Assembly (NCBI GenBank): GCA_937922235.1
Contig: CAKZVC010000012.1
Location: forward strand, 62,001 to 126,000
Length of the DNA stretch: 64,000 nt
From: an uncultured Acidimicrobiales bacterium
Lineage (GTDB): Bacteria > Actinomycetota > Acidimicrobiia > Acidimicrobiales > SHLQ01
Direction: 5' to 3'
The notes beneath the pieces are model-generated. The model did no database searches. It was not told where the DNA came from and was given only the letters and a program-made list of their open reading frames with translations. Shown piece by piece: positions 1 to 64,000 of the stretch. Numbering within the stretch: position 1 is the stretch's first letter; every line of letters begins with the position of its first letter. The translations under genes were made by a program, and so were the position numbers.

Positions 1-1
1 C

Positions 2-2194
2 GAGCTCATCTCGGTCGACGAGGCTGCCGAGATGCATCCGATCTTCGACAAGAAGTTCTTCGTTGGCGCAATGTACGACGCCCACGACGGGCACGTCGAC
101 CCGACCGGCGTCACCAACGCCTACGCAAAGTGCGCTCGCCAGAACGGCGCCGAGATCTACCGCGACACCTGGGCCCGCGGCATGACCCGCGCTGCCGATG
201 GCGGCTGGGATATTCAGACGATTCGCACCTCAACCGGCGAAGACCTCGAGACCATTCACTGCGAGCACGTCGTGAACGCTGGTGGCCTGTGGGGTCGTGA
301 GGTTGGCCGCATGGTTGGGCTCGAACTCCCGATCCTCGCCATGGCGCACCAGTACATCCTCACCGAGGACCTTCCCGAGATCGCCGAGATCAACAAGAGC
401 ACCGGTAAGGAGGTGCTCCACGCAGTCGACTTCGGCGGCGAGATCTACATGCGCCAAGAAGCGGGCGGCCTTCTGCTCGGCACCTATGAGCCCAACGGCA
501 TCCCGTGGTCGCGCAAGCAGACCCCCTGGGATTTCGGCATGCAGCTCCTTCCCCCAGATCTCGAACACCTCGCCGATCATCTCGCCCGCGGGTTCGAGCA
601 CTTCCCGATCTTCCAGAACGCCGGCATCCGCTCGGTCGTCAACGGCCCGTTCGTGTTCAGCCCTGACGGCAACCCGTGCCTCGGCCCGGTCCGCGGACTG
701 CAGAACTATTGGTCGGCCACCGCAATCATGGCTGGCCTCAGCCAGGGTGGCGGCGTCGGCTTGGCGCTGGCCAACTGGATGACCGAGGGCGATCCCGGGC
801 ACGACATCTGGGGTATGGACATTGCTCGCTTCGGCGACTTCAACTCGATGGCCTTCACGGACGTGAAGGTGCGCGAGAACTATGGCCGCCGCTTCCGCAT
901 CACCTTCCCGAACGAGTTCTTGCCTCAGGGCCGCAACCTGCAGACCTCACCGATCTACGACAAGCTTGTCAACGCCAACGCGGTGTTCGGCAACAGCTAC
1001 GGTCTCGAGTCTGCACAGTGGTATCAGGTCGAGGGCGAGGAGCCGATCGAAGAGTTCACGTGGTACCGCAGCAACGCCTGGGACCAGGTGAAGAAGTCGA
1101 CCATGGCGGTTCGCGAAGGCGTCGGCCTGATGGAGACCACCGGCTTTGCGAAGTTCAGCTTTTCGGGTCCTGGGGCACGTGCATGGCTCGACCGCACGCT
1201 CGCCGGCCGTATCCCAAAGCCCGGCCGCATGTCGCTAACTCCAATGACAAACGAGAACGGCAAGCTCATCGGCGATCTGACCGTTGCGTGCCTGCCAGCA
1301 ACGCCGGGCGAACCCGAGGGCCCGCTCTCAACTCACACCTCGGGGGCAACGGGCAACACCAACGCTGACGGCGAACGGTTCATGATGTTCGGCTCGGGCG
1401 TGGCAACCCGCTACTACCAGCGCTACTTCGAGTCGCTTCTGCCGACCGACGGATCGGTGAGCTACCGCACGCTCGGCTATGAGATGTGCGGCCTGTCGAT
1501 CGCCGGACCAAAGAGCCGCGAGCTCCTCGAGCGTTTGACCGACTCCGATGTATCAGCTGATGGATTCACGTTCATGGGCTTCAAGGAGATCGAACTCGGA
1601 TGGGCGAAGGTCATGTGTGGGCGGGTCACGTTCTCAGGCGACCTGGGCTATGAGTTCTGGATGCCAGCGAGCTACCAGCGCTACTGCTTCGACCTGTTGA
1701 TGGAGGCGGGCGCCGATCTGGGTATCGAGCTGTTCGGCTCAAAGACCCTCGACTCGCTTCGCCTCGAGAAGAGCTTCGGCTCGTGGGCCCGCGAATACCG
1801 CCCGATCTACGACCCGTTCGAGGCCAACCTGGGCCGCTTCATCGACATGGATAAGGACTTCATCGGCCGCGACGCGCTCGTCGACATCGCAGCCAACGGC
1901 CCGGCCCGCAAGCTGTGCACGTGGATAGTTGATGTGCCGACCGACGGACCAGCTGAAGGGGTTGCCGATGTCATTGGCGACGAACCTGTCTGGCTCGACG
2001 GCGAGGTTGTCGGCTGGATCACTTCGGGAGGCTTTGCCCATCACAGCAACCTGTCGGTGGCGATGGGGTATGTGCCGACCGAACACGCAGAGCGGACCGA
2101 AGGCTGGCAGATCGAGATCCTCGGCGTCATGCGCAATGCAACGCTCCGGACCGAACCCATCTGGGACCCATCGGCTGTAAGAATGCGAGGGTAA
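2..2194 (+). CDS. FAD-dependent oxidoreductase / GcvT fusion, dimethylglycine dehydrogenase-like (5' end off window)
   Basis: The frame is open to the left edge, so the N-terminus with the FAD dinucleotide-binding fold is missing; about 730 residues are visible. The first ~300 residues match the C-terminal half of the DAO-type flavoprotein domain (VNAGGLWGREVG, then SQGGGVGLALANWM). The remainder is an aminomethyltransferase-type module: GcvT N domain around residues 370-620, ending in YDPFEANLGRFID and a C-terminal barrel. This arrangement is that of dimethylglycine/sarcosine dehydrogenases, which oxidatively demethylate N-methylated glycines and pass the C1 unit to tetrahydrofolate. The exact substrate cannot be told from sequence. 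It is not a DmdA-type stand-alone GcvT demethylase, because the flavin domain is fused. A HAD gene follows 54 bp downstream. Confidence 0.85.
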   Translation, partial: ELISVDEAAEMHPIFDKKFFVGAMYDAHDGHVDPTGVTNAYAKCARQNGAEIYRDTWARGMTRAADGGWDIQTIRTSTGEDLETIHCEHVVNAGGLWGREVGRMVGLELPILAMAHQYILTEDLPEIAEINKSTGKEVLHAVDFGGEIYMRQEAGGLLLGTYEPNGIPWSRKQTPWDFGMQLLPPDLEHLADHLARGFEHFPIFQNAGIRSVVNGPFVFSPDGNPCLGPVRGLQNYWSATAIMAGLSQGGGVGLALANWMTEGDPGHDIWGMDIARFGDFNSMAFTDVKVRENYGRRFRITFPNEFLPQGRNLQTSPIYDKLVNANAVFGNSYGLESAQWYQVEGEEPIEEFTWYRSNAWDQVKKSTMAVREGVGLMETTGFAKFSFSGPGARAWLDRTLAGRIPKPGRMSLTPMTNENGKLIGDLTVACLPATPGEPEGPLSTHTSGATGNTNADGERFMMFGSGVATRYYQRYFESLLPTDGSVSYRTLGYEMCGLSIAGPKSRELLERLTDSDVSADGFTFMGFKEIELGWAKVMCGRVTFSGDLGYEFWMPASYQRYCFDLLMEAGADLGIELFGSKTLDSLRLEKSFGSWAREYRPIYDPFEANLGRFIDMDKDFIGRDALVDIAANGPARKLCTWIVDVPTDGPAEGVADVIGDEPVWLDGEVVGWITSGGFAHHSNLSVAMGYVPTEHAERTEGWQIEILGVMRNATLRTEPIWDPSAVRMRG

Positions 2195-2248
2195 CCGGTC
2201 GGGCAGACGCCCCACAGGGCCGGGCCAACGGGAACGAAGCGGAGCGTA

Positions 2249-2923
2249 GTGACCAAGACGAACACCACGGATGTCGGGCGGAAGTCCCGACAAATAGACG
2301 CCGTAGTTTTTGATCATGACGGGACGCTCGTCGATAGCGAGACAATCACCTTGATGGTCGTTGCTGGCATCGCAGCGGAGGCTGGCGCGGAGATCTATCC
2401 GGAGGACCCTGACCGCTTTGTCGGCGCCGACCTTCACGTCGTGTTCGAGGAGATCGAACGTCGAAGCGGGTCGCCGCTTCCCGACGACATCATGGACATC
2501 TTCCGTGAGCGACAGACGGCCATGATCCTCGACGGCCTACAAGAGGTTCCAGGCGCTACCGAGCTCCTCAGCTCACTGTCATTACCGCTAGCGGTTGCGT
2601 CGAACGCTCCGGTCGCAAAGATGGAGCTCTGCCTTGGCGCCACCGACCTGCTGCAGTACATCCCCGATGGGCATCTGTTCAGTGCCTACGACGTCGGCGC
2701 GTGGAAGCCCGACCCGGCAGTGTTCCTCGCTGCAGCTGAAGCGCTCGGAGTTGAACCCGCTCATTGTGCTGTCGTCGAAGACAGCCGTCCCGGTGTCGAG
2801 GGCGCTCGTGCGGCGGGCATGCAGGTGTTTGCGCTCGACCCAGGTGACCGATTCAGTGGCATTGACGGCGTCACGTGTGTGACGGGGCTCGCCGAGGTCG
2901 GCAACTACCTCGGCGTGAGTTAG
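2249..2923 (+). CDS. HAD-superfamily phosphatase (beta-phosphoglucomutase-like)
   Basis: A 224-residue HAD hydrolase. Motif I is FDHDGTLVDSE (nucleophile Asp and acid/base Asp near residues 22-24), motif II is VASNAP, the conserved Lys lies in GAWKPDPAVF, and motif IV is VVEDSRPGVEGA. The helical cap between motifs I and II is of the short C1 type found in beta-phosphoglucomutase and phosphoglycolate phosphatase relatives. Substrate unknown. The GTG start is preceded by GGAG and is the only in-frame start before motif I. Residues 9-14 are encoded by a copy of a dispersed hairpin (stem GTCGGG/CCCGAC), so the first ~18 residues look like a repeat-derived extension. The 3' end overlaps the convergent GT87 gene by 4 bp. 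Confidence 0.85.
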   Translation: MTKTNTTDVGRKSRQIDAVVFDHDGTLVDSETITLMVVAGIAAEAGAEIYPEDPDRFVGADLHVVFEEIERRSGSPLPDDIMDIFRERQTAMILDGLQEVPGATELLSSLSLPLAVASNAPVAKMELCLGATDLLQYIPDGHLFSAYDVGAWKPDPAVFLAAAEALGVEPAHCAVVEDSRPGVEGARAAGMQVFALDPGDRFSGIDGVTCVTGLAEVGNYLGVS

Positions 2924-4116
2924 GCGGCGTTCGGCAGCTCAACCGTCGGCTCGATGTGCCCGACCGTGGCCACATCTTGGCCGGTCTCTTCGAGTGCCCG
3001 GAACCAGATTGCGCCGGCGGCAAGCAAACCAATCGTTGTCAGCATCACGACGTCGTTGATCGAGCCCAAGGGTTCGTACGGAATGGCCGAAAACAACGAG
3101 GTCGTCACGATGATCGCCACAAGCCGGTCAAGCGCCTTGCTCGGAACACCCGCTCGCAGGGCAATGGCGAACGGGATGAGAAGTAGCGGCGTGTCGTAGA
3201 TGAGCAAGTGCGGCGAGATCAAGATCGACATGATCATGGCTGCGCCAGAGAGCCACTCGAGACGGTCTTCCCATCGTGAGCTCAGCCATCGGAGGACACC
3301 CCCACCGACCGCCAAGATCGCGAGCTGCGTGGCTGGGTGAGTAGCGAACGCGGTGTTCGTTAGCCGCAGCAAGAGTTCGCCAAGGGTCGCCTGGTTGTGT
3401 GTGATTTCTCCTTCGACCGCAGCGCGAGCCTCAAACGCGCGGAAGAATTCTCGCCACTGCCCAAACCCATTGACCAGCGTCGGGCCGATCACCGCCGCGC
3501 CGACAGCAGAAGCAGCGAGCAACGCCGGGTACCAGCGACGCCAATCGACCAGCCACCAAACGGCGACGCCCAGAAGCAGCGGCGGCTTCAAGACTGCCAA
3601 GCCGGCCACGAGACCGGCCGGAACGGTTCGCCCATTTGCGCAGAGGCGATGGATCACCGCAGCCCAAAGGAGCACAAGAAAGCCGGTCTGAGCTAAGAGG
3701 AGATTGACGATGCCTGACGGCATGAGCAGCACCGCGAACCCTGCGATCGGCGGAAGTTCGAGGACCTTTACCGCGACGAACACGGCCACGATGCCAAGGC
3801 AGGTCCACACCGCAACCGCCGCAGCTGGCGAGAGCCAGGTGAGCGGCTGGAAGGCAAAGGCGAACGCTGGCGTGCTGAAGAACACACCTAATGCTCCGAG
3901 CCTCTCGGCAAGATACGGGTCGACGCTGCTCGCCTCAGCGAACGCACGGGGGTCGTAGGCATCGGCCGCTCGCCCATCGGCGATCAGGTCAGCGCCCAGA
4001 TGTAGAATGCGCATGTCGGTGAAGGCCATGTCCCTCATCACCCAGCCAATACACATAAAGACAAGGCCTGAAGAGAGCGTGACGGCGCGCATGAGGCGTT
4101 GGTTGTCCACGGGCAT
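2920..4116 (-). CDS. GT87-family polytopic membrane glycosyltransferase
   Basis: A 398-residue integral membrane protein with about nine or ten hydrophobic segments. The N-terminal extracytoplasmic stretch DMRILHLGADLIADGRAADAYD resembles the acidic, Tyr-containing first loop of the GT-C family GT87 (alpha-1,2-mannosyltransferases that use polyprenyl-phosphate sugars). These enzymes build cell-envelope glycans such as lipomannan-type polymers in actinobacteria. Acceptor and sugar cannot be assigned. It stands alone, convergent with the HAD gene and 53 bp downstream of the septum-formation-like gene on the same strand, with which it may be co-transcribed. Confidence 0.7.
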   Translation of the reverse strand: MPVDNQRLMRAVTLSSGLVFMCIGWVMRDMAFTDMRILHLGADLIADGRAADAYDPRAFAEASSVDPYLAERLGALGVFFSTPAFAFAFQPLTWLSPAAAVAVWTCLGIVAVFVAVKVLELPPIAGFAVLLMPSGIVNLLLAQTGFLVLLWAAVIHRLCANGRTVPAGLVAGLAVLKPPLLLGVAVWWLVDWRRWYPALLAASAVGAAVIGPTLVNGFGQWREFFRAFEARAAVEGEITHNQATLGELLLRLTNTAFATHPATQLAILAVGGGVLRWLSSRWEDRLEWLSGAAMIMSILISPHLLIYDTPLLLIPFAIALRAGVPSKALDRLVAIIVTTSLFSAIPYEPLGSINDVVMLTTIGLLAAGAIWFRALEETGQDVATVGHIEPTVELPNAA

Positions 4117-4169
4117 ACTTGCTGAATCGGCGAGATCGCCTCAGGAATGAGTGGCGTTGAGCGGTTTCG

Positions 4170-5192
4170 TCAGCCGGCGCCCTGGAGCGAGCCTTCGACC
4201 AGTTGGCGCTGAACAGCGTCGCCGACAAGGCATTGCACCTTGCGCTCGCCACGATCCCAGCGGGTTTCGGTCGGCACAAACGTCCATACCTGCCACGGTG
4301 ACGTTGCGAAGTCGCCTCCGACGAATGCGTCGTACTCGGCTCGACAGAACTCTTGGCCAATGGCGAAGGTGCGTTCGATTCCTGGATAGTTCGTTCCTGC
4401 CTCGGAGAAGACGTTCTCAGCAGTCGAGAACACTTCGTAGGCGTGTGGGTTCTCGCAGTCTGTTGTGTTGACGACGAACACGTTTCGGAATTCACCCTCA
4501 GCACGGGAGAAGAAGTCGCTGACGCATTCGCCCGACTCAAGTTGGGTAACGAGGGTTGCTGATTGGACCCGCTGGTAGAAGAGGTATCCAGCGAACAGCA
4601 CGCCGAGAACCGCCAGGCCAGCGATGATGTTGAGGGCGTTCTTGACCACGGGCGATACGCCTGCTGGACGAAGATCGAGTTTTTCCTTGTCTTTGGCGCC
4701 TGCCTTGCGTCCCTTGCGGGTGAGGCGGGAGGCCATTTCGGCTTCCTGAGCGGCCTCGTGCTCAGCCTGTTTTGCTTCCTTTGCTGCCTGCTCGGCCGCC
4801 AGCTGGGCGGCGACCTCTTCGCCGGTTGGAGGGAAGGCGTCGCCGAGGTCCATCGCGACCATGGATTCGGGCGCAGGTGCAACGGGCGGTGGAGCCGCGT
4901 TGGGCATAGGTGCTGGAGCAATAGGTGCCGGAGCGACCGGGGCGGGTGCGGGCGTCAGGGCTCCGTCGGGAATCGGTGGTGGTGCTAGAGCGGCTGGTTG
5001 AGCGCCAGGTGGCGGGCCTTGAACGGCTGCCGGAGCGGCGTTTGGTGGGGGCGCAGCCACTGGCGCAGGAGCTTCGGTTTCCAGCACACTCGATGACTGA
5101 ATGTCTGGTGGCAGGGGAGGTAGAACCGGTCGTCGAATCGCATCGAGGGTTGATACTCCGCTCATACCTTTCATACGTCCATACGTCGGCAC
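4170..5192 (-). CDS. Proline/alanine-rich single-pass membrane protein with septum-formation-like C-terminal domain
   Basis: A 340-residue protein. Residues ~20-120 are very rich in Pro and Ala. A charged Glu/Ala/Gln coiled segment (~125-155) follows, then a basic patch (RKGRKAGAKDKEK) and one transmembrane helix at ~185-210 (NIIAGLAVLGVLFAGYLFY). The exterior C-terminal domain has spaced cysteines (ESGECVSDFF, TTDCENPHAYEVF, EFCRAEYDAF, VQCLVGD), typical of the actinobacterial Septum_form/DUF4190-associated domain. That family is poorly characterised and is linked to envelope or division. Starts at MKGM or MSGV, a few residues in, are equally possible. Divergent from the DddP-like gene with a 58-bp spacer. 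Confidence 0.6.
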   Translation of the reverse strand: MPTYGRMKGMSGVSTLDAIRRPVLPPLPPDIQSSSVLETEAPAPVAAPPPNAAPAAVQGPPPGAQPAALAPPPIPDGALTPAPAPVAPAPIAPAPMPNAAPPPVAPAPESMVAMDLGDAFPPTGEEVAAQLAAEQAAKEAKQAEHEAAQEAEMASRLTRKGRKAGAKDKEKLDLRPAGVSPVVKNALNIIAGLAVLGVLFAGYLFYQRVQSATLVTQLESGECVSDFFSRAEGEFRNVFVVNTTDCENPHAYEVFSTAENVFSEAGTNYPGIERTFAIGQEFCRAEYDAFVGGDFATSPWQVWTFVPTETRWDRGERKVQCLVGDAVQRQLVEGSLQGAG

Positions 5193-5250
5193 ACCTTGAG
5201 TGGCGACTAATGGGGTTTACGAACTATGTGACTTCTGCAACTCTGGGGCG

Positions 5251-6588
5251 ATGACAGGACGCATTACTCATGGTTCGACCGCCCCAGGGCGCCGCTTTTT
5301 CACCCATCGTGATGGCGATGGAACGCCCGAGTTCACGCTTGCTGCCACGGACAATCACCACCTCGTGCTTGGGCCGGGAGAACCAGCCGTTTCGGAGTTT
5401 GCCGCCGCTGGTCTGCCACTTCCCGACCTTGAAGCGATTCGCGTGTATCGCCAGGCCCGAGTGAAACAGAAGCTGAACGAGTTTGGGTATGACGCCGTCT
5501 TGGTGATGGACCCGATGAACATTCGGTACATCACCGACACGACCAATATGCAGATCTGGGTTATGCACAACGCAGCGAGGTATGCGCTCATGACCGCAGA
5601 TGGTTACGTCATCTTGTGGGACTACGAGGGCTGCCAATTCCTTGCGGGTCACCACGACCATGTCGACGAGGTCCGTCCTGGCACTGGTTCTACGTACTTC
5701 CTTGCGGGCGACCGTTTCGAAGAGATCTCGAGGCGCTGGGCCGATGAACTGGCAGAAGTCATCACCCAACACTGCGGCCCGAACGCTCGCGTGGCCGTCG
5801 ACCAGGTGAACTACCTCGAAGGCACGCTGCTTGAGGCGCACGGCATCACGATCGAACGCGGCCAGCAATTGATGGAGCAGGCTCGCCTCATCAAGAGCGC
5901 CGACGAGCTCGACTCGATGCGATGCGCTGGGGTGGCCTGCACCGCCGCCATGAAGGAAATGGCCGAGGCGGTGCAACCGGGCATGACCGAGCAAGACGTG
6001 TGGGCCATGCTGCATGCGGGCAACATCCGACGAGGCGGTGAATGGATCGAAACTCAGATTCTCTCGTCGGGGCCTCGAACAAATCCATGGTTCCAGGAAG
6101 CGTCCGCACGAGTGATCGAGAACGGCGACATCCTCGCGTACGACACCGACCTGATCGGCACCTACGGGATGTGCATCGACATCAGCCGGACGTGGGTGGT
6201 GGGTGACAAAGCTCCGACCGATCACCAGAAGTCGATTTACGGTATGGCGTTGCATCAGATTGAAAACAACATCGAGCTCATCAAACCTGGGGTGACCGTC
6301 GAAGAACTCACCCACAAGAGCTGGACCCCTCCGGTCGACCAGTACCGCCATTACTCCTGCCTCTTTCATGGGGTCGGACAGTGCGATGAGTATCCCGAGG
6401 TCTACTTCCCCGCCGCGTGGGACGACTGGGGAATCGACTGCACGCTCGAGCCCGGCATGGTGCTGAGCGTCGAGGCGTTCGTCGGCAGTCGAGACGGTGG
6501 CGAAGGCGTAAAGCTCGAAGAACAATTCGTCGTGACCGACACCGGCTACGAGAAGCTGGCCCACTTCCCCCTCGACCTCGAGCTCTAA
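5251..6588 (+). CDS. dddP: DddP-like DMSP lyase (M24 metalloprotein family)
   Basis: With the ATG at 5251 the protein has 445 residues, close to characterised DddP proteins (~446). DddP cleaves dimethylsulfoniopropionate to dimethyl sulfide and acrylate with a di-metal centre in a creatinase/M24 fold. The metal ligands known from DddP structures are all present at near-identical spacing: Asp298, Asp300, Asp310, His373, Glu408 and Glu423. The residue that distinguishes DddP from aminopeptidases, the catalytic Asp (here Asp379 in HGVGQCDE), and its partner Tyr368 are also present. Blocks such as RRGGEWIET, SSGPRTNPWFQE and DTDLIGTYGMCIDISRTW read like DddP throughout. A GTG start at 5200 would add 17 unconserved residues. 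It is monocistronic and ends in a strong bidirectional terminator. The alternative is an unspecified creatinase-like hydrolase. Confidence 0.8.
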   Translation: MTGRITHGSTAPGRRFFTHRDGDGTPEFTLAATDNHHLVLGPGEPAVSEFAAAGLPLPDLEAIRVYRQARVKQKLNEFGYDAVLVMDPMNIRYITDTTNMQIWVMHNAARYALMTADGYVILWDYEGCQFLAGHHDHVDEVRPGTGSTYFLAGDRFEEISRRWADELAEVITQHCGPNARVAVDQVNYLEGTLLEAHGITIERGQQLMEQARLIKSADELDSMRCAGVACTAAMKEMAEAVQPGMTEQDVWAMLHAGNIRRGGEWIETQILSSGPRTNPWFQEASARVIENGDILAYDTDLIGTYGMCIDISRTWVVGDKAPTDHQKSIYGMALHQIENNIELIKPGVTVEELTHKSWTPPVDQYRHYSCLFHGVGQCDEYPEVYFPAAWDDWGIDCTLEPGMVLSVEAFVGSRDGGEGVKLEEQFVVTDTGYEKLAHFPLDLEL

Positions 6589-6595
6589 GAATTTC

Positions 6596-6678
6596 TCTGC
6601 CCCAAAACCGACCTGTCAGGTCTGAAAAGGGGCAGAAATCTCAAAACGAACGAACCCCGGGCCGAGGGCCCGGGGTTC
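6596..6678. terminator. Double hairpin between convergent genes
   Basis: Two consecutive hairpins follow the dddP stop. The first pairs TCTGCCCC (6596-6603) with GGGGCAGA (6629-6636) around an inner palindrome GACCTGTCAGGTC (6610-6622). The second is a perfect 12-bp stem, GAACCCCGGGCC/GGCCCGGGGTTC (6652-6678), with a GAG loop. They lie between convergent genes, so a bidirectional terminator is likely. A relative of the first hairpin occurs at 36975-37015, also between convergent genes. Confidence 0.7.
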
Positions 6679-6705
6679 TTGCGTTCGTTTGCCTAGATGG
6701 CGAAA

Positions 6706-6897
6706 TTACTCAGCAGCTGGCTCGTCGCCGCCGGCGCCTGGGATCTTGTCGGTCATCTCGTCCATCTTGCCGGTGGCCTCGTCGATCTTCTCGGCGATGC
6801 CTTCGCCGCCAGGAACCTTCTCGGCCATGCCCTTTGCCTGCTCGGCAAGACCTTCAGCCTTTTCCTTCATTTCGTTGACCTTGTCAAACATACCCAT
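6706..6897 (-). CDS. Small amphipathic helical protein, MT0933/Rv0909-antitoxin-like
   Basis: A 63-residue protein starting MGMFDKVNEMKEKAEGL. The start is fixed by a perfect AGGAGG seven bases upstream. It is almost entirely charged amphipathic helix (Lys/Glu/Ala/Met repeats) with a short Gly/Pro-containing tail (IPGAGGDEPAAE). Such proteins match the actinobacterial MT0933-like antitoxin family, but no toxin-like partner lies beside it, so an orphan or stress-associated role is equally likely. Function not established. Confidence 0.6.
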   Translation of the reverse strand: MGMFDKVNEMKEKAEGLAEQAKGMAEKVPGGEGIAEKIDEATGKMDEMTDKIPGAGGDEPAAE

Positions 6898-6992
6898 GTG
6901 GTTGCCTCCTGGGGATTGAACCGCTCGTTTGTCGAGGGTTCGTCGTGTGTATGACGCAACGTAGTACCAAAAAGTCGCGTCAGCAGTGACTA

Positions 6993-7880
6993 TTACGACG
7001 GGACCATGCTGGTGATCAAGTCCCAAGATTGGTCATTTTGCTCGGGGGAGCCAATGAGGTTCATCGCCACCTCCGTTGCACCAGCCGAGCGGTAGGCCTC
7101 GATGCCAGAGCGAACCGTGTCGGCGTCGCCAATGAGCACGAGGTCAGCCGCCTCGACTGCGCCCTCACGATCCATCACTGCTCGGTACGACGGCAGCTGC
7201 GGGTAGATCGCCAGCGCCTTGTTCGCCCAGGCACGTGCCGCTGCTGTTTCTTCGTCGCTGTTGGTCACGATTGCGCCAACGCCAGCCACGATCTCGCCCC
7301 CACCAGCCGCATCGAGGTTCGGCTTGATGTGTGCTTCGATCGTCTTTGGTCCGGTCATCCAGGTGATCGTTCCGGCGCTTCGCTCCGCCGCAAGATTCAG
7401 CATCTTTGGACCGAGCGCCGCAAGCATGAGGCCTGGGGTGTCGCTTGGGACCGCGATCTCGGTGGTGTGCGAGATGAACTCACCCGACACATCGACCGGG
7501 TTGCCTTCGAGCAACGGGGTCATGGCATTTAGGTATTCGACGAACCGGCTGTAGGGCTTGTCCCACGGAAGACCCCAACGGTTCGTGACGACCGGCTTGT
7601 GGTTGACACCGATGCCAAGGGTGAAGCGGCCGCCACTGATCTGGTTGAGCGTGCGTGACTGCTGGGCCATGGTTTGAGGCATCATCGTCTGCATCGCCAT
7701 CACCGACGTGCCCAGCTCGATCTCAGGGACGGCAGCGGCAACCGCGCCGAGCGTCATCATCGTGTCGGCGTTCATGATCTGCGGCGCCCAGTATCGGTGG
7801 AGGCCGCCCTCGTGAGCTCGTTGGGCGTTCGCAACGGCATCGGACACAACGGGCTGAGAGTCAAAGAACGAAATCTGCAT
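6993..7880 (-). CDS. LLM-class, probably F420-dependent, oxidoreductase
   Basis: A 295-residue luciferase-like TIM barrel. Typical blocks are AQRAHEGGLHRYWAPQI near the N-terminus, LGTSVMAMQTMMPQTMAQQ, ISGGRFTLGIGVNHKP and LMLAALGPKMLNLAAE. The pattern is that of the actinobacterial TIGR03564-type F420 enzymes, which exchange hydride between F420 and unknown substrates. It starts at ATG and is divergent from the methyltransferase at 7916 with a 35-bp spacer. A second deazaflavin-type protein lies at 42961-43404. Confidence 0.8.
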   Translation of the reverse strand: MQISFFDSQPVVSDAVANAQRAHEGGLHRYWAPQIMNADTMMTLGAVAAAVPEIELGTSVMAMQTMMPQTMAQQSRTLNQISGGRFTLGIGVNHKPVVTNRWGLPWDKPYSRFVEYLNAMTPLLEGNPVDVSGEFISHTTEIAVPSDTPGLMLAALGPKMLNLAAERSAGTITWMTGPKTIEAHIKPNLDAAGGGEIVAGVGAIVTNSDEETAAARAWANKALAIYPQLPSYRAVMDREGAVEAADLVLIGDADTVRSGIEAYRSAGATEVAMNLIGSPEQNDQSWDLITSMVPS

Positions 7881-7915
7881 GAGGACTGCCTACCAGACTC
7901 TGCAAGACTTCCTCC

Positions 7916-8515
7916 ATGCCAAGCCCAGACGCCGAACGTTGGGACGCCCGTTACGGCAGTAGCGAATCGCCCAGCGACCTGTCACCACCAGAGCTCGTCT
8001 CGACAATGCTGGCCGACCTACCGCCAGGGGCACGAGTGCTCGACGTTGCGTGCGGCTGGGGCGATGCGGGGCTGTGGCTCGCTCAGCAAGGAGCCGTTGC
8101 GACCTTGGCCGACGTGTCAGCCATCGCCCTCGATGCCGCCGCAGTTCGGGCATCGAAGTTTGGGCTCGACGTCACGACGGTGGTTACGGACCTGACCACC
8201 GACGACGTACCTCACAGCAGTTCACCCGACGGCACGTGGGACGTCATCACCTGCACCCACTACCTCGATCGTGACCTCCTCCCCCGGCTAGCCGCAGCTC
8301 TCGCTCCAGGGGGGCGTCTCGTCGTCGCGATTGCGACCACCACAAACCTTGAGCGGCATCAACGCCCGTCGGCCCGATTCCTGCTCGATCCCGACGAACT
8401 ACCGACCCTGGTTCAAAACCCAGCCTGGCCTCAAAACGTTGCCGTCGTCCACCACGATGAAGCGTGGAGGACGAACGGCGTGTTCGAGGCTTGGGGCGTA
8501 TTTCGCCGAAGCTAA
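7916..8515 (+). CDS. Class I SAM-dependent methyltransferase
   Basis: A 199-residue single-domain methyltransferase. Motif I is VLDVACGWGDAGLWLA (residues ~41-56), the acidic end of beta2 is ATLADVSA, and motif IV is WDVITCTHYLDRDLL. The layout resembles TehB/TPMT-type small-molecule methyltransferases, and the N-terminal ERWDARYG is common there. The acceptor is unknown. It ends 11 bp before the convergent DM13 gene. Confidence 0.8.
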   Translation: MPSPDAERWDARYGSSESPSDLSPPELVSTMLADLPPGARVLDVACGWGDAGLWLAQQGAVATLADVSAIALDAAAVRASKFGLDVTTVVTDLTTDDVPHSSSPDGTWDVITCTHYLDRDLLPRLAAALAPGGRLVVAIATTTNLERHQRPSARFLLDPDELPTLVQNPAWPQNVAVVHHDEAWRTNGVFEAWGVFRRS

Positions 8516-8526
8516 TCGGTCGACGA

Positions 8527-9120
8527 CTAGGCGGCCATCAGTTCGGCGCTTCCGAAGTTGACGCCAAAGCGCTCACACCAGATTTGGATTGTGCTGAATT
8601 CGGTCAGGTCGACGTCGACGGGGATCTCGTAGTTCTGATCGCCGATGTTGCCCTTGAGCTCGCCGAGCGACACGAAGTCGCCGTTCTCTGCCCGAAGGTA
8701 GACCTTGAGGTCAGGGCCGTTGTCGGACGAGAAGTCTTCGAAGCGGAGGAAGCGTTGTTCGCTGCCGTCGTTGAGAACCGAGGCTGTGCCGTCGATCGTG
8801 TAGCGGGATTCGCCGGCGAACGAGGCGGAGAACTGCGTGATGATCTCGCCTGGCATGTCGTCTTCCATCTCTTCGACGGACTCGTCGACTTCGACGGGGT
8901 TGGCGTCTGCTTCCTCCATGGCTTCCTGGAACTCAGGGGTTGCGGCCACTTCGTCTTGTTCTTCGACAGTTGCGGTGAAGACCGGGCCGGCTTCGCTGAC
9001 TTCGTTGTCGATGAAGGCCGACTGGATTCCGAAGAAGCCAAAAGCGAGCCAGGCGGCGACTGCGAGAAGTGCGGCGCCGACGATGAGCACGAGGGGTTTG
9101 TTGTTCTTGATGCTGTCCAT
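8527..9120 (-). CDS. Membrane-anchored DM13-domain protein
   Basis: Starting at MDSIKNNKP the protein has about 197 residues; an upstream ATG at 9156 would add 12. One N-terminal transmembrane helix (LVLIVGAALLAVAAWLAFG) is followed by an acidic linker and an extracytoplasmic DM13 domain. DM13 hallmarks are RFLRFEDFSSDNGPDLKVYL, LKGNIGDQNYEIP and the redox-type Cys in IQIWCERFGVNFG. DM13 domains are proposed to act in electron transfer or metal/haem binding outside the cell. The role here is unknown. Confidence 0.8.
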   Translation of the reverse strand: MDSIKNNKPLVLIVGAALLAVAAWLAFGFFGIQSAFIDNEVSEAGPVFTATVEEQDEVAATPEFQEAMEEADANPVEVDESVEEMEDDMPGEIITQFSASFAGESRYTIDGTASVLNDGSEQRFLRFEDFSSDNGPDLKVYLRAENGDFVSLGELKGNIGDQNYEIPVDVDLTEFSTIQIWCERFGVNFGSAELMAA

Positions 9121-9186
9121 AACTAGGGAACCTGCCGCCTGTAGTCGAGATTCCAAGATTAGGAGAACAGGTTGTGAACTCGCTGG

Positions 9187-10413
9187 CTACAACGAAAGAA
9201 AGGTCCCGAGCATGGCCCGGAACTTCGCTTGGGTTTCTTCGAGCTCGGCCTGTGGGTCGCTTTGGGCAACGACTCCAACACCAGCTGCGATGCGAGCGAC
9301 TGGGCCGTCGATGTGTGCGGTTCGCACGCTGACCGCAAACTGTCCGTTACCTGCGGCATCGACCCATCCGGTGGGCCCGCCGTAGCGGCCACGTTCGAAG
9401 CCTTCGAGCTCGTCGATCAGCGCTAATGCCTCGGCTTGCGGAGCTCCGCCCAATGCAGGCGTTGGGTGGACAGCGTCGACCAGGTCGAGGATCGACGCCG
9501 CTGGCTCGGAGAGAACGCCTTCGACGAGCGTGCCAAGGTGATGGACGTTGGCCAGCGTCAGCACGGATGGCTCTGGCTCGGCGTCGACGTAGCTGCAGAA
9601 CGGCAGGAGCTCGGTGAGGAGCCAGTCGATCGTGATCTGGTGCTCAACTCGGTCTTTCGAGGACGCCAGCAACGTGGCGATCTGCTCGGCGTCGACGGCA
9701 GCGTCGTCGGAACGGGCTGCGGTTCCGGCGAGCGGATGGGCCCGGACGGTGCGGTTGGTGCGGCTGACCAGCAGCTCGGGCGATGCGCCGAGGAAGCCAT
9801 CGACGGCGAACACCATCGCGTGATCGAACCGGGCGGCGAGACTGGCGAGCACGGGCCCGATGGGGAAGTCGGTATCGGCGGTAAGCGTGAGCGCTCGGGC
9901 GAACACCGCCTTCTGGAGCTCACTGCCGGAGATCCGGTCGCGTGCCACCGCAATGACGTCGTCGCGCCACGCTTCGGCCGAGCGATCGAGCTGTAGAGAG
10001 ATCGTGCGTGGCGATGGCGCTGGCGGTGCGGCGAGCGCGTCGGCGACCAGCGCTTCGACCGCGGCCCGGTCGAGCGGGTGGGCCCAGGTGGCAAATCGTT
10101 CGCCGTCGGCCTCGCCAATGACGACGTCGGGAACCAACATCACACCGGCATCCGATCGGACGAACGGCAACGTGGTAAACCCAACCGCACCAGCACCTGC
10201 GAGACCCAGAGCATCGCCCGACCGACCCTGCAGGTGTGCGCCTGCAGCTGAAAGTGAATCGCTCGCGAGCCCGAGCTCGACCCGTTCGACCTCGCCAAGA
10301 CCGACGAGGGTGATGTCGGGTGAGCGCCACATGAGCTCGGTCGCCGAACCGAGCGCCAGAAGGTCGACATCGGCCAGAGAGCCACTCGTTAATCGAACTG
10401 TCGTTGAGGACAC
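9187..10413 (-). CDS. menF: Isochorismate synthase (MenF/EntC family)
   Basis: A 408-residue chorismate-binding enzyme that converts chorismate to isochorismate, the first step of menaquinone or catechol siderophore synthesis. The C-terminal half carries the family blocks GASPELLVSR, AHPLAGTAAR, KDRVEHQITIDW, VHHLGTLVEG, HPTPALGGAPQ and GRYGGPTGWVD. The N-terminal 150 residues are divergent, as usual. The start is a GTG without a clear Shine-Dalgarno sequence. No men or ent neighbours lie in the window, so menaquinone synthesis is an inference from lineage. Confidence 0.85.
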   Translation of the reverse strand: MSSTTVRLTSGSLADVDLLALGSATELMWRSPDITLVGLGEVERVELGLASDSLSAAGAHLQGRSGDALGLAGAGAVGFTTLPFVRSDAGVMLVPDVVIGEADGERFATWAHPLDRAAVEALVADALAAPPAPSPRTISLQLDRSAEAWRDDVIAVARDRISGSELQKAVFARALTLTADTDFPIGPVLASLAARFDHAMVFAVDGFLGASPELLVSRTNRTVRAHPLAGTAARSDDAAVDAEQIATLLASSKDRVEHQITIDWLLTELLPFCSYVDAEPEPSVLTLANVHHLGTLVEGVLSEPAASILDLVDAVHPTPALGGAPQAEALALIDELEGFERGRYGGPTGWVDAAGNGQFAVSVRTAHIDGPVARIAAGVGVVAQSDPQAELEETQAKFRAMLGTFLSL

Positions 10414-10445
10414 ACTCTGAGCGTACGCGGCGGCACACTGGTTAG

Positions 10446-10886
10446 GTGAAGCACAGCAGCGAACTCCTGGTGCAGGCCGACCCGGCCGTGATGATGGACG
10501 TGCTTGCCGACCTTGCGACGTATCCGTTGTGGAACGACCTGGTGAGCAACGCCGAGCCCACCGAAGCCGCCGATGGAGATGCCGGTCCGGCCTGGCTCAC
10601 CACACTTCGAGCCCAAGTTGGCCCGTTTGCACGATCGAAGCAGCTGCGATTTGTTCGAGACCGCTCGACCGAGTCCTCGGTTCGGTTCATTCGTCACGAA
10701 GTCGACGGTCGAGACCACGCGCAATGGACGATGGAAGCCGATGTGGCCAATGTCGACGGAGCATCTGCGGTGACACTCGGGCTGTCGTACGACGGCGGCC
10801 TGTGGATCCCAGCGCTCGGCGGAGTGCTGAGCTCGGCGATCGAACGTGCAACCGAACGTCTACCCGCCTACCTGGAGCAACGATGA
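10446..10886 (+). CDS. SRPBCC / polyketide cyclase-like lipid-binding protein
   Basis: A 146-residue START/SRPBCC fold: ELLVQADPAVMMDVLADLATYPLWND at the N-terminus, a central beta sheet, and a long C-terminal helix (LSSAIERATERLPAYLEQ). Such proteins bind hydrophobic ligands. The start is GTG. The stop codon overlaps the ATG of the following thioesterase (ATGA), so the two are translationally coupled and may act on the same acyl substrate. Divergent from menF with a 32-bp spacer. Confidence 0.75.
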   Translation: MKHSSELLVQADPAVMMDVLADLATYPLWNDLVSNAEPTEAADGDAGPAWLTTLRAQVGPFARSKQLRFVRDRSTESSVRFIRHEVDGRDHAQWTMEADVANVDGASAVTLGLSYDGGLWIPALGGVLSSAIERATERLPAYLEQR

Positions 10887-11698
10887 CCACCATCCCCAAC
10901 TTTGACGATGCGATTGCTCTGAGCTCAGATGACAGCAGCGACGGCGACGAGATGGTGTGGCACGGCCACCTGACCCACGATTGGTCGATCGGCCCGGTCC
11001 CGAACGGTGGCTACAGCGGTGCGGTGTTGGCGAACGCCTTGCAGCAGCACACGGGTGCCGCCGTTGCGTCGTCGCTAACCACGCACTACTACCGGCCGAC
11101 GCTGCCCGATGCACCGTTCACCGTTCGCACCGAGATCATGAAGCGCGGACGAACGGTCACGCACGCCGACGCCGTCCTCGAACAGGACGGCAAGGTGCGG
11201 TGCCGTTCGGTTGCGCTGATGGGCAGCTACCCGGCGCCCGACATGATTCTCTCGACGCCTCCGCCCGAGGTTGCGCCCGTCGACGATTGCCCGGCACGCG
11301 ACCCCAAGAGCCAGGGCCTCAACATGTCGCTGCTCGACACACTCGATGTGCGCCTCGACCCCGCCACCGAGGCCACCGACGGACCCGACGGCGAAGGCGA
11401 GCGAGTGGCCGGGTGGGTGAAGTTCCGCGATGACCGCCCAAACGACTCACTTGCACTCACACTCTTCGTTGACTCGTTCCCACCTGCGGTTCTAGTGACC
11501 CTCCCGGGAACCGGTTGGGTGCCGACGCTCGAAATGACCACCCACATCCGAGCCGAAGCTGCACCAGGTTGGATCCGCGGCGAGGTCACCAGCGCAAACG
11601 TTCGAGGCGGAACCCTCATCGAGAACGTGCGCCTCTGGGACTCGACGGACACCCTCGTAGCCGAAGCCCGCCAACTGGCCCTGCTACTCACGAAGTAA
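10883..11698 (+). CDS. Thioesterase-family protein (TesB-like double hotdog)
   Basis: A 271-residue protein starting MTTIPNFDDAI at the ATGA overlap. The block WSIGPVPNGGYSGAVLANAL and the central TTHYYRPTLPDAPF match actinobacterial TesB-like acyl-CoA thioesterases with two hotdog repeats (residues ~25-120 and ~165-270). The predicted role is hydrolysis of acyl-CoA; the chain specificity is unknown. A second, divergent member of the same broad family is at 28634-29491. Confidence 0.8.
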   Translation: MTTIPNFDDAIALSSDDSSDGDEMVWHGHLTHDWSIGPVPNGGYSGAVLANALQQHTGAAVASSLTTHYYRPTLPDAPFTVRTEIMKRGRTVTHADAVLEQDGKVRCRSVALMGSYPAPDMILSTPPPEVAPVDDCPARDPKSQGLNMSLLDTLDVRLDPATEATDGPDGEGERVAGWVKFRDDRPNDSLALTLFVDSFPPAVLVTLPGTGWVPTLEMTTHIRAEAAPGWIRGEVTSANVRGGTLIENVRLWDSTDTLVAEARQLALLLTK

Positions 11699-11729
11699 GG
11701 ACCACACGCCTTTAGCGGTCGCGAAGTAA

Positions 11730-12458
11730 CTACGCGCCGGACGCCGTCGCTTCGATCGACTTGAGCTCGGCCAGAAGTCGTTCTGCGGACGGACTTGCTC
11801 CGTCGAAGCTGAACCATCCGAATGAGTTTCCGATTCGGGTACGAGCGTTGTTGCACTCAAAGCATGGGGCGACTTCAACGCATGGCTTGGTCGGTGAGTG
11901 GAACTCAATCGAGTAGGTCGGCATGTGGCATCGCATCTGTTCCGCATGTTCAAGGCCAAGAATCGCCCGAAAGATCTCCTGCCCTTCGCTGACTGGCCGC
12001 CAGTGAAGAACGTCTCCGCAAAAGGGACCCTGGTGAATTGATGACTTTCTGACACCTGTAAGTCGCTTGAACGAGAAGGAGTAAGACCCTTCGATCGCGC
12101 GGTGTAGTTCGACGACGCTCTTGATCGGATCGAGTCCGGGGTTGACCCGCTGCGAACGCTCGGCGTCAAGCCCAAGCAGCTCACCGGTTTGGCAAATCCG
12201 TCCATAGGTATCGGGAGTAATCGGAATGTCGACTGCATCGATCATGTAGAGAAGATGGTCGAACGCAATTCCAGCTTCGTTGTGATCGAGGTAGTCCAGC
12301 ACGACCTCGTCGCCATCGGCGAGAAAGACCTGAGCAAGGGGGCTATCCGGGTGGGGTTGTCCGACAGCTGCGAAGCGGTCCGCTATCAGCGGCATCACTT
12401 CTCTAAGAATCTCCTCGATGAGATCGCGTATGTTCGGCCCACGCCGAGTCTTCGCCAT
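11730..12458 (-). CDS. MafI-immunity-like N-terminus with unknown cysteine-containing C-terminus
   Basis: A 242-residue protein not recognised over its full length. Residues ~50-95 (VLDYLDHNEAGIAFDHLL..VDIPI..YGRICQTGELLGLD) resemble the MafI family of immunity proteins that neutralise secreted nuclease toxins. The C-terminal ~110 residues contain CFECNN and a GWFSFDGASP segment that I cannot assign. No toxin gene is adjacent. It could be an orphan immunity or solitary defence protein, or a coincidental resemblance. Confidence 0.5.
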   Translation of the reverse strand: MAKTRRGPNIRDLIEEILREVMPLIADRFAAVGQPHPDSPLAQVFLADGDEVVLDYLDHNEAGIAFDHLLYMIDAVDIPITPDTYGRICQTGELLGLDAERSQRVNPGLDPIKSVVELHRAIEGSYSFSFKRLTGVRKSSIHQGPFCGDVLHWRPVSEGQEIFRAILGLEHAEQMRCHMPTYSIEFHSPTKPCVEVAPCFECNNARTRIGNSFGWFSFDGASPSAERLLAELKSIEATASGA

Positions 12459-12528
12459 ATCACTCCATCGGAGTCAGGCGACCAGCCTTGAACCTCAACC
12501 GCCTTGCGGACAGGCTGTGACATTGCGG

Positions 12529-13425
12529 CTATGGAGTACTTCGAACCGCGACCGTTGTGGTGTCGCCCGCCGGATTGGTGAGCACGAACGTGTCGCCGTC
12601 CTGTTCGTCCTCAGAGAAGATGAGCAGGTTGCCGTGAAGCTCGCCACGATGCTGGAGCAGGGCGGTATTCGACGGCGTGAGAAAGCTGTCAGGGATGAGC
12701 GCCGCGCGAACGTCGCCGGCCCAATGTGACGGCACCGAGCTTCGATAGAAGCGAGCTAGGAGTCCAAACGTTCGCGACGCAGCTGGCTCATCCGGTAGGT
12801 CGATGTGGAACGCAAGCCCGTCTGGGGCTTTGTAGCCGATGTAGAACTCAGCGGGATGTCCGCCGTCTTCAAGTCGAATGAAGCGTTTGTAGACCAGCGG
12901 CTTCCCGCTCTGTTCGAACGCAATGGTGGTGCTGTCGAGGTTGGGTGCATCGCTGTCGAGAATCGAAAAGAGCTCGCTCGCCAGCACCTCAACCCATGGG
13001 ACGTAAGTGAGCGTCGCTTCAGGGGTCGTAAACACGATGTTCTCGCCGACCTTCTCCGGTTTCGTGATCACGGCCGCCCGTAGTGCTCTGGCGAAGTCAC
13101 CTCGGACTCCCCTGCACCCCTTCATGGTGCTCACCATGTCGCCATCTGGGCGCTCGCCAAAGCTGTTGCAACCGTCCGAGCCGCTAACGAGTCCATTGGA
13201 GATCGAGAGCGTCAGTGGCCGGACTTCGTCGAGCCCGGCGAACTCGGCGGCGACCAGTTCCCACCGGCCGTCAAATTCATTCCATCGTTCACGTGGCATC
13301 GCACTCACCTCCTCTTCCTCGACCTGGCTGTCCGCCTGGTTCCAGGCAAACACGAGCAACGAAGCTACGACAAGAGCAGCCATTGCTGTCACCCCAAGGA
13401 GTCCTTCGCCGTTCTTACTTCTCAC
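12529..13425 (-). CDS. Membrane-anchored META/HslJ-like protein
   Basis: A 298-residue protein with an N-terminal membrane segment (LLGVTAMAALVVASLLVFAW) and an extracytoplasmic remainder. Residues ~50-125 resemble a META domain (GRWELVAAEFAG, then LSISNGLVSGSDGCNSFGE), a fold seen in HslJ and in secreted proteins of unknown function. The last ~170 residues are a separate unrecognised domain. A 157-bp spacer carrying a dispersed hairpin separates it from the divergent GRDP gene. Confidence 0.55.
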   Translation of the reverse strand: MRSKNGEGLLGVTAMAALVVASLLVFAWNQADSQVEEEEVSAMPRERWNEFDGRWELVAAEFAGLDEVRPLTLSISNGLVSGSDGCNSFGERPDGDMVSTMKGCRGVRGDFARALRAAVITKPEKVGENIVFTTPEATLTYVPWVEVLASELFSILDSDAPNLDSTTIAFEQSGKPLVYKRFIRLEDGGHPAEFYIGYKAPDGLAFHIDLPDEPAASRTFGLLARFYRSSVPSHWAGDVRAALIPDSFLTPSNTALLQHRGELHGNLLIFSEDEQDGDTFVLTNPAGDTTTVAVRSTP

Positions 13426-13480
13426 AAGCCGAACATACCGATGCGCGGTGAAAGCCTGCGTAAGTACCTACAAGAGCAGA

Positions 13481-13524
13481 CGACCATGTCGACTTCCGCG
13501 GACCTGGGCGGGAGTCCCAGCGGA
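13481..13524 (+). repeat. Dispersed hairpin element, CGGGAGT loop
   Basis: The copy begins CGACCATGTCGACTTCCGCG and contains a stem CTGGG/CCCAG (13504-13508 with 13516-13520) around the loop CGGGAGT. It is related to copies at 14271-14310 (CTCGG/CCGAG), 2273-2291 (GTCGGG/CCCGAC) and the reverse-oriented array at 21244. The loop is conserved while the stem changes in a compensatory way. Confidence 0.6.
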
Positions 13525-13582
13525 ATACAAACCGGGGGTCCTCCCCATGGGCTGACGGGTCGATCTTTCGTACCGTTTACTC

Positions 13583-14188
13583 ATGGAAGCGACTACTGAT
13601 CATGTTCATGCTGTTGCCGACCACGAGGCGCTCTGGCGCCGCCTCGCCGAGTTCGAATTCGATCCCGAAGGCGTTGAACTGACCTTCGCCGATCGACTGG
13701 CTCGAGAGAACGACTGGACCGCCGAGTTCGCCGAGCGCGTCGTCGATGAATACATCAAGTTTCTGTTTCTGGCCATGGTTGCCGGACATACGGTCACCCC
13801 ATCGGACGAGGTCGATCAGGTCTGGCACTTGCACCTGACTTACACCCGGTCGTACTGGGACGATCTGTGCGGCAACGTTCTCGGCATCCCTCTGCATCAC
13901 GGGCCAACAACTGGCGGCGAAGCAGAAACCGACAAGTACACCAACCTCTATGAGGAGACGCTGCGAAGCTACGAGACGTACTTTGGAGAGCACCCCACCG
14001 ACATCTGGCCATCCGCTGCGATTCGCTTTGCTGAGGCGCCACTCTTCCGGCGAATCAGCACCCGCCGCAACTGGGTTATTCGCAAGCCTCGATGGTGGTA
14101 CGAGCCGGTCACGTCGAACAACTCCGTCGGCTGGGCAGGCTGTGGCGGCTGCGGTGGATGTGGGGGCTGCGGCGGCTGCGGCGGCTAG
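13583..14188 (+). CDS. Glycine-rich-domain-containing (GRDP-like) protein with Cys-Gly repeat tail
   Basis: A 201-residue protein. The core WRRLAEFEFD, DEYIKFLFLAMVAG and EVDQVWHLHLTYTRSYWDDL, followed by LHHGP, matches the GRDP family (PF07173-like), whose biochemical role is unknown. The last ~17 residues are an almost pure Gly-Gly-Cys repeat with five evenly spaced cysteines, after a basic/aromatic segment (RKPRWWYEP). Similar Gly/Cys tails occur in TIGR04222-type proteins that co-occur with this family. Dispersed hairpin copies starting GACCATGTCG flank the gene on both sides (13482, 14192, 14272). Confidence 0.65.
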   Translation: MEATTDHVHAVADHEALWRRLAEFEFDPEGVELTFADRLARENDWTAEFAERVVDEYIKFLFLAMVAGHTVTPSDEVDQVWHLHLTYTRSYWDDLCGNVLGIPLHHGPTTGGEAETDKYTNLYEETLRSYETYFGEHPTDIWPSAAIRFAEAPLFRRISTRRNWVIRKPRWWYEPVTSNNSVGWAGCGGCGGCGGCGGCGG

Positions 14189-14190
14189 AA

Positions 14191-14310
14191 GGACCATGTC
14201 GGTATCGACGGATCTCGACCGGCAGTCGTATCGGCGAGAGTAAGCGCTGAAGGGGAGGGAGCGGAGCGGACGACCATGTCGGCGTCCGCGGATCTCGGCG
14301 GAAGTCCGAG
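14191..14310 (+). repeat. Two further copies of the GACCATGTCG hairpin element
   Basis: The first copy (14192 onward) directly follows the GRDP stop and is degenerate (stem CGAC/GTCG, loop CGGCA). The second (14271-14310) is a good copy with stem CTCGG (14294-14298), loop CGGAAGT and CCGAG (14306-14310). A purine-rich GGAGCGGAGCGG stretch precedes the second copy, as it also does in the 69-bp array at 21244. Confidence 0.55.
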
Positions 14311-14333
14311 CACAAAACAGCGTGTCACACCCC

Positions 14334-15707
14334 ATGGGTACACTTGTTCGTATGGAGCTCGTGGCAGATTTCGAGGTGGGAACCACCGCCGAGACGTTGC
14401 TCCGCCGCGATGCCTTTGATGCCCTTGTTCTCATTCAGGCTGGTGTCGCCAAGCTTCGCAATGCCGATCTCGACACGCACCACGTGCATGCCGCACTCGA
14501 GCTGATCGATTCGGCCGAGTCTGTCGGCCGTCAGCTCGACGCTGCAAAGAACCACATTCTCGAGTCGATCGACCGGACCGGTGTCCATGCTGTCGATGGC
14601 CATCGCACGGCGCGCGCAATGGTGGCGAACACCGGCAAGCTTTCGGGGCCCGCCGCCGCTGCTCGACGAAAGACAATGCGAGCGTTGCAGGTGCTACCCG
14701 CAGTGCGCCGCCTGCACGACGATGGCGAGATCTCGACATGCATGGTGAACAAGCTCGGCAAGGTCTACGCCAACCCTCGTGTTCGCGACATGATGCCCGA
14801 GGCCGATGAGTGGTTTGCCGAGCACGCCCTCAACGACACGTACGAATTCTTCGACCTCGTCGTCTCCCAGTGGGAAATGCTGGCTGATGAAGACGGCGCC
14901 GAGGCCGCGAACAGACGGCACGAGCGGGCCCGCAACCATCAGATGATCCAAGACGAGGACACCGGCGAGTGGAGCTGGGCGGGTAGCTGTGCTGCCTACG
15001 ACGGGGCAATCAGCAAAGACGTGTTCGATGCGTTCGAGAAGATCGAGTTCGACATCGACTGGCAGTACGCCGTCGACAACTACGGCGAGAAGGCCAACAG
15101 CACCCATATGCCCCGCACGGCTGCCCAGCGGCGTGCCGATGCCTTCGCAAGAGTGCATGTCTATGCAGCGAAGGGCCTCGAAGCCGAAGGCGGCCCGACG
15201 ATCACGACCGAAGTACTGCTCGACAACGAAACGCTCGAGCGCGAATCAAAGAAGATCGTGGGCGAAGAGGTCGAACCGATCGACCCTTGCCGCGAGTCCT
15301 TTGCATGCCACACCAAGACCGGACACAGACTGCCGCCGAATGTGGCTGCAGCTCGAGCGTTTCTCGGGCATCTCCAGCGGGTCGTCATCGGTGCGGACAG
15401 CGTCGTTATCGACCTTGGCCGCCGCCGCCTCTTCACGGGCTATGCCCGGCTCGCAGCGCAACTCAACGCCCACGAGTGCTACTGGCCCGGTTGCCACGTC
15501 AACGTGTCCAACTGCCAGATCGATCACCTCACACCCCACGCTCACAATGACGGCGCTCCCGATCGGGGTGGTGGTCTCACCAACCCGCAGAATGCAGGCG
15601 TGGCCTGCGGCAAACACAACCGCCATAAAGAACGTGGGTACACCGTGACCCGCCTCGCGACAGGCGCCATCGAAATCCGTCGCCCCGACGGAACCGTTCT
15701 GAAGTAA
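14334..15707 (+). CDS. DUF222 and HNH endonuclease-domain protein (13E12-repeat type)
   Basis: About 457 residues from this ATG; GTG 14322 and ATG 14352 are alternative starts and none has a clear ribosome-binding site. An N-terminal helical DUF222 region (residues ~30-300) is followed by a C-terminal HNH nuclease motif: ECYWPGCHVNVSNC, DHLTPHAHNDG, then NPQNAGVACGKHNRHKE, i.e. the zinc cysteines plus the catalytic His/Asn. This family is expanded in actinobacteria and often scattered; the biological role is uncertain (mobile or recombination-associated). It follows a repeat cluster and ends in a hairpin. Confidence 0.8.
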   Translation: MGTLVRMELVADFEVGTTAETLLRRDAFDALVLIQAGVAKLRNADLDTHHVHAALELIDSAESVGRQLDAAKNHILESIDRTGVHAVDGHRTARAMVANTGKLSGPAAAARRKTMRALQVLPAVRRLHDDGEISTCMVNKLGKVYANPRVRDMMPEADEWFAEHALNDTYEFFDLVVSQWEMLADEDGAEAANRRHERARNHQMIQDEDTGEWSWAGSCAAYDGAISKDVFDAFEKIEFDIDWQYAVDNYGEKANSTHMPRTAAQRRADAFARVHVYAAKGLEAEGGPTITTEVLLDNETLERESKKIVGEEVEPIDPCRESFACHTKTGHRLPPNVAAARAFLGHLQRVVIGADSVVIDLGRRRLFTGYARLAAQLNAHECYWPGCHVNVSNCQIDHLTPHAHNDGAPDRGGGLTNPQNAGVACGKHNRHKERGYTVTRLATGAIEIRRPDGTVLK

Positions 15708-15736
15708 GAGCGAACAGCCCTGCCAAAGGGCCGCTC
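15708..15736. terminator. Hairpin downstream of the HNH gene
   Basis: Nested stems GAGCG/CGCTC and GCCCT/AGGGC with a GCCAA loop lie directly after the stop codon, between convergent genes. There is no U-run, so it may stabilise both transcript ends rather than act as a classical terminator. Confidence 0.5.
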
Positions 15737-15754
15737 TCCCCTGCCCCAGTTTGC

Positions 15755-16624
15755 CTACCGATAGATCAATGACCTGAGCTCGGCGATGCCATCGATAAGG
15801 CGTGGGCCGGGGCGCACGATGAACGAATCGGCGTCGATTGCGTAGGTTCGGCCGTTCTGAATCGCCGGGAGGTCGGCGAGGTCGCTGCGGGCAACGACCT
15901 GAGCGAGCTGTTCTTCGGCCTGCTCTTCCGTGAAGCCGCACGGCGCGACGATGAGCACGTCAGCTTCGCTGGCAGCAACGGCGTCCCAGGTGGTTGAGCT
16001 CGACCTGCCACCCGGATGGCCGAGCAGCACCTCACCGCCAGCGGCCGCGATCTGATCGGGGATCCAATGGCCCGGCGTGTACGGCGGGTCGGGCCATTCA
16101 AGCAGCAGCACCTTCGGACGTTCGCTTGGTATTGCCGAGCGGTGATCTGCGAGTGTCGCCCGGAGCTCGGCCACTTTGCGCTCACCAGCGGTGGCGCCCA
16201 CGGCGGTGGCGAGCACCTCGATCTCGTCGAGCACTCCGTCGAGAGTCATCGGGTCGTACGACACGACGGTGGCATCGGTGCCCAGCATCTCGACCGCCTC
16301 AGCAACCTGACCGGCCGGCAGTGCGCACACCCGACACAAGTCTTGGGTGACGATGATCGTGGGCTCGAGCGAACGCAGGAGCTCGATATCGAGGGTGTAG
16401 AGCTGGCTACTCGATGCCATAGCTTCGCCGATGATCACATCGATCTCAGCTGGCGTTGCACCTTCGGGGATGATCGTGTTCGTCACGTGCGGCTTCGACG
16501 CGGCCTCTTCAGGCACAGCGCACTCGTAGGTCACGCCGACAACCTGATCCCCAACCCCAAGCCAATACAAAATCTCGGTTGCCGATGGCAGCAACGACAC
16601 GATCCGTTGCGTCTGCTCGCTCAC
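15755..16624 (-). CDS. Cobalamin-binding BtuF-like periplasmic-binding-fold protein
   Basis: A 289-residue type III periplasmic-binding fold. RIVSLLPSATEILYWLGVGDQVVGVTYECAVP is the BtuF-like start, and VTQDLCRVCALP is characteristic of the stand-alone cobalamin-binding-protein subfamily. No signal peptide or lipobox is visible and no ABC permease is nearby, which is common for these cytoplasmic-looking relatives. A role in corrinoid binding or salvage is inferred from the family only. Confidence 0.7.
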   Translation of the reverse strand: MSEQTQRIVSLLPSATEILYWLGVGDQVVGVTYECAVPEEAASKPHVTNTIIPEGATPAEIDVIIGEAMASSSQLYTLDIELLRSLEPTIIVTQDLCRVCALPAGQVAEAVEMLGTDATVVSYDPMTLDGVLDEIEVLATAVGATAGERKVAELRATLADHRSAIPSERPKVLLLEWPDPPYTPGHWIPDQIAAAGGEVLLGHPGGRSSSTTWDAVAASEADVLIVAPCGFTEEQAEEQLAQVVARSDLADLPAIQNGRTYAIDADSFIVRPGPRLIDGIAELRSLIYR

Positions 16625-16649
16625 TGCACTCCTCTACTCACGCACGCTC

Positions 16650-17144
16650 CTAGAAGTTGACGACTGCGGCCCAGCCGCTCCACACGACCAAGATTCCAAA
16701 GCCGAGCATGAACTGCGCGAGCGTGCTCAACCCGAACCCCTTCGCTATCCCGATCGTCGACTGCTTCGTAAGTTCCCAGTCTTTGGTGATCAGGTATTCA
16801 CTGATGGCAATGCCGGCAATAGCACCGATGACGATGCCAACAACCGGGATAACGAAGAACCCAATGACCGCCCCGATCGCCGCCGCTATCTGAGATCGGG
16901 TCGACGCTCCGGAGTCCTCGGCGGCCTTCTTTGGCAACACCACGCCCGCCGCAATGGCCGCGGCGGAAAGCAGCGTGCTGACAACCACCACAGCAATGCC
17001 CGTACCGCTCCACCCGACGGCGAACCCGTAGCCGATGGTTGCGGCCCACATCAGCAAGATGCCTGGGAGAATCGGAAGAAGCGTTCCGGCGAGGCCGACG
17101 AGCAGCACGACAAGGACAAGGATCGTGGCTTCCCCATCAGTCAT
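16650..17144 (-). CDS. DUF456-family membrane protein
   Basis: A 164-residue protein starting MTDGEATILV, with four to five hydrophobic helices containing Gly-rich glycine-zipper-like stretches (LVGLAGTLLPILPGILLMWAA; IGAVIGFFVIPVVGIVIGAIAG). This is the DUF456 pattern; function unknown. The ATG lies inside the end of thiD (8-bp overlap), so the two are probably cotranscribed. Confidence 0.75.
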   Translation of the reverse strand: MTDGEATILVLVVLLVGLAGTLLPILPGILLMWAATIGYGFAVGWSGTGIAVVVVSTLLSAAAIAAGVVLPKKAAEDSGASTRSQIAAAIGAVIGFFVIPVVGIVIGAIAGIAISEYLITKDWELTKQSTIGIAKGFGLSTLAQFMLGFGILVVWSGWAAVVNF

Positions 17145-17958
17145 CGTCGTGCCTCCGTGTTCGCGTGAAGTGATCGATCGGCCCTCGACCCGCACCCAAC
17201 CGCCAGTTCGCTGACGACCGTAGTCCGTCGTGCACGAACCCAGCCGCCAAGTCGACCGCTTCACCAGGCGTCGTCCCTGTGGCGAGATGCGCTGCCGTCG
17301 CAGCACTCAAGCTGCACCCAGTGCCAAGCACGTTGACCGTGTCGACTCGGGATTGTTCGCGGACCCTCGCACCCGAGTCATCAGCAATGGCATCGACGGA
17401 CACGTCGTCGAGCAGTAAGCCCGTCACGATGACCAAGCTCGGGCCCATAGTCTGCACTGCCTTTGCAGCAGTCATTGCCGACGCTCGGTCGGTGATCTCG
17501 ACACCCGAGAGCAGTTCGGCTTCGGCAACGTTCGGAGTGCACACCGCCGCGTGTGGAAACAGATGCGTTCGGTATGCGTCGGGCATGGCATCGTCGAGCA
17601 TCGGCACTCCCGCCGACGTCACTAGGACCGGGTCGACCACGAGCTGGCCAAGCCCCCAAGCCCGTGATCCAACAACCTCAACGATCTCGGGCGTGAAGAG
17701 CAAACCGGTCTTCGTGGCTTCGATTTTGACGTCATCGAGCAGCGCATCCAGCTGCGCGCCGACCATGTCGGCATCGATGGTGCTCACTGAGCGGATGCCG
17801 GTACTGTTCTGCGCCGTCACCACGGTTACGGCAAAGACGCCATGCACGAAATGGGCCGCGAACGTCTTCAAATCGGCGGCCAAACCAGCCGCGCCACCAC
17901 TATCGGTGCCCGCGATTGTCAGTGCGACCGGCGGAGAATTTGATGGAAATACTGTCAA
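17137..17958 (-). CDS. thiD: Hydroxymethylpyrimidine/phosphomethylpyrimidine kinase
   Basis: A 273-residue ribokinase-fold enzyme that phosphorylates HMP and HMP-P in thiamine biosynthesis. Motifs: AGTDSGGAAGLAADLKTF, VTAQNSTGI near the N-terminus, VVDPVLVTSAG in the middle, and the anion-hole/catalytic block VNVLGTGCSLSAATAAHLA. No thiamine riboswitch was recognised upstream. It is first in a likely two-gene operon with the DUF456 gene. Confidence 0.88.
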   Translation of the reverse strand: MTVFPSNSPPVALTIAGTDSGGAAGLAADLKTFAAHFVHGVFAVTVVTAQNSTGIRSVSTIDADMVGAQLDALLDDVKIEATKTGLLFTPEIVEVVGSRAWGLGQLVVDPVLVTSAGVPMLDDAMPDAYRTHLFPHAAVCTPNVAEAELLSGVEITDRASAMTAAKAVQTMGPSLVIVTGLLLDDVSVDAIADDSGARVREQSRVDTVNVLGTGCSLSAATAAHLATGTTPGEAVDLAAGFVHDGLRSSANWRLGAGRGPIDHFTRTRRHDDD

Positions 17959-18083
17959 CTTGGCTGGTTCCTCTCACCATGCACGTACAGCACTATGACA
18001 GGTGCCACACTGAGAACGGAACGTCATTTCATGGCTGGCGCTGAACCCCTCCTCGGTTCCAGCCATGGTGGCGTCCCTAATCG

Positions 18084-18584
18084 TTACGATCTGCCCGGCC
18101 AAAACAAGCCGCCCAAGATCATGACGACACCGGCAATGATGCCGAGCAGCGCCCAGTTGGGCCCGTCGTCGCCGATGATCAGCGACTGCGCTTCGTTCTC
18201 GTTCCCGGGTTCGTAGAAGAACTGATAGGTCGCCGTCTGGATATCGCCATCGGCAGCGAGCTCGGTATGGGTGACGAGATAGCGTCCCGGAATTTCGAGC
18301 GCCGGGAACTCGACGACGGCTATGCGATCGCCCTGCGCCAAGGTGGTTGGCCCCACGGCGACGGGTTCATCGTTGGGATCGAGGATCGTGATGTCACCTG
18401 ACTCGATCGTGGCGAAGAACGAGATCTGGAGTTCGTCGATCGTGCCGCCATAGGCCTGGCCCTGTTCGGGCGAACGCTGCCACACCTCGGTGTGTGCGGC
18501 GAGTGGCGACAGCCCAAGCACACCGACCGCCAACAAAACAGCGAGGGCAACAACAACACGGGGGCGGGCGAGGCGGGGGTGCAC
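18084..18584 (-). CDS. Secreted, membrane-anchored CopC-domain copper-binding protein
   Basis: A 166-residue protein with a signal peptide (residues 1-30, ...LSPLAAH), giving a mature N-terminus beginning with His as in CopC copper proteins. A CopC beta-sandwich follows (SPEQGQAYGGTIDELQISF, PGRYLVTHTELAADGD), with a C-terminal transmembrane anchor (LLGIIAGVVMILGGLFW). It probably binds Cu(II) outside the membrane. No CopD partner is adjacent. Confidence 0.8.
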   Translation of the reverse strand: MHPRLARPRVVVALAVLLAVGVLGLSPLAAHTEVWQRSPEQGQAYGGTIDELQISFFATIESGDITILDPNDEPVAVGPTTLAQGDRIAVVEFPALEIPGRYLVTHTELAADGDIQTATYQFFYEPGNENEAQSLIIGDDGPNWALLGIIAGVVMILGGLFWPGRS

Positions 18585-18615
18585 GCTATGAGGTTACCGG
18601 TGAAACCGTCGGGCG

Positions 18616-19245
18616 TTAGAGCGCCTGAAAGACCCCGTAGTGCACATCGATGCCTTGGTATTCGTCGTGTCCCGGAAGGTATGGGAGCCCTTCGGTTACC
18701 TCAAGAATTCGCCATGTTTCATCGGCGGCCAAGCTGTCGAACGCGGCTTGGGTATCTCGGGACACGAAGAGATCGGTTCGCTGCGTCAGCACGATGATGC
18801 CATCGGGCTCGACCACCCGACAGAACTCTCGGCAGACCGCCTCGACGTCGGCCAGATACGTCATCACGCCCACGCACACCAGCGCCGAGAATGTGTCGTC
18901 AGCAAGGCTCGTGGGAAGTGCGGTGAAGTCTTCCGATGCCAGCGCCCGGTACGCACCGGTTGTTGCGGCCAGATCAAGCGACGCTTCGGAAAGGTCAACA
19001 CCAACAACGTCGTGATAGCCAAGCTCGTTGAGCGCCAAGCCCACCTTGCCAGTGCCGCACCCAACATCGAGGATCTGCCCGCTCGTCGGCACCCGCGACG
19101 TCAGGAATGACGTGGCGACTTGGGGAGCTTCGTAGCCCCACGAGTCGATGTCGACGTCATAGCTCGACGACCACTCGTCGTAGATCGACCGGATCGTCTC
19201 GGCATCGCTTGCGAATTGCTTCGCCAAGCCCTCTTCGCGGGCCAC
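18616..19245 (-). CDS. Class I SAM-dependent methyltransferase
   Basis: A 209-residue methyltransferase: motif I ILDVGCGTGKVGLALNELG (residues ~56-74), the acidic post-I loop VVGVDLSEASLDLA, and motif IV FSALVCVGVMTYLADV. The N-terminal YDEWSSSYDVDIDSWGYEAP is like Williams-Beuren/UbiE-type methyltransferases. The GTG start overlaps the stop of the upstream HpcH aldolase gene by one base, indicating cotranscription. Substrate unknown. Confidence 0.8.
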   Translation of the reverse strand: MAREEGLAKQFASDAETIRSIYDEWSSSYDVDIDSWGYEAPQVATSFLTSRVPTSGQILDVGCGTGKVGLALNELGYHDVVGVDLSEASLDLAATTGAYRALASEDFTALPTSLADDTFSALVCVGVMTYLADVEAVCREFCRVVEPDGIIVLTQRTDLFVSRDTQAAFDSLAADETWRILEVTEGLPYLPGHDEYQGIDVHYGVFQAL

Positions 19246-20069
19246 TAGTAGCCGCCGCCGTCGCCTTCGTCAGCCACGTCGACACCTCGACCGACCGACA
19301 ACGCATCGACCATGCCCAACCGCAAGGCAATCGTGTCGCCTTGCACCGTGGCCATTCGATAGCCGCGTTCGATGCGGTTTGCCACGACGTCGGGGTTGGC
19401 GTGGATGCCTGCCACCACACCATGCGCTTCGCACTTCGTTGCTATGAGATCGAGCGCTTCGAAGAAGGCAGGATCAGTTGCACCTCGCCCAAAGCCCATT
19501 GATACGCCAAGGTCCATCGGGCCGACGTAGATCGCATTTACGCCATCGACCGACAGGATCCCGTCGATGTTCTCGAGCGCTTCGACCGTCTCAATCATCG
19601 GGATGATCTCGACGTGGTCGTTGGCAACATCGGCATATTCAGGACCCTCGACCGGGGCCACACGAATTGGGCCAGACGAGCGAGATCCACGCGGCGCATA
19701 CTTACCGCGCTGTATGGCCTCTTCGGCTTGCTCGACAGTGTTGACCATCGGCACGATGACCGCCATGGCGCCGGCGTCGAGCACCTTGCCAATGATGCCC
19801 GGTTCGTTCCACGGCACGCGAACCGTTGGCGTGGCGGTGCCGAGCGTCAGCGTCTGCAAGATCGGAATGATGTCGGAGTACCCGATAAGCCCGTGCTGCA
19901 TATCGATGCAGATGTAATCATAATCGACTCGTGCCACGATCTCAGAAGTAACCGGAGACGGGGAACTGATCCACGCACCGAGGGCGGGAGTACGGGCGGC
20001 AAAGGCATCTCGAAGTGGGTTAGGGCGCATCCTTGCGACGTTAGTGCGCACAGGTGAAAGATCTGCCAT
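19245..20069 (-). CDS. HpcH/HpaI-family aldolase
   Basis: A 274-residue class II pyruvate aldolase (family of 2-keto-3-deoxy-L-rhamnonate and HHED aldolases). Key residues are visible: His in IDMQHGL, the metal-binding Glu in IIPMIETVEAL and Asp in YVGPMDLGVSMG. It cleaves 2-keto-3-deoxy acids to pyruvate and an aldehyde; the true substrate is unknown. It is first in an operon with the methyltransferase and divergent from the TauD-like gene, with a palindrome in the shared spacer. Confidence 0.82.
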   Translation of the reverse strand: MADLSPVRTNVARMRPNPLRDAFAARTPALGAWISSPSPVTSEIVARVDYDYICIDMQHGLIGYSDIIPILQTLTLGTATPTVRVPWNEPGIIGKVLDAGAMAVIVPMVNTVEQAEEAIQRGKYAPRGSRSSGPIRVAPVEGPEYADVANDHVEIIPMIETVEALENIDGILSVDGVNAIYVGPMDLGVSMGFGRGATDPAFFEALDLIATKCEAHGVVAGIHANPDVVANRIERGYRMATVQGDTIALRLGMVDALSVGRGVDVADEGDGGGY

Positions 20070-20079
20070 TCTGTAGGAA

Positions 20080-20095
20080 CTGAACGAGTGTTCAG
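20080..20095. promoter_or_regulatory. Palindromic operator candidate between HpcH and TauD genes
   Basis: CTGAAC-GAGT-GTTCAG is a perfect 6-bp inverted repeat with a 4-bp centre, lying in the 63-bp divergent spacer 11 bp from the aldolase start. The size and symmetry suit a TetR- or GntR-type dimer controlling both genes. No regulator gene is adjacent. Confidence 0.45.
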
Positions 20096-20132
20096 TCACG
20101 TCCTGCACCAGCACTATCGCTGCGAGGTTCCC

Positions 20133-21239
20133 ATGTCTTCGTCCTACTCACTCCAGGCCATCGACGGCTCGAGCCGTTTGCGTTTCGACAACGGGGCGAT
20201 GTCGCACGAGCTCCACCCGATCTGGCTTCGCGAACGCACGACCGAGGACGGCACGATCGACACCGGCAGCCTGCAGCGGTTGTTCGACCCCGCAACGCTC
20301 GACCCCGATCTGTCGGCGTCCAACGTCGAGCAGTCCGAGGCAGCGACGACGATCACGTGGTCAGACGGACACGTGCAAACGGTCGATCACCTGACGCTTG
20401 CCAAGGAACTCGGCTGGGAGCACGACCCTCACCAGTTGCCTGACCCCGTGGGATGGTCGGCGGAGCCTTCGCCATTCCCGCGACTCGCCTGGCCAGCTGA
20501 GGGCGACGACAACGCGATGATCGACGCCCTCGACGCGTTCTGGATTCACGGTTTCGTCGTGTTCACCGACACGCCAACCGAGCCGGGGTCACTCGAGCAA
20601 ATCGCGGGTCGCTTTGGCACGATTCGCGACACCAACTTCGGTCTGCTGTTCGACGTGTACTCAAAGCCCAACCCCGTCGACCTCGCCTACACCCCTATCG
20701 AACTGAAGGCGCACACCGACAACCCTTATCGCCGCCCTGTGCCCAGCATCCAGTTCCTGCACTGCCTGGTCAACGACGCGACCGGCGGCGAATCCACGTT
20801 GGTCGACGGCCTTGCGGCGTTCGAAGACTTCGCCGAGATCGACCCCGAAGGCCACCGCGCCCTCACGAGCACGATGGTGACCTACCGCTATCACTACGCC
20901 GACGAACGGCTCACCAACCGCTCCCCCATTCTCGAGACCGACGCCGATGGCACCTTTTCGGGCATCCGCAACTCGGACCGACTCGACTTCGTCGACGCCG
21001 TCGACCCCGACACCCTCGACCTCTTCTACCGAGGGAGAGCTGGGCTGCGAAAGCTCCTCAACGACCCCGCCCGTCGGGCCACGTTTCTGCTCGCCCCCGG
21101 CGACGTCATGATGATGAACAACCGGCGGCTGCTCCACGGACGCAACAGCTACGAGCTCGAATCCGGCATGCGCCACCTGCAGGGCTGCTACATCGAGCTC
21201 GACGGCCCCGACATGATGCGCAGAAAACTGGCGCTGTAA
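20133..21239 (+). CDS. TauD/TfdA-type dioxygenase, gamma-butyrobetaine hydroxylase-like
   Basis: A 368-residue protein from the ATG (MSSSYSL) preceded by GCGAGG. The N-terminal ~90 residues are the DUF971-like domain found in gamma-butyrobetaine and trimethyllysine hydroxylases (LHPIWLRERT). The rest is the Fe(II)/2-oxoglutarate double-stranded beta-helix: HxD in LKAHTDNPYR, the distal His in NNRRLLHGR, and the 2OG Arg just after it. It probably hydroxylates a quaternary-amine or related carboxylate; carnitine synthesis or catabolism is possible but unproven. Confidence 0.8.
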   Translation: MSSSYSLQAIDGSSRLRFDNGAMSHELHPIWLRERTTEDGTIDTGSLQRLFDPATLDPDLSASNVEQSEAATTITWSDGHVQTVDHLTLAKELGWEHDPHQLPDPVGWSAEPSPFPRLAWPAEGDDNAMIDALDAFWIHGFVVFTDTPTEPGSLEQIAGRFGTIRDTNFGLLFDVYSKPNPVDLAYTPIELKAHTDNPYRRPVPSIQFLHCLVNDATGGESTLVDGLAAFEDFAEIDPEGHRALTSTMVTYRYHYADERLTNRSPILETDADGTFSGIRNSDRLDFVDAVDPDTLDLFYRGRAGLRKLLNDPARRATFLLAPGDVMMMNNRRLLHGRNSYELESGMRHLQGCYIELDGPDMMRRKLAL

Positions 21240-21243
21240 TTCG

Positions 21244-21409
21244 CTCGGACTTCCGCCGAGATCCGCGGAAACTTCCAAGTTCGCTACGCGAGCTCCGCTC
21301 ACCTGGAACCCGCTCGGACTTCCGCCGAGATCCGCGGAAACTTCCAAGTTCGCTACGCGAGCTCCGCTCACCTGGAACCCGCTCGGACTTCCGCCGAGAT
21401 CCGCGGAAT
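21244..21409 (-). repeat. 69-bp tandem repeat array (2.4 copies) of the dispersed hairpin unit
   Basis: Units begin at 21244, 21313 and 21382, each starting GCTCGGACTTCCGCCGAG, and the first two are essentially identical. The third is truncated after 28 bp. Read on the minus strand, the unit contains the same CTCGG-CGGAAGT-CCGAG hairpin seen at 14294, preceded by an AGCGGAGCTCGCGTAGCG stretch. The array starts a few bases after the TauD stop. A minus-strand reading frame through it is an artefact of the 69-bp (23-codon) period. Confidence 0.85.
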
Positions 21410-21457
21410 CCCACATGGTCGCGGGCAAGCCCGCCAGGGCTCAGCCGACACGGCTTC

Positions 21458-21515
21458 GTGACACACGTGTCACCTCTGTGTTTCGTGCGTGTGTCGCGTG
21501 TTTCGTCGGCGTTTC
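21458..21515 (+). promoter_or_regulatory. Regulatory region upstream of amt1: palindrome and GTTTC boxes
   Basis: GTGACAC-AC-GTGTCAC (21458-21473) is a 7-bp inverted repeat. Further on, GTTTC (21500-21504), six bases, then GTTTC (21511-21515) form an 11-bp-period direct repeat; another GTTTC lies at 21480. The same GTTTC-n6-GTTTC occurs upstream of amt2 (23182). On the opposite strand this is GAAAC-n6-GAAAC, reminiscent of actinobacterial GlnR half-sites. The rest of the spacer 21410-21649 shows nothing else clear. Confidence 0.45.
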
Positions 21516-21649
21516 GCATCGGTGAACAGCGCCCGCATCGTGCTGCTAACGCCTAATGATTCGGCCACTCTGTCTCCAGGTGCCACAGCGTCGTGGCGCC
21601 GCCCATCACCGTTGCGAGTTCACGCAACACGAGTTCTGAGGAGAACAGA

Positions 21650-23062
21650 ATGAAACGCAAGCTCATGGGTGGCGCTGCGATCGCAATCGCGGCGCTGGCC
21701 ATCACCGAACCCGCCGCAGCGCAATCGATCGACGAGATCACCCGCGACACGGCAACGGGCAACGACCTGCTGAACATGGTCGTACTCGACAACATCTTCA
21801 TCTTCGTGGCCGCCGTGCTCGTGCTCTTCATGCAGGCCGGATTCGCCATGGTCGAAGCGGGCTTCACCGAGGCAAAGAACGCAGCCAACATCATGATGAA
21901 GAACCTCATGGACGTGTCGGTAGGCATCTTGTTCTTCGCTCTCATTGGCTGGAACATCGCCTATAGCGGCGCCGATTTCTTCGGCTTCCTCGACGGAGCG
22001 TGGGGCATCTTCGGTGTCGACGGACTCTCGAACCTGAACCCCGGCGATGTTGCCGACTACCCGCTTGCCGTCCCAGTCGACTTCTTCTTCCAGGCTGCCT
22101 TCGCTGCCGCTGCCGCCCCGATCGTGTCGGGTGCAGTCGCAGGGCGCACCCAGTTCAAGGGCTACCTGCTGTACTCGATCGTGATCACCGCCGTGATCTA
22201 CCCGATCGTCGTCAACTGGAAGTGGGGCGGCGGCTGGCTTGATCAGCTCGGCTTCGTCGACTTCGCCGGCTCTGGACTCGTCCACATGACGGGCGGCGTA
22301 GCTGCACTCATGGGCGCCATCATCTTGGGCCCACGCATTGGCAAGTTCGCTCCTGACGGCACACCTCGAACCATCAACGGCCACAGCATTCCGCTCGCCA
22401 TGCTCGGCGTGTTCATCTTGTTCGTTGGCTGGTTTGGCTTCAACCCCGGTTCGCAGCTCCAAGCCGACATGGCAGTGCCGTACATCGCCATGATGACCGC
22501 ATTCGCCGCAGCCGCAGGCGCTGCGTCCGCTATGGCAACGTCGTGGGTCGTCATGGGCAAGCCCGACGTCGGTATGGCCGGCAACGGCATGCTCGCTGGC
22601 CTCGTCGCTATCTGCTCGGGCATCGGCAACTTCACCTCGATCGGCACGATCGCAACTGGTGCTATCGCTGGCGTCATCGTTGTCTTCTCGATCCGTGCAG
22701 TCGAAGCCGCCAAGGTCGACGACCCGGTCGGAGCGTTCTCCGTCCACGGTGTCGCTGGTTTCTGGGGCCTCCTTGCAACCGGACTCTTCGCAACCTCTTC
22801 CTCACCAGTCGACGGATCGCTTGAAGGCCTGTTCGCTGGTGGCGGTGCCGGTCTACTAATCGACCAGGCCATTGGCGGCCTTGCGATCTTCGCCTTCGTC
22901 GCCATTGCTTCGGGCGTCCTGTTCACGGTGCTCCGCAGCGCAGGAGTCTTCCGAGTAAGCGAGGAAGAAGAGCTCACTGGACTCGACCTTTCCGAGCACG
23001 GCAGCCCCGGCTACGACCTGGGAACCATCGATCTCGAGGCATCGACCACCGTCCTCTCCTAG
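21650..23062 (+). CDS. amt: Ammonium transporter (Amt), long form with signal peptide
   Basis: A 470-residue protein. The ATG is fixed by GAGGAG seven bases upstream. An N-terminal signal-peptide-like segment ending AAAQ is followed by 11 transmembrane helices. Amt hallmarks: FMQAGFAMVEAGFTEAKNAAN, the first pore His in LVHMTGGVAAL and the second in FSVHGVAGFWG. Amt channels carry ammonium into the cell as NH3 plus H+. The C-terminal EEEELTGLDLSEHG is the conserved cytoplasmic tail that couples to PII proteins in the family, though no glnB/K gene lies in the window. Followed by a strong hairpin and a second amt. Confidence 0.92.
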   Translation: MKRKLMGGAAIAIAALAITEPAAAQSIDEITRDTATGNDLLNMVVLDNIFIFVAAVLVLFMQAGFAMVEAGFTEAKNAANIMMKNLMDVSVGILFFALIGWNIAYSGADFFGFLDGAWGIFGVDGLSNLNPGDVADYPLAVPVDFFFQAAFAAAAAPIVSGAVAGRTQFKGYLLYSIVITAVIYPIVVNWKWGGGWLDQLGFVDFAGSGLVHMTGGVAALMGAIILGPRIGKFAPDGTPRTINGHSIPLAMLGVFILFVGWFGFNPGSQLQADMAVPYIAMMTAFAAAAGAASAMATSWVVMGKPDVGMAGNGMLAGLVAICSGIGNFTSIGTIATGAIAGVIVVFSIRAVEAAKVDDPVGAFSVHGVAGFWGLLATGLFATSSSPVDGSLEGLFAGGGAGLLIDQAIGGLAIFAFVAIASGVLFTVLRSAGVFRVSEEEELTGLDLSEHGSPGYDLGTIDLEASTTVLS

Positions 23063-23078
23063 ATGCCATCGGAGAAAG

Positions 23079-23122
23079 TGCCCGGCCGCAGGTAGTAACA
23101 GAGGGTTACCTGCGGCCGGGCA
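23079..23122. terminator. 16-bp stem hairpin after amt1
   Basis: CCCGGCCGCAGGTA (23081-23094) pairs perfectly with TACCTGCGGCCGGG (23107-23120), extendable by two pairs, around a 12-base loop. No U-run follows. It is positioned to terminate or stabilise the amt1 message before amt2. Confidence 0.75.
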
Positions 23123-23181
23123 GTCCCCGCCCTTCGCTCCCGGCGAAGATCCCCGTCAATCGTTCGACAGTCACAGCATGT

Positions 23182-23209
23182 GTTTCGGCAATGTTTCGCC
23201 TCCGTAAAC
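23182..23209 (+). promoter_or_regulatory. GTTTC-n6-GTTTC-n6-GTAAAC box upstream of amt2
   Basis: Three boxes with 11-bp period lie 80-108 bp before the amt2 ATG: GTTTC (23182), GTTTC (23193) and GTAAAC (23204). The reverse strand reads GTTTAC-n6-GAAAC-n6-GAAAC, similar to GlnR-type composite operators. The same pair of GTTTC boxes is upstream of amt1, suggesting common nitrogen control. The regulator itself is not in the window. Confidence 0.5.
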
Positions 23210-23289
23210 ACTGTTTGCATCGTTTGGCGACTCGCCACCAAGACATCCACAGTGTTCTCCGTCAGACGTGATTGGACGGAGTTTTTCAA

Positions 23290-24582
23290 ATGGATAGTGG
23301 CAACACCGCATGGATGCTGATCAGCGCAGCGCTGGTCGTCTTTATGGTCCCGGGCCTCGCGCTCTTCTACGGAGGCATGGTTCGCGCCAAGCACGTCGGC
23401 AACATGCTGATGATGAACATGGCCTCAATCGCCATCGTTCCAATCCTCTGGGTGCTGTTCACCTACTCACTCGGCAACGAGAGTGACGGCTCGCTCCTCG
23501 GTTTCCTTGGCACCGACAGCCTGATCGGCGGCCTCGACTTCGCCGGCCTCACGAACATCGAGGGCGTCAACGACTCGGGCGTACCGAACATCATCATGGT
23601 CGCCTTCTTCATGACCTTCGCAGCAATTACCCCCGCACTGATCTCCGGCGCGGTGGCCGACCGCATGAAATTCTCTGCGTGGTGCGTGTTCCTCACCGTC
23701 TGGTCGGTCCTCGTCTACACCCCGGTCACCTACTGGGTATACACCGGTTGGCACCACACCGGCCTCGACCCAGCAGCCCTTGACTTCGCTGGTGGCACCG
23801 CCATCCACATCAACGCCGGCGTCGCTGCCCTCGTGATGGCCCTCATCCTCGGCAAGCGTCGCGGCCTCGGCAGCGAAGACATGCGCCCACACAACCTCTC
23901 GATCCTGCTGATCGGAACCGGCATCCTCTGGTTCGGTTGGTTCGGATTCAACGCCGGGTCAGCAGGGGCTGCTGACGCATCTGCAGGACAGGCGCTCATC
24001 AACACCCTCGTTGCCGGATCTGCTGGCATGGCCGGCTGGGTCGGCGTCGAATGGTTGAAGGAAGGCAAGGCAACGATCCTCGGAACCGCTTCGGGACTCA
24101 TTGCTGGCCTTGTTGCCATCACCCCGGCTGCTGGCTTCGTTGGCTCGATGTCTGCCATTCTCTTCGGCCTTGTCGCCGGTGCCGTCTGCTTCTACGCCAT
24201 CACGTTGAAGGAGAAGCTCGGCTACGACGACTCACTCGACGTTGTCGGCATCCACGGTGTCGGCGGCATCATCGGCGGCCTTTTGCTCGGCCTGCTCGCT
24301 CAAGAACAGATCGGTGGCCAGGATGGCTTGTTCTTCGGCGAGCCGAAGTTCCTTCTCAGCCAGGTCATCGCTATGGGGTCGGTCATCATCTTCTCCGGCG
24401 TGATGACGTACATCATCGCCAAGGTGCTCGACCTCACCATGGGCCTCCGTGTCAGCGACGAGGAAGAGTACGAAGGTCTCGACCTCAGCCAGCACGGTGA
24501 GCGTGTTTACGCAACCGCAGGCAAGGGCATGATCATCGATCTCACCGATCCAGCAGCACAGGCTGAATCGGTCGACGCCTAG
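23290..24582 (+). CDS. amt: Ammonium transporter (Amt), short form
   Basis: A 430-residue protein starting MDSGNTAWMLI, with GGAG upstream; there is no cleavable signal peptide but a periplasmic N-terminus typical of AmtB. Hallmarks are FYGGMVRAKHVGNMLMM, the pore histidines in IHINAGVAAL and VGIHGVGGIIGG, and the C-terminal EEEYEGLDLSQHGERVY. It belongs to a different Amt clade from its upstream neighbour, so the pair is not a simple recent duplication. It ends 3 bp before the convergent GGDEF/EAL gene. Confidence 0.92.
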   Translation: MDSGNTAWMLISAALVVFMVPGLALFYGGMVRAKHVGNMLMMNMASIAIVPILWVLFTYSLGNESDGSLLGFLGTDSLIGGLDFAGLTNIEGVNDSGVPNIIMVAFFMTFAAITPALISGAVADRMKFSAWCVFLTVWSVLVYTPVTYWVYTGWHHTGLDPAALDFAGGTAIHINAGVAALVMALILGKRRGLGSEDMRPHNLSILLIGTGILWFGWFGFNAGSAGAADASAGQALINTLVAGSAGMAGWVGVEWLKEGKATILGTASGLIAGLVAITPAAGFVGSMSAILFGLVAGAVCFYAITLKEKLGYDDSLDVVGIHGVGGIIGGLLLGLLAQEQIGGQDGLFFGEPKFLLSQVIAMGSVIIFSGVMTYIIAKVLDLTMGLRVSDEEEYEGLDLSQHGERVYATAGKGMIIDLTDPAAQAESVDA

Positions 24583-24585
24583 CGA

Positions 24586-26178
24586 CTACGAACCGCTGGT
24601 GGCAGCCTCGACACGTTCCCGCACTGCTTTGCCCTGGGCATAGAAGCCGTGCTCGGCAATCTGCGAGTCGAGCGTCATGAGGAGACGTAAGTCGCTATCG
24701 GACTCAACACCGCTGAACACCACATCGAAGCCAATCGACGCGGAGCTTGCGTAGATGCCCTTCGCAATAGCGACCATGCGGGTCGCATCGCCATCGCTGA
24801 GTAGCGACGTATGTACTTTGACTCCGTCGAAGGAGAATGCGTGCAAGGTGCGCAGCGAGGCGAAGGACAGGCCGAAGTCGTCCAGCACGATCGACGCACC
24901 AGCTTCGCGAAGCATCTCCAAGTGGCGAACCACGATGCTTCCGCCGGTGCTCACTGAAGACTCGCTGACCTCGATGATCATCTTGCCCTCAGCACCACGA
25001 AGGCGCTCGACCATCCAGCCGATCGCTACAGAATCTCGAAGCGTTGAGCCAGAAATGTTGATGCCAGTTCGCATGCCTTGGTCGTTCTCGGTCAAGGCGT
25101 ATTCGAGAACAGCGCGCTCAACGTCGGCAACCCGGCCGATCAGCTCGGCGAGATCCATAAACTCCGACCGGTCGATGCTGCCGCGCTTGGGGTGTTCCCA
25201 AACAACGTGGGCTTCCACACCAACAATCTCGCCACCCGGCAGATGGACGATTGGTTCCATTGCCGTGGTGAGCTGATTCTGGGCAAGCGCTTCGACAAGC
25301 TCGGTTGCGAGCTGGCGACGGTCTTCGGTGCGGGCACGGATCGCTCCGTCATAAATGACGAGTTCGCTCGGGCCTTGCATCTTCGATGCCTGCAGCGCAG
25401 TATCGCCATTCGACAACGTGTCGTGGGCCTTCTCGCCCTTTGCCCGGGAGGCAATGCCGACACCGGCGGTGACACGAAGTTCGTTGGACTGAACAACGAT
25501 CGGGCGAGCAATGGCGGCCTGCAGCCGGACGGCGAGGCGCTGAGCGGTTTCGGTTGCCATGTTCGGGCAGTAGATGCCAAAGACATCTCCACCCAAGCGG
25601 CTCACGATGTCGCACGAGCGAAGCGTGTCGCGCAGACGGTCGGCGGTTTCAGCGATGACGATGTCGCCAACGGTGTGGCTCATCGTGTTGTTCACAACGC
25701 TCATGCCATCGAGACCAAGAACCATGATCGTGGCGTTGCTCGGGCCCGCAGCAAACTCGATGTCGAGGTAATCGGCAAAGGCGTCGCGATCGATCGTGTT
25801 TGTGAGCCGGTCCTTGGCTCCAGTCGGCGCCATCATCGGCGTTGGGGTGTCGTGCGACCGGCGGTCCTTGGCGATCAACGCGAGGTCGATTACACCAGCG
25901 AGCGAGCTGAGAGTGGCGACACGATCTGCATCCGCGTCGTCATCCCAGAGCACGTGCATCATGCAGCCCGAATGTGGGAGCTCGACCGATTGACCGCTCG
26001 CGAAGTCACGGATACCGCCAATGCGCGCCACTGAGCGGCCCGACTGTTCGATCTTTGCCGAAGAAAAGCCCAGCAAGGCTCCTGCATTCGTCAACACCGC
26101 ATCGAAGTCAGTCTCACCAAAGGGCTTGACCTGTTCGAGCAGAGAAGACCACGCCGCCGGCATCATCGTTTGACCCAT
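24586..26178 (-). CDS. Degenerate GGDEF-EAL protein (probable non-catalytic c-di-GMP-related regulator)
   Basis: A 530-residue protein: an N-terminal ~110-residue region of GAF-like character, then a GGDEF domain whose signature reads GGDVF (residue ~195) and an EAL domain whose signature reads EAH (~322). EAL catalytic positions are also altered: DDFGLSFASL in place of DDFGTGYSSL, KVHTS in place of KxDxS, and SGVES in place of EGVET. Both activities are therefore probably lost, and a receptor or scaffold role is inferred. Divergent from an intact REC-GGDEF-EAL protein, suggesting a functional pair. Convergent with amt2. Confidence 0.8.
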   Translation of the reverse strand: MGQTMMPAAWSSLLEQVKPFGETDFDAVLTNAGALLGFSSAKIEQSGRSVARIGGIRDFASGQSVELPHSGCMMHVLWDDDADADRVATLSSLAGVIDLALIAKDRRSHDTPTPMMAPTGAKDRLTNTIDRDAFADYLDIEFAAGPSNATIMVLGLDGMSVVNNTMSHTVGDIVIAETADRLRDTLRSCDIVSRLGGDVFGIYCPNMATETAQRLAVRLQAAIARPIVVQSNELRVTAGVGIASRAKGEKAHDTLSNGDTALQASKMQGPSELVIYDGAIRARTEDRRQLATELVEALAQNQLTTAMEPIVHLPGGEIVGVEAHVVWEHPKRGSIDRSEFMDLAELIGRVADVERAVLEYALTENDQGMRTGINISGSTLRDSVAIGWMVERLRGAEGKMIIEVSESSVSTGGSIVVRHLEMLREAGASIVLDDFGLSFASLRTLHAFSFDGVKVHTSLLSDGDATRMVAIAKGIYASSASIGFDVVFSGVESDSDLRLLMTLDSQIAEHGFYAQGKAVRERVEAATSGS

Positions 26179-26243
26179 GAAAATCGTTACCTTTCGAGTA
26201 CGTCAGAAGAAGTACCTAGGTCCATCGACCGCTACTGGTATCG

Positions 26244-26287
26244 GGTTAGGGGTCAAAAGACCTAACAGGCCAAAAGACCTATGAGGC
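26244..26287. promoter_or_regulatory. Repeat/palindrome in the divergent c-di-GMP gene spacer
   Basis: CAAAAGACCT occurs twice in a row at 17-bp spacing (26254 and 26271). The first copy lies within a hairpin GTTA-gg-GGTC-AAAA-GACC-TAAC. Its position between the divergent starts suggests an operator or a transcript 5' structure. The remainder of the 26179-26389 spacer has no clear feature. Confidence 0.35.
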
Positions 26288-26389
26288 CATGAACTGATGG
26301 CCGTCAATCGCCCTTTGCTAAAGCTGCCGAAATTGGCGTCGATAGAACACGGTTGGCGGGGCACATTGCTGCGCCATCGCAACCCGCTT

Positions 26390-28093
26390 ATGCCACCAAT
26401 TTCTGTACTCCTCATTGAAGACGACGAAGACGACTACTGCCTTGCGTGCGATCTTCTTGAATCGGTCACGACCCAGGACTACGAAGTCGAGTGGCGTGAC
26501 AATCACGCGAGCGGCTTAGAGGCGCTGCAATCCGGCCAGTTCGACGTGTGTCTGATCGACTACCGACTCGGCTCTCGTACCGGTGTCGAAGTCCTCCAAG
26601 ACAGTAAGGAAGCACTCCGACTTACCCCTGCCGTGCTGCTGACTGGCGAACATTCAACCGAGGTCGACGAGCTCGCAATGCTCGCAGGTGCGTCGGACTA
26701 CCTGGTGAAAGACGGGCTGACCGCCGACATGCTCGAGCGCACGATCCGCTACGCGCTGCAGCGCCGCGACTACGACGCCCGATTCGAGTACCTCGCCTTC
26801 CACGATCCGCTCACTGACCTTCCGAACCGGTCACTCTTTATCGATCGGGTGAGCCAAGCACTCGCTCGCCGAACCCGAACCGGAGAGACCGTAAGCGTCG
26901 TCTTCTTCGACGTCGACAACTTCAAGGACATCAACGACACGCTCGGACATGCGGCCGGGGACACGCTCCTCACGCAGGTTGCTCGACGTGTTGCCGGCGT
27001 CCTCCGAGACCACGACACCCTCGCTCGCCTCGGAGGAGATGAGTTCGCCGTGTGCCTCGAATCTCCTGACGGTATCTCGGTCGCGGAAGCGTTTGTTCGC
27101 CGAGCCCAAGAGGTTCTCAAGCCAACGTTCAACCTCGACGTCGGTCTCTCTGTTGAAGTTCATGCGAGCTTTGGTGTTGCCCATTCCGACCTTGCGGTGA
27201 ACGACTCAGCTGAGCTACTCCGCCACGCTGATATTGCGATGTACGACGCTAAACGCGAGGGCAAGAATCGGCTCTCGGTGTACGAGCAGTCGATGCATGA
27301 CAGCCTCCTGCGTCGTATCCAGCTCGAGAAAGACCTCCGCACGTCGCTCAAGAATGATCAGCTTGACGTGCACTTCCAGCCATTTGTCGACCTTGTGAGC
27401 GGCGATGTGCTCGGTGTCGAAGCGCTCGCTCGATGGAACCATCCGATTCTCGGACGTCAGTCTCCAGCAGAATTCATCGCGATTGCCGAACAAGCCGGCT
27501 CGATCATCGACCTCGGTTCGTACGTCCTGCGTGAATCGGCCCGAACTGTGCAGCGGTGGATACACGAGTTCGACTACTCCGGCTTTGTCAGCGTCAACGT
27601 GTCTCCTCGCCAGATCACCGACTCGGCATTTGTCTCGACCCTCAACGCCATTCTGAATTCCACCGGCCTCGATCCGGAGCGATTGGTTATCGAATTCACC
27701 GAATCGGTTATGACCGGCGACGTCAGCCATGTCATCTCGGTCCTCGAGAAAGTCGCAGAGCTCGGTGTGGGTATCGCCCTCGACGACTTTGGCACGGGCT
27801 ACTCATCGCTGAGCAACGTCCACCAGCTACCAATCACGATCATCAAGGTCGACCGGTCGTTCGTAAACCGGATTGACGAGCGCAAGGGACGCTCGATGCT
27901 GGCGACCATCGCCACCATGGCGCAGAGCCTCGAAGTCATGACGATTGCTGAGGGAATCGAAGACAAGGGCCAACAAGAGGCGCTTATCGGCCTTGGCTAT
28001 CACGTTGGTCAGGGTTACCTGTTCGATCGAGCCCAACCTGCAGATGTCGCCGCCGCTTTTGTCAAAGGCCGAAACCTGCGTTCTGCGGCCTAG
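26390..28093 (+). CDS. Response regulator with active-looking GGDEF and EAL domains
   Basis: About 567 residues from ATG 26390 (MPPISVLLIEDDEDD); an upstream ATG at 26297 would add 31 residues. The receiver domain (1-125) has the acidic pair EDDEDD, phospho-acceptor Asp in CLIDYRLGS, Thr in LLTGE and Lys in YLVKDG. The GGDEF domain has intact GGDEF (~214), and the EAL domain has EALARW (~343), NVSP, EFTES, DDFGTGYSSL and KVDRSF. It could make and/or degrade cyclic di-GMP under phosphorelay control; the sensor kinase is not adjacent. It ends in a hairpin plus T4. Confidence 0.9.
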   Translation: MPPISVLLIEDDEDDYCLACDLLESVTTQDYEVEWRDNHASGLEALQSGQFDVCLIDYRLGSRTGVEVLQDSKEALRLTPAVLLTGEHSTEVDELAMLAGASDYLVKDGLTADMLERTIRYALQRRDYDARFEYLAFHDPLTDLPNRSLFIDRVSQALARRTRTGETVSVVFFDVDNFKDINDTLGHAAGDTLLTQVARRVAGVLRDHDTLARLGGDEFAVCLESPDGISVAEAFVRRAQEVLKPTFNLDVGLSVEVHASFGVAHSDLAVNDSAELLRHADIAMYDAKREGKNRLSVYEQSMHDSLLRRIQLEKDLRTSLKNDQLDVHFQPFVDLVSGDVLGVEALARWNHPILGRQSPAEFIAIAEQAGSIIDLGSYVLRESARTVQRWIHEFDYSGFVSVNVSPRQITDSAFVSTLNAILNSTGLDPERLVIEFTESVMTGDVSHVISVLEKVAELGVGIALDDFGTGYSSLSNVHQLPITIIKVDRSFVNRIDERKGRSMLATIATMAQSLEVMTIAEGIEDKGQQEALIGLGYHVGQGYLFDRAQPADVAAAFVKGRNLRSAA

Positions 28094-28094
28094 A

Positions 28095-28127
28095 CAGGCC
28101 ATTTTCGTAGTTCGTAGGCCCTGTTTT
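28095..28127 (+). terminator. Rho-independent-like terminator
   Basis: CAGGCC (28095-28100) pairs with GGCC(C)TG (28117-28123, one bulge) and is followed by TTTT, directly after the stop codon of the REC-GGDEF-EAL gene. The spacer from here to 28308 shows no further clear feature. Confidence 0.55.
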
Positions 28128-28308
28128 ACAGGTGTCACACGGCGATGACGGTGAAATCGGCGCCGATATCTCTATGGTGGACGATTGGATATCCGCTGAG
28201 CTCTCGATTGCCCGTACGCATCTGAGCTCAGAACCGTCGGGCGCCGCGCTCGTCTTTGCACAACCGCAGACGTAGACGCATCGGACCCATTGACCGAAGG
28301 AGCATCGA

Positions 28309-28629
28309 ATGGCAAAGCAACGCACTACTTTCGCGAAACTGCAGCGTGAACGCGCAAAGGCAGCGAAGAAGGCAGAGAAGCAGGCCGCACGAATCAACGG
28401 AGGCAAGCCTGCTCCAGAGCCTGAGGTTGAAGAGGTCGCTCCTGAGGTCGCCGAACTCGATCTTGAGTCGATGACGACGGTCGAGCGTCTCTTCGCTGGC
28501 AAGGGGCGCCTTTCGGCACCTGAGCTCATGGCGATGACCGAGAAGATCCAGCGCATGCATCAGCGTGGAGAGCTTGACGATGACGAGCTCGAAGATGCAA
28601 AGCTCGAGCTCCTCGAGCGCATCGAATAA
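28309..28629 (+). CDS. Small charged helical protein, unknown
   Basis: A 106-residue protein not recognised. The N-terminal ~35 residues are strongly basic and helical (KLQRERAKAAKKAEKQAAR), a Pro/Glu linker follows, and the C-terminal half is an acidic helical hairpin (SAPELMAMTEKIQRMHQRGE) with a SHOCT-like spacing of Leu and Asp. The start MAKQRTTFAK follows GAAGGAG. It may be a nucleic-acid-associated or adaptor protein; this is a guess from composition. Convergent with the thioesterase at 28634. Confidence 0.6.
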   Translation: MAKQRTTFAKLQRERAKAAKKAEKQAARINGGKPAPEPEVEEVAPEVAELDLESMTTVERLFAGKGRLSAPELMAMTEKIQRMHQRGELDDDELEDAKLELLERIE

Positions 28630-28633
28630 GCAG

Positions 28634-29491
28634 CTACAAACCGGTTGAATAGCCCAGGAGGCTTTGCGTAGCTACGCCTACCAGGCCGCTCGTATCGCCG
28701 AGCATCGTGATGCCAAGGCCTGTCCCGGCGCCTACGTGAGTGGTGGCGTCGAGCGAGACCCACTCGCCCTTGTGCGAACGAATCAGGTTGATCGTGAGGT
28801 TTGCGTTGATGAGGCCGACGGGTGACGTCGCGCCGTAGACCGCCGAGATGCCCGACCCGAAGTCTGCCGCTGCTGCTATCCGTTGCAACCCAGACGTTGG
28901 TTCGCCGGCGATCAGTGGCAACCGGAGGCGCATCCAGTCGACAGCTGGTCCGGGTGTTCGAAACGAACCTTCAGTAAATCGATGCTCCACCGCATTGCGG
29001 TGATATGTCGTGACGTCGCCGCTGGCCCATCGTGGCGGGTCGACGGTGGCATCGGCCGTCGGAGGCTCCGTTGCTGGGGTGGTGTGAGCGACAAAGTCGG
29101 GCGTGGTTAGCTCGGACTCACGCAGCACCGTTGCCGTTACTCGGGCAACCGTCTCGCCATCATCAGTCAGTTCAGCGATGATTCGGCCAACTCGTCCGCT
29201 CACACGGGTGCGCTCGACGACTGGCCGTAGCGGCCGCAGCCGAACAGGCCGCAGGAGTTCGATATGCAGTTGAGCAAGGAACTCACCATCCTCAACGTGC
29301 GGTTCGCAGAGTGAAGCGAGAAGCGCCGATGGCGGGCCGCCATGTTGGGCATCAGCGCGCCAGGGTCCGCGCGTGAACTCGCTCGGCACGTATTGGCCCT
29401 CGTCGAGGGTGTACAGGCCAGGCGGCGGGACCTGATCTGATGTCCCTGGGGTAGATGTCATTTGGTTAGATGTCATTGAGTTAGAGGTCAT
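28634..29491 (-). CDS. Thioesterase-family protein (TesB-like)
   Basis: A 285-residue double-hotdog protein: RGPWRADAQHGGPPSALLASL and LHIELLRPVRLRPL in the first half, WMRLRLPLIAGEPTSGLQRIAAAADFGSG in the second. The predicted role is acyl-CoA hydrolysis. The ATG overlaps the stop of the upstream GHMP kinase (ATGA). The N-terminus MTSNSMTSNQMTSTPG is encoded by three near-identical 15-bp repeats, each carrying its own in-frame ATG, so initiation at any of three sites is possible. Confidence 0.78.
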   Translation of the reverse strand: MTSNSMTSNQMTSTPGTSDQVPPPGLYTLDEGQYVPSEFTRGPWRADAQHGGPPSALLASLCEPHVEDGEFLAQLHIELLRPVRLRPLRPVVERTRVSGRVGRIIAELTDDGETVARVTATVLRESELTTPDFVAHTTPATEPPTADATVDPPRWASGDVTTYHRNAVEHRFTEGSFRTPGPAVDWMRLRLPLIAGEPTSGLQRIAAAADFGSGISAVYGATSPVGLINANLTINLIRSHKGEWVSLDATTHVGAGTGLGITMLGDTSGLVGVATQSLLGYSTGL

Positions 29492-30351
29492 TGAGCGTCC
29501 CAGTGGATCACGCCGTATCCGGCTGCTGCCAGGCCGTCGAGTAGAGGCTGCCCCTCCTTGGGCAGTACCCCAACGATCGCGCCACCACTGCCGGCGAAGT
29601 TTGCTGATGCACCGAGCGCCTGCGCCGTCACGATCATCTCGAGCTGGGCAGGCGCAATGTGCATGATGGACCGCCGGATGTCGAACGTTGAGTTGATTGC
29701 GTCCTTGAGCGTATGGACATCACGGTTCGCAAAGCTTGCGGCGGCTTGTCGGCCAAGCTCGGCAAGCTGTCGCATCTCTGGGTCCTGTGGCGATCGGGCA
29801 CTGCGTAGCCCCGTGTGAGCCTCACCGCTTGATTCTGCGGCGGCCTCCGACCACGCTAGGTACATCGGGATGGGCGGGTTGGTGGCCATGTCGATCGCTT
29901 CAACTCGTCGAGGTTCAGCGCATTCGACGAGCGCGGAGAAGCCATGGCTCTGGATCAGCTGGTCTTGCCATCCGCCGGCAATTCCGAGGTCGACGCGTTC
30001 GATCGTGTGGGCGAGCTCTGCCACGTCCATATCGGTGAGGCCAGCGGAGGTGTACTCGTCAAGGGCACGGAGCGCAGCGATCACGATGGCGCTCGAACCA
30101 GCGAGCCCAACCGACCGAGGGATGGTTGTGTCGATCTCGATGCTGATGCCATCGACCTGGCGAACATCCGCGGCGAATCGGTTTCGGGTCGCCACCACCA
30201 ATGGCAGCGGCACGTGCTCCGCGCCATCAGCGGCGACCACGGTGGCCGTTGCGGAAAACATCGGGAGGATCAGCGAGCAGACAGCACCGTCGAAACCGTC
30301 CGACGGGTTACCAGCGATCGCCGCCCGTGAGCTGACCGATACGGAGGTCAC
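29488..30351 (-). CDS. GHMP-family sugar kinase (glucuronokinase-like)
   Basis: A 287-residue GHMP kinase. An N-terminal GNPSDGFDGAV replaces the usual lid region, the ATP-binding motif 2 is PRSVGLAGSSAIVIAALRAL and motif 3 is ANFAGSGGAIVGVL. The NPSDGF segment is typical of the glucuronokinase-like subgroup, which makes sugar-1-phosphates. Substrate unproven. It starts an operon with the thioesterase and is preceded closely by the Dabb gene on the same strand. Confidence 0.75.
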   Translation of the reverse strand: MTSVSVSSRAAIAGNPSDGFDGAVCSLILPMFSATATVVAADGAEHVPLPLVVATRNRFAADVRQVDGISIEIDTTIPRSVGLAGSSAIVIAALRALDEYTSAGLTDMDVAELAHTIERVDLGIAGGWQDQLIQSHGFSALVECAEPRRVEAIDMATNPPIPMYLAWSEAAAESSGEAHTGLRSARSPQDPEMRQLAELGRQAAASFANRDVHTLKDAINSTFDIRRSIMHIAPAQLEMIVTAQALGASANFAGSGGAIVGVLPKEGQPLLDGLAAAGYGVIHWDAQ

Positions 30352-30364
30352 TCAGGAAGCCGTA

Positions 30365-30664
30365 TCACTCTGGAAGAACGTGTTGAACCGCAGCGCGTTC
30401 TGCCAGGAACGGTTTGATGCGTTCTTGGATGACAGCGACGTGATCAGCATTTGTCGCATAGGCCTGGTAGCCAGCCTCGTCGTCGAAGTCACCAACGACG
30501 ACGAGGTCGAAGTTGCCTTCGGCCAGTCCGGCATCGCGCCCAATCGTGTAGGACCGGATCTCGGGGATCAGCTCGGGGAGCGTTTCGAGTCCGTCAACAA
30601 TGGCGGCCGCATCGGCCTCCGTTGCTTCGGCACTCAGGCGAATCATGACGACGTGGCGCAACAT
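30365..30664 (-). CDS. Dabb-domain (stress-responsive alpha/beta barrel) protein
   Basis: A 99-residue ferredoxin-like protein: MLRHVVMIRLSAEATEAD at the start, LPELIPEIRSYTIGRD, DLVVVGDFDDEAGYQAYATNADH, then AERAAVQHVLPE. This is the complete Dabb fold, usually dimeric. Members range from stress proteins to small cyclases; no specific function can be given. It sits 13 bp upstream of the GHMP kinase start, so it is likely in the same transcript. Confidence 0.8.
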   Translation of the reverse strand: MLRHVVMIRLSAEATEADAAAIVDGLETLPELIPEIRSYTIGRDAGLAEGNFDLVVVGDFDDEAGYQAYATNADHVAVIQERIKPFLAERAAVQHVLPE

Positions 30665-30702
30665 GGCCTCACCCTAGCGATCGAGCAATCGCAACGAGAA
30701 CG

Positions 30703-30890
30703 CACACGAAAAAGAAAGCGGCCCGCTCCACGGCGGCGGAACCAGGAGCGGGCCTCGTTGAAACGGAGGTGGCGGAACCCCCATGAATGTTTCAACGATT
30801 CCAGCGTCGAGACGGCGGGTCACGACGGCGATCTAGATGTGGTATCGGTAGAGCTGCACACGTTCCACAGAGGCGTTCAGCTCAACGTAT
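30703..30890 (-). ncRNA. Candidate small RNA or long structured 3' UTR with two hairpins and terminator
   Basis: The 349-bp spacer 30665-31013 has no gene. Read on the minus strand, hairpin 1 pairs GTTTCAACG's complement with its partner 30756-30764 (9 bp; arms 30789-30797 and 30756-30764). Hairpin 2 has a perfect 10-bp stem GGCCCGCTCC/GGAGCGGGCC (30745-30754 with 30720-30729) followed by GCTTTCTTTTTC, a good rho-independent terminator. Both loops contain GGTTCCGCC. A weak TTGTCA-n17-AATACG promoter-like sequence lies near 30890-30920. It could instead be the 3' end of the 31014-31442 transcript. The 5' end is a guess. Confidence 0.4.
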
Positions 30891-31013
30891 TACCGACCGG
30901 TAGCTTATTGACAAGTGTGTAATCCACCAACGAAAACCACTGTGGGTCGCGTCACGCTAAGTGGACATGAATTCCAGAGTAACGCGCGTTATCGAGGAAG
31001 GCTAGGTCGACGA

Positions 31014-31442
31014 TTAGTACTGGTCGTCGCGAATCGGCTGTAGCGCCATTCGCGGAGCCGACATCAGCGGACTGATCTGTGGAGCGGTCGACATGACCAT
31101 CGGCGAGGCGAGCAGCGTCGATTGTGACGACCGCTCAACCCCAACAACCGCAACGGCGTAGGCGAGAAACAGGCAGTCGATGATGCCGTGGAGCAGCCAC
31201 AGGGCCGACCAGGTCTGCGCACCGACAAATGAGGCGACGGCGAGTCCGCCTAGGGCAAAGAGCAGATCGCGACGACGCTGGTGCGCCATGGTCGAAGTGC
31301 GTGGCATTCCCCAACGACCACCCGAACCGCGTCCGACAGGGCCCATCGAGAAGCCGTAGTTTGCCGCCACGCGGTCGCGGCCCCACGCCCACAACCATCC
31401 TGCCCAACCGAGCGCGAGAACAAGAATGGCAAGGAACAACAT
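31014..31442 (-). CDS. Small membrane protein, unknown
   Basis: A 142-residue protein not recognised. It has an N-terminal transmembrane helix (LFLAILVLALGWAGWLWAW), a basic Gly/Arg/Ser-rich cytoplasmic loop (~35-58), two further helices (LLFALGGLAVASFVGAQ and LLHGIIDCLFLAYAVAVV) and a Ser/Met/Pro-rich C-terminal tail of ~35 residues. No partner is suggested by the context. Confidence 0.6.
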   Translation of the reverse strand: MLFLAILVLALGWAGWLWAWGRDRVAANYGFSMGPVGRGSGGRWGMPRTSTMAHQRRRDLLFALGGLAVASFVGAQTWSALWLLHGIIDCLFLAYAVAVVGVERSSQSTLLASPMVMSTAPQISPLMSAPRMALQPIRDDQY

Positions 31443-31516
31443 GTAGTGCAGGGCTTTTCTGTTGACGAGAATGAACGTCGAGACATTACTGCCCCAATGT
31501 TGGTAGGTCGTGGACC

Positions 31517-32017
31517 TCAGTCAGTTCCGTCCGCTGGAGCAGGACGGTGATAGGCCCCGCTTTTTCCGCCAGTCTTCTCCCACAAGGCAACCTCGGAAAT
31601 CGTCATCGATTTGTCGAGCGATTTACACATGTCGTAGATCGTCAACGCCGCAACAGAACACGCGGTGAGCGCCTCCATTTCAACGCCGGTCAACCCAAAG
31701 GTCTCGACCGACGCCTCGATGTCGATGTGCTCGTCACCGAGCTCAAAGTTCACGTTTACCGCACCGATGAGCAGCGGGTGACAGAGCGGAATCAAATCGG
31801 AGGTCTTCTTCGCAGCCTGGATACCGGCGACCCGGGCCACGCTCAGCACGTCACCCTTGGCAATGGCACCGCGAGCTACCGCTGATGCCGTATCGGGCGT
31901 CATGTCAACCCGTCCCCTGGCGATCGCTCGCCGGTGCGTTGGCTCTTTCTTGGTGACATCGACCATTCGGGCTCGCCCTTGCGGGTCGAGGTGCGTGAAG
32001 TCGTCATGCGCCGACAT
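31517..32017 (-). CDS. moaC: Cyclic pyranopterin monophosphate synthase
   Basis: A 166-residue MoaC. The ATG is set by GGAGG five bases upstream, a sequence that overlaps the end of moaA. Family blocks: [38 protein letters not shown] and CKSLDKSM, covering the active-site Lys and His residues. It works with MoaA in the first step of molybdenum cofactor synthesis, turning the GTP-derived cyclic intermediate into cPMP. Tightly coupled to moaA. Confidence 0.93.
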
Positions 32018-32018
32018 G

Positions 32019-32996
32019 TCAGCCTCCAATTTGGCTCATGTTTCGCTTCGGTCGAATGAAGTGAACCGTATCGATTCCGTGGCCAGCCCACTTGTCGTGC
32101 ACCGCGCCCTCGATAATCTGCGCAAGTTCGTCATCTGACGCTCCCCCGCGCATGGCGTCGCGCAGGTTGTAGTCGGTGACGGCGAACAGACAATTGCGGA
32201 ACTGCCCATCAGCGGTAAGGCGAATGCGATCGCACGTATCGCAGAATTTCTCGGTGACAGTGGCGATGATTCCGATCTCGCCCTCACCGTCGGTGTAGCG
32301 GTAACGGGTTGCGGGCGCTGATGTGCGTTCGACCGGTTCGATCGGGAAGACCTCGTTGATCTCCTCCATGATGCGCTTGAGCGGTACGACGCGCTCGGGT
32401 CCCCACTTCTCATCGGCGTCGAGTGGCATGAACTCGATAAAGCGAACAATCACACCCTTCTCACGACCGAAGCGAGCAAAGTCGACAATCTCGTCGTCGT
32501 TGATGCCGTTCATGAGTACGACGTTGATCTTGACCGGATCGAAGCCTGCGTCGATCGCTGCGTCGATTCCCTGCAGAACCCGGTCGAGATCGTCCCGGCG
32601 AGTGAGCTCGAGGAAACGATCACGATGGAGTGAATCGAGCGAGATGTTCAGACGGCGAAGGCCAGCGTCGCGCAGATCGTTTGCGACGAGCGGCAGCGAC
32701 ACGCCGTTGGTCGTCATAGCCAGGTCGACATCGAGGGCGGCCAGCTTCTTCACGAGGCGGCTGAGGTGCGCTCGAACCGTTGGCTCGCCGCCGGTAAGGC
32801 GAATGCTGTCGACTCCGTAACGCTCAACAGCAAGGCGAGCAATGCGCTCGATCTCTTCGAACGAAAGAAGACCTTCACGCGGCATCCAGACCATGCCCTC
32901 TTCGGTCATGCAGTACTGGCAGCGAAAATTGCAGCGATCGGTGACTGCGATTCGCAAGTCACGATGCACACGCCCAAACGTGTCGACAAGTTCCAT
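32019..32996 (-). CDS. moaA: GTP 3',8-cyclase (radical SAM)
   Basis: A 325-residue MoaA. The radical-SAM cluster cysteines are CNFRCQYC near residue 22, the SAM-binding motif is LTGGEPTVR, and the second 4Fe-4S cluster motif is [10 protein letters not shown] with a distal Cys in FRNCLF. The C-terminal di-glycine (MSQIGG), needed for function in MoaA, is present. It starts at MELVDTFGR and is the first gene of the moaA-moaC operon. Confidence 0.95.
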
Positions 32997-33057
32997 CCAC
33001 CAAGACTACGACCCAACAACCCAAAGCGGAAAGCCCTGACACACCCCACCACTACTC

Positions 33058-33102
33058 TCGAATTTTGATTGCTGATGGGCCTTAGCCGCCCACCATCGAT
33101 CA
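33058..33102. repeat. Left boundary repeat of the AbiEi/DUF559 gene
   Basis: TCGAATTTTGAT (33058-33069) is the left arm of a 12-bp inverted repeat whose right arm is at 34081-34092. A 27-bp segment beginning TGGGCCTTAGCC (33076-33102) is repeated perfectly and directly at 34058-34084. The direct repeat carries a small hairpin (TGGGC/GCCCA). Confidence 0.85.
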
Positions 33103-33147
33103 CAGATCACTTCCCTCACATCCAACGGACCCAAATCGAGGGAAAAC

Positions 33148-34050
33148 ATGCACGAGTTTTGGACCTTTGCATCTCTGCACCACGGCGTCTTCAGTCGGGC
33201 TGAGGCCCGCGCCTACGGCGTGAGCAATGATCAGCTGAAGCGGATGATTGCGCGAGGAGAGGCAGTTCGTATCTATCCATCCACCTACCGGCTCGTGATG
33301 CATCAAGAAACCTGGTTCGCACGTGCCCGGGCGGCGACGGCTTCGACCAACGGCGTAATCAGCCACCGAGGCGCTGCCGCCTTGTGGGGAATTGACGGAT
33401 TCAGGCCCGGCCGAATCGAGCTGACGGTCGACTACAAGAAGCCAATAACCCGGCCGAACATCACGATCCATCGGACGCGTCAGTTCAATCTCATCGACGC
33501 GTGCGAACTCAACGGCTTGCCAGTTACCGGTGCTTCACGCACGATTCTCGATCTCTTTGCCGTCTTGCAACCCTCACGCATGCAACTTGCCCTGGACGCA
33601 GCTTTGCGGATGAAACTCGTCGATTGGCCCGATCTGCGCAACGTCCTGGACGCACACTCAGAACACGGACGCGACGGGTGCGGCAAGATTCGAGCCTTCC
33701 TCGACGCTGTTGATACATCGGCTCGGGTTCCCGACAGCCGCTGGAACCGACAGGTAGCCGATGCGTTCTTCGACGCTGGCCTTCCCGAGCCTCGCCTCGA
33801 GTTCGAGGTCCGACGTGGTGACGGAAGCTTCGTTGCTCGGGTTGATCTTGCGTATCCGCGACATCGAGTTGCAATAGAACTCGACAGTGTGCGTTGGCAT
33901 CACAATCAGAAGTCGTTCGAAGCCGACCCGCGACGCAAGAACGCTCTGTTGCTCGAGGGGTGGCGCGTTCTGACGTTCACCTGGTCGGACTTCACCAATT
34001 TCCGAAGCCAGATGATCTCCACCGTGCGAGCAGCACTGGACGATCTGTGA
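33148..34050 (+). CDS. AbiEi-antitoxin-like HTH plus DUF559 nuclease-like protein
   Basis: A 300-residue protein. The N-terminal ~75 residues form a winged-helix region like AbiEi_4/type IV antitoxin domains (FSRAEARAYGVSNDQLKRMI, GVISHRGAAALWGI). The C-terminal ~110 residues are a DUF559/Vsr-like PD-(D/E)XK fold: RVDLAYPRHRVAIELDS, HHNQKSFEADPRRKNALLLEGWRVLTFTWSDF. This architecture is common in actinobacterial accessory genes and its function is unknown; no AbiEii partner is next to it. It sits alone between moaA and moeA, bounded by a perfect 27-bp direct repeat and a 12-bp inverted repeat, and so looks inserted. Confidence 0.75.
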   Translation: MHEFWTFASLHHGVFSRAEARAYGVSNDQLKRMIARGEAVRIYPSTYRLVMHQETWFARARAATASTNGVISHRGAAALWGIDGFRPGRIELTVDYKKPITRPNITIHRTRQFNLIDACELNGLPVTGASRTILDLFAVLQPSRMQLALDAALRMKLVDWPDLRNVLDAHSEHGRDGCGKIRAFLDAVDTSARVPDSRWNRQVADAFFDAGLPEPRLEFEVRRGDGSFVARVDLAYPRHRVAIELDSVRWHHNQKSFEADPRRKNALLLEGWRVLTFTWSDFTNFRSQMISTVRAALDDL

Positions 34051-34057
34051 TGAATGG

Positions 34058-34092
34058 TGGGCCTTAGCCGCCCACCATCGATCAAAATTCGA
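34058..34092. repeat. Right boundary repeat of the AbiEi/DUF559 gene
   Basis: Perfect direct copy (34058-34084) of the 27-bp segment at 33076-33102, overlapping the right arm ATCAAAATTCGA (34081-34092) of the 12-bp inverted repeat. In this copy the hairpin is extended to GGTGGGC/GCCCACC. It begins 8 bp after the stop codon and ends 14 bp before moeA. Confidence 0.85.
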
Positions 34093-34105
34093 CAGGTACG
34101 ATGGC

Positions 34106-35308
34106 GTGGTGATTCCTCTTTCCGAAGCTCGTGAGTTCGTGTTGTCGAAGTGTGGGCCTGGACCTGCGGTGTCGGTGCCGGTCGATGACGCAGCCGACCT
34201 GGTTACCGCAGCTGAGCTAGCGGCAACCGGTCCGATTCCGCCGTTCGACAACACTGCCATGGACGGGTTCGCGGTTCGCTCGGCCGATGTGGCCAACGCA
34301 CCGGTGACGCTCGAGATGATCGGCACGATCGCTGCCGGCGCTGCGCCCGACATGAACGTCGGCGAAGGGCAAGCAGTTCGGATTATGACCGGCGCCCCCA
34401 TGCCACCCGGCGCCGATGCGGTCGTCATGGTTGAGCTCACGAACATGGCCGACGACGAAACGTCGGTCGACGTCTCTCAATCGGTGCCCGTCGGTAATCA
34501 CATTCGGCCGGCCGGCGATGACGTGCAGCCCGGGCAGATCGTGTTCGAGGCCGGAACCCATCTGCGCCCCGCACACCTTGGCGTGTGCACCTCGATCGGC
34601 GTCTACGACATTCCGGTCTACGCCCGTCCTCGAATCGGTGTCATCTCGACTGGCGACGAACTCGTGGACGGCCCCCGCCCGCTCGGCATCGGCCAGATCC
34701 ACGACTCGAACCGCCATACGCTCCTCGCACTCGTGAACGCCATGGGCGCTACCGCTGTCGACCTTGGCCTCGTGCCCGACGACGAAGACCAGATCCGCAC
34801 TGCGATGACGCAAGCCGCAGCATCGTGCGACGCGGTCATCACCAGCGGTGGCGTTTCCATGGGCGACTTTGACTACGTGAAGAAGGTCCTCACCGAGATC
34901 GGCGACATGCGCTGGATGCAGGTCGCCATCAAGCCCGCCAAGCCCCTCGCATTCGGCACGGTCAACGGCACTCCGATCTTTGGCCTCCCCGGCAACCCTG
35001 TGTCGTCAATGGTGTCGTTCGAGCTCTTCGCCCGCCCCGGTATCCGCAAGATGATGGGCCACAGCGAACCCGTCATCCCACCAGTCTCTGGCATTGCCGG
35101 CGCCGACATGGGCCGGGGCCCCGACGGCAAGACCCACTTCGCTCGCGTCCACGCCACGATGACCGCCGACGGGCGCTACGAGGCAAGCTTCTCCGGAGGC
35201 CAAGGCAGCCACCAGCTGTCGGCAATGGCCGCAGCAAACGCCCTCGCCATGATCCCCAACGGGGAAGGCGTCGCCAAAGGCGAACCCGTAGAGCTCATTC
35301 TGCTCTGA
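34106..35308 (+). CDS. moeA: Molybdopterin molybdotransferase
   Basis: A 400-residue MoeA that inserts molybdate into adenylylated molybdopterin. Domains in order: an N-terminal MoeA region with PPFDNTAMDGFAVR, GEGQAVRIMTGAPMPPGAD, the MoCF_biosynth core with GVISTGDELVDGP, ITSGGVSMGDFDYVKKVL and FGLPGNPVSSMVSFELF, and a C-terminal beta barrel. The start is GTG (34106 or 34109). It is separated from the divergent moaA-moaC operon only by the repeat-bounded DUF559 gene. Confidence 0.95.
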   Translation: MVIPLSEAREFVLSKCGPGPAVSVPVDDAADLVTAAELAATGPIPPFDNTAMDGFAVRSADVANAPVTLEMIGTIAAGAAPDMNVGEGQAVRIMTGAPMPPGADAVVMVELTNMADDETSVDVSQSVPVGNHIRPAGDDVQPGQIVFEAGTHLRPAHLGVCTSIGVYDIPVYARPRIGVISTGDELVDGPRPLGIGQIHDSNRHTLLALVNAMGATAVDLGLVPDDEDQIRTAMTQAAASCDAVITSGGVSMGDFDYVKKVLTEIGDMRWMQVAIKPAKPLAFGTVNGTPIFGLPGNPVSSMVSFELFARPGIRKMMGHSEPVIPPVSGIAGADMGRGPDGKTHFARVHATMTADGRYEASFSGGQGSHQLSAMAAANALAMIPNGEGVAKGEPVELILL

Positions 35309-35310
35309 TT

Positions 35311-35430
35311 TACCCACGCGCTCGCTCCCGCCAGGCGGGTTGCAAGGCCTGTTTGGATGCGGGGACTGTCTACCCACGCGCTCGGTCCCGCCAGGCCGGC
35401 GGCAAGGCCTGTTTAGATGCGGGTTGTGCT
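35311..35430. repeat. 60-bp tandem duplication after moeA
   Basis: Two direct copies (35311-35370 and 35371-35430) of a unit starting TACCCACGCGCTCG and containing CAAGGCCTGTTT differ at a few positions. The first copy has a CCCGCCaggCGGG hairpin. It lies immediately downstream of the moeA stop and may act as terminator or be part of a mobile intergenic element. Confidence 0.8.
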
Positions 35431-35490
35431 CGCGCAGCGGCGTTTGCCGGTACCTGTTGTTGGCGCGTAAAGGCACACATGTTTTGCCTG

Positions 35491-35570
35491 GCGCGGCCTT
35501 TGGGGTCTGACCCTCTTGGTCATCGCGCGGCCTTTGGGGTCAGACCCTCGTGGTCATCGCGCGGCTCGGG
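35491..35570. repeat. 34-bp tandem repeats (2.3 copies) with GGGTCAGACCC core
   Basis: Units at 35491-35524 and 35525-35558, followed by a 12-bp partial, begin GCGCGGCCTTTGGGGTC. The core GGGTC-A/T-GACCC is a near-perfect palindrome. The same unit forms a five-copy array at 55887-56056, 20 kb away. Confidence 0.85.
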
Positions 35571-35601
35571 TAACTGTGAATTTGGCAGCTCGCTCTAGAT
35601 T

Positions 35602-36966
35602 GTGGCGGTGGCTGATCTTCTGATTCGTAATGCTGGACTGCTCGCGACCGTCGATGCCGACCGACGCGAATTGCGGGGCGGGTGGATCGCCATAACCGAC
35701 GGGCTGATCAGCGCTATCGGATCATCGACTGACCCAACGCCCGAAGCCGACTCGGTCATCGATGCAACCGACCAGCTCGTGACACCCGGGCTCATCAACA
35801 CACATCACCACCTCTACCAAAACCTCACACGGGCATGGTCACCAATGACCGACAAGCCGCTCTTTGGCTGGCTGCAAGCCCTGTATCCCACATGGACCGC
35901 AAACCTCGATGAGGAAGCCGTCCACACCGCTGCCTGGGTTGGCCTCGCTGAGCTTGCACTCTCGGGCTGCACGAGTTCTTCTGATCACCACTACCTCCAC
36001 CCCAAGCGCGCCGGCGACCTGCTAGCAGCAGAGATTCGGGCAGCACAGGACCTCGGCATGCGATTCCATCCGACGTACGGGTCGATGAGCCAGTCGGTGA
36101 AAGACGGCGGCCTTCCCCCTGATGATGCCGTACTCACCGAAGACGAGATCCTCGCCAACTCAAAGATGCACGTCGAACGTTGGCACGACGCAAGCCACGC
36201 CTCGATGGTGCAGATCGCACTCGCTCCTTGCAGCCCGTTCAGCGTGACGCCCGACCTCATGCGTCGCACCGCCGAGCTCGCCGAAACGCTCGACGTTCGC
36301 CTGCACACGCACTTGGCCGAGAACGCCGAAGACGATGAGTACGCAATAGCTACGTTCGGTATGCGGCCGGTCGAGCTGTACGAAGACGTCGGATGGCTGA
36401 CCGACCGCACCTGGGGAGCGCATGTGGTTCGGCCAAACGCCCACGAAGTCACCAAGCTCGGGTCAGCAGGTGTCGGCGTAGCCCACTGTCCGAGTTCGAA
36501 CATGATCTTGAGCTCGGGCATCTCACCCGTCGTCGACCTGCGACATGCCGGGTGCCCGGTTGGGTTGGGCTGCGATGGTTCGTCGTCGGCCGACAGCGCG
36601 TCGCTTTGGCAAGAAGCTCGCCTTGCGATGCTGCAGGGCAAGCTCGTCTCCGGCGCTGATGCAATGACCGCACGAACTTCGCTCGAGGTTGCGACCCGCG
36701 GCGGTGCTCGATGTCTCGGTCGCGAAGGAGAGCTCGGCGAACTTTCGGTCGGGGCGGTGGCCGACATCGCCATCTGGAAGCTCGAGGGGCCGGCCTACGC
36801 AGGCGTGCTCGATGACCTGATCGAAGGCTGGCTACGCAGCGGACCAAACCAGGCCTGGCACACCATCGTCAACGGCAGGCCAGTCGTGACCAACGGCGAA
36901 CTCGTGAACACCGAGCTCGAATCCAAGCTCGCTCTTCACCGCAAGATCGCCCAGCGCTTCCAGTAG
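35602..36966 (+). CDS. Amidohydrolase, 8-oxoguanine deaminase / hydroxyatrazine-hydrolase-like
   Basis: A 454-residue metal-dependent amidohydrolase of the cytosine-deaminase-like group. Metal ligands: the His pair in NTHHHLYQNLTRA, His in LHTHLAENAEDDEY and Asp in LGCDGSSSADSASLW. The NLTRA block and CTSSSDHHY match the 8-oxoguanine deaminase/triazine hydrolase subgroup. It hydrolytically deaminates or dechlorinates N-heterocycles; purine salvage or catabolism is the likeliest role. Start GTG. It ends at a hairpin facing the ABC operon. Confidence 0.82.
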   Translation: MAVADLLIRNAGLLATVDADRRELRGGWIAITDGLISAIGSSTDPTPEADSVIDATDQLVTPGLINTHHHLYQNLTRAWSPMTDKPLFGWLQALYPTWTANLDEEAVHTAAWVGLAELALSGCTSSSDHHYLHPKRAGDLLAAEIRAAQDLGMRFHPTYGSMSQSVKDGGLPPDDAVLTEDEILANSKMHVERWHDASHASMVQIALAPCSPFSVTPDLMRRTAELAETLDVRLHTHLAENAEDDEYAIATFGMRPVELYEDVGWLTDRTWGAHVVRPNAHEVTKLGSAGVGVAHCPSSNMILSSGISPVVDLRHAGCPVGLGCDGSSSADSASLWQEARLAMLQGKLVSGADAMTARTSLEVATRGGARCLGREGELGELSVGAVADIAIWKLEGPAYAGVLDDLIEGWLRSGPNQAWHTIVNGRPVVTNGELVNTELESKLALHRKIAQRFQ

Positions 36967-36974
36967 AAGATCGT

Positions 36975-37015
36975 TCTGCCCCATTTCTGATCTGTCAGGT
37001 TGGTGTAGAGGCAGA
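36975..37015. terminator. Hairpin related to the one after dddP
   Basis: TCTGCCCC (36975-36982) pairs with GAGGCAGA (37008-37015, one mismatch) around the shared core CTGTCAGGT (36992-37000). It resembles the element at 6596-6636 and, like it, separates convergent genes. Confidence 0.55.
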
Positions 37016-37019
37016 GACG

Positions 37020-37736
37020 TTATTCGACAGTCATGGTGTTGAGGCGCACGGTGGTGACGGCGAAGCAGACGGCGGCGATCGAGGCGACGACGATCAGGAT
37101 TGTGGCCATGCTTGCCGGGTTCTCGACCAGTTGGACGTCGAGATCGACGAGGTGCTGCATGGCGCCGGTGGAGTAGTTGCGAATCGAGAGGCGGCCGGTG
37201 GTTTCGCTGAAGCTGGCAATGATGCCCTCCCACACGAGGATGTAACCAAGCCCCCAGGCCAGCGCTCGTTGGGTGAAGAGCCCGAGCATGGTGAAGACCG
37301 ACGTGTAGGCGACCACACCGACCAACGCACCAACGAGCGCTCCGGTTGTCGAGGACGAACCGGCAACGAGCGACAATCCCAGCATCGGAACGAGCACCAG
37401 CGGAAGCAGTACGAACAGTCCGGCCAGCAGCGCCGCGAGTGCGATCTTCCATCGACCGATCGGTCGGAGCCAGAAGTACACCAACGTCTTGTCTTCGATG
37501 AGCGTGCCGAGCGCTGCGGTCGAGATCACGAGGGACACCAGGGGGACGAAGATGACGAAGCCGAACTGCGACAAGAACTGAAGCAACAACTCTTCTGGCT
37601 CGAAGTCAGCTTCGGCTCGACGGATGAACATCCCAACGGCAATTCCAACGACGCCGACGAGCAGCATGGCGATAATGCGCCCACGAGTGGCGATGGCCGG
37701 GATGATTCGTTTCGACATTGCTATGACCGTGCTCAT
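37020..37736 (-). CDS. ABC-2-type transporter permease
   Basis: A 238-residue polytopic protein with six hydrophobic segments in ABC-2 permease layout: a first helix (GRIIAMLLVGVVGIAVGMFI), an extracytoplasmic loop, FGFVIFVPLVSLVISTAALGTLIEDKTLVYFWLRPI, and helices to the C-terminus. It is the last gene of a four-gene ABC operon. The start overlaps the end of the upstream ATPase gene by 4 bp, so it is probably that ATPase's partner. Exported substrate unknown. Confidence 0.8.
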   Translation of the reverse strand: MSTVIAMSKRIIPAIATRGRIIAMLLVGVVGIAVGMFIRRAEADFEPEELLLQFLSQFGFVIFVPLVSLVISTAALGTLIEDKTLVYFWLRPIGRWKIALAALLAGLFVLLPLVLVPMLGLSLVAGSSSTTGALVGALVGVVAYTSVFTMLGLFTQRALAWGLGYILVWEGIIASFSETTGRLSIRNYSTGAMQHLVDLDVQLVENPASMATILIVVASIAAVCFAVTTVRLNTMTVE

Positions 37737-38821
37737 CGTCCCACCAAGTACTTAAAGACGCTCTCGAGGTCGTCGTCGAGGGGTTGTACGCCATGGAGTG
37801 ACACATTCGCCTGCTTGGCCACGCCCGCGATGGTGCGGCGGAACGTGTCGGCGTCTTCGGTATCGACAACGACAGTTTCGTGGTCGACGACGTGAAGGCT
37901 GGTGATCCCTGAACCGGTGAGGAGGACCGCACCGAGCGCACGTGGATTGTTGGTTCGGACTCGGATCCGGTGGGGGCGGTCGTCCATGAGCGCCCGAATT
38001 TCGTGGAAGTCACCCGACGCAGCCAGGCGGCCTTGAGCGATGACCATGACCCGCGAGCCAAGCCGCTCGACCTCTTCGAGGACGTGGCTCGACACGACAA
38101 CACAAACTCCGCCGGCCCCTAGCGAGCGGATGAGCTCGGTCATCTGAATGCGCTGGCGAGGGTCGAGCCCGGTCAGTGGCTCGTCGAGAAGCAGAAGCTC
38201 GGGATCGTGGACGAGGGCCTGGGCGAGTTTCACGCGTTGACGCATGCCCTTTGAGTACGTGGCAATGCTGCGGGTGTCGTCGGGGTCGAGTTCGACGAGC
38301 TCGAGCATCGCTCTGGCCTTGCCCGCAGGATTGTCGAGCCCGTTCAGCTGACCGGCGAGCGTCACGAAGTCGAGCGCTCGTTGTTCTTGGAAGAGCGACT
38401 CTTGCTGGGGGACGATGCCGATCCGACCGCGAACCGCCGTGTTCTTGCGAGGATTCTCACCAAAGACACGAACGGCGCCCTGTGACGGTGAGGCCAACCC
38501 AGCGATCATGCGAAGCGTGGTGGACTTGCCCGCTCCGTTCGGGCCGAGCAGAGAAGTGACTCCGGGTCCGAGAGAAAAGCTGACATCAGACACGGCGACC
38601 ACATCGCCGAACCACTTTGAGATGTTCTGAACCGAGAGCACCTCGTTGGGTGCTGCCGGGGCCCCCATGGCGATGCGCACTCGCTCGCTCGTGGGAGGTG
38701 GAGGGCGAGTCTGTGGTGGAGTAGCTGGGTCGGGTTGCGTTGGCACCGCGCTTGATGGCACAGCGGTGGTTGGCTGCGGCGTCGAAGATGGTGGTGGGGG
38801 TGGTGGTGGCAGGTCGCTCAC
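37733..38821 (-). CDS. ABC transporter ATPase with proline-rich N-terminal extension
   Basis: A 362-residue protein whose GTG start overlaps the stop of the upstream permease gene (GTGA), preceded by GGAGGT. Residues ~4-45 are a Pro/Thr/Ser-rich extension (PPPPPPPSSTPQP...), unusual for these ATPases. The ATPase follows: Walker A GPNGAGKSTT, Q-loop IVPQQESLF, signature YSKGMRQRVKLAQAL, Walker B LLLLDEPLTGLDP and H-loop SSHVLEE, then a ~90-residue C-terminal domain. It drives an ABC-2 exporter with the neighbouring permease. Confidence 0.88.
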   Translation of the reverse strand: MSDLPPPPPPPSSTPQPTTAVPSSAVPTQPDPATPPQTRPPPPTSERVRIAMGAPAAPNEVLSVQNISKWFGDVVAVSDVSFSLGPGVTSLLGPNGAGKSTTLRMIAGLASPSQGAVRVFGENPRKNTAVRGRIGIVPQQESLFQEQRALDFVTLAGQLNGLDNPAGKARAMLELVELDPDDTRSIATYSKGMRQRVKLAQALVHDPELLLLDEPLTGLDPRQRIQMTELIRSLGAGGVCVVVSSHVLEEVERLGSRVMVIAQGRLAASGDFHEIRALMDDRPHRIRVRTNNPRALGAVLLTGSGITSLHVVDHETVVVDTEDADTFRRTIAGVAKQANVSLHGVQPLDDDLESVFKYLVGR

Positions 38822-39699
38822 TTGGTGACCTCCATGCGCCGGTAGCCGTAGAGGATGACGCCGCCGAACACTGCACATGCCAATGCCCAAGCGCCGAAGC
38901 TCGCGAGCGTCGAGACCCCTTCGATCTGGGGGAACTCCGGTGAGCTGCCCCAGATTCGGACGATCAACTCGAGCGGAATCGTGACCACGCTGATCAGTTG
39001 GATCCATGACGGCGCATCGGAGGTTTGCGTGATGATGTCGGCGAACGCAGCGGTAGCAATCGTCGACATCACGATGCCGGCCGAAGCGAAGAGGTGGCGG
39101 TTCGTCAGCGTCGATGCAGCCATTCCGAACAACGCAAAGAAGATCGACAGAACGAAGCCGCTGGCAATGATCTTGACCAGGGTCTTGATCGTTTCAACAA
39201 ACCCCTCCGGCCCAATTCCCAGAAGTGAGTAGCCAGCCATTTGGAAGATCGACGGCATGGTCGTGACGAGCGAAAGTACAGCGATGATGCCGACGAACTT
39301 GGCTGCTAAGTAGTGCCAGCGGTTGAGCGGCGAGGCCATATACAAACCGAACATGCCGGTCTTGCGATCGGCGCCCATGACTTCGGGAACGACAAACGCA
39401 GTGAGCAACAACATCATCACGGAGATGAGTTCGAAGTAGCCGGCGTACTCCTCAACAACCTGCCCGGCGAGCTCCGACGGCAAGATCGCCGTGATGCCAA
39501 GGAACACCAGCGCCGGAACGTAGGCGATGAAGATGGTGGCGAGGGGAACGATCTTGTAGCGGAACTTGCGACGTAGCCCGAGTGCTCGCTGCACCGTGCT
39601 CACGAACACGGCCTTCATCGACGATGACACACCGGCACGTGGACCGTCGTAGGCCCGATAGCCGCGGTCGAAGATCTCTGCTGATCCAGGTGCCGTCAT
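38818..39699 (-). CDS. ABC-2-type transporter permease
   Basis: A 293-residue protein with six helices. The N-terminal IFDRGYRAYDGPR, before the first helix, is typical of an actinobacterial ABC permease family found in paired operons; FVVPEVMGADRKTGMFGLYMASPL is the family's cytoplasmic loop. It overlaps both neighbours by 4 bp. Probable partner of the ATPase at 39696. Confidence 0.82.
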   Translation of the reverse strand: MTAPGSAEIFDRGYRAYDGPRAGVSSSMKAVFVSTVQRALGLRRKFRYKIVPLATIFIAYVPALVFLGITAILPSELAGQVVEEYAGYFELISVMMLLLTAFVVPEVMGADRKTGMFGLYMASPLNRWHYLAAKFVGIIAVLSLVTTMPSIFQMAGYSLLGIGPEGFVETIKTLVKIIASGFVLSIFFALFGMAASTLTNRHLFASAGIVMSTIATAAFADIITQTSDAPSWIQLISVVTIPLELIVRIWGSSPEFPQIEGVSTLASFGAWALACAVFGGVILYGYRRMEVTK

Positions 39700-40658
39700 G
39701 ATCCGTACACCTCGTCGAGAAAGAGATCTTCCAGGGATTGTGTTGATGCCTCGAGGCGGCGCAGCGGAACGTTGTGTTCAGCAACCGCGTCTCGGATCGC
39801 ATCAGCGAGCTGGTCAATCGATTCGTCAGTGCCGATGCGAAGCTTGTTTCGCTCGCCGGTCACCGCGTAGCCAGAACGTTGGAGGCTCGCCGCCACGAGC
39901 TCGGCGCCTTCGTCAAGCACGACGGTCATGCCGCCTTGCCCTTGATAGAGCTCGTCGATGGGGCCCGCTGCACGGACTTTGCCATTGGCGAGGATGACGA
40001 CGTTGTCGGCAATGCGTTCGACTTCTTCGAGTAGGTGCGACGACAGGACTACGTGAATGTCGAACTCGGTGCCTATCCGGCGGATGAGTTCGAGCATGTC
40101 GTCGCGCTGCACTGGGTCGAGCCCGTCAGTTGGTTCGTCGAGGAGGACGAGCTTGGGCCCGTGGGCAATGGCCTGCGCGAGCTTGACGCGCTGGCGTTGG
40201 CCGGTCGACATCGTGCCGATCGGGCGGGCACGCTCTTCGCCAAGGCCGACGAGCCAGAGTGCGTCGCTCGATCGAGTGGTGGCTTCACGGCGAGGGAGGC
40301 CGTGCACCATTGCGATGTGGCGCACGAGGTCTTGAGCGAGCACGTCGCCGGGGAGGTTGTGGTGCTCGGGGGCGTAGCCGATGTGCATCCGAAGTTCGGG
40401 GCCAGCAGTTGCTGGGTCTTCGCCGAGCACACGAAGCGTGCCGCCGTCGGGTGCGTGAAGCGCGAGCAACATGCCGAGCAGCGTCGTCTTGCCCGAACCG
40501 TTCGATCCGAGCAGTCCAGTCACGCCAGGAGGCACGTCGGCGGTGACATCGGAGAACACTTGGTTTGGTCCCCACGATTTCGACACCGCAACCGCGGAGA
40601 TCACGGCGGAGGGGGAGGGACCGGATCTCTCGGCGGCTGCGGTGTTCACGAGTTCCAC
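39696..40658 (-). CDS. ABC transporter ATPase
   Basis: A 320-residue ATPase: Walker A GSNGSGKTTL, Q-loop region IGYAPEHHNL, signature MSTGQRQRVKLAQAI, Walker B LVLLDEPTDGLDP and H-loop SSHLLEE. A ~90-residue C-terminal domain follows. It is the first gene of the operon ATPase-permease-ATPase-permease, all with 4-bp overlaps, implying two linked ABC-2 exporters or one heteromeric complex. Confidence 0.88.
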   Translation of the reverse strand: MELVNTAAAERSGPSPSAVISAVAVSKSWGPNQVFSDVTADVPPGVTGLLGSNGSGKTTLLGMLLALHAPDGGTLRVLGEDPATAGPELRMHIGYAPEHHNLPGDVLAQDLVRHIAMVHGLPRREATTRSSDALWLVGLGEERARPIGTMSTGQRQRVKLAQAIAHGPKLVLLDEPTDGLDPVQRDDMLELIRRIGTEFDIHVVLSSHLLEEVERIADNVVILANGKVRAAGPIDELYQGQGGMTVVLDEGAELVAASLQRSGYAVTGERNKLRIGTDESIDQLADAIRDAVAEHNVPLRRLEASTQSLEDLFLDEVYGS

Positions 40659-40724
40659 TCTGCATGACCCTTTCTGAGATTCCCATAAGGGATGACCCGG
40701 ATTACACCCTGAGAGACATCGGGG

Positions 40725-42206
40725 TTACCCCAGGAGCGTGCGTGCTTCGTGTTCCAGTGCCAATCGGCGGGAGTGCGCCAATTCTTGATCTTCGGCGACC
40801 GCTTCGATGTACGCCTTGATCTTGGGTTCGGTACCGCTGGGGCGAATGATCAGCCGCACACCTTCGCCTCGGTAGATCAGCACATCGGAGGCGGGGAGCT
40901 CGGGAGTTCCGTCGATTAGGTCGGTGACGTCGACCACAACTCCCCCGATCTCCGTCGGCGGCGCCTCTCGAAGTAACGCCATCCGTTCGGTCATGCGACC
41001 CATCGAGTTCTCGCCTTCAAAGCGGACCGACACCTGCGAGGTGAGATGCACGCCGTGCTCGGCATACAGGTTGGCGAGGACATCATCGACGGTGTGTCCG
41101 TACTCGGCGACCTGGGCAACGAGCTCGGCGAAGACGAGGCCGGCCGAGATGCCGTCTTTGTCACGAATCGACGGGAGCACCGAGTAGCCCAATGCTTCTT
41201 CGTACGCGAAGACCAGAGGCTGTTCAGGGCTGTCCGCACGAACCAACCACTTGAACCCCGTCAGCGTTTCATGGCAGGTCACTCCCGCAGCGCTCGCCAC
41301 CCTCCCGAGCAGTGACGACGAAACGATCGTCGTGGCGACGGCACGATCCCCCTCGGTCTGCCCGATGAGATACCAGCCGAGTAAGACACCGATCTGGTCG
41401 CCGGTGAGGCGTTCCCAGCCAGCCTCACGGCGCACAGCGACAGCGAGACGGTCGGCGTCGGGATCGTTGGCAAGGACAAGGTCGGCGTGCCGGGCATCAG
41501 CGAGCGCCATGACCAAGTCCATCGTTCCGGGCTCTTCGGGATTCGGGAACGCAGCGGTTGGAAAATCGGGGTCGGGCGCGTGCTGCTCGGGAACACTCAA
41601 CATCGTGTGCCCAGCGGACTCGAGTGCCTGGACGAAGAGATCGCCACCAACACCGTGCATTGCGGTGTAAGCGATCGTCAGCGAGCGCTTGGCCGCTGGT
41701 CGAGAAATGGCAGCAAGGTACTGGTCGACCTCGAGAGAGCCGAGCAACTCGACCGAATCGGGCACGATGATTGAGACTTCTTCAGGCCACGGCAGAACGC
41801 TCATGTTGGCCTCGATGATGTCGGCGTCAACGGGGACGATCTGGCTACCGTCACCTGCGTACACCTTGTAGCCGTTGTCGGTTGCCGGGTTGTGGCTGGC
41901 GGTGACCATCACTCCCCCGGCAGCGGGCCCAGCGCTTACGGCATGGGCAACGACTGGCGTCGGCACGGGGTCGGGAAACAGCTGCGGCCGGTGTCCGTGC
42001 TCGGCCATCACCCGTGCGGTGACGTTGGCAAAGTCCTCGCTGCCATAGCGAGCATCGCGACCGATGATGATGACCGATTCGGCGGGTAGCCATTGAGCGA
42101 TTGCCGTGGCCGCAAGTTCGACGGTCTGCACGTTCATGCGCATCGGGCCTTCACCCAGCGCAGCTCGCAGTCCGGCGGTTCCGAAACTGAGCCGTTCGCT
42201 CGTCAC
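40725..42206 (-). CDS. Phosphosugar mutase (PGM2 / phosphopentomutase-like)
   Basis: A 493-residue alpha-D-phosphohexomutase family enzyme. Catalytic phosphoserine loop VMVTASHNPATDNGYKVY, metal loop NDPDADRLAVAV, sugar-binding loop FAYEEALGYSV and phosphate loop RPSGTEPKIKAY. The EEALGY sugar loop resembles the PGM2/phosphopentomutase branch more than glucose mutases (GEESG). Six bases separate it from the upstream deoD gene, supporting conversion of the (deoxy)ribose-1-phosphate released by nucleoside phosphorolysis to the 5-phosphate. Phosphomanno- or phosphoglucomutase activity is possible. Confidence 0.85.
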   Translation of the reverse strand: MTSERLSFGTAGLRAALGEGPMRMNVQTVELAATAIAQWLPAESVIIIGRDARYGSEDFANVTARVMAEHGHRPQLFPDPVPTPVVAHAVSAGPAAGGVMVTASHNPATDNGYKVYAGDGSQIVPVDADIIEANMSVLPWPEEVSIIVPDSVELLGSLEVDQYLAAISRPAAKRSLTIAYTAMHGVGGDLFVQALESAGHTMLSVPEQHAPDPDFPTAAFPNPEEPGTMDLVMALADARHADLVLANDPDADRLAVAVRREAGWERLTGDQIGVLLGWYLIGQTEGDRAVATTIVSSSLLGRVASAAGVTCHETLTGFKWLVRADSPEQPLVFAYEEALGYSVLPSIRDKDGISAGLVFAELVAQVAEYGHTVDDVLANLYAEHGVHLTSQVSVRFEGENSMGRMTERMALLREAPPTEIGGVVVDVTDLIDGTPELPASDVLIYRGEGVRLIIRPSGTEPKIKAYIEAVAEDQELAHSRRLALEHEARTLLG

Positions 42207-42211
42207 GTTGG

Positions 42212-42928
42212 CTACTTCGAAAGGTCGGCAGCGACAGCGGTGCGCAGGCCGAGCTCGAGCATCTCGTTCACGGTGAGCTGACGTTCGTCGGAGCTCAAGT
42301 GTTCGCCCGTAACGAGGTGGTCGGTGAGCGTGAACATCGACAGTGCTTCGGCACCCTCAACCGCGCATACCGAGTAGAGCGCAGCGGTTTCCATCTCGAC
42401 CGCGAGCACGCCATTGGCGGTGTGCTCGTCCTGAGCGTTCGAATTTTGTTCGTAGAAGATGTCGCTCGTGAAGACCGTTCCGAATTCAACGGCGATGCCC
42501 TGGGCTGCACTCACGTCTTTGATCACGTCGAGCATGCGCGGTGATGCCGCAATAGGTGACGGTGCGCCGATGAGCTCGGGCATGTTCGAGTTCGTGACGG
42601 CGTTGGTCGCGGCGACGATCTGGCGCAGCTGAAGTTCGGGCTTGTACACACCAGCAGTGCCGACGCGAATGATCGTCGAAACGTCGTACTCGCGAACGAG
42701 CTCGGTGATGTAGATCGCGGCCGAGGGCATGCCCATTCCGGAAGCCATGACCGACAGGCGGTGCCCTTCAAACAGCCCAGTAAAGCCGAGCATGCCTCGC
42801 ACGTCGGTCACCTGTTCCCAGTCGGTCATGAACGTCTGGGCGATGTGCTGGGCCCGCTTCGGGTCGCCTGGCATCAGTACGGTCGGAGCAAAGGCGCCAT
42901 CTACTGCGTTGATATGGGGAGTCGGCAT
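42212..42928 (-). CDS. deoD: DeoD-type purine-nucleoside phosphorylase
   Basis: A 238-residue hexameric-type PNP: MPGDPKRAQHIAQTF (phosphate binding), GMGMPSAAIYITEL, IIRVGTAGVY, VEMETAALYSV (ribose/base site) and the catalytic Asp in TLTDHLVTGE. It splits purine nucleosides with phosphate. First gene of the operon with the phosphosugar mutase, a salvage pairing that makes biochemical sense. Confidence 0.92.
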   Translation of the reverse strand: MPTPHINAVDGAFAPTVLMPGDPKRAQHIAQTFMTDWEQVTDVRGMLGFTGLFEGHRLSVMASGMGMPSAAIYITELVREYDVSTIIRVGTAGVYKPELQLRQIVAATNAVTNSNMPELIGAPSPIAASPRMLDVIKDVSAAQGIAVEFGTVFTSDIFYEQNSNAQDEHTANGVLAVEMETAALYSVCAVEGAEALSMFTLTDHLVTGEHLSSDERQLTVNEMLELGLRTAVAADLSK

Positions 42929-42960
42929 GTCTGCATTCTGCCAGCTCTCCGGAGGCTTGC

Positions 42961-43404
42961 TTAGCTCGCCGGAGTCAAGATCACCACAGGGGTGTTGCTA
43001 CGGCGGTGGGAGTGCTGGTCGATGAACTTGTCGAGTGCACGCCACGTGTTCCACAGACGATCGTGCTCTTCACCAGGCTCGGCCGCACGGCCGACAACTT
43101 CGATACGACCATCGGGCGTCACGAGCTCCGCGTTGGGGTTGGCTTGCAGGTTCAGCCACCATGCCGGGTCGGCTTCGGCCCACCCGTTCATTGCCATCGT
43201 GACGAAGTCGTCGCCGTCTTTGCAGTAAGCGATCATCACCACGCGCTTCTCGCCGCTCTTGCGGCCGATCGTGGTGAGCTGTGCGAGGCCCTCTTGGTCG
43301 GGGGTTGCTTCTCGAAGCCCGAGCCTTCCGTTGCTGTAGCGAAAGAGGCCACGGTGGATCTTCCAGGCCAGGCGGATAATGGGTCGGGGTGGAAGTGGTG
43401 CCAT
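42961..43404 (-). CDS. Nitroreductase/deazaflavin (F420)-binding family protein, Ddn-like
   Basis: About 147 residues from MAPLPPRPIIRLAW; a GTG at 43446 would add 14. Split beta-barrel family signatures: LTTIGRKSGEKRVVMIAYCKDGDDFV, then WWLNLQANPNAEL. Mycobacterial relatives bind F420 and reduce quinones or nitroimidazoles. Physiological role here unknown. It lies convergent to a unique membrane protein's upstream region and is oriented like deoD. Confidence 0.8.
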   Translation of the reverse strand: MAPLPPRPIIRLAWKIHRGLFRYSNGRLGLREATPDQEGLAQLTTIGRKSGEKRVVMIAYCKDGDDFVTMAMNGWAEADPAWWLNLQANPNAELVTPDGRIEVVGRAAEPGEEHDRLWNTWRALDKFIDQHSHRRSNTPVVILTPAS

Positions 43405-43496
43405 GACCTCACCGTACGGATGCACTTCGGCCCTGTCATCAGCCACCCGTGCGATTCGGCCTCGGCCAAAAGTATGACGAACGCTGGAGTCATCGA

Positions 43497-43958
43497 ATGC
43501 TTAAGTTGCCCACCACGGCCTACCGACAAAAGGGAATGAAGCCCCAGCAGCCATCACTTGTCGCCGTCTGGCGCATGGCGCTCTATCTGCAAGCCGCAGT
43601 CGGAGTGATCTTTGCTGGACATGGCGTGAGCGTTGCGTGGGACGACGCGTTCAACGAGACATACCTCGACGGTCTCAGCTTTTGGATCGGCACCGCCGTG
43701 GCGGTTATTGCTCTTGTGGCGGCGTCGATCCAGATCGGTCTTGCCTGGCTTTCGACGAGGCGCCTACGAATCGCTGCTGGCCTAAGCATCGTCGTTCCGG
43801 CACTCGTGGCCGTCGCCTCGGCGCAATCCCATTTCCCGTTTCGTCCCGCTGCGCTCGCCGCACTTGGGGTAGCGATCATCCTCAGCATCACCGTGACGGT
43901 CAGCAACGTCAAGGCCCACGAACCATCAGACGCCGAGCTTTCACCACAGGACGCCTAA
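43497..43958 (+). CDS. Small polytopic membrane protein, unknown
   Basis: About 153 residues; starts at MLKLPTT or, 13 codons later, MKPQQPS (after GGGA). Four hydrophobic helices are visible: ALYLQAAVGVIFAGHGVSVA, FWIGTAVAVIALVAASIQIGLAWL, AAGLSIVVPALVAVASA and ALAALGVAIILSITVTVS. No family recognised and no clear partner. Convergent with ppc. Confidence 0.55.
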   Translation: MLKLPTTAYRQKGMKPQQPSLVAVWRMALYLQAAVGVIFAGHGVSVAWDDAFNETYLDGLSFWIGTAVAVIALVAASIQIGLAWLSTRRLRIAAGLSIVVPALVAVASAQSHFPFRPAALAALGVAIILSITVTVSNVKAHEPSDAELSPQDA

Positions 43959-43991
43959 GCACGCCCCCGTTAGCGAGAAGTCGATGTGGAA

Positions 43992-46745
43992 TCAGCCGGT
44001 GTTGCGGAGACCCGCAGCGACACCGTTGATGCTGAGCAACAGCGCACGTCGAATGCGCCGAGCTGCGATTCCGGCTTCGGTGTCAGCATCGAGATCGGTG
44101 GTGTTTCCACGAGCGCTCTTGAGCAATGCCACCTGCAACACGTTCAACGGATCGAGGTAGTTGTCGCGGATCTCGAGGGTGCGACGAAGAACCGGCAGAT
44201 CATCGAGTAGTCCGCTTCCGGTGACGGTGCGGATGGCATCGACGGTACGAACGTGTTCAGCGCAGATGACGTCATAGAGGTGGCGATGCTCGGGTTCAAC
44301 AAGCGTTTCGACGTAGGTGCGTGACATCCCAAGATCGGTCTTCGACAGGGTCATCTCGACGTTCGACAGGAACGTGCGGAAGAAGCGCCAATCGCGGAAC
44401 ATGTCGACCATGTCTTCGGCGTGACCCGCTTCGGCAGCGGCGGCGAGGCCGCTTCCAACGCCAAACCACCCAGGCACGATCTGACGAGACTGGGTCCATC
44501 CAAACACCCACGGGATAGCCCGCAGGTCGTCGATGCCACTCGACGCCCCCTTGCGTCGTGCCGGTCGAGATCCGATGTTGAGCGCACCGAGTTCTTCGAC
44601 TGGGGTCGACGTAGTGAAGTACGGGACGAGGCTCGGGTCTTCGATCAGCTTGCGGTAACTGCTGTACGCGTTGTCCGAGACGATCTCCATGACCGCCGAC
44701 CACCGGTCACGGGCCTCGTCGCCGATACGACTCTCGGTGTGCATGAGCGTGGCTTCGAGCATCGCGGAGTACGCAAGATCGAGGTTGCGACGTGCCAACC
44801 GCGGACGGCTGTACTTGTCGGCGATGACCTCGCCCTGTTCGGTCGTCTTCATCAGGCCCGTGATGACACCAGATGGCTGGGCCAAGATCGCGTCGTGCGT
44901 CGGGCCGCCACCACGGCCAACCGTGCCACCTCGGCCGTGGAAGACCGGAACGTCGACGCCGTGACGCTTCGAGATCTCGCGTACTGCTCGGAGCGCCTTG
45001 TGAATCTCCCATTGCGAGGTGGAGATGCCGCCGTCCTTGTTCGAGTCGGAGTAGCCGACCATGATCTCCTGCACATTCCCCCGCAGCTCGACAATGCGCC
45101 GGTAGCCGGGGTCATTGAGGAGCGCGTCCATCACGGTGTCGATGGCACGAAGGTCGTCGATCGTTTCGAGCAGCGGCACAAAGCCAATGCGGGCGATGTC
45201 GCGGCTGAGATCGATCAAGCCCACTTCTCGAGCCAGCACTGCCGGAGCGAGGATGTCGTCGGCGCCCTGGGTCATCGACACGATGTAGCTTTCGACGATC
45301 GAATCGCCGAAGCGGTCCATCTGCTTACGCAGCGTCGTGAACAGACTGAGGGCATCGCCCAGGTCGGGCGTTCCAGCTGGAGCGAAGGGCCGAGGCTTCT
45401 GAAGCTCGGCGCTCAACAACTCTCGACGTGCATCAGCATCGGTTGGGTACTCAGTGCCGACGCTTGCGTACAGGTCGTTCAGCGCATCGTGGTGATGGCG
45501 AGTGTGCTGACGAATGTCCAGCGTTGCCAGGTGGAAGCCGATTGTCCGGGCCAAGCGGCGCAGCGCCGAGAGCTTGCCCTTCGCGATGACATCGGCGCCG
45601 GTTGCCCGAAGCGATGTGTCCATACGATCGAGGTCGTCATACAGCTCAGACGCCTGGTCGTAGGCGGCTTCGGTTCCTCCACGATTCTGTTCGAGGGTGC
45701 GTTCGGCCGCGGCGAGCTTGCCATCGATGATCGTGCAGGCAATTCGGTACGGCTCGTCGGCGATCAACGGCGATATGCCGTCGACCAACCGAGGAAAGCG
45801 AGCCGACTCGTCGGCGATCCATGACGACAAGTCGTCGGTAACGGGCCGGATTGTGCCCGACACGCTCAGATCGCCGGCAAGATCTTGGACACCTGAGCGC
45901 AGGAGGCGAAGTGCGCGCTGGCGTTGGAGTTCGAGAACCTCGTTCGTGACCTCGGCCGTGACGTACGGATTTCCATCGCGGTCACCGCCCACCCACGAGC
46001 CGAAGCGAATTGGGGTGAGGTCGTCGGGAAGCTCCACGCCACGTTCGGACGCAAGATGTTCAAGGTCGGCCCACACGGGTGGAAGTGCGTCGGCTACGAG
46101 GCCTTCCACGTAGAAGATGATGGAGCGTGCTTCGTCGACGGGAGTTGGCTTGACCTGACGGAGCTCGTCGCTCAACCAGAGCAGGTCGATGATCTCGCCG
46201 ATGCGAGTGTCTATTCGTACCTCGCCGGCCGTGGTGCTCGACGGACGCTGCCGCAGCAGGTCGGCAATCTCGGCGCGCTTTTGCAGAACCGAACGTCGGG
46301 AGGCTTCGGTTGGGTGGGCGGTGAAGACCGGGCGGTATTCGACGGTGCGAAGCCGTTCGGCCAAGACGTCTGAATCGATGCCGGCGTTGTCGGCACGTGT
46401 GAAGGTGTCGAACAACTCGCCGGAGCCTTCGGTCTTGAGGCGCAGTTCTTCGACGCGGTTGACCTGCTCGGCAACATTGGCCAGGTGGAAATAGATAGTG
46501 AACGCTCGGACAAGGAGAATCGCTTCGACCTCGGACAGGTCAGCAACGGTCGCATCGAGCTCAGCACGTGCGGTCTCGTCACCTTCGCGAGTGCTGCGAG
46601 CCAGAACCCGAACCTTCTCGACGAGCTCAAAGAACTCGACACTTACGTTGCGCTGAATCGAATCTCCGAGCTGGGCACCAATGCGGCGAATGTCAGCTCG
46701 TAAGCGCTCTTGACGGTCGGACTCAGGAATTTCAGCGATAGCCAC
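43992..46745 (-). CDS. ppc: Phosphoenolpyruvate carboxylase
   Basis: A 917-residue full-length PEPC, the anaplerotic enzyme that carboxylates PEP to oxaloacetate. Catalytic His in FTAHPTEASRRS, the Lys/Arg region YSDSNKDGG, the mobile loop GRGGTVGRGGGPTHDAI and the conserved C-terminal GLRNTG are all present. It stands alone, with a repeat-rich spacer upstream. Long open frames on the opposite strand are shadows. Confidence 0.96.
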   Translation of the reverse strand: MAIAEIPESDRQERLRADIRRIGAQLGDSIQRNVSVEFFELVEKVRVLARSTREGDETARAELDATVADLSEVEAILLVRAFTIYFHLANVAEQVNRVEELRLKTEGSGELFDTFTRADNAGIDSDVLAERLRTVEYRPVFTAHPTEASRRSVLQKRAEIADLLRQRPSSTTAGEVRIDTRIGEIIDLLWLSDELRQVKPTPVDEARSIIFYVEGLVADALPPVWADLEHLASERGVELPDDLTPIRFGSWVGGDRDGNPYVTAEVTNEVLELQRQRALRLLRSGVQDLAGDLSVSGTIRPVTDDLSSWIADESARFPRLVDGISPLIADEPYRIACTIIDGKLAAAERTLEQNRGGTEAAYDQASELYDDLDRMDTSLRATGADVIAKGKLSALRRLARTIGFHLATLDIRQHTRHHHDALNDLYASVGTEYPTDADARRELLSAELQKPRPFAPAGTPDLGDALSLFTTLRKQMDRFGDSIVESYIVSMTQGADDILAPAVLAREVGLIDLSRDIARIGFVPLLETIDDLRAIDTVMDALLNDPGYRRIVELRGNVQEIMVGYSDSNKDGGISTSQWEIHKALRAVREISKRHGVDVPVFHGRGGTVGRGGGPTHDAILAQPSGVITGLMKTTEQGEVIADKYSRPRLARRNLDLAYSAMLEATLMHTESRIGDEARDRWSAVMEIVSDNAYSSYRKLIEDPSLVPYFTTSTPVEELGALNIGSRPARRKGASSGIDDLRAIPWVFGWTQSRQIVPGWFGVGSGLAAAAEAGHAEDMVDMFRDWRFFRTFLSNVEMTLSKTDLGMSRTYVETLVEPEHRHLYDVICAEHVRTVDAIRTVTGSGLLDDLPVLRRTLEIRDNYLDPLNVLQVALLKSARGNTTDLDADTEAGIAARRIRRALLLSINGVAAGLRNTG

Positions 46746-46830
46746 GGCCTCAGCCTATGAACGGGAGCCCATCTTCCAAGGCGATATCACGATCGCGAAT
46801 GAGACTTCGCCGACCTATCTCCGCGACTCG

Positions 46831-46981
46831 GTGCCTGGCACCATTCCCCGCTTTTGTACCTGGCACCATGGCCACACTCATCCCACTCAGCGGGACAGCA
46901 GCCTCTTCTGGTGCCAGGTACAAATAGCGAAGTTCATCCCACTCAGCGGGACAGTGGCCCCGATTCGTGCCAGGCACCATT
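46831..46981. repeat. Cluster of GTGCCTGGCACC-type palindromes with a long inverted repeat
   Basis: Four copies of a palindromic motif (GTGCCTGGCACC at 46831, GTACCTGGCACC at 46857, its inverse at 46909, GTGCCAGGCACC at 46967) are interleaved with two direct copies of a 21-bp TCATCCCACTCAGCGGGAC segment (46878 and 46934). TTTGTACCTGGCACCA (46853-46868) pairs perfectly with 46909-46924, giving a 16-bp stem. It lies between divergent ppc and the class II aldolase gene; the rest of the 46746-47006 spacer shows nothing else. Confidence 0.85.
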
Positions 46982-47006
46982 TCGGCGGGCGAAGTACATT
47001 GCGGAG

Positions 47007-47750
47007 ATGGAACTCAAGCGCTGGACGGCTCCTACGACTGAACGAGATGCCCGGATCGAGCTTGCCGCTGCCTATCGGTATGCCTACGACCTTGGCTGGA
47101 CCGACCTGGGAGCCACCCACTTCAGTAGCCGAGTGCCGGGGATGCCCGATACGTACCTGATCTTGCAAGAGGGACTGTTCTTCAACGAAGTGACCGCCAG
47201 CAACCTGGTCATGCTCGGCGTCGATGGCGCTACTCCTCAGGATGGTGTGGGCGTGAACCCCGCCGGGGTCACGATTCATGGCGCGCTCCTCGCAGGCAAA
47301 CCCGAGATCAACTCGGTCATGCACACCCACACGGTCGCCGGGGTTGCGGTGTGCAACTCCTACGAGGGCCTTCAACCTCTATCGCAGCATTCTCTTCGCT
47401 TCTACAAGGACTTCGGACGTCACATCTACGAAGGTGTTGCCCTCGACGGCGACGAGGGTCCTCGTCTGGTCGAGAACCTTGCTGACCACGAACTGCTATT
47501 GCTGAATAACCACGGCCTGTTGACCGCAGGTGTGAGCGTTCCACAGGCCTTCAGTGCGATGTACTACGCCGAGATGGCCTGCCAGATTCAGGTTGCAACC
47601 ATCGGGTCAACAGACATGATCCTCAAGCCAACGAGGAAGGTCCGCAAGCACACCAAGCAGCAGCACGACGACAGCCACGGCTATATGTACCGCGACTGGA
47701 TGGCGATTCTGCGAGACGTCGAACGCAACCACCCCGACTTCGCTGACTAG
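47007..47750 (+). CDS. Class II aldolase/adducin-family protein
   Basis: A 247-residue protein starting MELKRWTAPTTERDARIEL. The zinc-binding histidines of class II aldolases are present (MHTHTVAGVAV and a distal NNHGLLTAG), with HFSSRVPGMPDTYLI at the N-terminal sugar-phosphate-binding region. Adducin-like members act on varied substrates, so a fuculose-1-phosphate-type aldol cleavage is not assured. Its end overlaps the convergent MFS gene by 4 bp. Confidence 0.8.
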   Translation: MELKRWTAPTTERDARIELAAAYRYAYDLGWTDLGATHFSSRVPGMPDTYLILQEGLFFNEVTASNLVMLGVDGATPQDGVGVNPAGVTIHGALLAGKPEINSVMHTHTVAGVAVCNSYEGLQPLSQHSLRFYKDFGRHIYEGVALDGDEGPRLVENLADHELLLLNNHGLLTAGVSVPQAFSAMYYAEMACQIQVATIGSTDMILKPTRKVRKHTKQQHDDSHGYMYRDWMAILRDVERNHPDFAD

Positions 47751-48976
47751 AAGAAGGGACTGACCCAGACGACTTCGGGTTCAGGTTCGACCACTGGCTC
47801 GGGTGCATTCCGTGGCCCGAGACGCAACGCTCGCATCGCCCAGGCTCCGAGCATCGGCCCTGGAGCGAGCATGAAGAACGCCCAACCCCAGCCGTACGCG
47901 TCACGAACAACGGGCACAAGGAAGATGGTGAAGATCGTGAGCACGAAGCCAGCCGCTAACTGCACCGTGAGCGCGGTGCCGACGTAGCGAGGATCGGTGA
48001 CCTCGGTGACGATCGCTGAGAATTGCGCCGAATCGGCAACAACCCAGAACCCCCACACCAACCCGATGCCAACAACGATCGGCAATGGAGCGTCGAGCAA
48101 GAATCCAGCCACGACCGCAGCAGACGCCGACCACCGCATCGCCAGTGCTGCAGCGTCAGATCGGCTGCGCCGGTCGCTCATGATTCCTGCATACACCGCG
48201 CCAAGCGCTCCCGCAGCAATCACCAAGAAGGCAACGAAGCTTGCTACTCGCGCCGACTCGAAAACGTCGAGGTAGAAGGCCGCAATCCACGCCCACATGG
48301 CATAGAGCTCCCACATGTGGCCGAAGTACCCAGCGCTCGCCAGCCGGAAATCACGGTTGGCGAAGATCGCACGGAGCTGAGTCGGATCGAAGTTTGCAGC
48401 ACCGGTCGCATACGGTCCGTCGCAGCACAGTCGTTCAGCGACGATCCCTCCCGTCATCGTCATTGCTGATACAACGACGAGGGTGATGCGCCAGTCGACG
48501 CCGCCAATCGAATTGACCAGGTGTGGAAGGGCCGAGCCGATCGTGAGCGCCCCGACCATCACGCCGAGCGCCATGCCCCGACCTTCCCGGTACCAAGTGG
48601 ACATCGCCTTAAGTGATGGCGGATAGACGCCAGCAAGAAACGCACCGGTGGCGAGACGCGCCACAACCGCTACGCCAAACGAGTTTCCAAGAACGACGAC
48701 CACGTTGGCGATTGCCGCGCCTGTCGCTCCCATCATGATGAGCTTTCGTGGCGGGATCCGATCGGCGAGGTTTGTAACGGACGAAATCACGGCGCCGAGA
48801 ACGAAACCGATCTGCACCATGATGGTCAGCCAGCTCGCCTGCGCCCGAGAGAGGTCCCATGCATCGCGAAGCTGCCCGAGCACTGCCGCAGTTGAGAACC
48901 ACGGCGACATGGCAAGGACAAGGCCGATAGCGAGCAAGACGAGCTCACGTCGTTGCTGCGGTGGCCGTTCTTCCAT
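47747..48976 (-). CDS. Major facilitator superfamily transporter
   Basis: About 409 residues starting MEERPPQQRRE, with 12 predicted helices. Conserved loop 2-3 (NLADRIPPRKLIMMG) and 8-9 (GIMSDRRSRSDAAALAMR) motifs are of the MFS type. The C-terminal tail is acidic/proline-rich (EPVVEPEPEVVWVSPFF). Substrate not predictable; NarK/cyanate-type relatives look similar. Confidence 0.82.
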   Translation of the reverse strand: MEERPPQQRRELVLLAIGLVLAMSPWFSTAAVLGQLRDAWDLSRAQASWLTIMVQIGFVLGAVISSVTNLADRIPPRKLIMMGATGAAIANVVVVLGNSFGVAVVARLATGAFLAGVYPPSLKAMSTWYREGRGMALGVMVGALTIGSALPHLVNSIGGVDWRITLVVVSAMTMTGGIVAERLCCDGPYATGAANFDPTQLRAIFANRDFRLASAGYFGHMWELYAMWAWIAAFYLDVFESARVASFVAFLVIAAGALGAVYAGIMSDRRSRSDAAALAMRWSASAAVVAGFLLDAPLPIVVGIGLVWGFWVVADSAQFSAIVTEVTDPRYVGTALTVQLAAGFVLTIFTIFLVPVVRDAYGWGWAFFMLAPGPMLGAWAMRALRLGPRNAPEPVVEPEPEVVWVSPFF

Positions 48977-49085
48977 GCCTGTTGAACGTCCGGAGGATGA
49001 ACTCGCATTCCGTTGCATCTCAGAAAGCTCCAACGAATTGCTGGAACGGACGTTCACCCAACCCGATCGTGTGCCACCGTTGAGC

Positions 49086-49493
49086 ATGATCCGATCGCTC
49101 GAAGACGCGCTGATTCCGGTCGTGTCCACGGGGTGGACAATGTCGGAGATCGATGGCGAACTCCACGCATTGCCGTCGGTTGCGCTCGACGTAGCCAAAC
49201 GGCCCGATGTTGAGGATCTTGCCCGGGTGCATGCAACCGAGGGCATCGGTGAGATCCGCACGCTCGCAACGCCAGCGGGCGGCGGCAATGTGCGGTTCGA
49301 CGTCGTCATAACGAGCCCAGTGCAATGCCACTTGGCGTTCATTGTCGACGATGTGCATCAGGCAGTGCTCGATGAGGCCGCGAAGCAAGAGACTCTCGTG
49401 CTCGCCACCGGCGATCCGTCGATCGTTGGAGCCACCTGGCTTGCGGTCAACATTGATGGAGATGCCCTACAGGCCGTCTTGGCGAGCTGCTAA
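49086..49493 (+). CDS. Hypothetical protein
   Basis: A 135-residue protein from MIRSLEDALIPV; an ATG at 48975 would add 37 residues but overlap the divergent MFS start. Not recognised. Predicted alpha/beta: VVSTGWTMSEIDGELH, VHATEGIGEIRTLATPAGGG, VQCHLAFIVDDVHQAVLDE. Codon pattern is like its neighbours. Its 3' end overlaps the convergent selenoprotein gene by 4 bp. Confidence 0.5.
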   Translation: MIRSLEDALIPVVSTGWTMSEIDGELHALPSVALDVAKRPDVEDLARVHATEGIGEIRTLATPAGGGNVRFDVVITSPVQCHLAFIVDDVHQAVLDEAAKQETLVLATGDPSIVGATWLAVNIDGDALQAVLASC

Positions 49494-50398
49494 CACACCG
49501 GACACGCAAGCTCTTCGCCGTGCTTCTCGATGGCGGCTGCCATGTCGCTCATCCGTTCGTACTGCGGCGTGGCTTCACGCGGCGTTCGATGGTCGATGAG
49601 CTCTCGGGCTTCGTCCTTCCATGGTTCAGGCCATTGGTGCTCGGTTGGAACAATGATGCCCGGCTCTGACGCCGAGACGGCCAAGTCGAGCGCTGCCCGT
49701 GCGATCGCTATCTGAACGTCGGGTGCGTTCGGAGGACCTGCCGTGTTGCCGAGTGGGAAGTCGGAGAAGAGCGCCCGTGGCGGGTTCGCCGACTGTGTGA
49801 TCGACCATGCGCTCGTGAGCGTGACCGTGGTGATTCCAGATGCTTCAAGTGCTCGTGCGATCAGACCGACCGACTGGTGACACACTGGTCATACCGGCAC
49901 CATCAACGCGATGTCGGCTTCGAGCTCGTGCACTCGATCGACGATCGCCGGCGTGAGCGTTTCTCCGAGACGACGCTGACTGTAGATGCCGCCCATAAAC
50001 GTCAGACCAACGTCAGCGAGCGAACCGACCTCACCCGCATCGACCATCGCCCGGAGCGCATCGATCGGGAAGACGGCGTTGATATCGGCCTTGGCTGACG
50101 TCTCGTCGTAGGCGAAGTGTGTGACGCGCAGTTCGTCGCTCGGAACATCGGACGCAATCTCGCGATGGGTGAGGTCGTCTTTGTGGGTGAAGCCGATGTC
50201 GCCAACTCGGTACACGCCGCCCGAGGCGATGAGCACGACCTTGCTTTCGCTCAGTGGCTTCGCCGGCGGAACAAGCGCCGGAGGCTCCTCGGTGTTGTCG
50301 GCCCATCGATATGCGTCGTACCCAAGCAATGCGTACGAGTCATGCGTGACCTGGATGTAGTCGACCGGGTCGAGCTCAGCTGGTGCGTCCTGTCCCAT
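49490..50398 (-). CDS. GrdB-like glycine/sarcosine/betaine reductase selenoprotein B family protein with in-frame UGA (Sec)
   Basis: Two consecutive minus-strand ORFs are in the same frame, separated only by a TGA at 49889-49891. Read through, they give one 302-residue protein with Sec170 in MVPV-U-PVCHQSVGLIAR. The N-terminal part has family blocks VFPIDALRAM and GLTFMGGIYSQRRLGE, and the segment after the TGA continues the same family without loss. UxxCH is the recognised redox motif of GrdB-like selenoproteins, and many relatives have Cys at this position. A second redox-type motif, CPVC, forms the extreme C-terminus. A weak ACC-AGUC-GGU hairpin 11 nt after the UGA could belong to a SECIS. 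No sel genes are in the window. Function outside Clostridia unknown, perhaps redox. Confidence 0.85.
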
Positions 50399-50459
50399 GC
50401 GCGAGATCGTACTCGATACCTGTATTCGAGACCGCTAGCGGACGACGCTCATTGGATGC

Positions 50460-51623
50460 TCAACGGACTGCCCGCAACACGACGAACTTCTTGTTCGCTG
50501 CCAGTACTTCGGCTGACCCGAAGATCTTCGCAAGCTTTGCGTGATATCCGAGGTGCCGGTTACCTACGACGATCAGCGAGGACCCACCGCGAAGGACTTT
50601 GTGGGCATCGGTGAACATCGACCAGGCGGTGTGATCACCAACGACACGGTCATCGTGGAATGGCGGGTTGACCACGATCAAGTCAACCGAACGGGCCCCC
50701 AGCGATTCGATCATCCGGTGCTGATGATGGACGGTAAGCCTGGCTCGTTCATCGACCGTGCTTGCCTCCCACGAGGCCCGAGTTGCCTCGATCGCGAGCG
50801 CCGAGTCGTCGATCGCCTCGATCGACACCATTCGCCCCGAAGCAACGAGGTCCTGAGCGAGCCGCAGCCCGATCACGCCGTTCCCGCAGCCGAGGTCGAC
50901 TGCACGAACGTTCCCGCTGACGTCGTGTGGCAACATCGCAGCGAAATCCGTGACGGTGTCGAGCAACATCGCCGTCCCCGAGTCCAGTCCCGAGGGCGAG
51001 AAACCACCGCCGTGGTTCAGCAACGTGTGCCCACGAGCAGACCACGCCTGAGGCCAGGTCTTCTCCCCCACCTCGAGCTCCTCGTCCACAATCACGTGGA
51101 GCAACCGTGCCTTCTTCTTTGCTAGCGACGCCGTCGCAGGCCCAACGAGCGTCTCAAGAGACTCGGTCGCTGAACGGTGGAGATGCTTCACCATGGCAGC
51201 ACCGACGACCCTGGTCTCGGCATGCAGAAGCGGGCGGAGCCGGTACAGCAAGTCGTCGAGGTGGGCGGTGGCCTTAGGGATCTTGATCACGACCAGGTCG
51301 AACGATTCAGCTGTCGCCGGTTCGGCGTCGAGGTCGAGCATCGAATACACGTCGATTGGCTCGAGTTCGTTCGCGGCAAGGTTTTGCGCTGTGGCCGCAC
51401 GCCCGGCGGACGATTCGTTGATAACGACCAGGTTGAACGAACGGAGCGAGCACGTCAGCGCACCGAATGCATCGTTCACCAGCAATACTCGAGCCCCAGC
51501 AGCTAGCGGCACCTCATCGAGATGAGAGAGCACCAACTCGTCGGCCGCATCCCAAGCTCGAAGTGGCTGCTTGGGCTGTTCGGGAACCCGACGCAACATG
51601 AGGGCGCCCAAGCGTTCGTTCAT
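50460..51623 (-). CDS. rlmG: RlmG/RsmC-type rRNA guanine-N2 methyltransferase
   Basis: About 387 residues starting MNERLGALMLRRV. It has duplicated methyltransferase folds, as in RsmC/RlmG: a degenerate N-terminal half (VLLVNDAFGALTCSL) and an active C-terminal half with VDLGCGNGVIGLRLA and the N2-guanine motif VNPPFHDDR. RlmG methylates G1835 of 23S rRNA; RsmC acts on 16S G1207. The length and N-terminal half favour RlmG, but either is possible. Confidence 0.8.
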   Translation of the reverse strand: MNERLGALMLRRVPEQPKQPLRAWDAADELVLSHLDEVPLAAGARVLLVNDAFGALTCSLRSFNLVVINESSAGRAATAQNLAANELEPIDVYSMLDLDAEPATAESFDLVVIKIPKATAHLDDLLYRLRPLLHAETRVVGAAMVKHLHRSATESLETLVGPATASLAKKKARLLHVIVDEELEVGEKTWPQAWSARGHTLLNHGGGFSPSGLDSGTAMLLDTVTDFAAMLPHDVSGNVRAVDLGCGNGVIGLRLAQDLVASGRMVSIEAIDDSALAIEATRASWEASTVDERARLTVHHQHRMIESLGARSVDLIVVNPPFHDDRVVGDHTAWSMFTDAHKVLRGGSSLIVVGNRHLGYHAKLAKIFGSAEVLAANKKFVVLRAVR

Positions 51624-51686
51624 CGCGGCAGTGTACCCAGGCACGTGTCACGCTCGCTGCGAGGCGGGCACCGGTAGCCTTCGCTG

Positions 51687-52619
51687 ATGTCACCTGATCA
51701 GACGGCGAAAAGCCCATGGGGAAAACCCGCCGTCGTCACCACGATCCTCTTCTGGTCGATCGGCAATTTGATCGTTCGTGGCACCGAGTTGACGGGGCCG
51801 CAGGTGGCCTTCTGGCGCTATCTCTTCGCCGCCACCCTGTATGCGATTGGGCATTCGATCTTCGTTGGACCGTTGCGCTGGAAAGACTTCAAGGTTGCGG
51901 CACCGATGGGCATGGTGCTTGCGCTCGAGATCGCGCTCTTCTTCGTTGCGATCAAAACCACCACCGTCGCGAACGTGACCGTGATCGGCTCGCTCACCCC
52001 CCTCTTGCTCTTCGGTGTCGCTGCGCGTCGATTCGGTGAGCGGGTCTCACCGCAGGTCGTCGCGGCCACGCTGCTCGCCCTTGTCGGTGTCGCCGCGGTT
52101 GTCTTCGGATCAACATCAGCTGCGGGCTGGAACCCGGTGGGAGATGCGCTCGCCGTCGGAGCGCTGATCTTCTTTGCGGCATACTTCGCGCTTGGCAAAG
52201 TCGCCCGAGAGACCCTGTCGGGCATCACCCTGCAGACGCACTCGCTCATCTCGGGCGTTCCGGTTCTCGGAGCGGTTCTCCTTTTCGACAGCCGCGGTTT
52301 GCCCGTGCCCGCGAACGATCAGTGGTGGTACGTATTCGGACTCATCGCCTTCCCCAGTACGGGTCACTTTCTCGTGAACTGGGCCCACAACCACGTATCG
52401 CTCACCTTGGTGTCGTTGATGACACTTGGGGTGCCGGTGCTATCAGTGCTCGGCGCAGCAATCTTGTTCGACGAACCGCTGGTGATGCTGCAGATCCTTG
52501 GCATCGCTGTAGTGCTCGTCGTCCTCAGCTTTGCGATCGTCGAGACATCACGGCTCGACCGTTCGGAAAGCGCCGACGACGAACCAGTTGTCGCTGGGGC
52601 TACCGAGTTGGAGGCGTAG
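51687..52619 (+). CDS. EamA/DMT-family transporter
   Basis: A 310-residue protein with ten helices in two EamA repeats (residues ~15-145 and ~155-290). Typical blocks are [60 protein letters not shown] and [14 protein letters not shown]. Probable metabolite exporter; substrate unknown. The 3' end overlaps the convergent AAA ATPase gene by 20 bp. Confidence 0.85.
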
Positions 52620-53589
52620 CCGAAAGCAAGCGAGCAGCTTCAACGAAGTCGACCGCTTCGAGGCTGCTCACGGCAGCCTTATCGAGCCCACCGACGACAG
52701 CTGTTGGTCCGGCCAGACGTACGGCCTGCCGGTTGATCGCCTGCTCGAATAGGTTGCGAGCAAAGCGGGCGTTGCCAAACGCTTCGTTCCTCGTGGCTCG
52801 ACCAAGAATCTGTGTGAGGACGTCGTCGACCTCGTCACCGAGCTTGTAGTCGGCTTCGGCTGCCAGCTTCTTCGTGATGAGTACGAGCTCGTCTCCGGAG
52901 TAATCGGGAAACATGATCTCGCGTGCGAACCGTGAGCGCAGACCAGGGTTCGACTTCAAGAAGTCTTGCATGAGGCGCGGATAGCCAGCCACGATCACGA
53001 CAAGCCGGTCGCGGTGATCTTCCATGCGCTTGATCAGTGTCTCGATGGCCTCACGACCGAAGTCGTTTCCGACGATGCCCTTGGGCGAAAGTGCGTAGGC
53101 CTCATCGATAAAGAGCACACCGTCGAGCGCTCGCTTGACCGCCTTGTTCGTCTTGTTCGCGGTGTGGCCCACGTACTGGCCGACGAGCCCGGCCCGATCG
53201 ACCTCGATGAGGTGGCCCTTTTTCAGCAAGCCAAGGGCTCCGTACATTTCGCCAAGCAAGCGGGCCACGGTGGTCTTGCCGGTACCAGGGTTGCCGAGAA
53301 ACACCAGATGCTGACTCGTCGGCACCTCGGCAAGGCCGTGATCTTGGCGCCGCGCCTGAATCTGCAGAAAGGCGATCTGGGTGCGCACCTGCTCTTTGAC
53401 CGAATCGAGCCCGACAAGCGCATCGAGGTCGGCTTGGATCTCTTCGAGCGAACGGGTTCCACCGGTGAGTGCTTGGGTGGGGACGCCGAGGTTCCCGAGG
53501 CGCTCATCGAGCCCTCGATCGACAGCGGTTTGACGCGCTGTTTCGCCGGCCTTCCTCAGCCGTTCCTTGAATTTGTCACCACGAGACAC
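52600..53589 (-). CDS. CbxX/CfqX-type AAA+ ATPase
   Basis: A 329-residue protein: an N-terminal ~55-residue charged region, then one AAA+ module with Walker [11 protein letters not shown], the pore-loop region [13 protein letters not shown], Walker [10 protein letters not shown], sensor 1 VVIVAGYP and arginine finger region [12 protein letters not shown]. CbxX/CfqX proteins include Rubisco activases and EccA of type VII secretion. Neither Rubisco nor ESX genes are nearby, so the client is unknown. Confidence 0.85.
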
Positions 53590-53756
53590 AACGCAACGCT
53601 AGCGCTGGCTCGGCCTTAGCAGCGCCATTGACTCAGCGGCCGCTACGTTCCGCTTTCGAGTTCGAAGCTGCGAAGCCGGTTCGAACGGACACGGCCTCCG
53701 GCCAACAGCCGAGCATCGAGGAGGCGCCAGCCGACGGATTGCGACAGCTGAATAGA

Positions 53757-54359
53757 TCAGTACCGGTCGTCCATGAGGACCCACATGGCAAGCATCGTGT
53801 CGTTGCCGGGCTCGATGCCATGTACGTCCATCGAACTATTCGACAGGACCTGGCCTTGGTCGACCTTTACGTACCGATCCGATCCGCCGAATCGCCATCG
53901 ACGGCTGCCATGCAAGACGAGGTAGATCTCAGCGGGGCGATGTTGATGTTCGGGGTAGGCAGCACCTGGGCCAAGAAGCATCATCCCGGCGCCGGCGAGA
54001 TCCATGTCGAGGCACTCGAAGAGGTCGACGAGCGCAACGTCATCGCCGTCGGGGTCCGTGCGAGTCGATGCTGCCCACGGAAGGCTCGGCGCTAAGGCGA
54101 CGAAATCGGAGATGAGGTTGGGGCTGGGTTCTAGCGGCGTGCTGTCGAGCAACGGTTCAAGGTGCCGTTGAGCGCCAAGGGGCCGTGCCAGTGGTTCGGG
54201 AGGTGGGTCGGCGGCGACGGCATAGGCCGATGCAGCGGCCGCAGCCCAGCTTCGGCGTTGCACCTGCGCCCCGTGGCCGCGCTCAGCCTCGGCTACGAGC
54301 GGAATGATGGCTCGGCGATACCAGGCCGCTAGCTCTTCCATCGACTCTTTTTGCCCCAT
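53757..54359 (-). CDS. Cupin-type DMSP lyase candidate (DddQ/DddL/DddW-like)
   Basis: A 200-residue protein; the ATG at 54359 follows AAGGGG. The N-terminal half is helical. A single-domain cupin follows with LGPGAAYPEHQHRPAEIYL, preserving the H-x-H-x3-E-x-Y pattern of DMSP lyases (here His138, His140, Glu144, Tyr146). A distal His180 lies in SSMDVHGIEPG. In DddQ the metal is held by the second His, the Glu, the Tyr and the distal His, and the Tyr acts in catalysis; all are present. The preceding LPWA resembles the conserved region before the cupin in these lyases. The expected reaction is DMSP to DMS plus acrylate. It could be another cupin lyase or isomerase. Divergent from the di-haem lipoprotein gene. 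Confidence 0.7.
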   Translation of the reverse strand: MGQKESMEELAAWYRRAIIPLVAEAERGHGAQVQRRSWAAAAASAYAVAADPPPEPLARPLGAQRHLEPLLDSTPLEPSPNLISDFVALAPSLPWAASTRTDPDGDDVALVDLFECLDMDLAGAGMMLLGPGAAYPEHQHRPAEIYLVLHGSRRWRFGGSDRYVKVDQGQVLSNSSMDVHGIEPGNDTMLAMWVLMDDRY

Positions 54360-54401
54360 TGCTGCCCCTTCAAACGCTGGCCGTCATCGTACCCTTGGGC
54401 T

Positions 54402-55862
54402 ATGCGTCGCTCATCGCTACCCTGTTCGGCCGTTCTCGCCTTGGGGCTGGCGATCGCCATCGCCGCATGCACCAGCAGCGACCCAGTATCGCTTCGCTCG
54501 ACCGACGAACCCTCGCCGTCGAGCACGACCGCTGTTTTGGACGAGCCAGCGAACTCGGACGACTCGATCGCTGACGATGGTGTGGTCGATGAGTCGCTTC
54601 TTCCCGTCGTGTTCGCCAACCCGGTCGAGGGCCTGACCGACGATGAACTTGCCGAGTTCATCACCGGCCAAGGCTTCTTCAACGAGGTCTGGACGCCCGT
54701 TGCAACGAACGGCCGCTCCGACAGCGATGGGCTTGGCCCGTTGTTCAACGCCGAATCGTGCGTGGCGTGCCACCCGGCCAATGGGCGGCGCCGTGTGCCT
54801 CCACAGGGCGAGCTCACCGGATCGGGCTTGGTTGTTCGACTTTCGATCCCCGGGCGAGACCCGATTACCGGCGGCCCCGTGCCGGAGCCGGCGTATGGCG
54901 ATCAGCTTCAAGACCGTGCAACCGGCGCCGTCGAACCCGAGGGGGCGGTGTTCACGAACTACATCGTCCAGTCAGACTTCTACGCCGACGGCACCCGCTA
55001 TGACATCTTGTGGCCGACGGTCAATATCCGCCGACGCAACCACGGCCCGTTGACCGAGGGGTTCCAAACGTCCGCCCGGATCGGTTCACAGATGATCGGA
55101 ATGGGGCTGCTCGAGCTCATCTCCCAAGAAGAGATACTGGCGCTGGCCGACCCGAGCGATGCGAACAACGACGGCATCAGCGGGCGTGCCAACGCCGTGT
55201 GGAACCCGCAGACAAGTCAGGTCGAGCTCGGACGGTTTGGTTGGAAGGCGAACGTCGTTGCGCTCGACCAACAGATTGCTCAGGCCTTCCACGGCGACCT
55301 TGGCGTGACGTCAACGCTCATTCCTTTCGAGAACTGCGCCCCGCAACAGACAGCATGCGATGACGCCCCATCTGGCGGGACCGCGGAAGTCTCCGACGAG
55401 AAGCTCCAGAACATCACCAACTATCTCCGCACACTCGGTGTTCCTCCGGCTCGGACGGCAGAGTCCGAGGCAGCCCAGCGCGGCGAACAACACTTCCGTG
55501 AGTTCGGGTGCACGAGCTGTCATGTCGAGAGCTTTACGACCGGGTCGAGCCCGATCGAAGCAATCTCCAACGTCGAGATCCGCCCGTACACCGACATGCT
55601 CCTGCACGACATGGGCTTCGATATGAGCGATAGCCGCCCGGACTTCGCCGCCTCCCCCATCGAGTGGCGCACCGCGCCGCTTTGGGGGCTCGGGCTGGTT
55701 CCCATCGACGGTGATCGAGGTCTCCTACACGACGGTCGAGCCCGCACGATCGAGGAAGCTGTCCTGTGGCATGGAGGCGAAGCACAACGCTCCCGAAATG
55801 CCTTCATCAACGCCGAGCTAGCGAAACGGCAAGAACTCCTAGCGTTCTTGGAAAGCCTCTAA
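54402..55862 (+). CDS. Di-haem c-type cytochrome lipoprotein (DUF1111 thiol-oxidoreductase-like)
   Basis: A 486-residue protein with a lipoprotein signal peptide ending AIAAC (lipobox Cys22). Two c-type haem sites are present: CVACH (residue ~123) and CTSCH (~370). The layout (GPLFNAESCVACHPANG, NNDGISGRANAVW, FGWKANVVALDQQIAQAF) is that of the DUF1111 di-haem oxidoreductase family, related to cytochrome c peroxidases. It should sit outside the membrane and carry out redox chemistry on an unknown partner. Divergent from the cupin gene, sharing a 42-bp spacer, so the two may be co-regulated. Confidence 0.85.
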   Translation: MRRSSLPCSAVLALGLAIAIAACTSSDPVSLRSTDEPSPSSTTAVLDEPANSDDSIADDGVVDESLLPVVFANPVEGLTDDELAEFITGQGFFNEVWTPVATNGRSDSDGLGPLFNAESCVACHPANGRRRVPPQGELTGSGLVVRLSIPGRDPITGGPVPEPAYGDQLQDRATGAVEPEGAVFTNYIVQSDFYADGTRYDILWPTVNIRRRNHGPLTEGFQTSARIGSQMIGMGLLELISQEEILALADPSDANNDGISGRANAVWNPQTSQVELGRFGWKANVVALDQQIAQAFHGDLGVTSTLIPFENCAPQQTACDDAPSGGTAEVSDEKLQNITNYLRTLGVPPARTAESEAAQRGEQHFREFGCTSCHVESFTTGSSPIEAISNVEIRPYTDMLLHDMGFDMSDSRPDFAASPIEWRTAPLWGLGLVPIDGDRGLLHDGRARTIEEAVLWHGGEAQRSRNAFINAELAKRQELLAFLESL

Positions 55863-55886
55863 GCCTCCACGGCTGAGTTACCCAGC

Positions 55887-56056
55887 GCGCGGCTTTCGGG
55901 GTCAGACCCTCCAGGTCATCGCGCGGCTTTCGGGGTCAGACCCTCCAAGTCATCGCGCGGCTTTCGGGGTCAGACCCTCCAGGTCATCGCGCGGCTTTCG
56001 GGGTCAGACCCTCCAGGTCATCGCGCGGCTTTCGGGGTCTGACCCTCCGGGTCATC
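55887..56056. repeat. 34-bp tandem array, five copies
   Basis: Five contiguous 34-bp units start at 55887, 55921, 55955, 55989 and 56023 (GCGCGGCTTTCGGGGTCAG...CATC). The first four are nearly identical; the fifth has GGGTCTGACCC. The palindromic core is GGGTC-N-GACCC. It lies between convergent genes and is homologous to the 2.3-copy array at 35491. No spacer structure, so not a CRISPR. Confidence 0.9.
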
Positions 56057-56090
56057 GCGGAGTACGGTCTGGACTCCCGGGCAAATACAG

Positions 56091-56660
56091 TTACGCAGCT
56101 GAAGCCATGTTGATGCGGGCGACAATGAGGTCGAACAGCACCAGGAGGGTTTCTTTGACCGATTCCCATTCACGAGCATCACAGTCGACGACCGGGATTC
56201 CATCAGGAAGCTGAAGTGCGTTGCGGATGTCGCTGATCTCGTGAGAGAGGCTGCCTTCGAACTTGTTGACAGCAACGACGAATGGGATGCCGCGCTTCTC
56301 GAAGTAGTCGATGGCGTAGAACGAATCGGCAAGACGGCGGGAGTCGAGCAGAACGATTGCGCCGAGAGAGCCTTGAGTGATGTCGTCCCACATGAAGCCG
56401 AAGCGGCTCTGACCTGGGGTGCCGAACAGGAACAGTACGAGCTGTTCGTCGATGGTCAGACGGCCGAAGTCCATAGCGACCGTGGTGGTCGTCTTGGTCT
56501 GAACTTTGGAGGTGTCGTCGATGCCGACGCTGGCTCCGGTGATGTTCGCTTCGGTTCGAAGCGGCTGAATCTCCGAGACGGCTCCGACGAAGGTTGTCTT
56601 GCCGACGCCGAAGCCTCCAGCGACAACAAACTTTGCTGATACTTGTGAGTTGGCTGTCAT
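56091..56660 (-). CDS. cvnD: Small GTPase of the conservon (CvnD / MglA-like)
   Basis: A 189-residue Ras-like GTPase: P-loop GGFGVGKTTFVG, switch-II region LFGTPGQSRF and the NKxD-equivalent VNKFEG. It lacks the usual C-terminal lipidation Cys. In conservons the GTPase forms a membrane-associated signalling complex with a histidine-kinase-like CvnA, roadblock CvnB and DUF742 CvnC, resembling eukaryotic G-protein modules. Last of the four-gene operon; one base separates its start from the cvnC end. Confidence 0.92.
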   Translation of the reverse strand: MTANSQVSAKFVVAGGFGVGKTTFVGAVSEIQPLRTEANITGASVGIDDTSKVQTKTTTTVAMDFGRLTIDEQLVLFLFGTPGQSRFGFMWDDITQGSLGAIVLLDSRRLADSFYAIDYFEKRGIPFVVAVNKFEGSLSHEISDIRNALQLPDGIPVVDCDAREWESVKETLLVLFDLIVARINMASAA

Positions 56661-56661
56661 A

Positions 56662-57027
56662 TCAGAGTTCCCGTACGCGTTGGATAATTCGAGTCATGAT
56701 GTTCAGTTCTGAGATATCGGACTGGTCTGCTGTCTGGTGTGCCGCTAGAACGCCCTCATCAATCATTTCTGCGATGAGGACCATCGTGGTTCCAATCGGC
56801 ATCTTTAGGTGAGACGAAAGCTCTGCGACAGAAATTGATTGTCCTGTCAGTTCAAGAATCTTTCGCTTCTCAAAGCGGACGAGGGTGTCTGTCTGCTGCG
56901 ATTCAACGAGCGTTTCGATGGAAACCGTTGCTGTAGGCGCGGTCTTTCCTGACGCGACGACGAAGGGCCGAACGTTCGGCTCGTCGTCTTCAAAGATGAT
57001 CCCATCATCCCAATCGCCACGTGACAT
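56662..57027 (-). CDS. cvnC: DUF742 protein of the conservon (CvnC)
   Basis: A 121-residue DUF742 protein: an N-terminal disordered acidic stretch, then VRPFVVASGKTAPT, TLVRFEKRKILELTGQSISVAELSSHLKMPIGTTMVLIAEMIDEGVLAAH, a winged-helix-like core, and a C-terminal helix. Third gene of the conservon operon. Confidence 0.9.
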   Translation of the reverse strand: MSRGDWDDGIIFEDDEPNVRPFVVASGKTAPTATVSIETLVESQQTDTLVRFEKRKILELTGQSISVAELSSHLKMPIGTTMVLIAEMIDEGVLAAHQTADQSDISELNIMTRIIQRVREL

Positions 57028-57038
57028 TGCTGAATTCC

Positions 57039-57461
57039 CTACGACGCCAGAAGCGAGTTCTGAAGCTCGGCGATGAGCGCAGGCGACAGCACGCTGCCGG
57101 CACGCTCGGCGAAGACGGTCATTTCGTAGGCGACGTAGCCGAGGTCGGCATCCTTGCGAGCAATGACACCGAGAACAGCTCCATGGCTGACGTTGGAGAT
57201 CAGCAAGAAGCTGTTTCCCATCTCGATCATCACACGCTCGACAGAGCTCTCACCGAAGCAGTTTGCTGCACCGTGGATGAGGCTCGACAAGCCCGCCGTG
57301 ATTGCCGCAAACTGATCGGCGTTCGCCGTCGGTAGTGCGTTTGATGTCGCCAGCTTGATGCCGTCAGCCGATACCGCAAGTGCGTGGGTGACACCGCCGG
57401 TTGAGTCAACAAAGTTGTTCAGTAGCCAGGCAAATGTTTCGCCCGGGTTTTGTCCGCTCAT
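57039..57461 (-). CDS. cvnB: Roadblock/LC7-domain protein of the conservon (CvnB)
   Basis: A 140-residue roadblock/LC7 protein: FAWLLNNFVDSTGGVTHALAVSADGIKLATS, then a helix containing AGLSSLIHGAANCFGE, and FLLISNVSHGAVLGVIARKDADLGYVAYEM. Such proteins regulate MglA-type GTPases. Its start overlaps the end of cvnA by 4 bp, so it is translationally coupled. Confidence 0.92.
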   Translation of the reverse strand: MSGQNPGETFAWLLNNFVDSTGGVTHALAVSADGIKLATSNALPTANADQFAAITAGLSSLIHGAANCFGESSVERVMIEMGNSFLLISNVSHGAVLGVIARKDADLGYVAYEMTVFAERAGSVLSPALIAELQNSLLAS

Positions 57462-60427
57462 GCGTCTTCTCCTTCAGTGGTTTCTTCATTCACTTTGCTC
57501 AGGCCCCGGTTCACACCGGTGGCGAACGCTGCGAATGCAGAGGCGCTCTTGTTTGGATTCTCGTCTGCGGCTGGAGCTGCAGCTGGTGTCTCCAATGGAA
57601 TGAGTTCTGGGGTGACCTGAGCCGACTCGAGGGTCGCCATTGGGGCTCGTGTTGGCAGGCCGCCAAACGACTGCGCCGGTGCCGGAGCTTCTGGCGCTGG
57701 CGCCGCGGGTGCGGCGGGTGCCGGAGCTGCCTCTGCCACTGGGGCAGGAGCTGGCTCTGGTGCCGACTCAAGAATCGGTGGATCGGGAAGCTGACGGGTG
57801 GCCGCTGGGGCCGGGTCGGCTTCGGGCAATGGAGGTGCAATCGAGAATGGCTCGATCGGCGGGAACTCGTCACGAACCGGTGATGGATCGACGATCGGGG
57901 CTTCCATAGACGCGGCGTGCGCCGGAGCCGCGGGTGCCTCCGCTGGAGCTTCTGCTGCTTCGGTAACTGGCGCTTCGACTACTGGGGTCTCAGCGAATGG
58001 TGCGTCTGCAACGGCTGCTTCGTCTGCATGTGCAGGCGGAGCGGCCATGTCTGGAATCGATGTCTCGTTCGCTGCGGCATGTGCCTCGGTCAGTGCGTCG
58101 AGCTTGGCGATCGACGTTGTTGACTCGGCGATCTGCGGGGCATCGAGCTTGGTCAGCGGCCACGTATCATCAGAGACGACCGGGTCGGCACTTTCGACTG
58201 TCTCAGGGGCGTCGATGGTGACGTCTGGGAACGATGGCAACGCCTCTTCGACTTCTTCCATGGTTGGTATGGAGGCGTCAGCAAGATCTTCCTCGTGCAA
58301 AGCTGCCGAGTCCCAACCTGGCTCGACTGGCTCGGCCTCAGGGGCGGCCATCGCTGGAGCTTCAACTGCAGGCTCCTCGATTGCTGGAACTTCAACTGCT
58401 GGCTCCTCGATTACTGGAGCTTCGATTACCGGCTGCTCGATTGCTGGAGCCTCAACCTTCGCTGCTGCAAGCGCATCGAGTTCGGCGAGCAGATCGCTTG
58501 CATCGTCGCTCTCCCCAGCAAGTGCCGCCGGAGCCTCGATACGACCAGAAGTGTCTTCGACTTCCTGGGCAAACAGCGATGATGGAATCGACACGGTTGC
58601 AACCGTGCCAACGCCAGGCTGGCTCTGCAGCTCAACGTCAATTCCGTGCTGCTGCGAAAGACGACCGACCACGAACAGACCGAGAAGACGGCTTGGCGCC
58701 TCATCGAGAGCAGGCGGGTTGGTGATGCGCTCGTTCAGCTCAACAAGGTCGTGCTCGTTGATGCCAAAGCCCTCATCGAATACTTCGATCTCAACACCCT
58801 CGAGGGTTTCCTGAGCCGAGATAGACACGGTGGTCGACGGCTCGGAGAACTGGGTGGCGTTATCGAGGAGCTCGGCAAGAAGGTGGGTTACGTCGGTAAC
58901 CACATTGCCCTGCATCGAGATGTCTGGAAGGTCTCCAACTTCGATTCGCTCGAAGAGCTCAACCTCAGCAAGTGACGAACGAAGCACGTCCTCTACTGGA
59001 ACCGGACGAGACCACTGACGTGGCGAACGGTTACCGGCAAGCACGAGCAGCGACTCTGCGTTACGACGCATTCGAGTAGCCAAGTGATCGAGCTGGTAGA
59101 GACCGGCGAGCGTGTCGGGATCTTGCTCGTCACGCTCCAAGTCGGTGATCAAGTTGATCATGCGATGGTTCAGCTGCTGGTTTCGACGACCGAGCGATAC
59201 GAACATCTCCGCAACGTTGCGTCGTGAACGAGCCTGGTCGGTTGCGACCTTGACCGCAGTTTCCTGCACGTCGTTGAACGCATCTACAAGCGAGCCGATC
59301 TCGTCGTTCGCTTCCTTTGGAATCGGACGAATCTCTGGGAGCTCGTCGGACGAACCGAGCGAGCGGAGCTTTGCCACCGCGAATGGGAGGCGCTCCTTGG
59401 TCATGACGTCGGCGTGGTCCATCAGACGGCCGAGTGGGCCAAGAATCGAACGGCCGATCACGAAGACAAGCGTGAAGAGGAGGAGCGTTCCGAGTACGGC
59501 GAAGAGGGTGAACAGTGAGCGGCTGTCGTCGATGTTCTGACCGCTCGTCTCGATGTCGGCCGTGAGGAACGCCTGCGTGTTTGCAATGGCGGTGTTCCAC
59601 TCGGCGCGGTTCTCCAGGAGGAACGGAAGTACGTCAGCTGGCGTGAGCTCGTCAAGGGTGTTCTTGTAGAGGTCTTCCTCTGCAAGTGCAACGAGCGTGC
59701 TGAGCTGTCGTGACGCACTCGAGATTGCTGGGGCTTCCATTGGCTTGGCGCCATTGCTCAGAGTTCGCTGAGCAGCTTCGTTCGCAACGAACTCGACGTG
59801 GCCGAAACCTTCGACGATTCCAGAGATCTGCTGTGGTGTTGGAGAAGGAACTTCGATGCCGCCGATTGGCGCAGCTGAGAAGAACTGAATCCAGACACTT
59901 TCCTGGGTGTTCACAACTTCGCGAGCGTCCTGGATCGACTGGACGGACAGAACAGCGTCAGCGCTGAAACCGGTGAGGGGCTGACCCTCAATGGCCGAGT
60001 TGATCTCCTGGAGGGCCTCGCCATACAGGCTAAGCGAGTCGCCGGTTACGTCGAATCCTCGAGCTGGCTGGATCGTCGCAAGAACTGATTCCGCAATCGG
60101 AGCGGAGATCGGATCGCCGCCTTCCTGGATCGACAGGATCTCTGCGTTTGTCCGGGCGACCGACTCTTCAACCTGCTCGGCCAAGAACGGAGCCTGGGAC
60201 GCCAGGGCGGGGTCGGAGGCCGTCAACGCAAGGCGCACGCTGGCAAGACGTTCGTCTGCAACATCGAGCGCCAAGTCCTGGAGCTGGTTAACCGAGGCCG
60301 CAATCTGTGCTGCGTCCTCGTTCTCTTCCGCTTGTGCACTCTGGGCACGGAAACCCACTGCCGCCATCAGCACCAGGGCGCTAATTGGGATGGCGAGCAT
60401 CAAGATGAGCTTGTTTCTAATGTTCAT
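57458..60427 (-). CDS. cvnA: NIT-domain sensor histidine kinase-like protein of the conservon (CvnA)
   Basis: A 989-residue protein. TM1 is near residues 8-26, followed by an extracytoplasmic helical nitrate/nitrite-sensing (NIT)-type domain to ~300, TM2 at ~305-330 (LFAVLGTLLLFTLVFVIG), a HAMP region, a dimerisation-like segment and a HATPase_c domain: N-box LLAELLDNATQFSEP at ~519, G1 DEGFGI and G2 LGLFVVGRL at ~582. No clear phospho-His H-box is seen, as usual for CvnA. The last ~350 residues are Ala/Pro/Glu-rich repeats (VEAPVIEEPAVE-like), predicted disordered. First gene of the conservon. An Amt gene lies two genes upstream. Confidence 0.9.
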   Translation of the reverse strand: MNIRNKLILMLAIPISALVLMAAVGFRAQSAQAEENEDAAQIAASVNQLQDLALDVADERLASVRLALTASDPALASQAPFLAEQVEESVARTNAEILSIQEGGDPISAPIAESVLATIQPARGFDVTGDSLSLYGEALQEINSAIEGQPLTGFSADAVLSVQSIQDAREVVNTQESVWIQFFSAAPIGGIEVPSPTPQQISGIVEGFGHVEFVANEAAQRTLSNGAKPMEAPAISSASRQLSTLVALAEEDLYKNTLDELTPADVLPFLLENRAEWNTAIANTQAFLTADIETSGQNIDDSRSLFTLFAVLGTLLLFTLVFVIGRSILGPLGRLMDHADVMTKERLPFAVAKLRSLGSSDELPEIRPIPKEANDEIGSLVDAFNDVQETAVKVATDQARSRRNVAEMFVSLGRRNQQLNHRMINLITDLERDEQDPDTLAGLYQLDHLATRMRRNAESLLVLAGNRSPRQWSRPVPVEDVLRSSLAEVELFERIEVGDLPDISMQGNVVTDVTHLLAELLDNATQFSEPSTTVSISAQETLEGVEIEVFDEGFGINEHDLVELNERITNPPALDEAPSRLLGLFVVGRLSQQHGIDVELQSQPGVGTVATVSIPSSLFAQEVEDTSGRIEAPAALAGESDDASDLLAELDALAAAKVEAPAIEQPVIEAPVIEEPAVEVPAIEEPAVEAPAMAAPEAEPVEPGWDSAALHEEDLADASIPTMEEVEEALPSFPDVTIDAPETVESADPVVSDDTWPLTKLDAPQIAESTTSIAKLDALTEAHAAANETSIPDMAAPPAHADEAAVADAPFAETPVVEAPVTEAAEAPAEAPAAPAHAASMEAPIVDPSPVRDEFPPIEPFSIAPPLPEADPAPAATRQLPDPPILESAPEPAPAPVAEAAPAPAAPAAPAPEAPAPAQSFGGLPTRAPMATLESAQVTPELIPLETPAAAPAADENPNKSASAFAAFATGVNRGLSKVNEETTEGEDA

Positions 60428-60448
60428 AGTTGTATGGGTCTCCTCGGC

Positions 60449-60760
60449 TTACAGCCGGTCGAGAATTTCTGCTCGCTTAGCGTCGTACTCGGCCGTCGTA
60501 ATGAGGCCATCGTTAAAGAGTTGTGTGAGTTTGCGGAGTGCTTCTTTTACATCGGCACCGCCGCCGCCACTGTTACCTGTTGGTCGGGCGCCACCGCTTC
60601 CGGGTGCACCCGGGGCGCTGCCACCCCGACCACCACGGCCAGCCACTGGCTGACCCCGGTACAGGATCTGTGACGAGTCTTTCCTCTTGGGTTTGCCCTT
60701 CGAGCGATCGACGGCATTCTTCAGCAGTTCGAGGTCACGTGACCTTTTGTCATCAGCCAT
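60449..60760 (-). CDS. SHOCT-domain small protein
   Basis: A 103-residue protein: a basic N-terminal third (DRSKGKPKRKDS), a Gly/Pro/Ala-rich middle, and a C-terminal SHOCT helix pair, VKEALRKLTQLFNDGLITTAEYDAKRAEILDRL. SHOCT domains are short oligomerisation modules. It lies 21 bp upstream of cvnA on the same strand and 34 bp downstream of amt3, so all may share a transcript. Confidence 0.8.
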   Translation of the reverse strand: MADDKRSRDLELLKNAVDRSKGKPKRKDSSQILYRGQPVAGRGGRGGSAPGAPGSGGARPTGNSGGGGADVKEALRKLTQLFNDGLITTAEYDAKRAEILDRL

Positions 60761-60794
60761 GAATAAGTGCCTTTCTCACGTTCGTCCGGTCCCG

Positions 60795-62198
60795 TTATCC
60801 TGCGAACTCGTCGTCGTAGTACGAATCGAGCTCGTCAATTCCGATCAGCGCATCGTCGTAGTCAACGAAGTCGTCGTTGTATGCAGGCAGTGCGTGCTCT
60901 GCGAGGTCGAGGCCGACCATCTCGTGTTCAACCGAAACTCGGAGCCATCCGAATTCTCGGAGCACGAGGAACATTGCGAGCGAGGCAACGCCCACGAAGC
61001 CGATGATTGCGAGCAGACCGACGGCCTGGTCGACGAGCAGCGAGCCGCCGCCGTAGATCAGACCAGCAGGTCCGCTGCCATCGATCGCAACGTCAGGGTC
61101 GGCGAAGATGCCAACAGCAAGTGTTCCCCAAACACCACACATGAGGTGCACGGGGATAGCGCCGACGGGGTCATCGACCTTGAGGCGGTCGAGCAAGAAC
61201 ACGCCGTTGGTAGCGATGAAGCCACCGATGAGGCCCATGATCATGGCCGAGAAGATGCCAACGTTTGCAGCGCCTGCGGTGACCGATACGAGCCCACCGA
61301 GCAGACCGTTACCGATGAGGGTTACATCGGGAGTCTTCAACGTGAGCCACGACGAGATCGTGCCGCCGAGGCCGCCGAATGCGCCACCCATTGCGGTCGC
61401 TACAGCAACTGCACCGATGGAGATGTCTGCACGACCGACCGAGCCGGCGTTGAACGCAAACCATGAAACGAGGAGAATGAACACGCCGAGAACAGCGAGT
61501 GGAACGTTGTGACCTGGGATCGGGTTAGAGCGTCCATCCTCGTCGAAGCGACCAATGCGAGGGCCGAGGATGACGGCGCCGATGACAGCAGCAGTGCCGC
61601 CGACGACGTGAACGACCGAGCCACCAGCGAGATCGACGAAGCCGCGAGTGTTGAGCCACCCGTCTCCTGCGAAGACCCAGCTCACGACCACTGGGTAGAT
61701 GACTGCCGACAGCGCAGCGGAGTACACGAAGTACGCCCGGAACTGCACACGCTCAGCAACCGCACCCGAAATGATCGTCGCGGTTGCGGCGGCGAATGCC
61801 ATCTGGAAGAGGAAGTGAATCGGAAGCGACAACGTGTCTGAGTACGGAGCGACCGTGTCGGTTCCGGCCCACAGCCAGTTGAAGCCGAGGTAGGCGGCGC
61901 CACTGAATGCGATGTGGTAGCCAACAAGGGCGAAGCCTGCGGCACCAACCACGAAGTCAAGAAGGTTCTTGAGCATCATGTGTGCTGCGTTCTTGGCTCG
62001 AGTAAGACCAGCCTCCACCATTGCGAAGCCTGCCTGCATGAAGATCACGAAGATCGCACACACCAGGATGAAGACGTTGTCCGCAAGAACACTTGGCTGA
62101 CTCAGGTCGACTGTGCCTCGTGATGCTTGCGCTGCTGCCGGATTCGCCCACAACAGCACCGAGGCTGCTGCGATCGGTGCTATCCACCGCTTTTTCAT
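60795..62198 (-). CDS. amt: Ammonium transporter (Amt) with acidic Asp/Tyr-rich tail
   Basis: A 467-residue protein starting MKKRWIAPIAA after AAGGGA, with a signal peptide ending PAAAQ. Amt hallmarks: FMQAGFAMVEAGLTRAKNAAH, pore His in VVHVVGGTAAV and IPVHLMCGVWG. The cytoplasmic tail (VGLDLAEHALPAYND) continues into ~30 residues rich in Asp and Tyr (DDFVDYDDALIGIDELDSYYDDE), absent from the other two Amts in the window. Heads a probable operon with the SHOCT gene and conservon. No GTTTC-n6-GTTTC box was seen upstream. Confidence 0.92.
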   Translation of the reverse strand: MKKRWIAPIAAASVLLWANPAAAQASRGTVDLSQPSVLADNVFILVCAIFVIFMQAGFAMVEAGLTRAKNAAHMMLKNLLDFVVGAAGFALVGYHIAFSGAAYLGFNWLWAGTDTVAPYSDTLSLPIHFLFQMAFAAATATIISGAVAERVQFRAYFVYSAALSAVIYPVVVSWVFAGDGWLNTRGFVDLAGGSVVHVVGGTAAVIGAVILGPRIGRFDEDGRSNPIPGHNVPLAVLGVFILLVSWFAFNAGSVGRADISIGAVAVATAMGGAFGGLGGTISSWLTLKTPDVTLIGNGLLGGLVSVTAGAANVGIFSAMIMGLIGGFIATNGVFLLDRLKVDDPVGAIPVHLMCGVWGTLAVGIFADPDVAIDGSGPAGLIYGGGSLLVDQAVGLLAIIGFVGVASLAMFLVLREFGWLRVSVEHEMVGLDLAEHALPAYNDDFVDYDDALIGIDELDSYYDDEFAG

Positions 62199-62390
62199 TG
62201 TTGGTCCCTTCGTCGCCCGCAGGGGGCAAACGCTCTCAGTGATCATTTCGTAAGTGAAAGATCGACACGAGAACGGGAAGTGGCGATGGTCCAGACGACC
62301 TATTTGACCCAGTATTTGTGCGATATAGGGATCTTTTTTGTGGTGAGTTCGTGTTCCGGAACCCGCGGCAGCCGCTTTTTGATGTGAGCT

Positions 62391-63899
62391 CTAGCCCACT
62401 CGAAGACTCTGATCGGCGTTCGCAAACGAGCCCGGGATCGGTGGCAGTCCGAGCAAGTCGAGCGCAAGATTGCCCACATCATGACCGCGAACTGGAGTTG
62501 CCACCCAGCGCTCGGGCTGGCCGACTCCGGGTTCGTCGCGGTCGGGGTTGAGCTCGTAGAGATCAGCACCAGGAAGCACGCCTTGACCCCACACAACGAA
62601 CGGAACCGTGTAGTTCTCGACGTTGGTGTGATCGCGGTGACTATCGTCGTTTGCCGGACCACCATGGTCGGACGTGACGATGATCGTGGTCTGATCGAGA
62701 ACACCGGCAAATGCGAGAGCATCGACCAGCTCTTGCAGTAGCGCATCGGACTGCATGACTGCGGCGGTGTACCCGGGCGTCAACCAGCCGTTTACGTGAC
62801 CCGCAGAATCTGGAGTGCGGATGTGGAAGAACCCGAACGTGTCCCCTTCACCGGCGATCAGGTCGCGCACAAATGGCACGACCGCAACCGTTGGATCTTC
62901 CTTCTCGAAGACGTCGATCTTGTCAGGGCCATCATCGGCACCGGTGGTGTCTGGAGCGCCGAACTCGGCGCTGTACGACCGGTCGATAAGGTTGAACTTC
63001 TCCTTACCGGTATAGACCACCGTGCGGCCACCGTTGTCGTGCACGACATCGAATACCGACGCCACATATTGGCCAGCAGCATCGTGGATCGTGCCACCAG
63101 GATCTTCATTGACCGTGATCTTGTGGCCCTTCGATCCGTAGACATACCTGCTGGTGAATTGCGAGGTGTGGTTTGGAAGCGTCTGCGTCAGAGCTGGGTC
63201 CGTGCGGGCGTTGAGCGTTGACGCGCCCTCATCGGCAAGGCGAGCCAAGTTGGGCATCGATCCCGACCGAACCTGGTCGGCGCGAAGACCATCGAGGCCA
63301 ACATGCACGACAAACTTGCGATCGTCCGCTGGCTCTTCGACAGCTTCCTCACACACTCGATCGGTGGTGAGCACCGCCGTGCGAGTGCGAATGAGATAGG
63401 TGCCGTCCTGGATTGGGTTGGTGTCGACGAACGACGATGTTCCCGCTCCCGGCGTCGCAAGCCACTTCCCGTTCCGGCGAACAATGTGCTTGCCACCGTC
63501 ATCAGACCAGCTGAGGGTCACTTGCCCATTTGCCACCTCAGCCACACAGTCGGCGAGTGGCGGCTCGACTTCTCCGGTGTCGGTGACGCACTCCTCGGTG
63601 CGCGACCCGTTCGCTCCCCATGCCTTCAGGACATAGGTTGACTCGGCCTCCGGTGACGCGTCGGTATAGGTGGAAGCGTTGCGGCCGGGGCTCGCAAGCC
63701 AGCTGCCATTCCGGCGCAGAACGTATCGTTCACCCTGGTCTTCCCAGGAAATCACGTTGGTGTCGCCCGCCGCCACAACGCTGCAGACAGTTGCAGCTCC
63801 GGCGTTACTTGGAGATAGTGCGACAGCCGTAAGCGATGCGACGAGCGCAAACATCAATCCGGAAATCGCAAAGCGGGCGGGTGCATTGCGTGACATCAC
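62391..63899 (-). CDS. Secreted type I phosphodiesterase / alkaline phosphatase-superfamily protein
   Basis: A 502-residue protein. A signal peptide (1-36, ...SNAGAAT) is followed by two ~75-residue beta-sandwich repeats that share YVLRRNGSWLASPG / HIVRRNGKWLATPG, probably adhesion or carbohydrate-binding modules. The catalytic domain starts near 200: metal Asp in VGLDGLRADQ, nucleophile Thr in LTQTLPNHTS, DSAGHVNGW and TSDHGG. This is the nucleotide pyrophosphatase/phosphodiesterase arrangement; it likely releases phosphate from extracellular nucleotides or diesters. The 62199-62390 spacer downstream shows no clear feature. Confidence 0.85.
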   Translation of the reverse strand: MMSRNAPARFAISGLMFALVASLTAVALSPSNAGAATVCSVVAAGDTNVISWEDQGERYVLRRNGSWLASPGRNASTYTDASPEAESTYVLKAWGANGSRTEECVTDTGEVEPPLADCVAEVANGQVTLSWSDDGGKHIVRRNGKWLATPGAGTSSFVDTNPIQDGTYLIRTRTAVLTTDRVCEEAVEEPADDRKFVVHVGLDGLRADQVRSGSMPNLARLADEGASTLNARTDPALTQTLPNHTSQFTSRYVYGSKGHKITVNEDPGGTIHDAAGQYVASVFDVVHDNGGRTVVYTGKEKFNLIDRSYSAEFGAPDTTGADDGPDKIDVFEKEDPTVAVVPFVRDLIAGEGDTFGFFHIRTPDSAGHVNGWLTPGYTAAVMQSDALLQELVDALAFAGVLDQTTIIVTSDHGGPANDDSHRDHTNVENYTVPFVVWGQGVLPGADLYELNPDRDEPGVGQPERWVATPVRGHDVGNLALDLLGLPPIPGSFANADQSLRVG

Positions 63900-63940
63900 A
63901 GACTGATCTTACGTCACTGCGTAGAAAAACGAGTGAGGTC

Positions 63941-63972
63941 AACGGGCCCACGCAGGTGCGTGGGCCCGTTTT
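63941..63972. terminator. Strong hairpin near the right edge
   Basis: AACGGGCCCACGCA pairs perfectly with TGCGTGGGCCCGTT (less one edge base) around a GGT loop, and is followed by TT on the plus strand. It probably ends a minus-strand gene lying beyond the right edge, or acts on both strands. Confidence 0.65.
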
Positions 63973-64000
63973 CCGTCACATCAATAGTGGTAATTCAAAC

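Follow-up and report, generated by a model that had tools for sequence, protein, structure and literature searches.

PrdB-like selenoproteins are known from two environmental surveys of seawater. The Sargasso Sea survey counted 42 prdB genes with selenocysteine (Sec) and one with Cys, which made prdB the third most abundant known family in its available text (PMC1088965), and in the GOS ocean samples PrdB was among the most abundant selenoproteins, with 235 Sec and 110 Cys forms (PMC2398784). Although the PrdB-like proteins are abundant in GOS, the available part of that text gives them no role outside amino-acid metabolism (PMC2398784). The string 'actinobact' occurs 0 times in it, and the lineage studied here is not named in the available parts of either survey. 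A literature search on selenoproteins with Actinobacteria or Acidimicrobiia returned no title on this gene group, within a coverage from which subscription papers were mostly absent. A further related system is FarB of the far operon of Synergistota, for which the available text proposes fluoroacetate cleavage with a partner that lacks the two pyruvoyl-forming cysteines (PMC10838667).

Here we analyzed a locus in a 64,000-nucleotide stretch of DNA (the window) from an uncultured Acidimicrobiales bacterium. In a program-made list of open reading frames (ORFs), a minus-strand ORF of 169 amino acids (49889–50398) ends with the TGA at 49889–49891 and shares its frame with a minus-strand ORF of 131 amino acids (49490–49885) whose first listed start is GTG. 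The TGA and one CCA codon are the sole spacer between the two coding stretches. When the TGA is read through, the frame comprises 302 codons followed by TAG, and its product would contain the motif MVPV-U170-PVC173-H. The original prediction had described two same-frame ORFs parted by a TGA as a hidden selenoprotein with a UxxCH motif. The coordinates and the 302-codon readthrough frame confirm the arrangement, the residues after U170 read as P-V-C173-H, and the selenoprotein assignment is supported by a conserved TGA, sel genes together with tRNA-Sec, a family hairpin and open downstream frames. The sequence is most likely to be read as one intact selenoprotein gene at 49490–50398, with its UGA decoded as Sec in the UxxC motif. 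Gene prediction that takes TGA solely as a stop codon breaks genes of this kind in two, as happened in the ORF list used here.

Table 1 Coordinates of the PrdB-like gene and its parts within the window
Feature	Position	Strand	Details
PrdB-like selenoprotein gene	49490..50398	minus	ATG 50396-50398; 302 sense codons, Sec predicted at 170; TAG 49490-49492
In-frame TGA, predicted Sec codon 170	49889..49891	minus	TGA here in 43/44 related loci
Cys173 codon of the U170-P-V-C173-H motif; presumed resolving cysteine	49880..49882	minus	Invariant in the 46-row protein alignment; Asp in distant paralogue L110
Proposed shifted-register SECIS hairpin	49858..49872	minus	5 bp, columns 20-24 with 30-34; loop GGUCU 49863-49867, loop start 21 nt after UGA; centroid fold; register available in all 7 examined members without the usual hairpin
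Slot of the family's usual SECIS hairpin	49860..49878	minus	Columns 14-20 with 26-32; broken in the window gene by U.U and C.A mismatches
C-terminal C-P-V-C, residues 299-302; possible second redox pair	49493..49504	minus	Read from the translation; C-terminal CxxC in 18/43 members

The predicted protein matches the Pfam GRDB model PF07355 over residues 43–140 with 31.9 bits, above the gathering score of 22. Its best NCBIfam model is D-proline reductase PrdB, TIGR04483, to which residues 39–245 align at model positions 17–223 of 238; the 151.9 bits obtained are about half the equivalog cut-off of 300. This model matches all 46 alignment rows at E ≤ 0.001. The GrdH, GrdF and GrdB models of NCBIfam give 44 bits or less, all below cut-off, and the two models for glycine reductase selenoprotein B, TIGR01917 and TIGR01918, give 26.5 and 32.9 bits against cut-offs of 602.2 and 65.45. 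Judged by these model scores, the protein is PrdB-like and closer to PrdB than to GrdB, which replaces its initial description as GrdB-like. It also has both features that define the environmental PrdB-like proteins of GOS, a pfam07355 match and a UxxC with Sec. Invariant positions across the 46 rows include YSQR (139–142) and UPxCHQ (170–175), both of which vary in distant paralogues.

The order of genes around the window gene is common to L024 and L025, its two nearest relatives, and the gene therefore belongs to its genome. Elsewhere the neighbors vary by lineage and a conserved partner was not found. Among the ten neighbor proteins scanned, a methyltransferase and an MFS transporter lie beside the window gene, and those from other lineages are alpha/beta hydrolase, enoyl-CoA hydratase, thiolase, MaoC, luciferase-like, ornithine cyclodeaminase-like and CoA-transferase proteins; one cluster, in which antisense ORFs were mixed with a hydrolase, was left out. 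PEP carboxylase and the other gene names in the window are ones that we presume from recognition by eye. At 54351–55862 on the plus strand the window also encodes a predicted protein with two CxxCH motifs (CVACH and CTSCH) and a signal-peptide-like start, which from its translation may be of the di-haem cytochrome type. PrdA (TIGR04480) was not found in the window's own genome, and PF09338 (Gly_reductase), which we take to cover PrdA/GrdE-type subunits, was found in 0 of the 19 genomes of the family-level group; for both models the control genomes were likewise silent. A PrdA/GrdE-type partner is likely absent on these searches, which, as far as PrdA and PF09338 are concerned, are in line with the original remark on missing amino-acid-fermentation genes nearby. 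These data bear directly on whether the gene encodes a true D-proline reductase subunit acting with PrdA, as would be suggested by PrdB being the best NCBIfam model (151.9 bits) and by the family's name in the available texts of the GOS and Sargasso papers (PMC2398784, PMC1088965). We consider this improbable, given a score of half the equivalog cut-off, the PrdA and PF09338 searches with their silent controls, neighbors that differ between lineages and the finding that 0 of the 10 scanned are prd proteins.

We then compared the gene with 44 related loci obtained from a scan of genome contigs. The codon for residue 170 is TGA in 43 of these and TGT in one, L067, which is 36% identical. The full 302-residue frame is matched in L024, L025 and L026 at 80, 77 and 73% identity, each with TGA at the same codon. 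In the comparison with L024, dN and dS are 0.113 and 0.98 before the TGA and 0.184 and 1.05 after it; five further comparisons with the window gene also give dN well below dS, with dS near or beyond saturation in L026 and L047. As judged by these rates, both halves of the gene, before and after the TGA, are under purifying selection. With the full frame and its TGA recurring in L024, L025 and L026, and with dS far exceeding dN both before and after the TGA, the ORF pair is more than a chance arrangement. The downstream frame is open for 114–143 codons in the related loci read, the exception being one second copy truncated where its contig ends; decay of the downstream halves, which the original prediction had named as evidence that would count against it, is therefore not seen in these loci. 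The homologue alignment at residue 170 that had been proposed alongside gave a conserved UGA with a single Cys (43 and 1 of 44). The accompanying statement that Cys replaces Sec in many relatives does not hold for this branch (1 of 44) and does hold for the wider family, in which the available GOS text counts 235 Sec and 110 Cys forms (PMC2398784).

The same pattern extends to more remote genomes. All 19 genomes of the family-level group had a match, and each of their 43 matches, which overlap with the 44 loci, contains exactly one TGA. In a sample of the class, 125 of 395 genomes had a match; among the matches listed, the 32 with E ≤ 4e-45 have one TGA each, and three of the weaker ones lack any stop. 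We read 34 more distant loci codon by codon, 19 from the family-level group and 15 chosen mostly for odd stop counts, and found TGA in 31, Cys in two (L105 and L106) and Ala in one (L107). This last locus (G212:C71), a distant paralogue, has GCT for Sec, no hairpin by the rule applied and an open downstream frame. Another distant paralogue, L110 (G295:C49), retains the TGA and has Asp for the second redox Cys (UPLDH), and L020 (G000:C47:103009-103767) is a second PrdB-like gene of the window's own genome, 36% identical and with an in-frame TGA. We also looked at possible multi-Sec forms. Nine among the matches listed had more than one stop, seven with TGA only and two, G367 and G381, with TAG or TAA as well; the extra stops all lie after the conserved domain and look terminator-like by eye, and this possibility was rejected.

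Two readings would make the TGA an ordinary stop. In one, it arose by nonsense mutation, sequencing error or pseudogene formation and the downstream half is decaying, as the split ORF and the use of TGA to end 3 of 9 ORFs checked in the window might suggest. The same TGA in separate assemblies that are 80, 77 and 73% identical, the purifying selection on the downstream half, the Sec machinery in the same genome and a hairpin compensated over the family all oppose this reading, which we regard as extremely improbable; the conserved TGA and the selected downstream half likewise agree with the initial judgement that a nonsense mutation was unlikely. In the other, two functional proteins of 169 and 131 amino acids are made separately, the second from the GTG that follows the TGA and one CCA codon. 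The frames of L067, L105 and L106, however, run continuously through a Cys codon, the PrdB model spans the TGA as one stretch (residues 39–245) and the single chain is predicted to fold with a mean pLDDT of 93.6, so that separate products are scarcely to be expected. The preferred reading remains a single readthrough protein.

The window's own genome, which is 87.5% complete, encodes selA adjoining selB, selD on the same contig and, on contig C41, two tRNA-Sec genes with anticodon TCA. The claim that this organism decodes Sec is thus backed by selA, selB, selD and tRNA-Sec. The tRNA-Sec pair (L021, G000:C41, 69–206 and 2021–2158) is carried at a contig end by the two copies of an inverted repeat of 138 nt, which are 99% complementary and 1.8 kb apart, with the two genes facing opposite ways; the other 17 family-group genomes with a match have one tRNA-Sec gene each. 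Contig C41 also encodes a second SelB match (195 bits; cut-off 242.25), which was not taken as a second Sec system, the start of its translation being what we presume to be EF-Tu-like. Within the family group, 18 of 19 genomes have selA, all but the 73% complete G016, and 18 of 19 have tRNA-Sec, all but G013. Across the class sample, selA was present in 113 of 125 genomes with a PrdB-like match versus 163 of 270 without one (Fisher P = 1.4e-10, with shared ancestry uncorrected). When the comparison is restricted to a completeness of 90% or more and a contamination of 5% or less, the counts are 86 of 88 versus 93 of 179, where 86 is 88 minus the misses G252 and G310, hand-picked from rounded values; these are the two genomes at least 90% complete among the 12 of 125 that have a match and no selA. 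A change of the genetic code, with TGA read as Trp or another residue, was rejected, since TGA serves as an ordinary terminator in 3 of 9 ORFs checked in the window (for example at 50460–50462) and tRNA-Sec, selA, selB and selD are present.

For the SECIS element we used 45 aligned stretches following the UGA. RNAalifold chose a 7-bp hairpin with a 5-nt loop, pairing columns 14–20 with 26–32. The cells of this usual hairpin are paired in 96.8% of cases versus 90.0% in shuffles, and the percentage paired, the doubly changed cells and the covariation score were reached by 0 of 500 shuffles, although related sequences inflate such scores. Two pairs show compensatory changes; two of the five hairpin measures, pairs changed on both sides and further pair types, were not above shuffles (494 of 500). 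Codons CAG175 and CTG179, located in the two arms of the hairpin, rank lowest of 145 positions in relative synonymous entropy. L067, the sole Cys form among the 46 rows, is also the sole row without CAG175 and CTG179, and it is a natural control for the hairpin codons. In a wider set that includes paralogues (76 TGA-bearing sequences, 71 distinct), the five inner pairs are kept in 69 of 76 while the stem sequence turns over with compensation, the stem types being CAGUC, CAGAC, CGGUC, GUGUC and CGUAC. Paralogues L085, L101–L104 and L108 combine altered motifs (UPLCTRT, UPVCYVS and UPVCHVS) with wholly different yet compensated stems of the GUGUC/GACAC and CGUAC/GUACG types. Folded singly, 0 of 10 sequences were significantly better than their own shuffles (the window row being offset by three bases), and Rfam gave no match in 601 bases.

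In the window gene the usual stem is broken, as it is in L024, L025 and the paralogues L081, L087, L092 and L093, by mismatches of the U.U, A.C and C.A types. In each of these seven members a hairpin of 5 bp with the loop GGUCU is possible four columns further downstream; just one of its pairs varies, being G-C, A-U or G-U. Its loop is similar to the one in the SECIS of E. coli formate dehydrogenase. The shifted register is available in 6 of 6 distinct sequences that lack the usual hairpin and in 10 of the 65 that have it (Fisher P = 5.6e-5, uncorrected for relatedness). It probably arose in two events, and the ten sequences with both registers available, such as L086, could mark a route of switching through a two-hairpin state; L020, the second copy in the same genome, keeps the usual register. 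Rules for bacterial SECIS elements, as given in the available part of their source, are a loop of 3–9 nt, an upper stem of 4–16 bp, a G in the first two loop positions, a spacing of 16–37 nt and an MFE ≤ -7.5 (PMC13188914). The shifted hairpin agrees with them in loop, stem length, G and spacing; its stem alone gives -4.0 kcal/mol and the whole stretch -9.2 to -10.0. Several results speak against it: 194 of 200 shuffles fold at least as well as the window stretch, a similar hairpin arises in 1074 of 5000 recodings that keep the window's amino acids, no excess pairing or covariation of the shifted register is seen over all 45 rows, and the minimum-energy fold of L087 and L093, members of the shifted set, is a different structure. 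The window hairpin alone is not significant, and the weight of the SECIS case is on the family comparison. The SECIS check suggested at the outset thus found a covarying hairpin in the family and, in this gene, a broken usual hairpin with a weak shifted one in its place. The alignments indicate that a change of SECIS register in the window gene and its nearest relatives is likely.

Collectively, we think it highly probable that the locus as a whole is an intact selenoprotein gene with Sec inserted at residue 170, encoding a stand-alone PrdB relative with putative selenolate chemistry and a slipped SECIS. SelA and SelD would make Sec-tRNA with anticodon TCA, and SelB, bound to the hairpin just after the UGA, would deliver Sec to residue 170 of 302; in the window gene and its two nearest relatives this hairpin appears to have slipped about 4 nt downstream. 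The product would stand alone and be related to PrdB and to the C-terminal half of GrdB. In it, the selenolate of Sec170 may attack a small substrate at an activated carbon or heteroatom, Cys173 may then resolve the intermediate, and the enzyme could be re-reduced by a thioredoxin-type donor, a role that the CxxC at the C-terminus may perhaps take in some members. The CPVC of the window protein, put forward earlier as a possible second redox pair, is present; the CxxC is patchier in the family than had been assumed, with 18 of the 43 members checked (L020, L064 and L067 were excluded, their identity being below 45%). Since no pyruvoyl subunit was found, the substrate probably needs no Schiff-base activation.

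A selenoprotein at this locus might instead be a general thiol-disulfide or peroxide oxidoreductase working through U170-P-V-C173, and not a C-X bond reductase. UxxC is a common redox motif according to the available part of PMC13188914, an amino-acid-reductase partner was not found (PrdA in the own genome, PF09338 in 19 genomes, controls silent), and a CxxC tail occurs in 18 of 43 members. The kinship of the sequence, however, is to PrdB and GrdB subunits with no match to a thioredoxin-type family, and the GrdB-like FarB is proposed, in the text available, to act on fluoroacetate with a partner without pyruvoyl cysteines (PMC10838667); we regard the general oxidoreductase as possible and rather doubtful. 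Structure comparison is uninformative on this point. AlphaFold2 with the 46-row alignment gave a model with a mean pLDDT of 93.6, phmmer against solved structures returned no match at E ≤ 1, and Foldseek against the PDB returned none at E ≤ 0.001, the best hit (E 2.3e-3, TM about 0.2) not being meaningful. Returning to bond cleavage by a PrdB relative, we offer a broader proposal tentatively and with some doubt: that orphan PrdB-like selenoenzymes, a large set in Acidimicrobiia and other bacteria in which a genome can have as many as four matches and Sec is almost always kept, may carry out selenolate-dependent reductive bond cleavage without a pyruvoyl subunit on already activated substrates (such as an alpha-substituted carbonyl or acyl-CoA compound; genes for thiolase, enoyl-CoA hydratase, MaoC or CoA-transferase are close by in several lineages), and that in the window's genus the SECIS of part of the members of two groups of paralogues may have slipped about 4 nt to the hairpin with the GGUCU loop. 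If true, the slipped SECIS would make the register change directly testable. With the window gene, 75 other TGA-bearing members, natural Cys and Ala variants and a seeming change of SECIS register, both the enzyme's role and the plasticity of the SECIS are open to experiment.

Judged from its predicted translation, the window protein belongs to the already known PrdB-like UxxC selenoproteins of the Sargasso Sea (2005) and GOS (2008) surveys. It has in common with them the family name, UxxC, pfam07355 and the predominance of Sec, a likeness by description; unlike in the marine surveys, the genes are placed here in named Acidimicrobiia and other genomes, with paralogues, co-occurring sel genes and a covarying SECIS. 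The points of note are that a partner was not found, that Sec is kept almost without exception and that the SECIS register has probably changed. Clostridial PrdB (TIGR04483) resembles the protein over residues 39–245 and in having Sec in a UxxC, and it differs in that the window protein scores 151.9 bits against the cut-off of 300, has residues 1–38 and 246–302 outside the match and comes without a detected PrdA (controls silent). Selenoprotein B of the Grd systems (PF07355, TIGR01917/01918, GrdF and GrdH) is similar in that the window protein aligns to the C-terminal half of the models (Pfam 31.9 versus 22), whereas the matches start at model positions 215–220, so that about 210 N-terminal residues are missing from the window protein, and the NCBIfam models stay below cut-off. 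FarB, compared by the description in its available text, is likewise a GrdB-like selenoprotein, with a partner that lacks the pyruvoyl cysteines; it belongs to an anaerobe with a four-gene operon (PMC10838667), and no such operon was seen beside the window gene. By analogy, and as far as that text describes it, FarB is a precedent for such chemistry without a pyruvoyl group.
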